Below are positions 1 through 64,000 of a stretch of 64,000 nucleotides of DNA, piece after piece (position 1 is the first letter of the stretch; each line of letters opens with the position of its first letter). The stretch is from the NCBI GenBank assembly GCA_033439265.1, contig JAVTVX010000013.1, positions 2,568,501 through 2,632,500 on the forward strand, in the 5' to 3' direction. The notes beneath the pieces were generated by a model. It saw only the letters and a list, made by a program, of their open reading frames with translations, was not told the DNA's origin and did no database searches. The position numbers and the translations under genes were made by a program. This stretch comes from Dillenia suffruticosa (taxonomy: Eukaryota; Streptophyta; Magnoliopsida; Dilleniales; Dilleniaceae).

Positions 1-1727
1 AAAAAAGATAGAGTGAGAAAATAAGAGGAGAAAAAATCTACAGAAGATGGGACCGACTCGGGCACATGAACATATTTTGTCTTCACTCCCACAAAACCTG
101 TGGTGTTGGTTGAATGGGGTGCTGCTTCCTCCAGAAAAATGACAAATTTTAAAGATTTATCATTTTCATTTCTTCTCAGAAAAATAATCGTATTTAAATA
201 TTATCATAAAAGTTTTTACATAATAAAATATAATTTAGCTCATTCTTGGGCAAAACCGTCATTATGCTTATGATTCTTCTGCAATGTCAAGCAATTGCAA
301 AAAAACAGGAAACTTCTGTTTAATAACAAAGTGCTTTGATTTACCAAACTACTTAGTTGAGAGATTAAGTATTTTATTTTCTTAATTAAAGATTTTGAGT
401 TCAAATTTTATAAATAATAAAAAAAATTTAGAAGTCTTAATCTTAAAAATGAATCTTATAATGTTCAAATTGGATTAATAGAATAAAATTAAGATATCGA
501 TAATAAATTACAAAAAGTTAGCTTTGATTTCCAACGATGATGCAAGTTGGGCGATGATATTTTGTGTGCTTTTTCAAGTAATAGTAACCTATTCGGAAAC
601 ATGAGGCAGCCAGAGAATGCCTTGCAGAAAACATAAAACAGACGAACGGCACCGGAAAAAAAGAAATCTAAATGCATCAAGGATTAATTGACCAATATAG
701 AATTCTATCTCAACGCGTTTCAAAAATTTTAATATCTTAATAATTATTAATGCTGACAATGGATACTTATATTCCTTGTTTAGTATTCTTTCACTGTGCT
801 AATAAATTTTGACTCAAGTAAGACCTTCTGCTTTCCTCATATAATAGGCTCGGGTTTCTTTCAAATTTTTTAACTACTTGTTTGTGAATGATTTTGGATC
901 CCTTGTTGGGAATGTTAGGGAAGTCTAACAAAATACCTCTCCAGAAAAAAGGAAAAAGGTAAATATACCCTACTAGTGCAAGTGCTTGTCGACAATCCAA
1001 ACACCCTTCGTCTCTTCAGAGAATGGATGTATTCTAGGACTTTTTCAACCAATAAGGTGAGAGGAAAATTTTGTCCCTAAAGTAGGTAGTATTACGCAGT
1101 GGAACAATGGCGTTCAACTTCTTGGGTGGGCTCCCCTACTTCTCTACCTTCCAATCTCCAGGTTACTCCACAGACTTTCATAACTAAATAAATTTTCAAA
1201 CTAAAATACCTCCATAAATGAAAATCGAGACCGACATTAGACACAAGTACATGTATGCACCAATTAACTACACTACTTAGGACATCAGAGAGAGAGAGAG
1301 TGAGACAGAGAGAGAGAGAGAGAGAGAATGTCAGAAACAACTTTGAATTCAGATGCGCAGAATGAATAAAATTCCTTTCAATCCTTCCTCTTAGAAGAGC
1401 TGTTCACTCTATTTCATGAATACCAACTGGATTAGCCAGTTAACACAATAATGTGAATCAGAACTACATCTCTGAATCTGCAGGTGGGGCACTACGCTTC
1501 CAACCAAAACAATCAGCCACCCGCAACTCTAAGGAACCCTACATGTGAAATTTTGGGGGGCCAAAAATGGAGGGTGGAAACAAATAACCCAAAAAGGAAA
1601 AAAAATTCTCTGAATTGAACTATATATATGTTACAAATCCTCTTGAAAGGATTGTTGATCTACCTGCTAACTTGAACTATGGGGGGGTGGGCTGTGGACG
1701 CATCTGATCAAAAGCCACCAATACAAA
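1..1727. other. 3' flank of the CNOT10 gene, no gene seen
   Basis: This stretch is AT-rich and has no open frame that resembles a known protein. A degenerate SINE-like copy lies at about 349-506. GA microsatellite tracts occupy about 1288-1328. The part nearest 1728 is probably the 3' UTR of the minus-strand CNOT10 gene; the poly(A) site cannot be fixed by eye. Confidence 0.5.
349..506 (+). repeat. Degenerate tRNA-derived SINE-like copy
   Basis: The left part has a box-B-like stretch (GAGTTCAAATTTTA). The right part ends with the motif shared by the other copies in this window, GGATTAAT followed by AAGATATCGATAATAAA. The copy is old, and its borders are approximate. Confidence 0.4.
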
Positions 1728-4700
1728 TCACAAAGAAGATGATGAGGCATTCATTGGCAAACTGCTGGGGACAAACCTTACTCGAGTACAGTTTTTCAAC
1801 TTGACAAGAGCTTCTTGTGACTTCCCAAGCATTAGATCAACATAAACTGAGGTTAAAATGGCTTCTGAGCTGTTGGGTAGTATTGACAATGCTTGCATTG
1901 CGAAAGTCAGGGCCTGCTGCAGATCACCTTGTACCGCTGACATGACGGCAAAGTTTGTATAAAGAATCCCACGTGCTTCTTCGGGCGTTACAAACACAAG
2001 ACCTTGTGATTCATCGGTAGTAGTCTTGCAAGCTGCTGATCCAGCATTCATTTCATCACTTTCTATGACTTTCACAGCTCGCCATTGCTCACAGTCATCT
2101 TCATTGTACGGCAATTCTACATTGTTTCCACCAGACAAATATGTGGACAAATGCTCAGCAGCTTCCTTTGGCCGGCTTAGTAGGCACAGTGCCTCAGCTG
2201 CGTATACATGGGCTATAAAGATGTAAATTCTAGAACAACCAGGAAGTCTCAAAAGTGAATTTGCAGTGACGAGGGCCTTCAAAGGATTTCCCAATTCCAA
2301 CTCCACATATGCAAGGTTGGCAAGTACTGCTTGCTTGATCATCTGGTTCTCTCGTCTGCACATGTCTTCATAGTCAGAAATGGAGCTCTGCAGAGTAGAG
2401 ATCGAACTTACTCCTGCTTTCGGTTCCTTTGTGTCTCCATTTCCATTTACCTGACCTGGGGCTATAATCACTTTTGCCTTGGAATCACTGCCTGATAGAG
2501 TCTTGTGGTTCGAATTCTTAAAAGCTGCTCCTTCAACTGATTCATTTTCTCCGGATGATGAATTAGGTGAACCACACCCTGAGAGTTCCAACACGGAAGA
2601 GTTCAGTAAATGGAGGGCATCAAGGAGGCACTGTCGAGCAAAGGGCAATGAGAGAATCAGCTGTCTTCTGTTATCTGAGAACCAATCATCCTTCTCAAGA
2701 GAATTCACATTTGAACTTCTTGAAACTCCATCAATTACAAGATGTCTCCATTTTCCCTTGCCAGCAACATGAACTTTAATTTCTGATGCATCAGGTAGAG
2801 CCCCATAGGATTTCAAAAGTCCCTTCTCTTTGGCCATAAGGCAGCATTCTGCAATTCGAAGCCATAACAGAGGCTGGTCGTAGAAAATCAAACTTGCTTT
2901 CGTAAAACAGTTGGCAGCAAGTACAGGTTTTCCACATGCCAAGTACTGAACACCAGAGTTATAAATAATTTGGAGAGACTTATCTTGTGAGAAAGATGCA
3001 AGTTTCAGGGGCTTATCCTTCTGCAGAGATGAACTATTACTCAGTGCCCTAGAAAAATAGAGAGATGAGGTATGGTATTTCCCAAGTTGATAGTGAATGC
3101 AACCAAGATTGTTGAAAAATATGCTTGTCATCCCAGTTTCTGTTCTATTACCAGAAGCCATCAAAAGCTTGATAGCTTTTCGGTGATTCCCTCGAGCATA
3201 TTCCAGCTGAGACTTCAAGAGAAGAGCCATTGAAGAATCTCTTCCTCGTGCACCATTCATCATAGCCATCTTAACTTCACGCTTTGCTGTCTTTAAGTTT
3301 CTAGTAAGAAGTAGAAGTCGGACTTTGTAAAGATGAAGCTTGAACTTCAAATCACTCATAGAGATTGACCGATCTGTAGGGGTTCTCAAAATATCATGTG
3401 GGGGACCAGCTGTCCTCGACAAGTTCTGGCCACCAATATCCAATGTTGAGAACAAGGTTTCATGGTCTGTTTCCTCTGACAGCGTTCTTGAGAGAGCATT
3501 TTCCGAAACATTTGCACTACCTGTAGAATCAGAATTAGAAGCATCTATGGTCACTCGAACAGGAGGCTTTGCCACAGGGTTTGAAGATTGCTGATTAGAT
3601 GTGTTCCCATTATCATTTTGATTGGTCATATTACCAAGACCAAAAGCCTTTTCTAGATAGTTAATTACATCCTGAAAAAGATAAATATAATCAAATTTAA
3701 GCAATAGCATCAAGCAGTAGAAACAACTGCAGAAGGAATTCATGAGAATTTGAACATGTAATAATCCACACTACAATTTGGGGTTAAGACATGCCCAAAA
3801 CACAGAAGATGATGCTCCACAACTTTCCAAATCTCAGAAATTTATAAAACCAACCAGATAAGAATGCAAGAGAATTGGACAATACAACAAATAATGCATG
3901 TTGTTAACTAAGATCTAGCAATTTTTACAGTCCCAGGATCTAGTTCTCATTGAGACTGCAGAATAGCAGCCTCAATAATGTTTTTGTTGGAAAGAGAAGA
4001 AGAGTAGATAATGAAAATAAGGATTTTTCCAAAGAAATACTCAAGGTTATACTAGAAAGAAAGAGATCTCAAAAGATAATCATGAATAACACCACATAAA
4101 ATTTTCACTCTTTGTAAAGTGAATCTCCACTCTTATTATAGTACATAACATGATTACCTATATATAGAACCAATACATTATTTTAGACTTTACTAGCATG
4201 CTAAGAGACACCTTGAAAAACCTCACATGACTCTTTAGAAATCATTCCATGGCTCTTTGAAATTCACTCACATGACTATTTATTTTCTCTGTATCATAAA
4301 TTCTAAATTATTCCAACATTCACCCCCTTAATTTAGAATTTTTTTTAAAATTGTAAATCACAAATGCATTTTCGTTGTTTCTAGTCTCTTCGGATTCCTT
4401 TTTCTTCTGTCTTCATCTTCAATTCTTGCAATTCTTCCATGACTTTATTAAAATTTTCTTTTAATTTTTCATAAGTTTCTTTCCATCCTTCCAAATTATT
4501 TTTGACTTCATATGATTCTCTTTCATTCACATCCTTAATGACAACATTGTAAACCCATTTTAAATACCTTATTGTCTGTAGAGCCGCTTCATTTTCAGCA
4601 TCTTTCTTTATGTATGTCTTGAATCCATATTATTTATGCCTACCATATTTGTTTTCAAATTTCACCATTACAATAAAATTGGGTAGATGATCTGGACCAA

Positions 4701-7700
4701 ATTTTGCACAAACATACTCTGTGACACGCAAATTTAACTTTTCCGATAACTCCTTGAGTATTGTTTTAAATTGCACAGTTACAACGACAGTAACCTCTTC
4801 ATTCTCAATTCTTCAAACTTTTTCTTTGTGGAGTCCTTTTCATGATTTACACATTTTTAACAGGTTCTCTTTTCTTTAAACCTAGAGATTTCTCAAACTT
4901 TTCCTTTGTGGAGTCCTTCTCATGACTCATACATTCTCAACAAGTTCTCTTTTCTTCAAGCTTGGAGATTTCTCAAAATTGTTTGTCGTTCTTTAAAAGT
5001 CCGAAGATGCAAACATATGCAAATAACTTTTCTTTTTTGATCCTAGGAGACACCAACCTAGACACAACCTCAACCTTGCTTGATACCACTTTATTGGAAA
5101 AAGAAGAAGAGCTAATAATGAAAATAAGGATTTTTCCAAACTAATACTCAAGACTATACTAGGAAAAGGGAGATCTCAAAAGATAATCATGAATAACATC
5201 ACATAAAACTCCACTTTTATTAGAGTGGCTCTCCACTCTTACTAGAGTATATAACATAACCACCTATATATAGAACCAATACTTTATTCTAGATTTTATT
5301 AGCATGCTGAGAGATACCTTGAAAAAACTCACGTCTCTTTGGAAATCAGTGTATGACTCTTTGAAATTCACTCACATGACTCTTTATTTTCTCCATATCA
5401 TAAATTCTAAATTATTCCAACAGTTTCATGATGCATCACGATCACTAGTTGCACAAAGACCACATGATTCGAAAGGAGGGGAGAGGCAAGCGTGGAAGTT
5501 AATCGCTTATGATTGTTTCCAACCCAACAAGATTGCGAAAATATTGACTCTAAATGACATTCATCAGTTTCAACTTTCAATGTCACTGTTTATGAACCAC
5601 AGAAAAATTGCACCTCAGAAATTGCAGTTTTCAATGAAAGCCATGTTGTTTTACCTCAAATGGTCAACAATCTGAACAGCAATTCTGTCCATATAATGGA
5701 TTTTAAGCATGGCATTGACAAAAAGATTCTTTGGATTTAGGCCAAAGAACTGATGACCGGGCACAGTGGGAAACTAAAAATAAAGTCCCTCCAACCAGAG
5801 AATGGGAACATAGCAAGGTTCACAATCAAGAATCATAGTTTTACAAACTAATTTTCATCCAACACCAGGGTGCTTTGTAACATCTTTAGTCTAGAAGAAA
5901 CCTCAGAAAATATGCCACATAATGTAATTAAGATATGACTGAAGGGTACAAAGAGGGTCATGTAAACCAGAATCCAAGATATGTCATCAATCAAGAAAAG
6001 CCAATTTGTTTCTTTCAATTTCCTGCATTAGGTCATCACTGCAACTGCTATTAAGTTTGTCAACATGGATGAAAGTTATCAGTTTCCAGCAGTGTCATAT
6101 TTTGTCACCAATAGCTAAACATACTATTTTATTGAGTCCTCTCTATGAGAAAAATCAAGCTTCAACTTTTAGTAGATTCATAGAATAACAGTATGCCAAC
6201 TTATGCTCTTTAACCTCTTAAGGAGCCCAAAAGACATTTTTTATTTACTCTGAAGAGCCAAAGCAACAAAAGAGCTACAATCACTGTGTCATAATAAAAC
6301 CAGAGACATTAATCATAAACAAAACTATTTCACTTTTGAGTAGAGGTGCTGGGAGGAGGCCCATCACTCCGAAAGATGAAAATTAAAGGTTTATTTCTGT
6401 TAGAAGAAAAGAATACTCTTCAGCATCATGTTTATGTGCAGAGGATATCCCAAATTTTGGCGTCAGTGTCAATCTAAAGCAAGAAAACAATTGACCTCAC
6501 ATAACCACCACCCCCCCCCCCCCGGCCGCAAAAAGAAAAACAACAATAAAATATCTTTAAAATGTCATTCTCAAAGAGCAGAAACCTGGAAAAAAAAATA
6601 CTACAACCAATCGAAACCATGTGTTTACTCTAGAAAAGCTCGTAAAGCTAGATTCAACTCATAATTTACCAATAAGGACAGAAGGAAATGTACTAAGTGG
6701 CAAAATCTAAAATGCCAAATGTCATGCTATTAAAATTCTTAAGGAGACCCTCTTCAGCTACTCAAATTGCTATTATTAGGGGAGCAACATGTCTGCTCGT
6801 TAATCAAGCACCACAAATTTTACATGGGTTACTCTATTCATTGGGACTTTGAACATAAAAACAAACAAGGCATAAAGGTACGACAACATATAGCAAAAGG
6901 CTATAATGTCAACTCATGTGGATGCATATCCATCCATTCTAGAGTCTGCATCATCAGTTAGCAAAATCATGTTAACTTTGAATGAATCAGAACTTAAAAC
7001 TAAACTTAGAATAAAAACTTACTGCAGACTTTGATGCATCATGCAAGGCCAGAGCAACATCCAGTAATAAAAGGCATATATCAAGGGCAGTGTTCTGCAA
7101 ATAATGCACAAAAAGAAGAAATTAATTCAGACAAACTGGCAATTGGGATTCAAGATTTACAATAACAGCTCACCTCATCAATAGGTTCAATATTTTGATA
7201 CAAAGGTTCCAGAACAGACAATGCTTTCACATAATCATGAAGATGAAACCAGATTATTGCCTGAAAGAGAAAATTTAGATAGGACAGTCAACTCCCTCGA
7301 AGGAAGGAAAGGTCAAAACTTGTGAATAATGAACAAGGATGCTTCTGAAAAAGCAATTCTAATAAAATAATGATTGGTCCTTAAGTTGGTATACCATGTT
7401 TAGCATTGTGACAGAAGTGTCAAATTCGTCAGTGTATACAAGACTAGAAAAGTTTTGACTGATATTAGTGCCTATAGATCCCGAAGTAATTTTATTCCCA
7501 GCATTGGCAGAAGCCTCCAAGTTCTCCCCAGATGCATGAGCCAGTTCTTTGCTTCGCTTCTGTAGGAAACATAAACATATGAAACAACACATGAGAATCA
7601 ATACGACCAGCGAAGTCAGAATTTATCTAATAAAAAAAACAATTTAATTGCCCTTTCTGGGACCACAGCACAGAAAGGCTCTATTTAATAACATAAGTTG

Positions 7701-10700
7701 CTTGAAGACCGTCAATTTGATTCCAAATATCATTGCAACTGCTGACCATATTAAAGAAATCAAGGCATACAAGGAACTATGTGCAAATAAAACATTCATT
7801 GTCATCCAAAAGCAAGATGTCATCAAACAGTAAAAAAAGCAAGATTGATTCCTAATATATATTTATCCAAATATTTTTTTTCAAAAAAAAAAAAAAGAAA
7901 GAAAGGCCATTCAAATAGCATGCAACCTTAGAAGTCATATTCTCCTTTCCTTACTTTCATTGGTCAGAAAACCATAAATTCTTAAGGAGCAAGCTCTCCA
8001 ATCAGATACCATGACAAGCACTGATTCTCAAGATCCAGTCAATCTCACCAATTTAACACGTATTGATGGTTACAAACTGTCCACATAATGTGCTTTAAGA
8101 ATGCAGAAAATAGAGCGCAAATGCTTATGTAAGCACTGCAGCATAGAAGTACAAAACAAGAATTGGATTTCATCACATACCTTAACTTTATTAAGAGCTT
8201 CAAGCAATCTTCTTGGATCCGAACAACCATCCCCGAAATATTCTGCTATAGCAATATTGTGAAGCACCTGAAAAATGTAAATGACATTCATTACTTGAGA
8301 AGATGCGGTAAAAGAAATAAGGTCAAAAACATATTATCATTCAAGCAAGTTACTACATGTTGATACTGGATACCTGTTAATGTACTCAAGAAAAACGGAG
8401 AACAAAGGCTATGCCCAAAATTGGTCTTGTTTGAGAAATTAAATCCGTCTCTAAATTAATTCAAATTCATTGGCAGTACCCCAGACATGCATTAGAAATG
8501 AAGATGCAGTTTCTATAATTTATATAAGATCCTAACATCTAGGATTATGGTATCCCTATTGTGCAAGATGCAGGCAAACTAGGCAGTTCCTGAACAACTC
8601 TAAACTTGATAGTAAATGAATAGGACTCCATAAAGATCTTTAGGCCTGTTAATGACAGATAGCAAGCCCAGGATCAGCTCTTACAATGAATAAACCAAAT
8701 TCGAAAGCAGTTCATGACTTATTTAAGAGGTCTGGCTAGTTTAAAGCTTAGTCCCTCATCCAGCTGGCAAGTGAAGCAAATTTCAGGAAGATTTCAAGCT
8801 CCTCTAAATATGATACCAAGCTTCGCTCATCCTAACTCAATTCATTTACAAACGTGCAATGAATCACCAACATAATGTTATTCAATATCTTCATGTTGTA
8901 CAACATGTGGTTATGGCACAACTATGTCCTTTTTAATTATCTATTCGATTCAACTACCTTTCCATAAAACCTTAAAACCATGATAAAGGACATCTGCCAT
9001 TGGCATTACTTGCATTTATACAGATGCTCCCAGAGATTTCCAGTGGAGAATGAACTCAATGATCCTCATGAGCATCAACCCCTTCCCACCCAGAATACCT
9101 CTGCCTGACTTCAGCAGAAAGCACAAACTGCTTGCTAACCACTCTACTTTGCCAATCTAAACCTAGCAAGATCAATCTACACTAACTAAATTCTGCACAA
9201 GAAACTAGAATTCAACATGAATTACATTACAGTGGCATTTCCCCCTCAACTGAAATGAAAAGATTGCATGACCTTGGTCAATCTATGATATTTTGTCCCT
9301 TGACTATGTGATTCCAAATTATGAAGTAAAAATTGCATTTCAACATTCCCTTATTACCCACTACAAAGTGTGCATTAATTGCAAATGACCTTCAGCTGAG
9401 CTGACAATACACCTCTTCCAAGTAATGTCCAAGATTCAAATATTTGAAATTGCTTTGGTGAGGTTTGAGCCCCACGTGACCAGTGTGCTTGCATAGCATG
9501 CACGGTTTGTGGGCTACTACAAGAATCCAGTAGATTTAGTATTGGAGACCTGAAAGGTAGTGACTAACGTCTTCCACCAATTCCAAAAATAACAACAAAA
9601 CAACAAACTATGCCTTAATCCCTAGATTTTAGAGTCGGTTATTTGAGAGATCAATATAAGAGAAAGGAGAGAGAAAAAATAAAAAAATAAATAAATAAAT
9701 GAAATAACATAACATAACATAAAATTAGATTTTGAAAGCAAAAATAGAGAAAATAAAATTAAAAAATAAAAATAATAAAAAGAAAGAATTAAAAATAAAC
9801 TATTCTTAGAAATTTAAAATACTAATACTAATAATAATAATAAAAATGCATTAATTCAACTAAATCGGATTCTACTACGTCACTCATTCCTATCTAAAAT
9901 TATTTTTTTAACTAAACATTTTACACTTATATTTTTATGGATAACTTGCATCTAGATTTTCAATTATCTACCCTACGTTTCATTAATTCACCTAGATTTA
10001 AAATCTCACTCCTAATTTGTGCGTCTTTGAATCTTCATTACATATATCCAAATCACCTTATGCGATATTCTCTCATCTTATCCATAATTGAACTCGCTTC
10101 CAACTTAATATTTATATTTTCATTTCTAATTCTATCTTTTCTCGTTTTACCACATATTTATTTGAATATCATCATTTTTTTATAACAATTTTATACTCTT
10201 GTTATTGTTTTATAGCCTTTTATAGCCCAACACTAGTGCCCTACAATAATGCAAGTTTTACTGTAATTTTATAAAACCTTCCCTTCAATCGCAATGGTAT
10301 TATGCAATTGCAAAGAATTTCAGATACACTTTTCCATTTCATTCAATACACTTGGATCGTATGATTCACATTCTCATTTATGTTGTCATCATTTTGAATG
10401 ATGGACCTAAGATATTTAAATGTTCGCTTTTTGATAAGTCCTATTCCTTTAACTTAGTCATTTTTTCATAATTCTGAGTACCACCAAACGTACATCTCAT
10501 ATACTCAGTTTTTTTTTTTTTTTTATGAGTGGCAAATCTAAATCAATTGAATTAATGCACTTTTATTATTATTATTCTAAAAATAAATAAATAAGAAAAA
10601 ACACACGCACACTAATCCCCTTCCTTCTTGCTAACAGTAGAAATATTTACAAGCATCAACAATCATATGAATATAATTGTTCCTTCACCAGCCTCTATGT

Positions 10701-11618
10701 AGCAAACCATGTCAGCTATACAATAGAACTGAAATTTTGTACACCCCACAAATCATCCAACCGTCAAACTATATGACAAATAATTTCAGCAACCCCTGCC
10801 ATCAAACCCAAACTTTGAACAAAAACAATCAACATAGACAAAACAATCAAAATTACATCACAGTAACATCCCCCAAACTTAATTAAGACTATTAAGAAAT
10901 AATAATTTAGTAAAATAAGAGTCCATTCTTCAACCGTCAAAATTAATAATCCCGGTATTCCCATGTTACCCACTACAAAGTGCTTAATTAATACTAGTTT
11001 TCACCCATACATCATACTGATCCCCTTCTTACGACTAACAGCAAGAATACTCAACTTAACTAAACCCTAAACCCAAATTAGCCGGGGTTGGCAATATGAA
11101 TCTGCTTTTCCCATTAAGCCTCTGGTTAAACTATCTCGGTGGTTAATTATGAACATAGATCTTTCCAAGAATCCATAACATCTGAGCAACCGAATCAACT
11201 AAATCAATAGGAGTGTTCCTTCCTTATACTCTACACAAAGTTAAAACTGTAACATTCAAAAAAAAAAAAAAAAAAAAAAAATTCAGCGCCACACGCCCAT
11301 CAAAAACTAAACTATGAAATTTAACATAGATTAAACTGAAATGCACAAAATCAAGAATGCATTTGCAACTAACAAAAATCAAAGTTCAACTGAAATTTCA
11401 CAGAATCAAAACAGATAAAGAGTATAGAACCAAATCACCTTAGGATCATCTTCTTTCTTCTGCAAAAGATGATTTAACACATCAACACACTCTCCAAACT
11501 TCCCCGACTGGAACAACAACGCAGCATCTTTAGCCAAGCCGGCAGTGAGAGAGAGAAGTCCATCGTCATCCGTCGAGCCCTCTCTGTTGTTCGCATTCGC
11601 CGAATCTCGCGAATCCAT
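1728..11618 (-). CDS. CNOT10: CCR4-NOT transcription complex subunit 10 (six coding exons)
   Basis: CNOT10 is a TPR-rich subunit of the CCR4-NOT deadenylase complex, which shortens mRNA poly(A) tails. I read six exons with GT-AG borders: 11618-11439, 8267-8181, 7559-7395, 7260-7174, 7094-7023 and 3671-1728. Together they encode 844 residues, ending at a TAG. Every exon length is a multiple of three, so all junctions are phase 0. The N-terminus (MDSRDSANANNREG) leads into a TPR-like helix pair (LAKDAALLFQSGKFGECVDV). The last exon has a TPR at about residues 378-415 (FFNNLGCIHYQLGKYHTSSL) and further TPRs to the C-terminus (ILYTNFAVMSAVQGDLQQAL). The length is close to what I remember for the Arabidopsis protein (about 800 aa). 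The frame is intact. The 3.2-kb first intron and the 3.35-kb last intron both hold transposable-element sequence. The 5' UTR and promoter region (11.62-12.0 kb) is GA/TC-rich. Confidence 0.93.
3985..4318 (-). repeat. 3' LTR of the short retrotransposon
   Basis: This 334-bp copy begins TGTTGGAAAG and ends TTATTCCAACA (plus strand), so the termini are inverted repeats of each other. It matches 5092-5422 along its whole length with scattered substitutions. Confidence 0.85.
4381..4800 (-). pseudogene. dsRNA-binding-domain-like reading frame inside the LTR element, one internal stop
   Basis: Read on the minus strand from 4800 to the TAG at 4383-4381, one frame stays open for about 140 codons except for a single TAA at about 4637-4635. 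The first part has the order of a double-stranded-RNA-binding domain. Helix 1 is LKELSEKLNLR. Strand 1 runs into the diagnostic loop GPDHLPNF, then strand 2 is IVMVKFENKYG. After the stop, helix 2 is KKDAENEAALQTI, matching the KKxAExxAA pattern. The rest is a charged, probably coiled-coil tail (WKETYEKLKENF, VMEELQELKMKTEEK). Upstream, the same frame meets TGA codons and an approximately 80-bp tandem repeat (about 4813-4892 and 4893-4972), so a start codon is not evident. Plant DRB and Dicer proteins carry such domains. Its presence here suggests a captured host domain. This copy is probably non-functional. Confidence 0.6.
4813..4972. repeat. Tandem duplication of about 80 bp in the LTR-element core
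   Basis: Two adjacent copies, about 4813-4892 and 4893-4972, each start CAAACTTTT and end GAGATTTCT, with a few substitutions. They lie between the primer-binding site and the dsRBD-like frame. Confidence 0.65.
5092..5422 (-). repeat. 5' LTR of the short retrotransposon
   Basis: This 331-bp copy is the partner of 3985-4318. It lies next to the initiator-tRNA primer-binding site at 5079-5088, which marks it as the 5' LTR when read on the minus strand. Confidence 0.85.
9590..10510 (-). mobile_element. Decayed RTE-type LINE (3' part of the reverse transcriptase) in CNOT10 intron 1
   Basis: On the minus strand, broken frames recover pieces of the C-terminal reverse-transcriptase region of plant RTE-clade LINEs, in order: a Y-x-R-C-x-F segment, an FKYLG-type segment with an ED/H..I..W pattern, then LK-G-FYK near a degenerate LLYG. 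The 3' end near 9600 has the CAACAACAAACTATGCC and ATGCCTTAATCCC sequence typical of these elements, followed by an A-rich tail region. Many stops and indels make it a fossil. It lies in the same orientation as the host gene. Confidence 0.6.
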
Positions 11619-11849
11619 TATTAGATATAGATCGAAGGACAGAAATAGTTAGAGAGAAAAAGAGATAGGCTAAGAGAGAGAAGGAGAGAGAAATGTTAGC
11701 AGATAGGAGGAATCGAAAAACCCTAGTTTTTATTTGTGGACTTCCTCTCAGCAGAATCGCAATTCAATTCTCGCTTCCATTTTCTGAAATCAATTATCAG
11801 AATCCAAACCCTAGAGCGAGAGAGAGAGAGAGAGGAAATATGAAGTTGA

Positions 11850-11880
<31 letters not shown>

Positions 11881-12000
11881 TGTTCGCTCGTGTCTGGGTT
11901 TTTTCTTTTTTTCCTTTTTTTTTTTTTTTCAGAGATGTGATTTTGGGGGGAGATGGGGGGGAGGGAATTGTGAGGAGCGGGGTTTGTACCGTGGAGTCTT
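11619..12000 (-). promoter_or_regulatory. 5' UTR and proximal promoter of CNOT10, GA/TC-rich
   Basis: Directly upstream of the CNOT10 start lie GA tracts on the plus strand (about 11,645-11,690 and 11,818-11,876), so the transcribed strand reads CT-rich, as in many plant 5' UTRs. A poly-T and G-rich run follows at about 11,910-11,965. No TATA box is assigned. The limits are inferred. Confidence 0.4.
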
Positions 12001-13298
12001 CCAAGCTTTATATCTAAGCCCTTGATATTGATCATCAATGTATAAGTGGAAATCGACAGACTGATCCGATGGTTAAGGATTTCTAGCTGTTTTCTTATCC
12101 AGAGGAAATTAGAACTTTTTTTCAGTGAAAATTGGAGTAGAACCAAAGCCAACAATAGGATTTGTGTTATCTAAAAAGATATATATATATATATATATAT
12201 ATTTCTTTGCAAAATAAAGAATCTGGGGGACAATATTGCAAAAAAAAGAAAGGGGCAAATAATAATGAAGGGGAAAAAGAAAATGATCGTGCATTTTCAA
12301 ATATGGTTTACTGAGTCAAAGGAATTCATTCGAGTAAGAGAATCCCTTTTTTTTTTTACTTTCCTATTTTCAGTTTTAGATTTTTTCAAAATATTAATCT
12401 GTAAAACTCTATTTAGAAAATGATTCTAACAACGTAATCATTTCTATTCTTAAGTTTTAAATTTAAAATTTGATTAAAAAATTTAATACCCATCTCCTAG
12501 ATCGATTGCCTATCGATGGTTTAAGGAGTTTAAGGTGTAGTGTGTTCATGGAATTGATTCATTGACATTGCAACATGGACCAAAAGAATTTTGCAATTGG
12601 ATTGTGCAGTTGAAAATTATTGCTAGAATAAAATTATATTTGTTATATAATTCGAGTTATTTGGTTAGTATCACGATAATTTGTCATATAATTTATTTAT
12701 AATTATTTATAATTTGTTGGGTTTACAATAGAATGTATGAGAATTGATTTTAGAATCGGCTGAAGCAAAGGTTGTCCTTAATTAGCTATACGGATGAACG
12801 TTTGGCTATCCTATGAAATAATTTCAATCACTTTCTTTTAATTTTATTTTCTAATACAATCAAAAATAGGAAATTAAATGATCATGTGGAGTTTTTTCTG
12901 AACTCTATAATTAAAACTTACTAAGATAGTAAAATTATACCGATTAGATTTTAATATCTTTATCCTTCAAAATCTAATCTCTCAATTAAATAGAACAAAG
13001 GTCGATAATAAATTAAATTTTCATTTATATCCCACTAAATAAAAAATAAAATTCAAATGTTTTAATGCGCCTAGTATTTGTTTTGAAATTATTAGGAAAT
13101 CTGAAATTTGAATTTTGATTATTTTCTTATAACCAATCAAAAAGAAAAAAAATAGGATTCAAAACTCATGACGAAAATTTGCTTATTTTAATAAGCCACA
13201 AAAATTTGCAGCGGATGAGGAATTATGTGACCAGAAAGCAACCCAAAACCCAACTCCAATTTCCTATGATAATGGAGACGGAGAGGAAATCAGAGTTG
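12001..13298. other. AT-rich intergenic DNA
   Basis: No convincing gene. It contains a TA microsatellite (about 12,180-12,202), a SINE-like copy on the minus strand (about 12,370-12,500) and long AT-rich stretches. Confidence 0.5.
12370..12500 (-). repeat. Degenerate SINE-like copy
   Basis: Read on the minus strand it shares TTTAAAACTTAAGAAT, then a GATTACGTTGTTAGAATCAT block, with the copy at 44,329-44,520. Only part of the element remains. Confidence 0.35.
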
Positions 13299-13625
13299 GC
13301 TCTGGTACCATGACAAAGATAAGATTTTGAAATGAATATTTCTGATAATTTACATTGATATTACAAGGGAGTATATATATAAAAGGCTAGTCATGATTTA
13401 CAGAAAACTTCATTATTGTAGGAGACCAGAATTGCTGGAGAGATTGCTATATAATTGCCAGAGATATTGTCGTCATATACTCTCCATGAACAGCAGATTC
13501 TTTGACATTTTCAACATTAATCACTTTCATAACCATATCTCATGACTCAATTTACAAAGCTCTTAACAAATATGGAACATATCCAGGGCTATACATCAAC
13601 TTGCACCGTCCCTAGTCTCGAGTTC
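13299..13625 (-). mobile_element. Copia-like LTR fragment with primer-binding site
   Basis: GCTCTGGTACCA at 13,299-13,310 is the reverse complement of an initiator-tRNA primer-binding site with one change. It is immediately followed by TGACAAAGATAAG. The following AT-rich sequence, with a TATATATATAAAAGG motif, looks like an LTR of a Copia-type element read on the minus strand. The partner LTR and coding core were not found. The right border is a guess. Confidence 0.5.
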
Positions 13626-16607
13626 AGGCCTCCACTGTATAGAAAAAAAAAAAAAGGAACATAATCATATCTGGGTTCAGCAACTTCATCAAATTAAGGA
13701 GACTGTTCAACATTGTTTTTGGCAGCATTTTTATTTGGATAATTTTCATTCCAGGAAAAACTAAATCAGTCAATATTTTAGTACACTATAATACAACGAA
13801 GGATTACAAGCTTAACATCATGGTATATATGATCTCAGACATGCAGATGACATGCAGTTAGGACCAAAAATGGGACAACAAAGTTAAGATTGTTTTAGCA
13901 TCTTTAAGATGGAGTCTGCATCGCGAATTTCCCGGCTCTCTTGTGACTCGTCAATCCCTTGAGAAAAATCAACACCCGTGTAAGTTCGAATGCCAAGAGC
14001 ATGGCCGCTGCAGTCCCTCTCCCTTCCTTGCTGTGCTCGTCTCCCTTCCTTTTGATGCTCAGTTAACTCCGACCCTTTATGTTTTAGGTCAACAGGCACC
14101 ACCACCTTGTTATTCTTAATATTGTTGTTCCCATCCTGCCTGAACCCAACTCTTTACGACTCGCTCTTGTGCTGCAGTGACTTTGCATCTCTGGGGGAGC
14201 AGAAACAGCCTCTGTTGTAGGATGCTTTTTCTGTGGAGATTGATTTTTCCACTTCCTGAGAGCCTGTCTAGGACCCGGAGCAAGTTATCAGGGCGATCTA
14301 AGGTGATTTGCTCGCCATATGTAGCATTCCAGAAGGCAATGGTAGGTTCTGAGATGAAGGTACAGGGGTGGTCAAGAGCTTTTTCAAGCAGGGATGCTTG
14401 AAAATTGAGGAATGAAGAATCAAAGATAATGGGGGGTTGACTCCTTTTCAAGTACTTTAGGATCTCACTCCATAAGGATTGAAGTTGTTGGATGATGCTT
14501 TATTCTTTAACCTCGACTTTTGACACCCACTGAAGCAATGCATCACCTATTACATGAAATACAGAAAGAAAGCTTTGTTTGAAAGATAATCAGCAAATGT
14601 TTCATTGTGAAACTCCTCCGAGACTTGACTTTACGATCATTTTGGAGGTTGATTTTTTTATTTTTTATTTTTTATTTTTTATTTTTAAGGTGTAATTCAC
14701 ATTTAAAGAGATCAGTTGGACGTCGGGGGTTTGTTGTTACAAGTGCTTATCACAATTCCATCAGGGGAGGTGGTCAGAAACCGCATTATTGGTGTAAAGT
14801 ACTTGATTAAGATATTCTATAAAAAGAAAAGCACTTCGTTAAGATAAAGCTGTGTCATGCATTAAAGAACCCTTGATAGCATAAAAGTTTAATTAGGTCT
14901 CTGTTTACTTGCTGGCCACTGTACATGGTCTACATGCTAGCCGCACCAGAGTTAAAACCACATCAAACACAGGTGAATTACATAACTCAACAGATGAAAG
15001 GACATCTTGCTTTGCGTGAAGGCAAACCAAAAAGCGTGCCAAAGCAGAAAATACCCTGCAACTCTCATGAATTGGTAAGGCAGCACAGTTCATTAATTGG
15101 CAGAAGAAGCCTAGGTATGAACAGTGAAATTATTGGCTTTTGTCAGCTACTTTGTCAGAGCATGAAGAGGTGGCAAGTCATTTCCGGTCTTTATCACTGA
15201 TAGTTTCATCAATCTGCATAATAAGGATGAGAATATAAGTGATGAAATTAAGGGCAACTAAAGCATGTAAAAAAAAAAAGATTTAATCATTTTTCTATAA
15301 AAAAAAAAAAATTGTCGTAACGTTAAGCTAAATTTCTTTCCCATCTCCATTTATCCTAAAATAAGATATATTTTTAATTTAATTAAGTGCAACCTGGCCA
15401 GTTCAGGTTCCAAAAATAACTCATCTAATGCTGGAGTTAGAAATAAAATAACTTCAACTTTATTGTCCAGTCTGAAACCTCTGTTGTCAATGAATTCAAA
15501 GGACCTCTCTTTCAGGCACAGGAGTATTTCATTACAAAAGAGATCATACTGTCATTCACAAGACTCAAAATTTTACTAGATTTAAAGCAGATAGAAATAT
15601 TTGGTTTTCGATCTTCTTTGGGATAATACATTTCTCTTATTTTAATTCAAGCACACAGAATAAAAGTGAAAAGGCGGGCAGGCTCTAGTCACTCCTCTCA
15701 AGACAACATATAGAAGTAATTGGCACTCCAAGAAAGAAAATATTTGATTAAACTGGCAGTAAACTCCAAGCTGTTGTTGATGTCTGCTTCTCTTATCGCC
15801 ATCTGCATGCTTGTTTCCTTCTGGACTTTCTATTACCCTTAAGGTCTGTTCTAAAACACATTCCGCAACACCAGTACAAATAAACAGGAAGTCAACTTCC
15901 TTACTCTGATCAATTTTGAGTGATGGCAACCGAAAACAACCATGGATAGAATAATAGATGGCAATTGCAGAATAATCAGCACTGCAGGACTCGGTCTTCA
16001 ACCGTAAAATATTCTTTTGCACTGCCAATGTACTTCAGAAACTCAGCCGGTATTTCCCATATGAACAATTTGCCGGATCCAATGTATTGGTATAATAGAG
16101 GAATAATAACATGAAGGCCTGCCAAGGGATCATATGAACACAACAAACTCTTTAATTGTTTCTGTGTTTCCAAAGGAATGATATACATGCTTGGTGCATG
16201 TGACATCGATACAATCACACAGAAGTAGAGTGCATTTAAATAAAACCAGGGGCAAGACCATTTTCATATGAAGATCACAGTCAACACCCAATGTGTTAGA
16301 ATGTCTGCCATCAGATGCTGATTTCAAATCAGTTATGCACTTGAGGTACAATACCACTCTGTATAGAGAAGATACATGGAAAGATCTAGCTCCCCTGTTA
16401 CACACTCAACAAACCCAAGACAAAGATGCTCTAAATCAATGATGGCATTGTTTCCTGAAGTCACGCCCTCATATGTCGTCCTAACAAACTTTAGAAAGGT
16501 GTTCAAACACGGGATAATCTCATCATAACTAGTGGCTGGTTCTTTACTCTGTTTGAATTCCTTTCATAATGAATTTAAAAGTTCTCAATACAGCATACAA
16601 CAACAAC

Positions 16608-16815
16608 AACCACCACCACCACCTTAAGCCTTAATCTCAAATTTTGGGATCAACCATTTGAGAGATAAATTTAGGAGAGAGAAAAAAAAAAGAAAAAAAA
16701 ACATAAAATTAAATTTTGGGATCAACCATTTGAGAGATAAATTTAGGAGAGAGAAAAAAAAAAGAAAAAAAAAACATAAAATTAAATTTTGAAAGCAAAA
16801 TAAAGAAGATAACAC
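16608..16815 (-). mobile_element. RTE LINE 3'-end fragment with a 72-bp tandem duplication
   Basis: CAACAACAACAACCACC and CTTAAGCCTTAATCTC match the 3' end of the LINE relic at 9.6 kb, as does the A-rich, GAGAGAAAA-containing sequence that follows. A 72-bp unit is repeated in tandem (16,639-16,710 and 16,711-16,783). Confidence 0.55.
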
Positions 16816-16825
16816 AAAATTTATC

Positions 16826-16897
16826 TGCGTTTGCCGGGAGTCGAACCCGGGTCTATTGCTTGGAAGGCAATTATCCTAACCGTTGGACTACAAACGC
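16826..16897 (-). tRNA. tRNA-Gly (anticodon UCC)
   Basis: The 72-nt cloverleaf is intact. Acceptor arm GCGTTTG pairs with CAAACGC, followed by discriminator A. The D arm is GTCC/GGAT. Anticodon stem ATTGC/GCAAT encloses loop CTTCCAA, giving anticodon UCC. The T arm is CCGGG-TTCGACT-CCCGG. No CCA is encoded, as expected for a nuclear tRNA gene. There is no intron. It lies inside the RIF1-like relic on the same strand. Confidence 0.95.
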
Positions 16898-19353
16898 TGT
16901 TCTTTCTGTGTGGCATCATATATCGAATTTCTGTAATCATGAGCAAGAGACTGTTGACCAATAAGAACATGAAGGATCAGTATCTGAAAGTCCAGGTGAT
17001 GAAAGCTCCATGGCAGCCATTTTATAGGATAGGGCTTCTTAGGGCATTCACTGGCTGTCCCATTGTTAACTTCAAATACTGAATCTACAGTTCTTGATTT
17101 TGCTAAAATAAAATAATTAAAGATATCCAGGCAGATGTTCCACAGCCAGATGCTCTTGCTACAAGGTCCAATTTGAAATACTGTGTGCAGAGTTGGGGCT
17201 ACAACTGCTTGTATTACTGAATGTAAGTTGACAGTGGTATCAAAGTTTATGTAGCAGATAACACCATGTCTTCAGGCAGAAGGAATGAACTGACCATCGC
17301 ATTTACTTGACATGATTCCTACAAGTGGTGTCGTAATAAGCTTTAAGATTTTATAGAATTTAAGATGTCGAGATTCAGAGGTAATCACTTGAAAGGCTCC
17401 CGACAGTTGAACACTATGCTTCAGGGATGAATGTGTCTGAGAACATTGCTGTGGAAGATGAAAAAGAGCATCAACCAGACCTTCCCAAGCAACGTGAATC
17501 GAGGCATTCATATTTGTCACCCTCACTCAGAAAAATTTACTCCTAGCATATGACCATCTCCTATTTTCACCAGAAAGCTACTTGAGATTAGACAATTATA
17601 TTAATGAGTAGCTATAATAGATGCAAGCCATGATTTACTGAAGTAAACAAGTAACAGGTGCACTGATAACCAAGAAGCACCTACAGTCATCTATAGTTGA
17701 TATCCACAAGCAGGCTAATGATACTAACATAGATAAAAGGAAGATAAGAGTTGATGTTAATGCAAGCATACACAATTGCTTCAAATAAACACAATTGCTT
17801 CAGATGGTCTCCCGCTTATGACTGCAGATAAGTTTTCTATATATTGGAGGGACCCATATGCATGATTTGTCTCTCATCTTGTCACTTAATTGCGTCACAC
17901 TCTGTTAACATAATATATCTTAAAACAATACTTTGAAGCAAATAAAATTAAATTGCAATGATGTAGCAAATCTATGACCTGATGGAGTCATTCCAGACCA
18001 GATGTACGCATTACAATTAAATGATTATTGTTACATCAAACTTTAGCGGGTTTATAACTTAACTAATTCGTGAGACTGTCAAGTGGCATTGCTGGCCCAT
18101 TGAAAGAATGAAGCTTACATTGAACTACTTCATATTTTCCCAAGTGTCATGCAATATACATTGATTTCCTTGTAAGCGAAGCCCAGATAAAGGTTGTGAC
18201 TATAGACAAGTTTTTATTTGAGAACTCCAGGAGAAAAAACCTGACTCAAGGGATAAATGATGAAGACATCACAGAGATCATCCGCCCAAGGACAAAACTT
18301 TCCTACACAAACATATGAAATTTTTTAATCACTAAATAATGAGCATAACTGAAAAGCCTCAAATGTTATTGATAGAGATCCATGAAGATTGTCAAGGGCA
18401 TGAATAACAGCTCTCAACAAAAAATCAATACGAACAGCAGGATCCGATGTACTGAACTGTTGGATAGATATACACCGGGCCCCCAAATTGCAAACACACT
18501 GTAACCAAAGAGCAATTCCATTGGGTCCAAAAGTTCAGTGATCAAATTAATAAAATCCAACATCACATGAATTTCTTGGCCATAGAAAAGAACACGTTGG
18601 AATTTTTTTAACTTTACAACACCAATAAAATCTTGCCACCTAGAATTTTCTGAATTTAGTTATTAACTTTTTCAATTGTAGAATCATGATTTAAGTTTTT
18701 ACGAGTTCTCTATTAAGGCAATTGCATAAAAATATCCCCCCCCCCCAAAAAAAAACGTGAATGTACGAGGTCAAAAATTATAGGAGGGCATCAAGAAACC
18801 TAAATTTGAATACGAGATTACCTTTAACTTAGTACTTGTAATGACTTCCACCAACGTTTTCACAAACGAATCAACATCATTCCCCTCAATACATGTTAAG
18901 GGAAAAAAAAATCCATCAATTATGCCATTAGAGGCTCTTAAAGTACTGCAGAGTTTGCAAAGAATTGAATTAGGGTTTTGAACAAATAAACCTAAAATCG
19001 AAGCGACAATCGAAGGATGATAGATCATGAAACGCAAACATTTCAAAGCTTGGGCAGCTTTAGAGAGAGATAGAGAGTAGTCAATAAATAAAGAAACAGA
19101 GTCGAAACATGCTAGAAACTAAATGTGAAACTCACTTTTCTTCGTCGTTTGATGTGATGCCGAAGAGAATAAGGGAAATGAGAGAGTGAGATTGTTTGAC
19201 GAGGATTTGAAATGAAGATTCATCAACGTCGTCTGTGGCTGTTGATTGACCTCGCAGATTTTGGAGCGTTAAGTAAGCAAATGGCTTTCGTGAATCTGTC
19301 TCTGAAGATATAAGGGTTTCGATCTCTTCGATTTGCACAGAAAAATTAGACAT

Positions 19354-20330
19354 TTCTCTTTTGTTTGTGAATATGAATTAGGGCTTGATCTTGAGAAGAA
19401 GAAGAAGAAGAAAGATATGTTGAAAAGAAAACTGGGTTAAATTTCGCGCCAAAATCTGGGGAGCGTAATCTAAAACCCTAAATCGGGTCGAGAGAGTCAG
19501 GTCAAGGGTCGCATGAAAGGTTTTCGGTCCAGGTTCGTAACTCCGGATCCAAATCATCAAACCCCGTTCCTTTCGTCGGCTTGTTCTTCTCCCGTCCTCA
19601 CTAAAGCCCAAACCCAACTCTACTCTCGTCTCTCTCATCAAGATTTGGAAGCCCGGATGCTGTTGTGTTTTAAATTTCATATCTTTCACCCAAAAAAAAA
19701 AAAAAATTCTTATCCGCTTTCCAGTAATTTTGACTAATCAATTGCTTCTTAAAAGTGAAAATTTTTTAAATTATATTGTAAATAATGAATGTTAGTATGA
19801 CGGGAAAATGAGATTTAAGAGAATCAATCTTTTAATGAATGATACAATATTTGAATCGGATTAATTTGACAAAGTTCATGTACCAATTGATGAAAGAAAT
19901 TATTATTATTTTACAAAACATACGCAACCTAAAGAAAATTGTTAGAGAAATTACGGATTGGGCTTATGGAGTTATGGACGGCTTCGTAGGTTGTCTAGCT
20001 TTTGATGCGGTTGGCGAGTCAGAAAAACAAAATCATGAGCACACAGTAGTTACAGTTTAATTTGAAAAATACTTAACCAGCGATACTCTCATGACAATAT
20101 TTAAAAGGTGTAGCCATGCTTGTTATGTCCATTTCTCACATTGTTTGGCCAGAGAAAAGGTTGATTATATATTGATTTTTCTTTATCCTTAGGAGCCAAA
20201 ACTTAAGGAAAACCAAATACCCATTATTATTAAACTAAAACTGAAGTAATATTTTGATCAAAGGAATTATTTAATTTACATTGATCTATTTAAAGTACAT
20301 ACACTAAGGTTAATCATGTAGCCAAAGTAT
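19354..20330. other. Intergenic region upstream of the RIF1-like relic
   Basis: Holds the former promoter of the RIF1-like locus and AT-rich DNA. Short open frames here have no recognisable features. Confidence 0.4.
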
Positions 20331-20337
20331 ACATAAC

Positions 20338-20612
20338 TCATTTATTCGAACCTAAGCAATCTTTACTTAGGTGGTTGTACAACAATTTGCCATGTAGAAA
20401 ACTTAGCTTCACAGTCAAGGGTAAGACTGATTCAAGGTCATATAAATCTTCCGGACACGTGATATTAATCTCTTCAACATGATAATGATTTTTGAATTCA
20501 ATTGCGAGTCTGTCAATCTCTGTTGTCTGCCTCATGATCAACTGGGTTTCCTTGTGCTGCTCGAGCAAATCAATGCCATTTTCTATTTTATCTTGTCAAT
20601 ACTCTAGTATTC
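20338..20612 (-). CDS. Unidentified exon-like open frame (about 83-90 codons)
   Basis: A minus-strand frame ending at a TGA at 20,338 has protein-like composition, with segments such as RQTTEIDRLAIEFKNHYHV, CPEDLYDLESVLPLTVK and LSFLHGKLLYNHLS. I do not recognise the family. It could be the last exon, or a relic, of a gene whose other exons are lost or not recognised. The upstream border is unclear. Confidence 0.3.
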
Positions 20613-20681
20613 CAACCACAACAACGTAGAATAATTAAAGCAATGGATCGAAAGATGGAGTTAGAGAGTTTATATTTTTTT

Positions 20682-21484
20682 GGCAGAATATGTGTTGGAA
20701 TGATGCTTAAAGTAAACAAAAATTAGTAATAGAGATAAAGATGGGAGTTAGAGAATCTTTATCTCTGAAACGATGCTATTATCATTTTCGCTCCAGAGAT
20801 AAAGATTTGTAGATTTTCCGGTGGATTTTTGGATGCTGTTTGAGAGCCAATCAGGTGACGTTGGTGACATGTTTGCTTTTCTACCATAGTCATTGCGTAA
20901 ACTTCTTTCTCTTGTAGCGTTGAAGAGCAGCATTGTAGGTCGGATCATGCATGTTAAGCTAAAGACAGAACTTAAGAATTATGTCTAAGGTTGATTCTAT
21001 AAAATTTTAAATCGAGATGATTTCTAAAATTTGATTAGACTTGTCAAACCCGATCCATGCTATGTTATCAATTTTATAATTTTTGGCAGAATATGTGTTG
21101 GAATGATGCTTAAAGTAAACAAAAATTAGTAATAGAGATAAAGATGGGAGTTAGAGAATCTTTATCTCTGGAATGATTCTATTATCATTTTTGTGCCAGA
21201 GATAAAAATATTTAGATTTTCTGGTGGATTTTTGGATGCTGTTTGAGAGCCAATCAGGTGATGTTAGTGACACGTTTCCTTTGCTACCATAGTCATTACG
21301 TAAACTTCTCTCTTGTAGCATTGAAGAGTGGCATGGTAGGTCGGATCATGCATGTTAAGCTAAAAACTGAACTTAAGAATTATGTCCAAGCTTGGTCTTG
21401 TAAAATTTTTAATCAAGATGATTTCTAAAATTTGATTAGACTTGTCAAAATCTATCCATACTATATTGTGAACTTTATAATTAA
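20682..21484. repeat. 403-bp tandem duplication with internal hairpins
   Basis: Unit 1 (20,682-21,084) and unit 2 (21,085-21,484) both begin GGCAGAATATGTGTTGGAAT and run in parallel with scattered substitutions and small indels. Each unit contains the inverted repeat AGAGATAAAGAT / ATCTTTATCTCT (about 20,734-20,769 and 21,136-21,171), plus a third AGAGATAAA copy downstream. The origin is unknown; the stem could derive from a MITE-like element. Confidence 0.7.
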
Positions 21485-21485
21485 T

Positions 21486-24010
21486 AGCAAATTATAACAA
21501 TCTATCGAAAATCGTGAAATAATAAGAATATCCGAGTGACTCATGTATTTAACTAAAGATTGAAATAATGAATTTGAGCATCGTAAGATAATTGCAAGCT
21601 AGCCTTCGATATAGGAATTGAGGAGAGGTTAGAAACAAAGATATGGAGCATGCATATAGTCATGTTTTATTGATTGAGCCCAGGTAAAAATTGAGGAGTA
21701 GGTCCCCTTCCCCTTAAAGTGAGAAAAGGGGATGATGGAAGCAAAAGGAAAAGGGCGCTAGCCTATATGATACTGCTTTAACTTTTGGATGAACGCCTTT
21801 CTCTCTCTCTCTCTCTCTCAGTGTACTATTTTACATGCACTTTAGAGGAACGGCATTGCTGCACAATATCCGCGTGAAGGACGATATATGCAATATGATC
21901 CCTAAACTGCTCTTTCTCACATGGCCATTATGATTCTTTTGAGAGGGAGAGATGGCTCTTCTTGTCAGACGTTTTCAAGCTCCTGTTGAGACATTCAAGG
22001 GTTAAATTTTTCACGCAAGTAACTTTGGAACCAGAGGCTATTGATAAGTGGATAATGTTTTTAAATGCTACTCATAAATTTTACTTCTAATTCAAACATA
22101 TGATAAAATATATATCAATCATTGATTATTTTAGATACATCATTAATTTAATATCACATATTGAATATATAATATCACATATTCTTACACACAGGCGGGC
22201 GCACATGAGAGTGAGAGAACTTAATTCACCATCCAATGTTAAAGACCCTCCCATACATTTAATAATTGAGTTCAGAATTCCGCTTCGTTCAAAAACTTTT
22301 CTGCATGAAAATTCAGCTCAACTTTAGTCTAGCCTAAATATATTAACAGTTCTCAGAAGAAAAAGATCAAACATTTGGTGGGAGCATGTTTGGTTCATTC
22401 AACCATTTGGTCCGATTAATTGATCACTAGGGTAGAGAAATCGATTGATGGTACCATGTTGATTTGACCGTTTGCATTTTTTAGGCTTATACGCTAATTC
22501 ATGATTACATCAATAATTGAAGGTTACCATAAATACTAAAAATAGCATTATTAAACCGCGTCATATATGACAGATTTTTTGTGTATAGTTACTATAAATA
22601 CCAAACTTATTTGGAGAGAAATTGATTTTTTCCTAGTACGACGGCGAAAACCGACGAGGCGTGCACATTCGTCAAGGAGTTTTGTCTTCTAGCGGGGAGA
22701 GTGGACCACTGGTCTACATCCGATTTCAATCATTCATCAATCCAATCAGGACATCTCCAAATTCTGCGAATCTTACGGCTTAAAACACGTGATTCGTACG
22801 ATTTTTCCGACATGAGTTACATCATCTCGAGAATCGTGTGTCAAGATATTTTTTGTTTCTTGAACGTTAGCCACTTCCGAACTCACACGTGTTATCCAAA
22901 TTGTTCACTCACGGATTACGAAATTCTCATCCACCAGTTGAATGACACGTGTTTATCACCTTTTGCTTAACACGTGTGGTAAATGATTGATCGATGTGAA
23001 AGTACTTTTGTGTCCCCTTGTCCACTTGTGAGAAACCAAACCCCTTCTGGATAATTTGTAAAATTGATGGAAGAGCAAATTCCATTTTTCTGAATTCTGA
23101 ATGATTGTGTTCATGACTACTCCCTCAAAGAAAAACAGAAAACTCCAAATAATTCAGGAAAGTTCCTCCAACTACTCTGAGAAATTCTCTCCCAGTTGTT
23201 TACATCAATACTGGATTCCGTTGTCCATGTTAATTTTTTTTTTTTGAATTTCATTAGCCAAAATTGCAAGGAATTTTCCAAGGTTAGAAAAATTATTATA
23301 ATTGTTTGAAATTTTGATCGATATAAACAAATAGTCATTTTAAGGGATTGTTATGATTTAAAATAAATATTTAAAAAATTAAAAAAGTTTAATAATTATA
23401 CTTGGACACTCATCATTTATTAATTTTATTGATTAGCGAGTGATAGAGAGAGAGAATTTAGAAAAAAACTATCTTATTTTATGTTGGAAACTCAACGAAT
23501 CTCTATAGCTCCTGGCAGTCGAGGAAACTTGTATGAAAAAAAAAAAAAAGATATTCAAATATCCAAATTTATTAGTATAATAATTTTTTAATTACAAATT
23601 GGAGCAGAAAAAATTAACTTCTCGGAAGTGCATCACTCTTTGAACTATAATAACCCTTTAAAAGAAAAAAAAAAATCTATGTGTTACTTTACTCATTTTG
23701 TGACTTTTTCGAAAGGTCTACAGTTCTATTTAAAAATTTTTGCCCCTTTTGAGAAATGACATAAATCAAATAAAGCGAAATGTCATATCTGTAGGGGAGA
23801 CAGTAAAGGAACCAGGGGTTATCCAAACACTTTCTCTTTACTGGATGTGATATGGGGTTTCACGCACTAGTAATATCATTAACTATAATGATTTCTTTAA
23901 AAAAAAAAAAACTACAATAAACTAATTTTTTATAACAAAATTTAAAAGTACTTGCTCTTTTTTCGTATTGAATTGTGATAAATGCCTCTTGATAGTAGTT
24001 TTACCAGGGA

Positions 24011-24066
<56 letters not shown>

Positions 24067-26800
24067 TAGTTGAATTCAGCTCCCTTTGAATCATTTGCAC
24101 CAAGAAGTTTCTATTTTTTGGCCGAACAATAAAAATAATATTTAAAAAAAATTACAATTAATAATATTATTTTTATAATGATTTACGAATCAAAATAAAA
24201 CTTTTTAATGTATATCATTATATGCAACCGCTTGGAATTGTTGTTTATCATGTGAATTAAAGAAGTTAGATAATGGAATAAAACTAGGATAAAGTTGAAA
24301 TAAAATCAATTAGTCAATAACTTTAATAGACAAATATATTCTCATGCAAGCTATTTCATTTTTTTTCTTCTTATTTCGTTATAACACGCAATTAGCTTTC
24401 TTCATTTATGAGTTCCCTTCTAATGTTAAGAAGCAAAGAATAAACACCTAAAATGAATACCATTCTTTCTAGTTACTTGGTATCTTAAACAATACGAATC
24501 GTGTGTAACATAAACAACTTAAATTTCCAACCCTACAATCAAAGGGAGGAGAAACAAGAAATGGGTTCTAAATTTTGAAAGATATCACTTGCTAGATTTC
24601 CCTAGCAAGGCTAAATCCAATTATAGTTTCCAACGGCGAGATCGAAAGTAAGAGGCTGAGCTCTATGTTTGAAAGTTATCATTCACTACGCGAAATCCAA
24701 TTAAGTCAGTAAAACCCTACAATTCAGGTCAAAACAAATGGTGGGGTTTATATATTTGAAGGTTATGAGTTAGTAAGTTTAACACCCGAGCTAAATCCAA
24801 TTAAGTCCACACAATCGACCAATTTTGCCTTGATCCCCTTTTTCTTGCAATGAGCTAAATTGTGTCGGTTTTTAGTAATTATTTTATTGGGCAATAGGAT
24901 GACAAGATGATCACTGTTTTATTTTTTGACAAACCTATTACTATAGTTTTATTAAAATACCGACAAGCTACAAATCTGTCATAACTTGAATATCCTAGAT
25001 GATTTTTTTAACTGATTTACATTAATCAAAATAAAATGCAATCTTTAAAATATAAAATATGCACAGTGTTCACTAATTCTAAATAATTAATTTGCTATGA
25101 TTTTTTTGATTGCATAAAATATCAAGAGTCTTAATCTTCTCATTATAAAAATATGATTGAGAATCATTTTTTATTAGTGCAAACTAAGGTAAATTTTTAA
25201 ACAAAATTTGTTCTTAGGTTTGTTCATTAAACGACACCGACCCCTTTCAAAATTTTCTCAAATAAAAAAAAAAAGGGTTCATTGTGATGTCGTGGGGGTC
25301 TTGCAAGTCAATCACCAAATGAACCTGAATTCAACAAAGGAACAAACTAATATTTTGAATTTGATTTTGTTGACATCTGTTCGCAGCTTTCATGCTCAAA
25401 TGATGCTTCAACATAGTATATAATAAGCATTTATTCTTTGTCAACAACCATATAAAAATATTAAACTCATAATGATTGATATGAAAGTTCTCATGCGCAG
25501 CCCCTAGGAGATGTATTCATTGTTTTCCTTTCCTTGTGCCGTTGAAATATCTTTTAATAAGAAATTAAGCTATACATATGACGAAATGAATTCTAGTTCC
25601 TTAGCAGCATTAATTTCCTTTTATAATAAGTAATTGCCTTAAATATGTTTAAAATAGGTGAATTTGTGAGTTCGACTCAAGGGTGCACGAAATCAAGTTA
25701 ATAATGTGCGATCCCCCGCGACATTTACCATTAGGAAAGACGTGCTGAATTGGAAGACAAATGTCTCTTATGGCCACCATTGTGATTAATTTTGTTCTAA
25801 CTTAGACAAAGTTAATCTTTTAATTATTAACCCAAATTGGATTATATATTTTTTTTAAAAAGAATTATATTTAAATAATCTATTAATGGTAAAAATAAGT
25901 TATATTGCTAGTAAACTACCTATGGTGTGGGCTATTCTCGGCTTGTTTTTCTATCGAGTCAAATTTAGATAAGAAATTTGACCCGTTTAATTAAACAAGT
26001 TTGGTTTACTTAATTATAATTATATAATATAACTTATATATTTACTCATTATATATATTAAGACAAAGTCTATAGAATTAGTTGAAATTTGTTTATTAGT
26101 CTGGCACGATAGATTAACACGCGCTAAGCGAAGTCTCATCAAATTTTCAAACAAATTAGATCAAACTAATTTTTTTTTTGAATGATCATAAATGACAAGG
26201 ACCCATTAAAGATATGGTCCAACATTTGTCATTATATTAATTATCGAATAATGTAATATGAACCCAATCATATATGTATGGTTTTCGTTTTAACCAATTC
26301 CCCAACTTTCAATCAAATGTTTGTTTCAATTATTCAATACATAATAATAATTTACTTAAAAATTGGAAAAAAAATATGTTGATTTGGATTGACATACAAA
26401 AGGCGGGGTTCCATGTTTTGAAAGATATCACTTGTAGATTTCCCTAGCAAGGCTAAATCCAATTATTCAGTCCATATAGCATTACTCGTCATTATTGATA
26501 GGTACTTGATTAATTGTTCAGTTAAACTAAAATAATTAATATTTAACGTTTAAACCGAAAAATATATCTCATGAGTTTTGGAGCAACAAAAATATTTTTT
26601 TCTCTGCAAAGCCACATGTTTTTGCGGAATTAAAATTATTGCTCAAACGGTAAAATTAATATTTGAATAAATTTTCATAGTATTTATATCAGTTAGTTCG
26701 ACGGATGAAGGTCTTTAACAAATATTAAGGATTATTTTTTTACATAGAAAATTTTAAATTGGGACTGTCCCCATTTATTATTTTCCACAATAATTGGAGG
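21486..26800. other. Gene-poor AT-rich region
   Basis: No convincing gene on either strand. Notable contents: TC tract at about 21,800-21,820; a cluster of four ACACGTG motifs at 22,780-22,980; a long GA microsatellite at about 24,009-24,062; and a short repeated phrase (GATATCACTTG...GATTTCCCTAGCAAGGCTAAATCC) at about 24,580 and again near 26,430, which suggests an old dispersed repeat. Confidence 0.5.
22783..22977. promoter_or_regulatory. Cluster of four ACACGTG (ABRE/G-box-like) motifs
   Basis: ACACGTG occurs near 22,784, 22,885, 22,945 and 22,970. No transcript unit is recognised next to it. It could be an orphan promoter or chance. Factors of the bZIP and bHLH families bind this core. 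Confidence 0.3.
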
Positions 26801-26842
26801 ACAAGGATATGAACCCAAAAGCGACATTGGATTAAGCTGGAG

Positions 26843-27217
26843 CCACGTGGGACAATCCCAAAGCCTCCTCAATTAAATTATTTAATTAGACTCAAAAGTA
26901 ATCAATAATTGTGATCTCCGATGGCCCATTTCGCAATAACTAAGGAACATAAAGACGTCACCGATGTCTTACGTGGAACCAGGTCACCTCATTCAAATCT
27001 ACAGCTACAAAAGATGAAAATTCTTCGAAGCCACACAAGTTGCACGAAAATTCCATGCTTCCGAACACGTGTTAGATACTAATCCCCAAACTGTTTTGAT
27101 TTGCGCATTCTTTATGGTAATTTAGAGTTTCTAAGTTACGCGTGTAAAGATAAAACTTAAATTAAACTCCTACAACACATTGATATTATCGTTAGCCTGA
27201 CGCCGATCCTACGTGGC
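26843..27217 (+). promoter_or_regulatory. G-box/ABRE-rich promoter of the raffinose-synthase-like gene
   Basis: Upstream of the gene lie CCACGTGG (26,843-26,850), GACGTCA (26,954-26,960), TACGTGG (26,970-26,976), AACACGTGTT (27,064-27,073) and the ABRE TACGTGGC (27,210-27,217). ABRE pairs are the classic binding sites of ABF/AREB bZIP factors. This agrees with drought or ABA induction, which is known for several raffinose-family genes; induction of this gene is inferred. Confidence 0.6.
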
Positions 27218-27301
27218 TGTCTCATCCGCCGTTGCTTTTAGTTTTCTTTCTTCGTCTGATTTGGACAAATCAAAGAGAGAGAGAGAGAGAGAGAGAGAGG
27301 G

Positions 27302-27547
27302 GTGATGATGATGATGATGATGGCGGCGGCTTCCCACCGCGGTCCAAAAATTCTGAGTATAAATTCGATCGCAAACATTAGACGGAAGCCCCGCATACAC
27401 AACCATCCAACGTTTTTGTCTCATTCAAGTTCTCCTGTTCTCTTTCTTCGTCTACCAACGCCAGTCCCATTTTCTGGTACTAATTCTTCGACCGATTCTC
27501 TTAGCTCTCTCGTTGTTAGAATCGATCGCGTTGGGTGTTGTTTCTAA
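27302..27547 (+). other. Upstream open reading frame starting with seven ATG codons
   Basis: In the putative 5' leader of the raffinose-synthase-like gene, seven consecutive ATGs open an 81-codon frame that stops before the main start. It follows a GA microsatellite (about 27,273-27,300). It is not in frame with the main CDS in unspliced DNA. Related plant genes can have an N-terminally extended isoform, so an alternative transit-peptide-like exon is possible, but I found no splice that joins the two frames. Confidence 0.4.
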
Positions 27548-27852
27548 CGTTGTTTAATTTGTTCTTTCATGCTTTAGAATTCGAAGAAATTGTTCGAGAT
27601 TTGGTCTCTCATTTCACGCTTTTAAGGTACATTTTTCTATCCCAATACCATTTTGTTGCAGGTAATCTTAAATTGGGAAACTTTTTGACGATATGATCGT
27701 TCATAAAATTTTGTGGATTGATCATACTTGGATGTATCGAAAGTCGGAAAAATGTTATTCTCAATTTTATTCTTAATTTGTGTTAGTTTTGGATTTGTTT
27801 GAGCAGAGATCTGAAATTGAAAAACTAGAGAGACAAAAGAGGAGAGAGAGAG

Positions 27853-30800
27853 ATGACGATCACACCAACAATCCGAATAGCGGACCGGAAGCTGGTCGTA
27901 AAGGACCGGACAATTCTAACCGGGGTACCCGACAATGTCACCACAACAACCGGGTCGACCACCCGTCCGATCGAGGGGATGTTCATTGGAGCAGTTTTCG
28001 ACGAACAGAAAAGCCAACATGTGGTGCCGCTTGGTTCGCTTAAGGATGTCCGCTTCATGGCTTGTTTCCGGTTCAAGCTTTGGTGGATGGCCCAAAAAAT
28101 GGGAGATAAAGGCAGTGAAATCCCACTAGAGACCCAATTTTTACTCTTGGAAACTAAAGACGGGTCCCACATCGAATCGGAGGGTGGAAATGAGTGCCAT
28201 CAGATGATCTACACCGTTTTCCTCCCTCTGATTGAAGGACCATTTAGGACTTGTCTACAGGGCAACGCACAGGATCAGCTTGAGCTTTGCTTTGACAGTG
28301 GTGATTCGGAGACCAAAACGGCGTCATTTGATCACTCGCTTTACATTTGCTCCGGATCCGACCCGTTTAACACTATCAGCGAAGCAATCACAGCCGTTAA
28401 ATTGCATCTCAAGACTTTCAAGCAGAGGCATGAGAAAAAATTGCCTCCTATCGTGGACTATTTCGGTTGGTGCACTTGGGATGCTTTTTACCAAGAAGTG
28501 ACCCAAGAAGGGGTCGAGGCTGGCCTAGAGAGCCTGAAAGCCATTGGATGTCCTCCCAAATTCGTGATCATTGATGACGGATGGCAGTCCGTGGGTGGCG
28601 ATCCAAATGAACAGAAACCGTTGATGAGGCTGACCGGGATAAAAGAAAACTCGAAATTCCAAAAGAAAGACGATCCAACGGTTGGGATCAAAAACATCGC
28701 GAACATAGCAAAAAATAAGCACGGGTTGAAATACGTGTACGTGTGGCACGCGATCACTGGATACTGGGGTGGGGTCAGACCAGGAGTCAAAGAAATGGAG
28801 GAATACGATTCGTCGATGAAGTATCCGATAGTGTCAAAATCGGTGGTGGAGAATGAGCCCACATGGAAAGCCGATGCAATAGCAGTGCAGGGATTGGGAC
28901 TCATAAACCCAAAAAATGTTTACAAGTTTTATAATGAGTTGCATGGTTATCTGGCCAGCGCGGGTATTGATGGGGTCAAAGTGGACGTGCAGTGTATTTT
29001 GGAGACTCTGGGTGCGGGTTTGGGTGGTCGGGTCGAATTGACCCGACAGTATCATCACGCTCTTGATGCTTCCGTGGCTAGGAATTTTCCTGATAATGGC
29101 ATTATTGCTTGCATGAGTCACAATACCGATGCCCTCTACTGGTATGTTTCTCTCTCCCCTCTCTATTCTTCTCAAAATTTTCAAAATTTACCGTTTCACT
29201 TGCATTGCAAAATCAAATGTCACCCTCCCTCTCTCTCTCGCTAAACATGGTTTTTTTTTTTTTTTTTTTTTCTGTATTTTTGGTTGTAAACAGTGCAAAA
29301 CAGACGGCTCTAGTGAGAGCATCAGATGATTTCTACCCACGAGACCCAGTGTCACACACAATACACATAGCAGCAGTGGCATACAACAGCGTATTCTTGG
29401 GAGACTTCATGCAACCTGATTGGGATATGTTCCACTCTCTCCACCCGGCTGCTGAGTACCATGCTTCTGCCAGAGCCATTAGTGGTGGCCCTGTTTATGT
29501 CAGGTACTTAAATCTTATTTATCATCTACTTATGTCAATTAATCTTAATTTTATGGTAAATATATTTAACTTTATTTGTCTATTTTGGTTTGGATAGTGA
29601 TGCACCCGGGAAGCACAACGCTGAGCTTTTGAAGAAGTTGGTCTTGCCTGATGGGTCCATTCTACGAGCCCGTTTACCAGGCCGGCCCACTAAGGACTGC
29701 TTGTTTTCCGACCCGGCCCGTGATGGTGTTAGGTGAGTTCACCCCTTTTCTTATTCCTGCACTTTGTTAAAATACATCCAGAAAATAAGGGTCTCTTAAT
29801 AGGAAAGATTGCACTTATGATGTAACACTGTGTTTAGATAGACTCTCGCTATATCTAAGTTGAGACCCAAACTTGGATTCTCTTCAAAGTGGATATATCC
29901 TGATAAATTGTGTCTTCAATGAGTATAGTTCAAAGGCCAAGATTTAAGTCCCTAAATTTCTATGTCCAAATGTAGTGTCATAACCATTAAAGATTCAAAG
30001 TGAATTGAGGCAATTATGGTGGAGAGCTCCCCCTAAACTGGCCCGACAACGTTTGAACCGGATTAATTGAAGTATAATTCCGGATACCATTTGGTTATAC
30101 CAAAAAAAATATTTTGAGGAGAGAGTGATGCAGGTTGTCCCTAATAATCCTTTTAACATAGTCAAAAAATAAAAAAATAAAAAAATAAAAAAAAAATTGA
30201 GTAACTAATTTTAAGTTACAAACCTTTTGTACATTTTTTTGGCAATAACTTTCTGCTAGTTTTGGAGGTAAAATCACTAGATACTAATATTTTATTTTCC
30301 TTTCCTTTTTTCTTTTCAGTTTGTTGAAAATATGGAACATGAACAAGTATACTGGAGTACTAGGAGTATACAACTGCCAAGGAGCAGCATGGAACAGCAT
30401 AGAGCGCAAGAACACATTCCACCCAACACAGTCTGGTGCAATCACCGGCACCATCCGTGGCCGTGATGTCCACCTCATTGCTGATGCCGCCACTGACACT
30501 ACCACCTGGATTGGTGACTGCGCCATCTACTCTCACCGCTCTGCCACCCTCCTTACTCTTCCTTACAATGCTGCACTGCCAATCTCTCTCAAGGTCCTTG
30601 AACATGAAGTCTTCACCATCACTCCTATTAGAGTTTTGGCCAATGGGCTCAACTTTGCTCCATTAGGCTTGCTTGACATGTTCAATGCTGGTGGAGCTAT
30701 TGAAGATTTGAAGTATGAGGAGAAGAGTGAAAATGGTGGTGCTTTGGTGAGGATGGAAGTGAAGGGTTGTGGGAGATTTGGGGTGTATTCATCGGTGAAG

Positions 30801-30932
30801 CCAAGGAAGTGTGTGGTGGATTTGGCGGATGTTGAATTTGAGTATGATTTCGGGACTGGTATGGTTGTTACAAGTTTGGAGGGTATGCCTGAGGAGAGTA
30901 AGATAGCTCATGTTGTAGAGGTTGAGTTATGA
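27853..30932 (+). CDS. RFS2: Raffinose synthase / alkaline alpha-galactosidase-like (SIP/RFS) protein, GH36, four exons
   Basis: Family members transfer or release galactose on galactinol, raffinose and related sugars, usually in the cytosol. Exons are 27853-29141, 29294-29503, 29598-29732 and 30320-30932, all GT-AG, encoding 748 residues; the family is about 750-780. The start is fixed by an in-frame TAG 27 bases upstream (27,826-27,828). Features: N-terminal beta domain ([13 protein letters not shown], residues 73-85), GWCTWDAF (205-212), [10 protein letters not shown] (237-246), and KVD at 376-378 with D378 as the expected nucleophile. RASDD (438-442) should hold the acid/base Asp. [14 protein letters not shown] lies in the last exon. 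The N-terminus (MTIT, then [15 protein letters not shown]) is most like the SIP2/RFS2 branch. Whether it makes raffinose or hydrolyses galactosides cannot be told from sequence alone. All domains are intact. Confidence 0.92.
29928..30110 (+). repeat. SINE-like fragment in intron 3 of the RFS-like gene
   Basis: The right half, GAACCGGATTAATTGAAG, then CCGGATACC, ending in an A-run near 30,103-30,109, matches the tail of the other SINE-like copies in this window (GATTAATCG...GGATATCG...A-tail). Confidence 0.45.
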
Positions 30933-31525
30933 ATTGGGGCTGTTTTGAGGTCTCGGATGACTTGAATTTCAAGTATGGGGAGTACAAGTCCCTTCATGCA
31001 CGTAGAATTGAGGGTATTAAAGAGTCCCCAGTTATGATTCCGTTAGTAAGGAGTTGAGGAAAATTGTGAAAAATCTTGTACTCCTACTTCCACCACGTCA
31101 ATAATTTTATAGTGATTGTCTTTCGCACCAAATAAAATGATAATAATTTTGATAGTGATCAAATCTCTACTCCTATATCTCTCTCTCACACATATATATA
31201 TAAACATGCTGCAGTTAAAGCATCATCGGGCACATGTAAAAGCAAAATTGCTTTCTGGTTGCCACTTTTCCAAGCAACAAGATATTTGAAGGAGTTATGG
31301 ATGCATATTCTGCAACGTTTGCTTAGCTATGAGATATCTCATCCCCTCGAAATGTACAAATAACATTTTTCTACACAAAAACGACAGTACCTATGATCTG
31401 GGTCGGCATTCTGGAAAAATCCAAACTCTCTAAACCAAAATGCAGCGGTAGACAAAAGCACGGGTAGGATGACTACCAATTCAAAGCTTCCATTCACTGC
31501 AAAACCTCGAGATTAACTATCTTCA
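30933..31525. other. 3' region between the convergent RFS-like and SNAP43 genes
   Basis: Probably the 3' UTR of the RFS-like gene: AATAAAATG near 31,131 could be its poly(A) signal. Then unannotated DNA. Confidence 0.4.
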
Positions 31526-31774
31526 TCAGAAAATGCATCCCTGCACCTCAACTTTGAAAAAGGCAAACTTTTCAGGGTCTGACAGATTCACCAAAACAAT
31601 CCTAGATGTTGCAGCCACATTAAGGTAGAAGTAGGAACGTTCAATAATTGTAGTAGCTTCTTTCAGCCTGGTATCTTCACTACATTTCTTGTACAACGTA
31701 ACAAATTCGGTCCCAAAGCAAAGACCATCACCTCTCAAATAAGAAAAGGGCTCGCCATGCAAATCAAGGTTATC
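31526..31774 (-). other. Unidentified exon-like open frame downstream of SNAP43
   Basis: After an AG acceptor-like site (GTAAG|GTTTAG) an 82-83-codon frame runs to a TGA at 31,526. It has protein-like segments such as FSYLRGDGLCFGTEFVTLYK, ERSYFYLNVAATSRIVLVN and LSDPEKFAFFKVEVQ. It does not belong to SNAP43 as I know that family. It could be the last exon of an alternative transcript or a gene fragment. Confidence 0.3.
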
Positions 31775-31807
31775 TAAACCTTACAAACTTGTAGCAACTT
31801 CTTGCTG

Positions 31808-34800
31808 CTATCTGTCAAAACTTATGCAACCCACGTAGAAACTATCATTCTGATCTTCATTTTCTTCGTCTTGATGCTGGTTAGATAGTATCAGTTCCAA
31901 CTCACGATCAAATTCATCATTCACTTTTTCTTGCTCTTTAAGTAAATGGTTAGATAGTGCCAGCTCAATGCCCAAGGTATCACGTTCCTGCTCTTGGTTT
32001 TCTTGAGCTGACGGTGGCTTAAATCCTGTTTTTTGATAGAATGCTTGTTTTTGGATGGTCCAGTCTTTAGCTATTTTCTCCACCACATCTCCTATCAAAT
32101 TCTTATTTTCTGATAGGTGTTTTACATTTTCCACATCAACCACCTCGCTAGCCTCTTCAGCAAGAGAATTCGAGAAAAGTTCAATTCAGTAAATAATGTT
32201 ACTCAGAGATGAACAATTACAATAAGGCATTCAAGAGATGCCAAAGAAACAATAGCATGGACAGCTTCTCATAAGGCTTCTACGAAAGCGAATATTAAAC
32301 CTAACAAAAAGAAATCACAACCCCCTTCCCCATCCCCCCACCGCAAAAAAAGGTTTTCTGGAATGATAAAATTGAACCTTGAGATTCCCTACCACAGCCA
32401 CAACAGACGCAATAAACATAAAGGAGGTACATCTGAATTGATGGGAACAAGGTCAGATAATAGAAATCTACTTAGCACATAAAATTTCTAAAATTAAGAT
32501 AAAAAGGAAGAAAATCGTCGCATTTTCAAGATTGCATCGAATGAAATTATACTTGGTAGCATGAAAAACTACTCGACACAAATCAATTACTTTGTTATAC
32601 AGCTGGACAGTTCCACAATTCCAGATATATCAAATTAGCAATTGAATAAAAAGGAATGACTAGGATAATACCTTTGATGGCTAGTTCCTTGGCCTTTGCA
32701 TAATCTGTAGACATGTTCTTCAGCATCTCCACATCACTCTCTGCACCCTGAAAAATCCAAAAAAAAATTATTTTAGCCCCTCCAAATGAGAAGATTGAAA
32801 CTACATGTGGACCCTTCACTTTTTAGGGCTAAGGATCTACATGCAGACCTAATTATAGGCTATTTGTACAAATGAATACAAAAGGTAATAATTTTAACAG
32901 CATTTTCTCCGAGAAAGGAAATTTTTATGGTCTCACACCCAACTCATATGGGTACCCATAGCACTGGTTCTGCTGTCATATTTAATCTAATTAGCAGGTA
33001 AAGATTATGAGCATGAGTAAAGGAGACAACAGACATTTGGGGTGAGTTCTCATTTGTTAGTTTGCAAAAAGCTACAGTCTTCCCATAATCAGGCGCAGTA
33101 AGCAACACAGTATGATCCCCTTTTCCACCACAACCAAGAGATAATGAATGTTATACAGGACATGTAGACAGATATCCATGGGTGATGGTTTAAACTCTGA
33201 AAGAATGATCATAATTGAGGTTTATAAATCCTACCAAGTCCATATGGAGGAAGTGTTCAATCTGTGTATTTGCCAGCAATCTGTTTAATCAAAGATGGTG
33301 CATTAGTTGGGATGAATTTGCAACAAGTTAAACATATGCCGGATGGCATAAAGATTTATAGGTTGTATACATACTTCTTGTAGGCAACTCCAACTCGAGC
33401 ATTCTGCAAGTCAGTCAGTTCATTTATCCTCTCCTTCACAGAGCCTTCATTAAATTCCACAGCTCCAATTAGAAACATATTCTTTTCCAGCATCCTGCTG
33501 ACCAAAGCACACACAACTTTAATGCCCCTTTCTTTAGCATCAATGACGAGCTCTCTAAGTTTCGTTAGCTCACCTATCAAAATGGGATAAACTGATTAAC
33601 GAAATGTCTTAACATGAATGATTAGAAAAAAAAGAACAAATATTGAAGTTTTTATCCAAAAAATGACCAAACAAAAGAACAGGAGCTCCAGCTAAGGCTC
33701 AGATTGCTCCTATCAGGGATTGCTACATGAAGCTCATCAGAGTTAATAAAAAAGCAACAAACATAAGGTGCTAACGGTATTATTACTTTCAAACTTTTCT
33801 AAGAGGATGATCACAAAAACTCACAAGAAAATTATTACAAAAAACGACAACATAAGCTTATTTGTAATAATGGTTCAGAAGTAAGTCCATTCTTGTGGTT
33901 TACTGCATGGTATGATCAGCTGGTGGATGGAGGTCAATTCTGGAAGCAGAATTTTGCAGTAATCCAGAAGAACGCACATATGAAATTCCTGACCAGGTAA
34001 AGGTATATAGAGTGCTCACATGGAATAGACTTCCTTTACAAGAGGAGAATCATTCATCTCTCAAATGTCATGAAGAAATAGAGACCAGCCGGGAGACAAC
34101 ATAGTGAGGTTGATTTAACCCCCCAAAAAAAATGAAATATTGAGTATTGGAGACTTAGTTGAGCACTCATCAGATTTGTTGTAATGAACAAATCTGAGCC
34201 CCTATAGCAGTTGCACATGTACAAAGGTACTATTCCATAAATGATATCACTGCAAGGGTACCCTGATTAGTGATGAGCATTTTGTGAGAAAGAAGACCCC
34301 AATTGAGTGCTATGCTAAGCCGTATTTGAGCTCATGTGTTCCCATTCATAATGGCAAAAAAAACCCTATCAATGTGAGACAGCTAATAAATTCTTTTTTC
34401 TTTAAATGGGCTCACCCGGAGCACAAGTGCTCCAGCATAGCACGGGGGTAGAGGGAGGGTGGACGTATATGTACGCAGTCTTTCCCTTGTATTTTTTGCA
34501 AAGAGGCTGTTTCCACGTTTCAAACCCATGACCTCAAGATCACCAAAGGAGCAACCACATCATTGCACCAAGATTCACCCTCATAAATTCTTTTTATCTT
34601 TGTTCAATAATAAAGCAAGTTGGGCCAAAATCCTATCAAGCATCTTAAAAAAAAAAAAAAAGAAAGGTAGGATATTATGAAAGACATATAAACCATGAAA
34701 ATTATATAGGATAATTATGTTCATGGTCAGTCAGAGAAGTAAATCAGAACCATCAAATGGCCGGTGATGAATATTATTATAAACCATGATCATTCTGTAA

Positions 34801-36266
34801 GGTAAAGAAGTTTCTGATTTGTTCTACCCTTGGCTAATAGTATAGTTTAGTTGCCTTGATAATCAAAAGAGTAACTACCACTATCCTTTGCTAACCCCCC
34901 CCCCAAGAAAAAAGAACAAAAAATTTGTTGCTTACAACACTGATTCATCTGTAGTTCGTACAACTTGTTTACTATAGATATTTCCATTAAATCAAGGCAT
35001 AGAGCTTCCATAATGTTTTGCACCTTCAGGCACTACATATAAGCTTTTAAACCATCTCTCTTCATTGCCATGTTGAAATTGTTCATAAATAAATGCTAGA
35101 GCACCTATAGTTAATAAAGACAATTTGCGAAGGAAAACAGAAGCATTAAGCATATAGCTAACATCATTTTCCCTAGTCATCCGATTATAATTCTGCAACA
35201 TTCTGATATGAAGCAAAGTTGGACTGCAACCCAGGTTGATACTAGCCACAATCAATTTTCCAGAGAGGATGTAATAATGCAACCATACCCAGAGAAACAT
35301 ATATCAAGTAAGGAGGCTTGAATGGCTGGGTTTCGTATAGGCAGTAAAGGCAATAAAGGCCACCCAATCTTTTTGACAGTGAAGCGCCATTCACCATGTG
35401 ACCTACAACCATATGAAATTGAATAAGAGAATGAGAAATCCAAAATAAAGACAACAGTTTACTGAATTTAAACAATCTTGCATACATAGCATCTCTTCTA
35501 TTATATCATATAGACTATAGCTTCATTAACATGATATTTCAAGTAGTACACTGTAATATGAACCCCAGTTTAATGCAATTTGACCAGCCTTTTCTCCAGT
35601 AGAGGTTTCATTTACTGAAATTGGTATTAGCCATTTTACAGAGAAATTTTGCGACTCTTCTAAGAATTCTAGATTTCCATGAAAAAATATTTTGTGCCAT
35701 TGAAAAAAATTGAGTGGAAGAAGGCAAAGTGTCAAATCATACAAAGATGAGAGAAGAGGACGAGGAAGAGGTAAATCCCCAACACTTTCAAATGGCAGCT
35801 CAAGCACTTTAAAGACTGCACCAAGAAATAAATAATGCAAAGAAAGATGACACAAGCTAATTTGAGAACCCTGGCAAGTAGAAGCTGTTGCACAGCAAAT
35901 GATACTTAAAATTATTTCCAAATAACATTTTTTATGACATTAACTCAGACTTCCAATGTGAATTTCCCAGGAGGACATGCTTTACAAGAATCAAAGAGAT
36001 ATAGAAAGATACAAACAAAAACATTAAAAATTCGTGTAGTTCAATGTATCAGAATGGCAGCATACCAATCGAATGAACATATAATGATTGCATGAAGAAT
36101 CCCAAATTTGAAGAAGGGCTGGACTCAAAAATGAAGGAGAACTTCCTAGACAGCCATACCCGCTTCATCTCTGTCAAAGTTGTGGATTCACCCTGCAAGG
36201 AAGTCATAAACAATTTGTTTTCAGAAATGAAAATACAAGTTCGAATTTAGAATTATGGATAGGCTT

Positions 36267-36302
<36 letters not shown>

Positions 36303-36360
36303 CCTGAGCAAACTCATCTATAAGCTCATCGATGTCCTGCTTGAATGGAGAGAGGTCCAT
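31808..36360 (-). CDS. SNAP43: snRNA-activating protein complex subunit SNAP43 (SNAPC1-like), seven exons
   Basis: SNAPc binds the upstream sequence element of snRNA genes and is needed for their transcription by Pol II and Pol III; SNAP43 is a core subunit. Exons are 36360-36304, 36192-36066, 35402-35289, 33573-33375, 33280-33235, 32747-32672 and 32154-31808, all GT-AG, encoding 321 residues to a TAG. Landmarks: MDLSPFKQDIDELIDEF at the start, MKRVWLSRKFSFIFE, LGGLYCLYCLYETQPFKPP (the most conserved SNAP43 stretch), MLEKNMFLIGAVEFNEGSV, ERINELTDLQNARVGVAYKK and EASEVVDVENVKHL. The C-terminus is acidic (QHQDEENEDQNDS). A 5'-UTR intron is likely (donor near 36,699, acceptor near 36,431) and would contain a GA microsatellite. 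Intron 3 carries a SINE. Confidence 0.92.
34403..34592 (-). mobile_element. tRNA-derived SINE (Au/TS-like) in SNAP43 intron 3
   Basis: Read on the minus strand it has the layout of the widespread plant Au/TS SINEs. Box A is CTTGGTGCAATGATGTGG. Box B is GGTCATGGGTTTGAAACGTG. These are followed by GGAAACAGCCTCTTTGC, GACTGCGTACATA, and a GC-rich end near GGGTGAGCCCATTT. Confidence 0.75.
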
Positions 36361-36648
36361 GTTTTTTGAATTTGTTCCACGTTCTCTAATATAAAGCAAA
36401 CACTTTCAGAGATTTCTTCTTCTTTTACCCTGAAAGAATAATTTATGTTAAAAAAAAAAGAAGATCAAATCAAATCCAACTTGGATGTCGATGATGAAGA
36501 AACCATGTTTCAGAGAGAGAGAGATAGGAAAGATAACAAAAATTAGGGGTTCCTGGTTTACAATGAATATAAGTTTCAATATTACTAACATCCCAAATCT
36601 CGCCCCCCTCAAACAATCCATCACTATTCCCAAAGTGCACAGAGAAAC

Positions 36649-36686
<38 letters not shown>

Positions 36687-36850
36687 AAAGTTGATACCTT
36701 GGTGGTGGAAGTTGAGGGTCCGGTGAGTCCACCGGCGTTTCTGTTGCTTTGCCTCTTCTCTTGTCGTGTTTGTTTCTGCACTCTGATTTTTTTTTTTTTT
36801 TTTTTTTTTCTAAAAAGAGCTTCCAAAAGATATTATTTAACAGGATTTTT

Positions 36851-36892
<42 letters not shown>
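36270..36892. repeat. Simple repeats around the SNAP43 5' end
   Basis: An AT dinucleotide tract (about 36,272-36,298) lies in intron 1. A GA tract (about 36,655-36,682) lies in the putative 5'-UTR intron. A T-run (about 36,787-36,809) and a long A-run (about 36,856-36,892) lie upstream. The T-run and A-run face each other as an inverted pair. Confidence 0.7.
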
Positions 36893-36896
<4 letters not shown>

Positions 36897-37932
36897 AAGA
36901 AAAAAACCTAGTCAAACGGGTCCACATCCACATACCTGCGAGTTCCTGTTGCCAAATGCTAACCCCTGCCCTAACTTCAATGGTTAAGGAGTATTTAATA
37001 CCCTTTAATATTTTCATTTTTTTTATATTTAATATCCTCTAATGTTTTCATTTTTTTAAAATAAAGAATTAAATCTCATTGAAATTACCCTTAATTTATG
37101 TATTATTATTTTAGTTAATTGACGTAAATATCCATAATTTTCATTATTCAGTATATTCTTCTTCAATTTCTTTTTCTTCTCTTTTTACCAACACAAATAT
37201 AAGTATACTTAACAATCGTGCACTCCATTAGTTTCCTTTATCTGAATTCTGACCATTTTTATTTATTTAGTAATTATATAAACGACCCCGACTCCAAATT
37301 ATTTAGTTTAAGCTTCAATTATTTAGTAATTATATAAATGGCATTCACACCCATTACGGGATTTTAAACCCACAAGCCTCTTGCCAGAAAAGTCCCCATA
37401 TTATCATTATTAGTTGACCCGTTAATCCTTAATTTTGCAGTTCATAGTGGAATTATAATGCTACCCGTTCTTCTGGGTCAGCAGTGTTCCTCATACTGCA
37501 TGATGAGATCAACGAAGAAAAAAAATGCATCAACCCGACCAGAACCTGGTCCAGGCAAACAAACAGGCTAATTGAAAATTTCCGAATCCATCAACTAAGT
37601 GTGCCTGTCTCCCTCAGCAGAAACTTATCAAACTACATGGGGACTTTGGGCCTAACTAAGGCTACAGCACTCGTCATAAAACCATGTTCAAACTGCACAC
37701 ACCGGAACATAAGTAATCCGAGAACTAACATTTAAGTCGCTGTTTCCAAGAATCCAATACCCCTCATTCATGTTACAAATCGGGCTGTTGGTTAACCCCC
37801 CCTTGAACCTGAACACAGAAACATGAGATAATTGAAACAGAAAATACTAGAGACTAAGGAGAATTAACATGGCGGCAGGTCCTTCCATCCATCCTAAACA
37901 TGTTAATGTTAACCAGAGGAGCAAAATACCCC
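36893..37932. other. Intergenic region between SNAP43 and the DAYSLEEPER gene
   Basis: Upstream of SNAP43 and downstream of the minus-strand DAYSLEEPER gene. AT-rich; a short duplicated phrase (ATTATTTAGTAATTATATAAA) occurs near 37,261 and 37,320. No gene seen. Confidence 0.4.
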
Positions 37933-40900
37933 CTAGATCGGATATTCCACCTTGACAAGTGCATTTGAAACCTCATTTGTTGAAACATCCTGGAGCCAAT
38001 CCTTTGCGCATGTTAGGGCTTCCACTGTCTCTGGCCGTAAGGAACACCTGTAGTTATCCATCTCTTTGCTAAATGTGTCAAAAACCGACTCAGGAGGGAC
38101 AGTGGAAAACGGAACAGTCAGGATGTCTCGAGCCATCTTGGACAATGTTGGATACTTGAGCCTGTTTAGTTTCCACCAGCCTAGAACATCAAAATCTGGC
38201 ACCCGTGGCAGCACCGACTCTTCCAAATACTGGTCCAGCTCTGATTTCTTCTGTTGGCTGCTAGTCTCCAAGATAAAGACATCAAAGTCGGTCAGTCCAA
38301 AATCTGAAACTCCATTACTGAATGGAACATTTCCTCCTTCGGGTTCCTCGGGCTTGACTTGTGTTGCTGCTGCATTTGCTTCTTCCACATAAGTCGGTGT
38401 AAGAGGCAAAGGAAGCGCAATATATTCATGGAAGAGCTCATGAATACCCTCATCCACGATCTTGATGTGTGTGGGAGCTTCTTCACCATAAATCTTTGAA
38501 AAACTAAACTCGACAAGCTTCATCTTGAACCTGGGATCCACAACAACTGCAATTGCTAGAATTGCACTGCAATGTTTCCAGTATATATCAAACACTTCAT
38601 GCATCGGTTTGGTGAGGGTACTGACAAGGGGATCCTCACTTGTTGCTGAACGTTGCAACTCCAGCTGAATCTTCCAAACCTCGTGAAAAAATGTGTTTGC
38701 AGTTGGATAAGCAGAGGAGGTAAGGATGTGAGTTGCATCATAGATTACTTTCAAATATTTGCAAAGCATCTCAACCTGCTTCCAATCTTCCATAGATGGT
38801 GCTTTCTTGTAATCGGGATCTGAAGTGTCTAAGCAAGAAAACACTTCCTTCAACTCAGAAGCAGCCACCAGCATTTCATAAGTCGTGTTCCACTGGCTTT
38901 GGTCATCAAGAGACAGGGTCTTCATACTTGGAACTTGGAGTTGTTGCTTGAGTTCAAGGAACTTTTCTTCATGAGATTCTGATGTTTTCACATACTTAAC
39001 ACTGTCCCGTACTTTCTTCACAGTTTCATAGCAAACCCTTAGTGCCTCTTGTGCGACACTGCTTATAGTGCGAGCAAGGCAATGTCCTACCAAAAGTTGT
39101 CCACCAAGCATAAGAGGGTTTTTGACCGATAATAAAGCCCTGAGGATTTCGAGGCCATTTTCAGGCAAGGATTGACTATAGGTGAGAGTGAACAACTTAC
39201 TTTCCAAGCCCCAATCAGATAAGCAAACAGCAACAGCATGGCTAAAGGCATTGTGTGAATCAGGAAATGGTTCCATCACAACATTGAGAATCCGTCGATG
39301 CAACTTCCAGTCATTATCAATAAAGTGTCCGGTCACAAAGACATAACCAATAGTATGACTTGAGGTCCACAAGTCAAGTGTAAGGCAAACCCGTCCCGGG
39401 ACTCCCTCAAGAATTTTCTGAATACTCTGCTTTTCCCTCAGGTACATAGCCACACAATCACCTTGGACAGTGTTGAAGCTCACCATGTCAAATCGAGGCT
39501 GGAGATTTTGGACAAATGAAACAAATGCAGGGTGTTCAACAATGTGAAGAGGGTAGTCATGCATGATGATCATCCTCGCAATCTCATGCCTACATCGGTC
39601 CTGATCGAATAAGGGGTTAGGAGTCCAGGGTCTATATCGCCGTTTTGGTGTGTCCGTGGCATTACCTGCCCCACCCACCTTTGAAGGTGCACTAAATGGG
39701 GTAAGCTGATTCTTGTCTTGGTTACGAAGGAGCATGGGGCAGGTTCCCTTGGCAATGTGTCGCTTGAGGTGGCTGGTCCCCGCAACTTTGGAACCTGTAC
39801 TGTATGCAAATGATTGCTTGCATTGCTTACAGGATGCTCTTCTACATCCAGGACCCACAGTTTCAATCGTGAAATGCTCCCAGACTATGGACTTCTTTTT
39901 TCTACGCTTGCTAGGTGCCTGAGATTCAGCAAGTGCTAGCTCGTTGTTGTTGTTCTCAGTTTGGACGGGGACCATGGTGGTCTCCATCTTGTTTGAAGTT
40001 GAGAAATCCTGTTTTATACCCTCAAAGAACTTAGGAAAATAACCTCAACTCACATTAATACATTAAAAAGACTCTTACGGCATGGACCCCAGACAAATCA
40101 AGATATTATGAATATTGAGAAAAGAAAAAGGGGACATATCACACAGAACACATCCAAAATTACACAAGAAGCAACTTCTGAGTGCAAAAAAATATTTTAT
40201 TCCAAACAAAAAGAGAATTACGATTGAACTAATTAGACCAGTGAGGGCAAGCTTTCTATCTCTATCCCTAATTTCCATGTGTAATGCAGACAATGAAGCC
40301 TGAGGGTTCTGACAAATTTACAGTTAGGTGCAGAAAACAATCAATGAAAGATGAAAACTTGAAATTATAGAATAAGTCAATGTACAGGAGAAAAGACAAC
40401 CTTTACTCCCACCACCTTTTGCATTCAATGACATAATTGATAATTCCGTAGTATAATGAACACTTTACACTTTATGACTTTTTGAAAAAACCTAAGTATT
40501 TATATAAATATTTTCTATTCTCTTTGATAAAAACAACAAGCAGAAACGGAATAAGGTAAAATATCATGTCTACAGAGAGGGGGACACCAAAACAAGGCTT
40601 ACACCGTTTAAGGTTACACATGATGGAAAATTACATTGAAGACATCGACATCAAAGCTGAATGCTTTAAACCAATGCAGAAATACCCCTTTCAAGTAAGG
40701 CAAAGCATCAGTTTTCCAAATTCATGCTTCTTAAATCAACTTAAATAAATCCCTTCTCCCGCACGAGGAAAAATTCAGTGGTACCAAAAAATAAGAACTA
40801 CCCTTGGCAGCAACACAAACCTGAATCTTCCCAAACCATGCAAAATTTTACTCAAAAGATTCAACACAAAACACAACCCACGAAGGAATATACAAAAATC

Positions 40901-41598
40901 TCTCAGAAAAATATGTTTATGTAGCTAGACGAAACATGGTTTTTCAAACAAGTAACCTTAAATTCAAAGTTCAAACCACCCAAACAAGACCCTTCTTGTC
41001 ACAAACCCAAAAATCCTTGTTTCATGATTACATGCCCAAAACAAACATGTCTAACATGGTCAGGTCGTGTCAAACAAGAAGAAGACTAAAGAGCCCAGAT
41101 GGGCCTGAGAGACCATAGCCCAACTTGGACCCATCCATGTATTTCGTGTCGAAGACAAAATAAAATCTGGACCATTGGATCAGATCAAAAAGAATGTGGC
41201 CCACCAAAAATGAAAACTCTGGGCAGGTTAAAATTGTCAATTCACCAGAACACCTTGGGCTAGGAACCAATCTGCAGGACAGAGATCCAGATCTAGGGTT
41301 TTGAAATCTCCTGTGGGCTTTTTTAATGTTTTCACAGGAAATTTCTCAAAACAAGCCCAGGAAATCAAAACACCACAAAACCTTATAAAACAAATCAAAA
41401 ATCATTCGAATCTTCAAAATCATCAACGGTACTTCGATCAACTCAGGAAATATTACGACGAAAACCACACAGACAAAATCGATCGTACAAATCAGAAACC
41501 TAAACAAAGATAAAAGAAGGAAGCTAAAATAACCTAAATATCAACAATCACGTGAACAGAACACATGGTTTAAAACAAACCCAGAAAGAGATTCAATC

Positions 41599-41629
<31 letters not shown>

Positions 41630-41668
41630 CAGGGTTGGGGTTGTTCTTACTTCAGTTTGGGTCTCCAT
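37933..41668 (-). CDS. DAYSLEEPER: DAYSLEEPER-type domesticated hAT transposase (BED zinc finger)
   Basis: DAYSLEEPER is a transposase-derived nuclear DNA-binding protein needed for plant development. The main exon runs 40008-37933. A tiny first coding exon, 41668-41651 (METQTE), joins it in frame through a GT-AG intron of 1642 bp, giving 697 residues; I remember about 696 for Arabidopsis. The ATG at 39,987 (METTMVPV) could also serve as a start and would give 684. Features in the 684-aa numbering: basic KRRKKK (27-32, likely nuclear signal); BED finger with C53, C56, H73 and H77 (GTSHLKRHIAKGTC); hAT core motifs (PGRVCLTLDLWTS, SLDDQSQWNTTYEML); and a C-terminal hAT dimerisation region (LDQYLEESVLPR, DVLGWWKLNRLKYPTLSKMA). 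There are no terminal inverted repeats beside it and the frame is intact with an intron, as expected for a host gene rather than a live transposon. The 5' region has a GA tract (41,600-41,621). Confidence 0.92.
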
Positions 41669-42050
41669 CTGAAAATCGTCGGTTAAATACGCCGGATCTA
41701 GGGTTTTGCAGATAGGAGAGAGAAAGCCGAGCCGAGAGAGAGAGAGAAGAGAGAAGGAAGAGAGGGGTGGAAGTTTTGGGCTTGAACCCCGTAAACGGGA
41801 CTGGACCGATTAGGTTAAATTGGGGCTATAAGAGATAAGATTTTGGGACCGAAGAGAGAGAGAGACTCTAGAGAGAGAAAGAGAAAATAAAAAGCATCGT
41901 GTGGATTTGGACTTTGGGAGGTCCAAACCAAATACCAATATAAATTTCCATTTTTTTTCTTAATTAAATTTTCAAAAGCCCACACCGAGAGGGTACAATA
42001 CACGGTTTGAGAGAGAGAGAGAGAGTACGTGTGAGGGTTGCCCACAAAAA
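41669..42050 (-). promoter_or_regulatory. 5' UTR/promoter of the DAYSLEEPER gene, GA/TC-rich
   Basis: GAGAGA-type tracts on the plus strand (about 41,735-41,765, 41,853-41,883 and 42,008-42,026) make the sense strand CT-rich. Transcription start not assigned. Confidence 0.35.
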
Positions 42051-42734
42051 ATTATAGCGGACTGTCTGGGATGGGAGGTCTGCTATATTTATCTTGTGGG
42101 TCCATATGCTTTTGCTATTTTGTATATTTAGCCCAATTTTCTGTGCCCCTGTTTCAATCTTGTGGCTATCTATACAATACGGTGGTTGGATGGTCTAGGG
42201 TATCCTTTTCGGATTGAGAAAATTGGACAGCCCATAACAAAATTTATTCTTTAGACTTTTTTGGGTCTTTTTTTAAGTTATGAAATTTTAATGAGCGTTT
42301 CATGATATTGGGTTTTTTCCTCCAAAAAAAATAATAATAACCTTTTTCTTTTTTATCCTTCAAGGTCATCTATATAAATTTTTGTCTTTTTTTTTCCAAA
42401 AAGACTTTATACTAATTTTTCATCGAATATGATAAAGAGGTGATCAACATAAATAGTTTGTCTGTGTTATTATAAGAGTTCTTTTATTACGAATGTTTGG
42501 TTTAAATATTATTTATAATTCTTTATTCTTAAGAAGATAATCTAGTGATCATAATCTTCCTTTTTCAACTCAGTGATTCCAAATTCAAATTTCAATACAA
42601 TAAAAAAAATTATTTATAATTCTTTGAGGGAATTTGCCACTCTAGCATAAAATGCCCATATTGGGTAATCACAAGAGGGTTTATAATGCAATTGTGTCCA
42701 TTGCCTTGGTATTTGCGTGATGCTTAATAGATAA

Positions 42735-42950
42735 AATGTGCTCTGCATCACCGATACGAGTTAGCGTAGGTAAAATTGATATTTTTATTTTTTAATCAGG
42801 TCGTAAATTTGACTCCTCCTGAATACAAAAAAAATAATATCGGGAGATCCTGTCTCATAAGGTGAGTCCTACAAAGATCGATCCAGATTAATCGGGAGGA
42901 ATTTTTAGATATCGGGTAATAACCAAGATAAGGTATAAAAAAAATGTGCT
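42735..42950 (+). repeat. Degenerate tRNA-derived SINE-like copy
   Basis: Shares TTTTTAATCAGGTCGTAAATTTGA on the left. On the right it shares CCAGATTAATCGGGAGG, TTTAGATATCGGGTAATAACC and an A-run, the tail layout common to copies in this window. Confidence 0.45.
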
Positions 42951-43554
42951 CTTCATCCTTTTCTTGGGCAGACTTACAAATAAATAAACGATTTTAGTTG
43001 GAGGCATGTAACCAAAAAAAAACAAAAAAACAAAAAAACAAAAAAAACTTTTGTTGGAGGCCAATCTCTTATACATTTCTTCACTAAGGGCGAAAAACGA
43101 GTCCTTTTGTTTTCGGTAACCATAATAAGACGTTTAAAAAAGAATGGAACCCCAACATCCCATTATTAGATTGCATCATCCTTTTTCCCCGCCCGAGAGT
43201 AGGGAGAGTATTTTTATTTATCAAACTCTTTTAGATTGAATGATTGATCACTTTTTGTCCTTAATTAGAAGTCACAGATTTTACAGTTTTTCAATTAGAT
43301 TAGTGAGCTAAAACTCAAATGTCAATGATCAAAACAAAAAAAAAAAGAAGTCTTTATACAGTATAACTCTTTTTCTCCTTATGTAAGGGGTATTTGAATC
43401 TGTACTCTAATCGCCTATTGTCTAATTAAAACTTACATTATGTTTGAATTTATGGTGTTCTTTTTTCATTTTTCTAATTTTTTCTTAAATATATTGGGGG
43501 CAGTGAGAGACATGATGAGATAAGAACAAAGATCAGACCAATATTTGTTGACAT

Positions 43555-43736
43555 AGATGGAAAGTATAATTTTATCTTTTAATCAGATTTAGAGTTCGAT
43601 TCTTGTTGGGTATAGAGAAAATAATGTTAGGAGATCTCATTTTCAAATACGATTCGACAATTAGGTTGATTTTGGATTAATCAAGATAAAACATAGATAT
43701 CGAAAGATTCGTGTAAAAAAAAAAAAAAAAAAAAAG
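43555..43736 (+). repeat. Degenerate tRNA-derived SINE-like copy with A-tail
   Basis: Box-B-like AGAGTTCGATTCTTG, then GGAGATCTCATTTTC, GATTCGACAATTAGG, GGATTAATCAAGATA and a 20-base A-run at 43,716-43,735. Confidence 0.5.
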
Positions 43737-44328
43737 AACGGGGATCAGACATGATTTTGGGTTCTTGGGAACCCCCCATTAGTTGGTGCTGGGGGTACTG
43801 TAGTGGTGGGTATGGAATAAGTCCTGTTGTCCAATGTAGCAAAATCCTGAAGGAAAGTTGAATAGTTGCGTGCTTGCAAGTCCACACACTTGATGGGCTA
43901 TGTAAATTGGTGTCTTGAAAGGGTCAAAATTGGAATCTCAAAAACCTTAATTGGTATAAAAGGTCTGACCCTCTAGTTTTTGGGTGGGGTTTTCAATAGA
44001 AAATAGAGCAAAGAAGGCTTCAATCACAAGGGGCATTCCAGTGGATCTTTTTGGGTTTCCGAAGCCCTCTTGAACAGAGGGAGTCAAATGCAAAAATTAT
44101 AATATATATATTATATATGTATACAAATGTATATAGAAAAGTGAGCTTTCACGTGCGATATGTGTGCCCGGTTAATCGTTGAAACTTGAAAATTGATTTT
44201 TTCAATTTGGGTGGGTATTGTTATCTCAATTGGATTGGGCCGTCTCCATAACATATAACTTTATGCCCCAAACATGGATGGATCATAAACCTATTGCCCT
44301 ATCCGAATTTGAGATTTGTTTTGTTTTA

Positions 44329-44520
44329 TTTTTTTTTTATCATCGATATCTAAAATCATATTTTAATTAATTTAATTTAGAGTTTATAGGAATCAATCTT
44401 ATTAAAAGATAATTCTCCCAACGTAATCTTTTTTATTTTTAAGTTTTAAATAAAAAACTTAATAAAAAAATTTAACACGATTAAGGGATTTAATATAATA
44501 TTCTATTAAGTTGACAGGCT
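44329..44520 (-). repeat. Degenerate SINE-like copy, minus orientation
   Basis: It starts on the plus strand with a T-run (tail), then ATCATCGATATCTAAAAT. Read on the minus strand it ends GATTTTAGATATCGATGAT plus an A-tail, like the plus-strand copies. Confidence 0.5.
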
Positions 44521-45184
44521 AAAATTGAGTTATGGTTGTACATAATCCTCCCACTCGACTCGGACCAATAGATTTTTTTCTCTTTTTTTGAGTTCGGACT
44601 AATAGATTTAGTCAAATACTCAATGGATTACCTTGAAATTTTTAGTTGCATTAAAAAAAAATGAAATCTTTATTTTGTTATTATCTTGCCTAGCATTAAA
44701 AAACTTTGAGAGAGAAAGAGAGAAAACTCCTTGGCCAGATGAAGTGGATTCAGATGAGGTAAAATGTCTTCTTTTAAAAAATTTTAAGTTATCTTAATTT
44801 GTCTCATATTATCTTACTTTATTTTACTATTAATATTTTTAATTAAGATAAAAAAATTTAGCAATAAATATAAGATTTTACAAATAAACTCCATCCAATT
44901 CAACCGAGCCTAATGCTTTAATTTTCGCAAACGACCCAATCATTTGAAATTTTGTATCTTAAAAAGGAGGGAAAGGGTAAGGAGGAGGCCCAATTGCTTT
45001 CGATAAAGACTAATGTTGGTGATGGGTCATGTAAAATCGAAGACCACAAGAGTATTCATGCGTGTAAATAATGTCAAATATACATTACATAATTTTCTAA
45101 AAGGAGTGGATACGAATAAAATAAAATTGATGTAGTGATTCCCATGCCACTCAAAATATAGAAAGGCGAAAAAAAATATGACGG

Positions 45185-45358
45185 GTTCGATACATAATTG
45201 GTTTAGTGGGATAGAGTATTAGATATTTTAATCAAATATAAAGTTTAAAACTTGAGAATGAAAAATATTATATTGAGAAAACTTGTCGTAGAATTTTTAT
45301 AAATATTCGAATCAGATTAATCGAAATATATTTTTGGGTACATATGATAAAAAAAAAA
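45185..45358 (+). repeat. Degenerate tRNA-derived SINE-like copy with A-tail
   Basis: The left part, TTGGTTTAGTGGGATAGAGT, resembles a box A region. The right part has ATTCGAATCAGATTAATCGA, TTTTTGGGTACATATGAT and an A-run. Confidence 0.5.
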
Positions 45359-48300
45359 ATAGGGCGAGATGGGATGGGACGGGACGGGACGGGAGCGGGA
45401 CGGGGTGGTTTATTGCCCTGGTGTCAAGTTGCTTTGCCCATGAAATCATGTCTTTAAGTCCAACGCAACCTAATTCATTTGCTTAAAATGCCAAAATAAG
45501 TCCATACCACCCATGCGCTCTCAATTTGGACCATATATCTTTGCTAGGCAAAGGGAAGAACTAATTAACAAGTAGGGTCCGATCACCAAAATCTATAACT
45601 TAAATCATAGGGCCACCTTAATAATAGTGGGATATGCCAACTTTCAAAATCACGTTCTTACCCTTTTCAAAGTAATCTTTGATTTAAAATATGATTAAAA
45701 TATAGTGACAGATGGAGAGAAACAGACATTTTAAAAATGTTTAAATTTTTTATCATTATCTCCCGGTTACCTAAAAAAAAGGAGAGACAGAAATATCTCT
45801 TACTTTACTCTAGAGACAATATTTGATTTTTTTCCTCAATGCCCACAAATTAAAGATAATATTTTTGCATCCCCTAGTCTAACACAATTGCTACCTCCTT
45901 AGTAATTATCTCTCTTGCTTTTCTAATGCCACAGTTTTGGGAGAGCACTTAGTCCTGTTCATCTTCGACCAAAGAGCATACACTTGGTCGAATTTAGTAA
46001 AATTAATTGTTTTCTTTACTCGAAATAATTAAACTAGAATTGCCCAATTATGCACTTTAACTTGAATGCTTCACATATCTCTATGGAGGGATTTTTTTTA
46101 AAAAAAAATCTTTTTTAAGGCTATAAGAAAATTTGTTTAGTATAATTATTAAGTATATATAATTTATAAATAGTGTATATTTGATAAATTTATAAATTAA
46201 TTACAGAATAGTTGTAACACAGGTTATCACTTATTATTAAAAAAAAATATCCATTTTCTCAATTTACCACGACAAAGAAAAAAAGAAAAATATAAAAAAC
46301 ACCGACAAGACCAAGGGTTCTTGGTACATATCACCTTTTCTCTTCCTCTTTCTCTCTCTTCAATTAGAAGCAAGCGTTCTCTATTTCATAACTATTTTTT
46401 TTAATAATGGTTGAAAACACATTCATCTACCACCTTGCAAATGGAGGAATAAAGTGAATTTAACAGTTCCAACATTGTTGACTTGAAAAGTCTTCCCAAA
46501 AAGTTCTAAAAAAATGTTTTGTCAAGTGGGTGTTTGCAAATTATAATTTTCTTTCATAAGTCCAAACACATCCTTCCATCTCCAAAAAAAAAAGAAACAT
46601 AAAGAATGATAATTAAATCTGAAAATCCTAATAATAAAAACAATTTATGCAATGTAAAAGGGAGGAAACAAGAGGAAAAATAGTGTAAAAATTGGGAAAA
46701 GGAAAGGAAAGACAAAGTCGTGGGTTAAATCAAAATAAAAATAAGAATAATCAGACAAACAACCTTCAATTCGCGTCGGGCATGTGTGTTTGTAGATAGT
46801 GTCAGTGATAAACTGCCAAAAGACTACATGCATTTCCATGCAATTGTCTCCAAAATCACACACGTTGAAAAGCCTGTACTTACTGTAGGTCAGCTCTCTT
46901 GGGTTTCAACTGCTGCTTCAACCCGTTGTTCCTTCCCAGCTCCAACCCAATCAAGGGCATTGTAAATCTCATTTCATTTTTTTTTTAATTTATTTTTAAT
47001 TCATCCCACGATAGGGTTACTAGAAGGGGAAGCAAATCTAGGAAAAATGCCAACCACCGTCATTTAGACCTGTAAAGTGGTGGTAGAATTATATACTATT
47101 TTCTTAATAAAAACGCTTTAACGTAGATATAATTAAACAAATTTGGATGAAATATATAATATCTTTAGGATTATCATTCGAGGAGGCGTACATAAATATT
47201 CACGCACAAAATTTGTGAATTATGACATTTTTCACATAAAACTAATTAGGAAGCCAAGGCCACAACATACCCAGATTCATATTTTTCACCTTTAACATTG
47301 GGTCTTTTGTAAACTGCTTCATTCATCTTCACTACTAACTCACTACTAACTCGCACAATGGTTGGCTTCTTCAAGGAAAATCAGTGTCAAAGTATCAAAC
47401 TAATATCTCTATCATTAATACAATTAAGATAATATATACGACAAATTGAGTTTTAATTCTAAATTTTGAAATCAGTAATAAAATATTAGATATGATATTA
47501 AAATTTCAATATCCTGATCAATTAAATTTAAAATATATGTCGGCTAATATTTATTTGAGAAATTGAAGATGATTTAAAATAATGAATGAGATAAAATTTG
47601 TTAAAATTTTAAAATAACTTTAATAATATTATGAGTAAGCCGATGAGATAGATCCACCCCACGTTTGCAACTCAACCGAGGAAGAGTTTTGTACCTGGAC
47701 GAGAACTAATAGCATTATTTTAATATTTTATGCACAATAATTGGTGAAGGATGATGTACCAAAAAAGAATAGAACCCCACCCTCATGGATGTAACCAAAA
47801 AGTGGTTCTTAAATATATTATGTAATGTAACCTTCCTTGATGCCCCAGAATACAAATAATGTACGCTTTTAGTTTTGGACATTTATGGAGTGAAGGGTAT
47901 TGAACAGTGCATGTACAACTCAATAGTTCTCTTTCTTTCCTATAATTAAATTTTTGCGGTTGTCCAAACAAGATCACGTACTAATCTCATTAAAGTCCCA
48001 TGTCTCCTTTATTCATGGTCCCCAGGCTAAAGGAGAGAGAGAGAGACCCGTTATTCATAGATGTTATATATATGAATGCCCACCGCATTTTCAGTTGTAA
48101 GTAAATTAAAAAAAATTAAATTTGATTTAAATAATAATATTTATTTTTTATTTTTAATACTCGAATTCAAAATTTACAACTTCATTTATGTTTCTTTTGT
48201 TAACAGGGAGGATTGGATTTATAAAGGAGAGTAATATCAGACGCATATTTGTCTGTCCTTCATACGTGGGATTAGATATGAGATTTAAATTTAACAAAAA

Positions 48301-49394
48301 GGTCGTGTCGTCCTATATTGACAAGGAAATAAAATTAGTAATGGGAGCACCGAAGAGGATCCACGTGGCTTCTTCGTATTGAAGTGTCGCAAAATTGAGT
48401 GCACCCCGTTATGTTTGGGGGAAAAAGAGAAGGAGAATGAGAAAACATATTTTAGTGGGATCAAGTCAAGTAAAACCTTTTGGATTAGGTGACATAATAG
48501 AGGTCCGTCCAATTCAAGTGTTTGCCAGCTAATTTAAGGTCATTTGATGTAACAACCCACTAACACAAAAATGCACCCTAACGTGCGCACCCATATGGGA
48601 TTTGTTCGTTTGGCTTTTGAGAAATTGTGGGAGAATTTTTCATGTATTAACCAAAATTAATTACTTGAATAATCTGAGACAAAATCTAAATTTTATTTTT
48701 GAAGACGCAAAATAAAAAATAAAAGAGACTAAGGAGTCGAAGGGAAATGTTAAACTTTTCGGATCAAATTGCATGGAAATAATACATAAACATTAGACGA
48801 GAGATTATATCCTAGGTTTTAACATGCGCTTAGGTAAGAGCGCATCGTACAAACACACGGTTGTTCTTTCTTATGCTTCGGAGATTGGTTTGTTTGTGCC
48901 ATCTCATGACATGAGCATTGAAATCCACCCGAAAGAGAGACCTCCGTCCGGGAAAAACGGTGTCCACTGTCACTCACACGTTCCCACGGTGGGTCACCCT
49001 CACATGCCTCCATGTGAACATCCCGAAACCCCACCCCACCCCACCCCCCGCCCTTTTTGAATAATTCCCATTTTAATTATATGGTTTAATTTGATTTAAT
49101 TTTAATACGTTTTTGCCTTACCTTAAACCAAGTTCCTTTAGGATCGCGTGCATTAGACGCCGACGATTTTGTAATTTGTTTGGGCTGACTAGTGATTAGT
49201 TTAATTTTATTACGGTAAATATTTAAAATCGTAATATACGAAAAGTCAAATCTACTTTTTATAATATATTAAAAGTCAAAATTAAGAAATTTGATAGATC
49301 TAATTATTTTTTTAACTATAAACTCTCATTTTATTTTATTTTTTGATTTTCATATATCCAAACTATAAGGCCATTATGGAGATGACCCTCACAA

Positions 49395-49500
49395 ATTTTA
49401 TTTTTTCATTTCCATGATTCAAATTTGAGATTTATGATTAAAAGAATATAGTGTCTCATCGTTACACCCACGAGAGTTTGGTACAAACTTTCATTTCTTA
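49395..49500 (-). repeat. SINE-like head fragment
   Basis: On the minus strand CTCGTGGGTGTAACGATGAG and CTCAAATTTGAATCATGG resemble box A and box B of a tRNA-derived SINE. The tail half is not seen. Confidence 0.35.
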
Positions 49501-50870
49501 GCATCAATTAAATTTAATTTCACAATCTCTTAGTAACATTTTAAGTATTTTTACTTTATGAATAAATTAAATCACCTAATCTTATGGATAAAATGTTATT
49601 TGGTGGAAAATGAATGCTTTACGAGGAACGAATTAGCCCCCTCCCCCCTTTTCTCCGAGACGGATGTAGGAAATGCCGGTAAAGTCTCTTCAACAAAATA
49701 AGTACCTATGATACGATAAAATAATTTTAAATAAATATTTCTATTTATGCCTTTAATAGAAGGGAATGTGACTTTCTTCTTGCATGCCTCGGCCTATGGT
49801 ACTGCATCCTATACTCCTACGACTAGTTAAAAAATGATAGATTTAGGTTCTCCCACTTAAAATAATAACATGTACGGGTCAGCCCCCACTATCCCCCAAC
49901 ATTACTATTAGATAATTTTATTTTTATAAATAATAATATTCTTATTAATACACACTCAAAAAATATTTTATTTGAAGAATAAATTTGTAAAAATGGGGTA
50001 ATAATATTTTACCCCCACTATTATTATTCCTAAAAGATATTGACTAAAATTTTTATCATTGTCAAAAGTAAAAAATTAAAAAAAAAAAAAAATTGTGGGA
50101 GACAACGATCCTCCCCCTGGCATTGCCTTTTCTATCCATATAAAAATTTGAAATAAAAAATAAGAAGGGATGATAAAATAACAAAATTTTAGGATATATA
50201 ACATTTTATATATAAACACTTTATCAAGATACTTTTTTTAACTTTTTTTTTTTAAGTTAGAGGGAATTAAATTGAAATTTAAATCCTAGAAAGATATGAT
50301 ATGGAGAGAGATTCGTTGGATTCACAGGAGTCGAATCGACCAACAGCCCTAGCGCGCGTGCTCATCTTTCGTAACATCTTACCATGTCGACAGATCATAT
50401 CTGGGTCCCACTATCTCCCAACATTGACCGTTCGATTCGCCATCACGCATCCTAGCCGCACATTTCTTTTTTATATTCCCCCCATACGGTTTTCGTCGTA
50501 CCACTACGACGAACAGTAAAAACAATATCAAGAGGTTAAATGAGTAAAAAATTAAATATATTTTGAATTTTTTCCTTAATTTAAAAATATTTTAATTATG
50601 TATGTTACATAAGATTTGATTCTTTTATTTAGTTTCTCTAAATAAAAATATGATACCAAATGTTTGTAAAATTCCTCAATTGTAATTTCATAAATAACAA
50701 ATAACTTCAAAAGGCCTCCACTCGTTTTTTGTTATAATAATTTAAACTATAAGGGAATGAAACATATAATATGAGGGAGCAGGAGAAGGAAAAAAAGCAA
50801 TAAGGTTCAGTTTTGTTAAGTTAATATTCTTCTAGGGATTGATGGCAAAAAAAGACCCACCTTTTTCTCC

Positions 50871-50918
50871 TATAAATACCATCCTCACCCCTTTCCTCTA
50901 AACCTACACTTCTCTCCT

Positions 50919-50953
<35 letters not shown>
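50871..50953 (+). promoter_or_regulatory. TATA box and CT-rich start region of MIR396 (plus strand)
   Basis: TATAAATACC at 50,871-50,880 is a good TATA box. It is followed about 30 bases later by a CT-rich leader with a TC microsatellite (about 50,921-50,953), then the precursor hairpin. The transcription start is therefore expected near 50,905. Confidence 0.6.
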
Positions 50954-50957
<4 letters not shown>

Positions 50958-50998
50958 GCTAGGGTTTTTCTCTCTCAGGGAAGCATCAGGGAGGGTGT

Positions 50999-51148
50999 GT
51001 GACCCTTTTCATATTCTTCCACAGCTTTCTTGAACTGCATCGGTTCAGTCTTGTTGACACATGAGCGAGTATGTATATATGTATATATTGTTTGCTCTGA
51101 AAATTGTTGCGGTTCAATAAAGCTGTGGGAAGATATGGTGAGGGTCAA
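50999..51148 (+). ncRNA. MIR396A: MIR396 precursor (miR396a type)
   Basis: The mature strand at 51,017-51,037 starts TTCCACAGCTTTCTTGAA and ends CTG, the miR396a form. The opposite arm at 51,112-51,132 (GTTCAATAAAGCTGTGGGAA, then G) is the usual miR396 3p strand. The arms pair nearly fully, with the conserved outer stem GACCC / GGGTC (51,001-51,005 and 51,142-51,146) and a loop of about 70 nt. miR396 guides cleavage of GRF transcription-factor mRNAs and so limits cell proliferation in leaves and roots. TATA box and CT-rich leader lie just upstream. Confidence 0.95.
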
Positions 51149-54100
51149 AGAGAAAAACCATCAAATATGAGGGAGAAGAATGAAGATAAAAGGAGTTAAT
51201 TCTCCATATCCTTGATTTGGGTATACTTCTCATAATTTATTTAAATTCTCCATTCTTTTTTTTTCCCTTTAATTTTCAGTTTGTGCTATTCTTAATTTCC
51301 CTAATCCGAATTATACTAGAAATTGGTAGTGGAATCATTTGTTTTGTGTGTGTGTTTTGATTGTATTTTGCATATTTATGTTGTTCTCACAATGGTTGAA
51401 CTTTTCTTTTCTTTTCTTTTCTTTTCTTTTTTTGAATGGCCCAGATAGAGATGGTATAACAATTGTAATGTGGAGTCCATAAATTTGTGATATTTTCTAT
51501 GGATATGGACTCAGATGTTAGATATTTCATTTTCATTCTTTTCCATTGTCTCTCTCCCTCTGAAGTCCAAGATATTTGTTTGCTTTCTTTATCTCTTTGA
51601 ATCTGAAGGTTCATCATAGCACGGGTTTGATCTGTTGGCTCAATGGAATTTTGGTTGTTAATACTACTACCATGTGGATAAAACTGTTCTCTCTCTCTCT
51701 ATCTCTCTCTCTCTCTCCAGTTAGCTTCTGCGGAAATTCTAAAATGATTGATAATCGACGATGATAGTTCCTTGAGTCCATACAAAGGGAATATTTGTTG
51801 AGGACTCATGATTTTGCAGAGAAAATTTATTTATTCTTTACGAAGCTGCTCTAGATCAATCATAATTCCACATATATATATATATATATATTCTTTGAGG
51901 GTCCTCTAAATTAACCACACATTTATGTTATATACAACATTATATTCCATAATTACTATTTGATGCTTGGCTGAATTTTCCAATTTCATGTCCCATCACT
52001 AGGCAATAGGAAACTATACACATTAGGAAATATATATATAAAAAAAAAAAAGCCACTGACTAATATTGTTTGTAAGCAAAATCATGAGGACCCATCAATT
52101 TTGTATTTTTCAATATACCCGGACTTGTTGTGGGGATCATTCTGATTAGAATATCAGTTACATTCTGGTTCTTCCCTTTTTTTTCTCAATGTTGTTTTCT
52201 TGTACATTTTCAACCCTAGAGATTCCACTTGGGTCATTCACTTTTTTAACGAAAATAAAATCCAAATTTATGATTGATTGACCCATTGGTTTCGTACATT
52301 TTAGGCATCATCTTACCTAGACTCCTATACTTATTTGTAATTAATTGTTTTTTTTTTTGTTGAATTTCAGGCTTTTAAGGGCTGGTCCTTCACAGAGGTT
52401 TGGTTTTCTTCTTTTTAATTTTTGAACCCCCACCCATGCCATCTCTTTTCATTGAATTCTTTTTTTCTTTCTTTTTTCTAAATATATATATATATTAGGT
52501 ATAGGCATTATGATCGGAGAGATGAATTTCTTCATTATTCTTTTTTGCTCTGGAAAATTAGGGTTTTTGGGTCACAGCAAAGCCAGGCCATAGCGGTCTT
52601 TATCTCATAAATATTAAGTGGAGGGGTGGGCCTAAAATGTCCTTTCTTAGATCCATCTTTTCTTCTCTAATGATTCTTTAGGTTCATGAAATTACTAAAG
52701 ATCAGACGTTGATTTAGAGCTTAAAGCACTTGCAAGTAATACTTAGTGCCTGATGACAAGCTACTAATCACCTACCTCCTCCACCCATGTCAAAAAGTTG
52801 GGATTTGTTTGTCTGAATCGGGATTTCTTCTCTGTGACAATGGGGGGGGGAGAGAGAGAGAGAGAGAGCTCACTTTGTTGCTTGTTATAATGCAGACATG
52901 ATTTGATTGCTTTAATACCATACTTTGTCTTTTTTATCTCACTATTGGTAAATCCTTTTTGTGACTACATGACTTTACGAGAAGTCTTTCTTGCCATTCC
53001 GTTTTATTCTCTAACCTTCTTTTGTTTTGAGTAGATTGTCCATTTCAAGATATTGGAAAATGTATAGCATTCTATGCATACTTGACTTGAAAGTAATCTT
53101 TACCAATGCACACACACTCTGCTAGCAACATTATAGACATGTAATTTTGATCTTCTGATCAATAGCTATCCAAAATTAACCGACATGATACAAGAAGTTT
53201 TTGGTCTTGTGATCAAGAGTAGAAAGTACGGATTATATTTGTTTTAGAAAGAGCGACAATAAAAAATGTAAATATCTCAATAACACAATTGTGAGATTTT
53301 CTGCAATTCCACTAATATTTATGTCATCAGAGATTCAATAACCACCCATTAATTTATCATCTCGATGATAAATAGTATTGATTGGATAATAATACAACAA
53401 CTACAAACTTTTTATAGGTATCAATACACATGAGAATCATAGAAGATTATCATGTTTGTATTCTGAATTAATGATGCATGGTATGTCTCAATTGCACATC
53501 CTGTTGACTTTATTTATTTATTTATTGTTTCATCAACCGGCATTCGTGTTGCTCTAACTAATCTAATCAAGCATTGCAGGACCTGTTATGAGGTTGGGTC
53601 CCCCAATTTTGTCTTTCCATTCTTAATTTTTGAACTCATGATCTTGATTAACACAATTTAACGTCCTACCACTACACCCATAACCGATTGATATGTTGAC
53701 TTTACTATTTCTGAGGCCTTTAGAGCTTTTGCGAGCTGAGGGTTTAAGATTCATGTTACGAATTTTATGGAAGTCCATTTCGTGGCAGACATGAAAGTTT
53801 TTATTCTACCTTGAAATCCTTGCTTCAGGATCAATGTGCGCGTCACCAATAGAAAAAGAAGGCCATTAAGTTTCATAGGATATGTGCCACAGTTTTAAAT
53901 AGTTGAGCAGGCAAGTAGTTGTGTCATGACTGTTGATGCTCTCCCAACACATTGGGACGGCACTATTATTGCTTCCCTCGTGTCCTTTCCCTTTCATTTT
54001 CCAAATTGTTCTCAAAAGCTGTAATTTCTCCTTCAATGTTTGTAGATATTTCTTCATGTGAATAATGGTGGCCCTGATTTTGAATGAGGCAGCTCCTTTG

Positions 54101-56998
54101 TGTGTTCACATTTGGTTAATGCAACACTGCAAATGTTGTTTTTAATTTTACTTTAGTTCCTACCTTTTGCCTTTCTGGATATACTGCTATGTGAATAGTG
54201 TTTATGGTTGTCATGTTTTGAAGGAGGCCCTTATGGGGATGCTTGGAGGGGTTCGCCAAGCAAATAAATAAATAAATAAATAAATATATATATATATATT
54301 TTATAGAATGTGTTTCGAAATCTCACATAGAATTAGCTTGATGTTTGTTTTTATTTTTTATAAAATGGTTAATCGAATGAGTTGAAATCCCTGATAATTC
54401 AAAAAAATCAAAAAACATTATTGAATAATCTAATTCCATGTTTACAAAATTACAAATCAAAGATGTAGTAATCAAAGTTTATTGCATTGGCATTCTTCTG
54501 ATAGAAGATGAAGTTTTTGGGTTGTATTATATATTAATAAGAAATCAGATGTACACACCATATTGGATTTAAAATCTTTTATGGGCATGACGCAGCAGCC
54601 CCTAAGAATTTTAAGAAGAAATTTCATATAATTTCAAAATACTATAATTCTAAAAATTTTTGCTCCACCAAAATATTATAATAATCCTTCCTCTTCATAT
54701 TATAACCCAAAATATGTGTTATATTTGTTTTCATTAATATAATTTCTTGTTTGGCCCCAATTTGAAGTATTATAATTCATATCAACCATAACTTTTAAAT
54801 GATAAGATCCCCAAATTTTGTTTGATTAATCTGGTCTGAATACCGTGAAATCTATTAAGGGATTGATTATCTTAAATTTTTTTTTCTTTATTCTTGGTAC
54901 TCAAATTGCATGGTATTATTAAATAAATTAAAATTAATTTTGCCTTATGGATAAGATGTCCCTAAATATATCCTTTTCCAACTTGCTCTATATAAATACA
55001 TCATAAATGGAGTAGTGAGGGCTTTCTTTCCCTTATCTCGAATCAAGAGATCCGTGATCACAGTTTTGATTTATTTGCATTTAAGGTTTAACCTGCGAAT
55101 GTGAACTTTCAAATCTAACCCTAAGAGAATATGACTGACTAGCTGTAGTGTACTTTCACCTTGCTCACTCGTGGAGTATCTTTCCCTTTTTAGCAGAATT
55201 ATTACTATGGCATTATTTCTCAATCATTTTTGGATTTTGCCAAAATTGTGTAGTTTTGATCCTTCTTTTTTTTGTCTCCACTTGGCATGAGAAATTACAT
55301 TGGCAGACAAAAAATTTAATTGTCTAAGGATTTTTCCATGACCATTTTCATAAACTTAAGTGTTGAAATGTTATTTGATAAATTATTATTTTTTTCAAGG
55401 CTTAAGTTATTTGATATTTGCATGGAGTAGAGATAGTAAAACATTTTATCATACTTAATTGGAGAATATTTTATATTACAGAGTTAAATTCACTATTTTG
55501 TCTACGCCTGCTAAATGAAAAAAAAAATATATATATATATATATATATTCTTTCCTAGTTCTTCTCACTCAACAAAAATAATCATCTAGAGAGAGAGCCA
55601 ACATATAAACATGCTAGGATTAAAAGAGTCCTTGGAAAATATGCTTATTTTGTTTTAGTCCTTCTATCATTTGTGCAGAGAAGGAGGGGGTAAAAAACAA
55701 CCTTTTCATATGGTAAGGAAAATAACGACCTTGTTATATGAATTGGTGTCCTCTTTTCTCGTGTGTGCATGACAATTTTCTTTGAACATGTCAACCTTAA
55801 TCGCAGCCAAACGCGTTTAATTTGGAAACCATGTTTAAAGTGTCATTAATTTGAAGGAGTAAGCTGTGAGAGTACTCTCTGTACAACGCGAGATTTTCAT
55901 CAACATTTTTGAAGAAGCCAGCATTGATTCCTTTTCCTGTGGTGATCAACAACTGCCTTCAAGACTGCAGTTTCTGTATGTCCTTTCACTGAAAAAAAAA
56001 TGGAGGTACAATAATATGTACTATGTCTCCTTCACAAGCAAAGATGTCACCACTTGATCAAAGGAAAAAGAAAAATTGTGGCATTTTACTGTTTCCTGGA
56101 GCATCGTTTGATGGTAAAGGCTTGCTTAACTGGGTAGGTATGGTGATATCCCCTCCGTCTGCCTCTACCAGTCAAGTTGAATATATATATATCTGCATAA
56201 TTTTTCAAAAGTGAGAAATTTTTAATTTAATAACAAAATTTTAAGGTTTAAATATCAGAGTTCAAGTTGAGAGTATATCCCACTAACATGCAATGTTTAA
56301 ATTTCTTTTTAATTATTTTTCTTAAAAAATTAAATAATTTGTTAATCTTTTAAAGAAAATTGACATATAGAGAATAAATGGCACCATCCCATATTTGGCT
56401 ACACTGGGACTCCATTTAGAACTTTGGATCTCACCAACCATTCCAAGCCATAAAATTTATTTTTCCACAAACCTCTAAAATTCTCTGCAAGGAGTCAACA
56501 GATAATAGAAAAGGGTTTATTGGAATGGGCATAATTGAGCTATTAATTTTTGGAGAAATAATTCTGAGAATTTTTTTTTTCTGCAAAAATTCAATCAATA
56601 AAAATAAATGCACAGAATGGCTTTGGTCAACATAATATTTAATAAAAAGCATTTATGTTTGGATCGTCGGAAATGCTGCAACATGCAGAGAACATAAATA
56701 ATTCATAATGGAGATGATATTCATTGCAAAAGGGTACATGAAATTCAGAGTTACACACACTTACAGTTATCTAAATTAAATAATTAGTGGTAATTTTATA
56801 CAACTCAAACCTCTAACAAAAAGTATAATTCTATAAGCACAATTATTGGACATGGATACTGTATTAGAAAATTGCTTTCGCCTAAGAAGCAAAAATAAAA
56901 TTCTTTTAAATATCAAACAAAGGCGAGACTGCCTAAATCCTAACAGTAACAAGTAGCAAAGTAAAACTTAAAAGCAAAAAAGGAATTGGCTCAAAATT

Positions 56999-56999
<1 letters not shown>
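51149..56999. other. Region downstream of the MIR396A hairpin, no gene recognised
   Basis: The first part is probably the rest of the MIR396A primary transcript. Microsatellites occur at about 51,693-51,718 (TC), 52,850-52,868 (GA), 54,264-54,300 (AAAT/AT) and 55,527-55,549 (AT). AT-rich, with no supported coding exon. Confidence 0.5.
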
Positions 57000-57036
<37 letters not shown>

Positions 57037-57166
57037 ATGGGGGTGGGGTGGTAAGGTTGGAATTCAGATGCTGTCAAAAACTGAGGCTTTGAGGCTTTGT
57101 TCAGAGAATTTTGGTATGTGGTAAAAGTTGAAGTTATAAGGAGTGGTGAAAGTGGAGGGGAGGGGG

Positions 57167-57197
<31 letters not shown>

Positions 57198-57486
57198 ATG
57201 GGGGTGGTGTGGTAAGGTTGGAATTCAGATGCTGTCAAAAACTGAGGCTTTGAGGCTTTGTTCAGAGAATTTTGGTATGTGGTAAAAGTTGAAGTTATAA
57301 GGAGTGGTGAAAGTGGAGGGGAGGGGGACACAGAGAGAGAGAGAGAGAGAGAGAGAATGGGGGTGGGGTGGTAAGGTTGGAATTCAGATGCTGTCAAAAA
57401 CTGAGGCTTTGAGGCTTTGTTCAGAGAATTTTGGTATGTGGTAAAAGTTGAAGTTATAAGGAGTGGTGAAAGTGGAGGGGAGGGGG

Positions 57487-57528
<42 letters not shown>

Positions 57529-57662
57529 CGAGCTTGGGGGTGGGGTGGTAAGTTTGGAATTCAGATGCCGTCAAAAACTGAGGCTTTGTTCAGAGAAATT
57601 TGGTATGTGGTAAAAGTTGAAGTTATAACGAGGAAAGTGGAAGGGGAGGGGGAGAGAGAGAG
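57000..57662. repeat. Minisatellite with about 160-bp units, nearly four copies
   Basis: Units start at about 57,036, 57,197, 57,356 and 57,531. Each has GGGGGTGG, GGAATTCAGATGC, GTCAAAAACTGAGGC, TTGGTATGTGGTAAAAGTTG, GGGGAGGGGGACAC and a GA tract of variable length. The last copy is shortened and more diverged. The spacing of about 159-161 bp keeps a spurious frame open on the minus strand. Confidence 0.9.
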
Positions 57663-58698
57663 ATCAGATGTTGACAAAGGCTAACCTTTTTCACTGAAAT
57701 TTATGATGATAAGAAAATTCCCAAGAGACAAACAAGATGAACTATCATTATTGATGACAATTTTTTTTGAAAGGTTGGGAATCTTCTGCCAACCGATCTC
57801 TCTCAATTTTCAGCAACTGGGACTGAAGATCAGAGTAAAAACTTTATTAACAAAAAGAAAAATTGAAATTTATTAGAAAGTAATTTTTTTCTTTTTTTTA
57901 AAAAATAAAGAAGAATTATGTATCTTCTGCATTCTTCATGCATGGCACAAACGTGTTGCAGTTAAAATGAATAGAACTAAAAAGATCCAAAGCGAATTGT
58001 CAATTACAATCTTTGTCTTGTATCAAAAGTAAATAATTTTCAGAATAAAAGTATGAAAACTCAAGAGCAAAATGAAATTTCCCAACAAGAATTTTCAAGA
58101 ATTCGTATGAATTAACTTTAAATCAAGCTATGAAATTCCAAATCACAATGTAAGGTAAGTGTGATCTAATCACTTAACCAGAATTCACATACCCCATAGA
58201 TCTTAACTAAATCCTATAAAGTTCATCAACCAATTATAATTCTCCACAAAGAATTCTCACAAATTTGAATTATAGCTCAGAAGAAGTTAAAATTATCAAG
58301 AACACAATTTCCTAACCAGAATTACAAGAGTTCAGGTGAATTACCTGTAATTTTAAACTATGAGAGAATGTGCTCTCATCCAATTAGAATTCAGATCGCC
58401 ATCCCAAAAAAACCCTCATCTAAATTCATCGACGGATTATAATTCTCCCAAAAAAAAAAATCCAAGGAAAAGCGAAATATAGCTCCAAAAAAAAAGTATA
58501 AACTGGGAATTAAAAAAATGGTTGCTTTTTTGAATTTAAAGGGGAATATTACCCCAATTTACCTATATGCATGCAAGTAAAAAGCTGAAGAAACCCACTT
58601 TTGATCGATCACAGGCTTTGATGAGTGGTGCACAAAGAGAGATCTTGGCTGCGAAGTTGACCAAAAATTTTGAAGCCTTGTTATCATCAAGTCCACAA

Positions 58699-58826
58699 TT
58701 AGGCATGTTCTCCCACAGCTTTCTTGAGCTTCTCCGTTATTATTATTAATATCAAAAATGAAAATATTATTTTTGACAATTAAACAGAAGAAGAAGTTCA
58801 AGAAAGCTGTGGAAAAGCATGACAGG
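58699..58826 (-). ncRNA. MIR396B: MIR396 precursor (miR396b type)
   Basis: On the minus strand the mature sequence occupies 58,814-58,794; it begins TTCCACAGCTTTCTTGAA and ends CTT, the miR396b form. The 3p strand at 58,729-58,709 begins GCTCAAGAAAGCTGTGGGA. The arms pair well around an AT-rich loop of about 64 nt. The gene is transcribed toward MIR396A, 7.7 kb away, so the two are convergent. Targets should be the same GRF mRNAs. Confidence 0.95.
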
Positions 58827-58851
58827 ACTTGCATTACTAATATTCCTCCGT

Positions 58852-58854
<3 letters not shown>

Positions 58855-58897
<43 letters not shown>

Positions 58898-58921
58898 TCA
58901 TATAATGTGTGCGTCTGTGAG

Positions 58922-58977
<56 letters not shown>
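58855..58977. repeat. TC tract followed by GA tract upstream of MIR396B
   Basis: A TC run (58,855-58,894) and a GA run (58,919-58,977) flank 24 bases, so either strand could fold into a long hairpin. They lie in the probable leader of the minus-strand MIR396B. Confidence 0.8.
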
Positions 58978-58980
<3 letters not shown>

Positions 58981-60252
58981 GGGTGGTTAAGAGTGGGTGA
59001 GATGAACCTTGCCCAGACAAATCACAATTCCTATGGACCACTCTAAAAACACATAATCTGTGTAGCAGCTTTATAGAGAGGTTGAGACTTGTTGGGTGAA
59101 ATAGGGTTTTCACTTAGCAGGGAGGGGGAGAGAGAGAGAGAGTTGCAATTTTAACCCCCCCCCCCCCGCCCAAACAAAAGCCTAACTTTAGCACACTGAG
59201 TGCGCAGTGGGGTAGATCTGCAACGCGAAGTGGGTGAACAAAATTAATCACTTTTTGGCACAATATAAAAATAATAATAAAATGCAGTCGAATGCCAATT
59301 TAGATGTAGAAGAATTATCCGGAGATAAGGGTTACAAGTAGTTTTTAAATAATTTTATAAAAAATTAAATAAGTAAAATGTTAAAATAGGATAACAAAAA
59401 TCAAACTATATAATATATAATTAAATTCAATAAGAAACAAAATATAAAGTTTGAAATCATCCCATCCCCATCACATGGTGGCATGTGATAATGAAACCCT
59501 TTTTATATATGGTGAGATTTTTAAAGGTATGGGGGTGTTTATGGTCCCCCAATCGATCTGTGTTATTTTTTTTCTTCCCCATAAAAACTGATATTAATAT
59601 AAAGTGGCCAATCTGCCCAATTTGTTTTGGACTTCTTCATGCATTTACTACTAATACTACTACACGTGCAGATTGCCATGTTTGCTTCTAGTTTGATTTC
59701 CTGTTTTTTTTTTTGTTTTCTTTTTCCATGCTCTTGTTGTGTGACTTGTAAGAACAAACTGAACCCAAAAATATTATTCAAAATGGAGCCATTAGAGAGA
59801 AAACCCTGAAATCTAACGTCAATGAGTTAAAAAAAAAAACATCCTTAAAAAGCCAATCTTCCTAATTGCTGAATTCTTACAACTTCGAAGTAGTAACTAA
59901 TTGTTAGTCCATGAAATGTTGAAAAACAAAGAAGAGGTATATGGACATTGTTATCCAATTAAAAAAATGGCAATGATGCAATTACAACTTTAGGAGACAA
60001 GCAGATCTGCCCATGGCATGATGCATGATATGATAGTTTTCTTATTTGAGAATTTAAAATACATTATTCTCCTAGTTTTTAATTATAAATATTGGCCAAT
60101 CACCTTTCCTCCTGTACTTCCAATTTTCATGGTAGTCATTTTCATTTTCATAAACTTCCAATAACAAAATATATGCTATCACATCCCCATTGCGGACCTG
60201 ATGCTCCCCCTTTTCTCCTTCAACAAATGGTAAAAAAAGGGCAAACTAGCCT

Positions 60253-60307
<55 letters not shown>

Positions 60308-60835
60308 TATATTTGAAACATAATAAAATTCTCCACCAACGATACTATACCATTGTCTAAAAAGAGAATTCATCAGCACCTTACCGAGATGCTAGGGTTT
60401 GTGGACCAACCCTCATGTCTTGATCGTGGCCCTTCGTAGTAAGATGAGGCTTTGCTTGGATTAATTGAACTATTATGTGATCCTCGCTAACATGCACCGT
60501 TTATACATATACACATACATACATACATATATATAACTTCTTACTCTTTTATTTTACCTTTTTTGGTGCAGTTTACTTGCAAGATAAGAAGGGAATAAAG
60601 CTTCAATTTTATACCTTTATCGCGAATAACAGTTTATTCATATTTTTCGTATTTCATTCTAAATATTTTCTGATTGACAAAATTGTCAACTTTGATTTTA
60701 AATTGTGAGGGCAGTTGTCATGGACTAAGGACAGGGACTTAAGTCATATGGTGCCCATGAAAATAGACGGGTGAGACCAGGTGTCCAAAGAAAACATATA
60801 AAAATAGTTAGAAATTAATACCAAATTTTTTTAAA

Positions 60836-61003
60836 TTAAGTGATGGGATATTCTATCTGTTTAGTCAGAGATCTCAAGTTCGAATTCTGGAAATGACGAA
60901 AAAAGATTTGAAAGAACTAACCTCTAAATAGATTTTAAAATATTTAAATTAGATTAATCAAATAAAATTTGGGTATCTACGGTAAAAATTAAAAAAAAAA
61001 ATA
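60836..61003 (+). repeat. Degenerate tRNA-derived SINE-like copy with A-tail
   Basis: Left part GTGATGGGATATTCTATCTG (box-A-like) and CAAGTTCGAATTCTGG (box B). Right part AAATTAGATTAATCAAATA, TTTGGGTATCTACGG and an A-rich tail to about 61,003. Confidence 0.55.
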
Positions 61004-61235
61004 GTGAGGAGCTAATACGATAATAAGAAGTACGGTCATGATTATTTATATGAGTCATCATCTAATAAAAGCCCACCCAAATAGGGTGGTGGTGGGCTGG
61101 GCCTGGGCTGAAGTGAGGGTGGGCGCAGCAGGTTAGTGGCTGTTTGGTGGAAGTGGGCTCCACAGTTTTGTATAATAGGCCGGTGACTAGGGGTTTCACA
61201 GAGGACCCGTTACTATCAGGTCCACCTCGTTGCTT

Positions 61236-61445
61236 TTTTTTTTTTTTTTATTCCTAATTTGATTATCGCTTGATAACTAAATTTTTACTCTGATTAATTT
61301 AAATCAATCCGTTATTAGGTTCGTCTTAAAGGATTTCTTAAAATAATTTTTTCTATTCTCATATCAAATTAAATCATGATATGATTGAAGGATATCGATA
61401 TTTATCCTACTGACCCAACCAAACGTTGATAGATCCACGTCATTG
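61236..61445 (-). repeat. Degenerate SINE-like copy, minus orientation
   Basis: It begins with a T-run (61,236-61,249), the tail of a minus-strand element. Reading back gives GGTTGGGTCAGTAGGATAAA at the head and ATCATGATTTAATTTGATAT in the middle. Confidence 0.45.
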
Positions 61446-64000
61446 CTTTCCGTACGGTATCATTTAGTTTGCTGTTTTGTTAGTGTACGGCGCTAAGCTG
61501 CTAAGTTTTAAAAAAAAAAAATCATTTTTTGGGGGGAATTAGTTATTTATTTTATTTTATGTAAGTAACTGACATGAGGTTATTTTGTTAAGTCTTCAGA
61601 TACTCAAGACTTTTTTTCCTTTTATTTTTTCTAGCCATTTTAAGTGAAATTTTAGCGTTGACTTTATTCCTTATTGAATTTTAATTTATTTATAAAAAAA
61701 AAAACCACAAAGTTCAAATATATGATAGACAAAAAAGAGAATAACCAGACATTTTTACCATCAAATGTATCAAGTTTTTCGAAACTTAGCAAGTCAAAAA
61801 ATTTTAAACTTTTTTGTTTTTCCTTCTTCTTGAATGAGTATTGCTGTTGTTTGATGCAAACAAAACCCTGAGAACCCTGGAATGAGTATTGAAGGTTTAG
61901 TACTTTTCAATTTTCAATTTTATCAAATAAAAATAGTACTAAAATTTCAATATCTGAAAACAATTTTTGTACTAAGTCGGTCATCAAATAACCCCCCATT
62001 TTCATCCGGAGCTACACGACACGAGGTCTTATTCGGTTGCTCTGTTTTTGGTTTGAGATTAGGCATTAGAAGAAGGCCCCCCCCCCTCTCAACCTTTAAG
62101 AATTGCAAGTGCACTTTTCCCGAGTTTTTCTTTTTCTCTTTTATTCTTGATAAACATTTATTCCCGAGTTTTTTGAATTGTGGTACTCATGTATGATGGC
62201 TAAAATTCACATCACATTTCAAAATTTTTCAAAAATGTCATATTACCGAGATATGAGGAGAGAGACTCAATAAAATAATAAATAAGACCCATAAAAGGTA
62301 CAAACCAGACAAACAAAATAAAGCTCAAGATCCCAAAAAAAAAAAAAAAGAACCCACCAAATCAGGGATTGAAGAAAAGCACCCTTGATGATGGCGGTTT
62401 TCATTATGCACCACTGACTTGTTCCATGGTAGCCTATAAGATGAATAGCTCTAATTTTATGTCCTCACCTTTTCTCTCGGTGCTTTTGATGCAATAAACT
62501 TTTTCTTGGTGCTACTGTTACAATGGAATATGTGTGGGGACACTAAGTGCAAGTATAGGTTGTATGAAGCTTTGCCGTGTAGGGTTAGATACAAAAGCTT
62601 GCTCTTCCTTGTTTGTAAATGTGTAACCTTGTCTCCATTTCCCCTCAAAAGGTCGTCCTATAGTTTCTATCCTTTGCCATTGCTATCGATTCTTTTCCAT
62701 GGTGGGTAAGGTGTCTTAATTTTGGTAGATATCGATTGAATCCACTTGCTGAATTAGAGAGTGTAATGATTTAAACACATTATAGAATAAACATATTAAA
62801 TTTTTACGGATATAATAGTCAGATATTATATTTTTTTAATTATATGTATCGTATTCAAATCAATTAATAACAAATTTTATAATATTTGAATCGATTAATC
62901 AACATAATTTAAATAATTACGTATTAAAAAAAAATTAGTACAAACACAAATCGTAATGTTAAATAAAATTATTGATTTTATAGAATGAAAAGTCTGTTGA
63001 ATTTCCCGGTTGATAAATTATTTTGAAGGACAGGGTGGTCGTTAGTTTTAGAGAGTGGTACTACGAAAATCATTGACATGAAAGGACATGATAAGGCCAA
63101 GGACGGTCCTGCTGGAGAAGAGAAGGGAAGAGATGGCTTTGCGTCACGTGACTCCAGGTTCTGATCTGAGTCATCTCGAGCTGTCACATTGACGATTTGA
63201 GACTCAAGAGATACACTGTAAGCATGACTCTTGTGTATTATTTTTGTTTATTTGTTTGTTAACATGTGTCAGATCCTGCTTCGTCTTAACTTCATTTTTT
63301 ACCACGCAAGTTGCCCCCTCCGCCGGCGCTTTTCTTGCCCTTTTCCAGCCGTATCTTGTCTTCACTGTTCACTCTCGGTCTTGCCTTATCACAATAAATA
63401 AGCAATGGCCGTATAGCCTGTGTCCGACTGCCTTGGCACGGAGGTAATTAGTTTTATTATTTATATGAAGATATTTCATTTTACAAATATTTGATTTAAA
63501 TTATAATCATTATTTTTATATAAATCATTTCTTATAAAATTTTTTTATAACTCAAATGTATTGAATATATTTTTACATATAATAATTGAATTTATATCGA
63601 AAGTAAGACAATTACAAAATATGTATTATTTTTATAACAACCAGCGCTCGATACTCAGAAATTCAACTTCAATGTTTGAGCGGGATGGGATTGAATATCA
63701 TATATTTTTATTAGGCTTAACCTAAACTTGGTTTGAACATGATAAAGTCCATCCGATGCTTGTCTAGAAACCCCTCAGGATTAAGAAAACCCAATCAAAT
63801 TACTTGGATAAGTTTAGCTTTGAAGAAAAATTATAAGTTAAAGTTAGACTCAATTGAGATTAGAAAAATTGTTTAAAAAAATAAATATCGTTATACGACG
63901 ATAATTTATATCGAGAAATTTGCCTTGCATTTAAATGAAAGAATTTTGCTTTAGTCCAAAAATCTTACTAAAATAGAGATGAATTGAGATTTTTAAACAC

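What the first reader, a model, noticed from the sequence alone, without database searches (positions are those of the whole stretch)
4381..4800. A short LTR retrotransposon carries a double-stranded-RNA-binding-domain-like reading frame
Seen: between two LTRs with a tRNA-Met primer-binding site and polypurine tract, the 773-bp core has a 140-codon frame on the element's sense strand. It has helix LKELSEKLNLR, the GPDHLPNF loop and KKDAENEAA helix, in dsRBD order, then a charged coiled-coil-like tail; a single TAA separates loop and last helix. Known: GPxH and KKxAxxxAA are the RNA-contact signatures of dsRBDs in DRB, Dicer and related proteins. Inference: the element captured a host dsRBD gene piece. 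In a non-autonomous element it could bind its own dsRNA or interfere with small-RNA silencing. I know of no described plant TRIM/LARD family with such cargo.
Basis: partly seen in the sequence, partly recalled or inferred. Interest (0 to 1): 0.85.

Follow-up and report, generated by a model that had tools for sequence, protein, structure and literature searches.

The report
Short retrotransposon carrying dsRNA-binding protein gene
A family of short plant jumping genes that probably cannot move on their own carries a small gene resembling the plant's own double-stranded-RNA-binding proteins, so it might influence RNA silencing; the copy in this window is an old, broken one.

Summary
Window 3985-5422 (minus strand) is a 1.44-kb LTR element in an intron of a CNOT10-like gene. 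Its frame, stop read as X, is a full-length Pfam dsrm match (29.8 bits, cut-off 23). This copy is dead: it lacks the start codon of its relatives and a TAA (4630-4632) cuts the domain.

It belongs to a large family: 150 protein matches were scored in the 596-Mb genome. Of 47 long frames read, 9 have no stop and 7 of those share one ATG. In 40 copies stops rise with LTR divergence from an intercept near zero, so frames were probably open at insertion and decayed later. Constraint on inherited variants is modest, and several tests failed to show it.

The module occurs with three LTR types. Of 150 RNase H matches only 2 have it next door, so it is mainly cargo of elements without a complete gag-pol. 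Twelve of 52 other dsRBD matches in the genome were compared, all at most 31% identical: recent host capture is unsupported. Some copies did capture another host exon (86% identical).

Function (blunting silencing, or packaging) is inferred. Closest published parallel found: DRBM-like extra ORFs of Ty3/gypsy Tekay elements.

The parts
3985..4318 (-). 3' LTR (type A)
   Evidence: direct repeat with 5090-5422, 86% identical; TG...CA ends read by eye
5094..5422 (-). 5' LTR (type A)
   Evidence: as a query it gave 41 genome matches, 40 of 157 candidates scored
5077..5090 (-). primer-binding site, imperfect tRNA-Met type (TGGTATCAAGC; boundaries approximate)
   Evidence: other A copies read TGGTATCAGAG there
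4813..5076 (-). leader between PBS and frame; holds an 80-bp tandem duplication at about 4808-4967
   Evidence: the leader is found in the copies compared except L061
4381..4812 (-). broken dsRBD-plus-tail frame (143 codons, TAA at 4630-4632, no ATG at its start)
4561..4767 (-). dsRNA-binding domain (Pfam dsrm, residues 16-84)
   Evidence: 29.8 bits with X at the stop, cut-off 23
4402..4494 (-). charged tail, one long helix in a low-confidence model (residues 107-137)
   Evidence: mean pLDDT 56.6
4319..4330 (-). polypurine tract next to the 3' LTR (approximate)
3980..3984 (.). target-site duplication, left copy GTTTT (right copy GTTTC at 5423-5427)
   Evidence: 4 of 5 identical

Best explanation
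The window holds a decayed copy of an old, multi-copy, non-autonomous LTR retrotransposon family of Ty1/copia type (tRNA-Met PBS; copia gag, integrase and reverse transcriptase pieces in related copies). Its own gene encodes a protein of roughly 135 residues: a divergent plant DRB-like dsRNA-binding domain followed by a charged helical tail. Shown: the domain match; many copies; a frame probably open when copies inserted; decay afterwards; presence with three LTR types. Inferred: copies are moved in trans by related gag-pol elements, and the protein helps the source elements by binding structured or double-stranded RNA. My first choice of mechanism (about 0.35) is competition with host DRB/Dicer proteins for the element's dsRNA, blunting silencing; second (about 0.3) is RNA chaperoning or packaging in cis; third (about 0.3) is no function. 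The confidence given is for the identity and history of the element, not for the mechanism.
For: dsrm 29.8 bits over the full profile and DRB4/DRB2/DRB3 as best solved relatives. 40 DNA matches scored of 122 candidates and 150 protein matches scored of 197 candidates. 9 of 47 distinct long frames have no stop; 7 of the 9 share one ATG. In 40 copies with an LTR pair, stops correlate with LTR divergence (Spearman 0.55, p 2.5e-4), intercept -0.42 +/- 0.84; 3 of the 4 youngest have none. Four recurrent stop columns need 14, 16, 13 and 9 changes for 14, 23, 15 and 11 stops, so they arose mostly independently. Fixed A-against-B differences: 15 replacement, 11 silent, 0 stop, against 206, 30 and 28 for singletons (p 5e-4); shifted frames p 0.11 and 0.43. 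Transversions carried by 3 or more copies: 123 replacement / 27 silent in frame against 264/19 in the two shifted frames (p 4.8e-4), no difference for rarer ones (p 1.0). Of 150 scored RNase H matches 2, and of 150 scored gag matches 5, have a dsRBD match next door (compared by eye).
Against: Pooled pairwise dN/dS is 0.50 in frame but 0.40 in one shifted frame and 1.02 in the other, so it is not diagnostic. Parsimony counts show no codon-position bias on inner branches, and amino-acid change per nucleotide change is higher there (0.649 against 0.590, p 0.003). The coding part is not clearly better conserved between A and B than the leader. All 11 fixed silent differences are transitions; among fixed transversions 7 are replacement and none silent. 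In four of five divergence bins stops exceed the simple neutral expectation (e.g. 2.59 against 1.45), so a few may be inherited. Only 3 of 9 proteins in alignment A1 match dsrm at E 0.01 or better, and its profile finds one PDB chain, E 0.0049. The single-sequence fold is poor and Foldseek gave nothing at E 0.001 or better. No expression or binding data.
Confidence: 0.75

Rival explanations
1. Passenger: the dsRBD stretch is an inert captured sequence, copied along because trans-mobilised elements tolerate any insert; the frame was open at capture and simply had little time to break in the source elements.
For: Star-like tree: inner branch length 1.6 of 13.2 in total, so few stops would be expected on inner branches even without selection. 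dN/dS and parsimony tests show no constraint. The family demonstrably picks up host exons: the L054 piece is 86% identical to a host exon with a 1340-aa open frame.
Against: The element dsRBD is only 20-31% identical to the 12 other dsRBDs compared yet keeps domain signature residues in the 77 copies (modal residue H42 0.88, K69 0.87, K70 0.97, F46 0.99); drifting that far without selection should have broken the frame, unless the donor is one I did not compare. Inherited variants lean to silent change only in this frame.
Confidence: 0.3
2. The dsRBD is a 3' extra ORF of an autonomous gag-pol-dsRBD copia element, and the short elements are internal-deletion derivatives.
For: L061 has reverse-transcriptase and RNase H pieces directly upstream of the dsRBD; L062, L071 and L072 have gag (L071 also a zinc knuckle, Pol_BBD and gag_pre-integrs) upstream.
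Against: Of 150 scored RNase H matches only 2 have a dsRBD match next door. One of these (L019), and L017 with gag-side pieces, show an LTR remnant, PBS and leader between the pol or gag part and the dsRBD, i.e. composites; L061's dsRBD starts in mid-domain at residue 25. No gag-pol-dsRBD copy with all parts was seen in the loci read. The gag place C11:5942480, with an RNase H match 3.3 kb downstream, has no listed dsRBD. Both lists are capped.
Confidence: 0.2
3. Chance resemblance: an AT-rich frame that happens to look like a dsRBD.
For: The 60-aa open part alone is below the Pfam cut-off; only 3 of 9 relatives in A1 pass E 0.01; structure search weak.
Against: E 8.9e-7 over the whole profile, in domain order; DRBs lead an independent PDB sequence search; the modelled fold order helix-strand-strand-strand-helix is that of a dsRBD; 7 of the first 15 Foldseek rows are dsRBD structures although none is significant.
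Confidence: 0.03

Closest known systems
Tekay (Ty3/gypsy) 5' additional ORFs (PMC11728184, passages seen)
   Same: Plant LTR elements with an extra ORF reported as structurally similar to a DRBM protein (maize and sorghum Tekay) and suggested to modulate RNA silencing
   Different: Gypsy elements, ORF upstream of gag-pol, resemblance by predicted structure only; here copia-type elements without a complete gag-pol, and a match by sequence profile
Gene-carrying TRIMs (PMC4717578, passages seen)
   Same: Short LTR pair, 5-bp TSD, tRNA-Met PBS, 1.2-1.4 kb, captured exon pieces in 30 elements of 7 of 289 subfamilies; tandem arrays
   Different: TRIMs are described there as under 1,000 bp and lacking coding capacity; here the frame is shared by the whole family and open in part of the copies
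Orchid Ty3/gypsy elements with an AlkB-type RNA demethylase (PMC9289625, passages seen)
   Same: An RNA-acting host-like domain fixed in a plant LTR element family
   Different: 25-kb gypsy element; that survey reports 15 unusual domains, all in Gypsy-type elements, and no domain gain in Copia-type
Plant DRB proteins (DRB2, DRB3, DRB4)
   Same: One dsRBD with the same motif order
   Different: 20-31% identical to the 12 other dsRBDs of this genome that I compared; single domain plus charged tail
VANC anti-silencing proteins of Vandal MULEs (seen only as mentioned in PMC13317346 and PMC11728184 passages)
   Same: Transposon-encoded protein proposed here to act against silencing
   Different: DNA transposon, different protein; for the present family such an action is only inferred

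Membership tests
dsRNA-binding domain (Pfam PF00035) | profile score at or above the gathering cut-off of 23 bits | tested here: met
   29.8 bits with X at the stop; the part before the stop alone 18.3 bits; 3 of 9 A1 members match at E 0.01 or better
dsRNA-binding domain (Pfam PF00035) | alpha-beta-beta-beta-alpha fold | tested here: inconclusive
   model has that order but mean pLDDT 56.6; no Foldseek hit at E 0.001 or better
dsRNA-binding domain (Pfam PF00035) | binds dsRNA | not testable with these tools
   needs a binding assay
LTR retrotransposon | paired LTRs, PBS, PPT, TSD | tested here: met
   TSD 4 of 5
Ty1/copia superfamily | gag/pol of copia type, integrase before RT | tested here: inconclusive
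   the window copy has no gag-pol; copia-type gag, Pol_BBD, gag_pre-integrs and RVT_2 pieces in related copies L061, L062, L071, L072, which may be composites
TRIM | under 1,000 bp and no coding capacity (wording of PMC4717578) | tested here: not met
   1,438 bp, and a family-wide frame; works like a TRIM but is not filed as one
Captured host gene cargo | close host paralogue of the cargo | tested here: inconclusive
   12 of 52 non-window PF00035 matches compared, at most 31% identical; met for a different piece: L054 exon 86%

The most novel reading that the evidence does not exclude
Non-autonomous copia-type LTR retrotransposons carry, as their only gene, a dsRNA-binding protein maintained by selection that shields the element from host RNA silencing or helps it parasitise gag-pol elements: a parasite-encoded DRB mimic.
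Probability: 0.3. Interest if true: 0.85.

Novelty: new variant of a known kind. Interest (0 to 1): 0.65.

Why it matters
Plant transposons are controlled by small RNAs made with the help of dsRBD proteins. An element family whose only gene is a dsRBD protein would give a direct test of whether LTR elements, like many plant viruses, carry their own dsRNA-binding counter-measure. A published survey saw unusual domains only in Gypsy-type elements and no domain gain in Copia-type ones (PMC9289625, passages).

Tried and rejected
Pairwise NG86 dN/dS: not diagnostic, because shifted frames give 0.40 and 1.02 against 0.50. Parsimony counts on inner and terminal branches: swamped by repeated mutation on a star-like tree; the position test was null and the amino-acid test ran against constraint; only stop gains were rarer inside (22 of 863 against 96 of 2114, p 0.013). 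Coding part against leader: no clear contrast. Related loci in viral contigs: none with the single protein and none with alignment A1. Structure search: no significant hit. The charged upstream stretch of L054/L064: no Pfam and no PDB match; its resemblance to plant auxilin-like J-protein repeats is recalled, not tested. Considered and rejected: an autonomous gag-pol-dsRBD parent as the main carrier, and chance. No other plant genome could be searched. Ten paper searches listed no title or abstract start describing a dsRBD in a copia-type or TRIM/LARD element; I looked inside only the seven papers named in the report.
Full report
What is there. The window element lies at 3985-5422 on the minus strand: LTRs 86% identical, outer flanks GTTTT/GTTTC, a PBS of tRNA-Met type and a PPT. 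Its only long frame, 4812-4381, has one stop, TAA at 4630-4632. With X at that stop Pfam dsrm scores 29.8 bits (cut-off 23, E 8.9e-7, profile 2-66 of 66); the part before the stop alone scores 18.3. The best PDB relatives by sequence are plant DRB4, DRB2 and DRB3. The element sits in an intron of a gene on the same strand whose last large exon matches CNOT10 (E 7e-47); the splice sites were read by eye.

A family. The window lies in a 596-Mb genome of 37 contigs. The coding DNA scored 40 matches of 122 candidates; the protein scored 150 of 197. I read 80 loci. Of 79 copies found in them 77 had at least 60 aligned codons, and 11 of these 77 have no stop in the aligned part. Of 47 distinct frames with a hit of over 100 residues 9 have no stop; 7 of these 9 begin with the same ATG one codon after an upstream stop. 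The window copy has no ATG there. Many copies are flanked by LTR pairs and some stand in tandem arrays.

History of the frame. For 40 copies with a flanking LTR pair (23 type A, 17 type B) stops rise with LTR divergence (Spearman 0.55, p 2.5e-4) from an intercept of -0.42 +/- 0.84; 3 of the 4 copies with divergence under 0.10 have no stop. Observed stops exceed the simple neutral expectation in four of five bins (1.55 against 1.05, 2.59 against 1.45, 2.98 against 1.79, 2.68 against 2.17; 0.25 against 0.71 in the youngest), so a few may be inherited or hypermutable. The four most recurrent stop columns within residues 1-130 (14, 61, 86, 109) need 14, 16, 13 and 9 changes for 14, 23, 15 and 11 stops; no shuffled-label control was run. 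So frames were probably open at insertion and decayed afterwards. The window copy has LTR divergence 0.148; with a recalled rate of about 1.3e-8 per site and year that would be near 6 million years, but the rate for this plant is unknown.

Selection. For: fixed differences between 37 A and 36 B copies (4 copies of a third LTR type left out) are 15 replacement, 11 silent, 0 stop against 206, 30 and 28 for singletons (p 5e-4); shifted frames p 0.11 and 0.43. Transversions shared by three or more copies are 123/27 in frame against 264/19 in the shifted frames (p 4.8e-4), while rarer ones do not differ (p 1.0); within the frame, rare against shared p 0.021. Net A-B divergence by codon position is 0.061, 0.019 and 0.075. 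Against: pooled dN/dS is not diagnostic; parsimony shows no position effect and more amino-acid change on inner branches; the leader is about as conserved as the coding part; all 11 fixed silent differences are transitions, and fixed transversions are 7 replacement and 0 silent. I read this as modest evidence.

Architecture. Type A and type B LTRs gave no overlapping matches of 200 bp or more (85 and 64 such hits in the loci), yet the internal region is shared with only a few per cent net divergence in most bins. A third LTR type, partly similar to B, occurs with gag pieces in L062, L071 and L072; L071 also has Pol_BBD and gag_pre-integrs, L061 reverse-transcriptase pieces. I compared the tables by eye: of 150 scored RNase H matches 2 have a dsRBD match next door; of 150 scored gag matches 5 have one downstream on the same strand. 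In L019 and L017 an LTR remnant, a PBS and the leader lie between the pol or gag part and the dsRBD, and the L061 dsRBD starts in mid-domain. I conclude that the dsRBD is mainly cargo of non-autonomous elements and that most gag- or pol-flanked cases are composites; this is inference, and both lists are capped.

Capture. L054 carries, after its PBS, a stretch 86% identical to an exon at C12:1541282-1541671 in a 1340-aa open frame and 77% to another at C27:1590483. L064 has a similar stretch, and 9 of 80 loci have at least a remnant at E 1e-6 or better. A third place, C10:1281321, was not checked for an element. So the family has taken up host exons. For the dsRBD itself no donor was found: 12 of the 52 non-window PF00035 matches were fetched and are 20-31% identical to three element proteins, while those 12 average 44% among themselves.

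Protein. The single-sequence model (mean pLDDT 56.6) has the order helix, three strands, helix, then a long helix. Foldseek found nothing at E 0.001 or better; 7 of the first 15 rows are dsRBD structures. Only 3 of 9 proteins in A1 match dsrm at E 0.01 or better; the A1 profile finds DRB2 at E 0.0049. In the 77 copies the modal residue is kept at 0.88 for H42, 0.87 for K69, 0.97 for K70, but 0.47 for P40. That the His and Lys positions are RNA contacts of dsRBDs is recalled.

Mechanism. Shown: element, domain, family, open frame in part of the copies. Inferred: movement in trans; RNA binding; benefit to the element. First choice: competition with DRB/Dicer proteins for element dsRNA. Second: RNA chaperoning or packaging. 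Third: passenger.

Literature. Seen as passages: PMC4717578, PMC13317346, PMC11963269, PMC5408684, PMC9289625, PMC11728184; the first of three parts of PMC7264820. The rest was seen as listings only. The nearest published idea is the DRBM-like Tekay ORF; the nearest survey reports no domain gain in Copia-type elements.

Noticed in passing
L054:213-620, L064:3230-3670 (-): Some type B copies carry a captured host exon piece (86% identical to C12:1541282-1541671) right after the PBS; it recalls auxilin-like J-protein repeats (from memory, no Pfam hit).
   Followed up: partly
C29:14919630-14922149, C18:5097163-5098559, C8:18441337-18444847, C16:5367358-5369670: dsRBD copies about 0.8-1.2 kb apart, like the tandemly arrayed TRIMs described in PMC4717578; the C29, C18 and C8 arrays show LTR or unit repeats in the loci read, C16 was seen only as match positions.
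   Followed up: partly
window 51007-51141 (+) and 58700-58824 (-): Two MIR396 precursors above the Rfam gathering score, 7.7 kb apart on opposite strands.
   Followed up: no
window 37933-40044 (-): 703-aa open frame with hAT-like RNase-H fold and hAT dimerisation domains; possibly a domesticated transposase gene.
   Followed up: no
window 57010-57663: About four copies of a 160-bp tandem repeat rich in AG dinucleotides.
   Followed up: no
window 27829-30932 (+): Raffinose synthase / seed imbibition protein gene.
   Followed up: no
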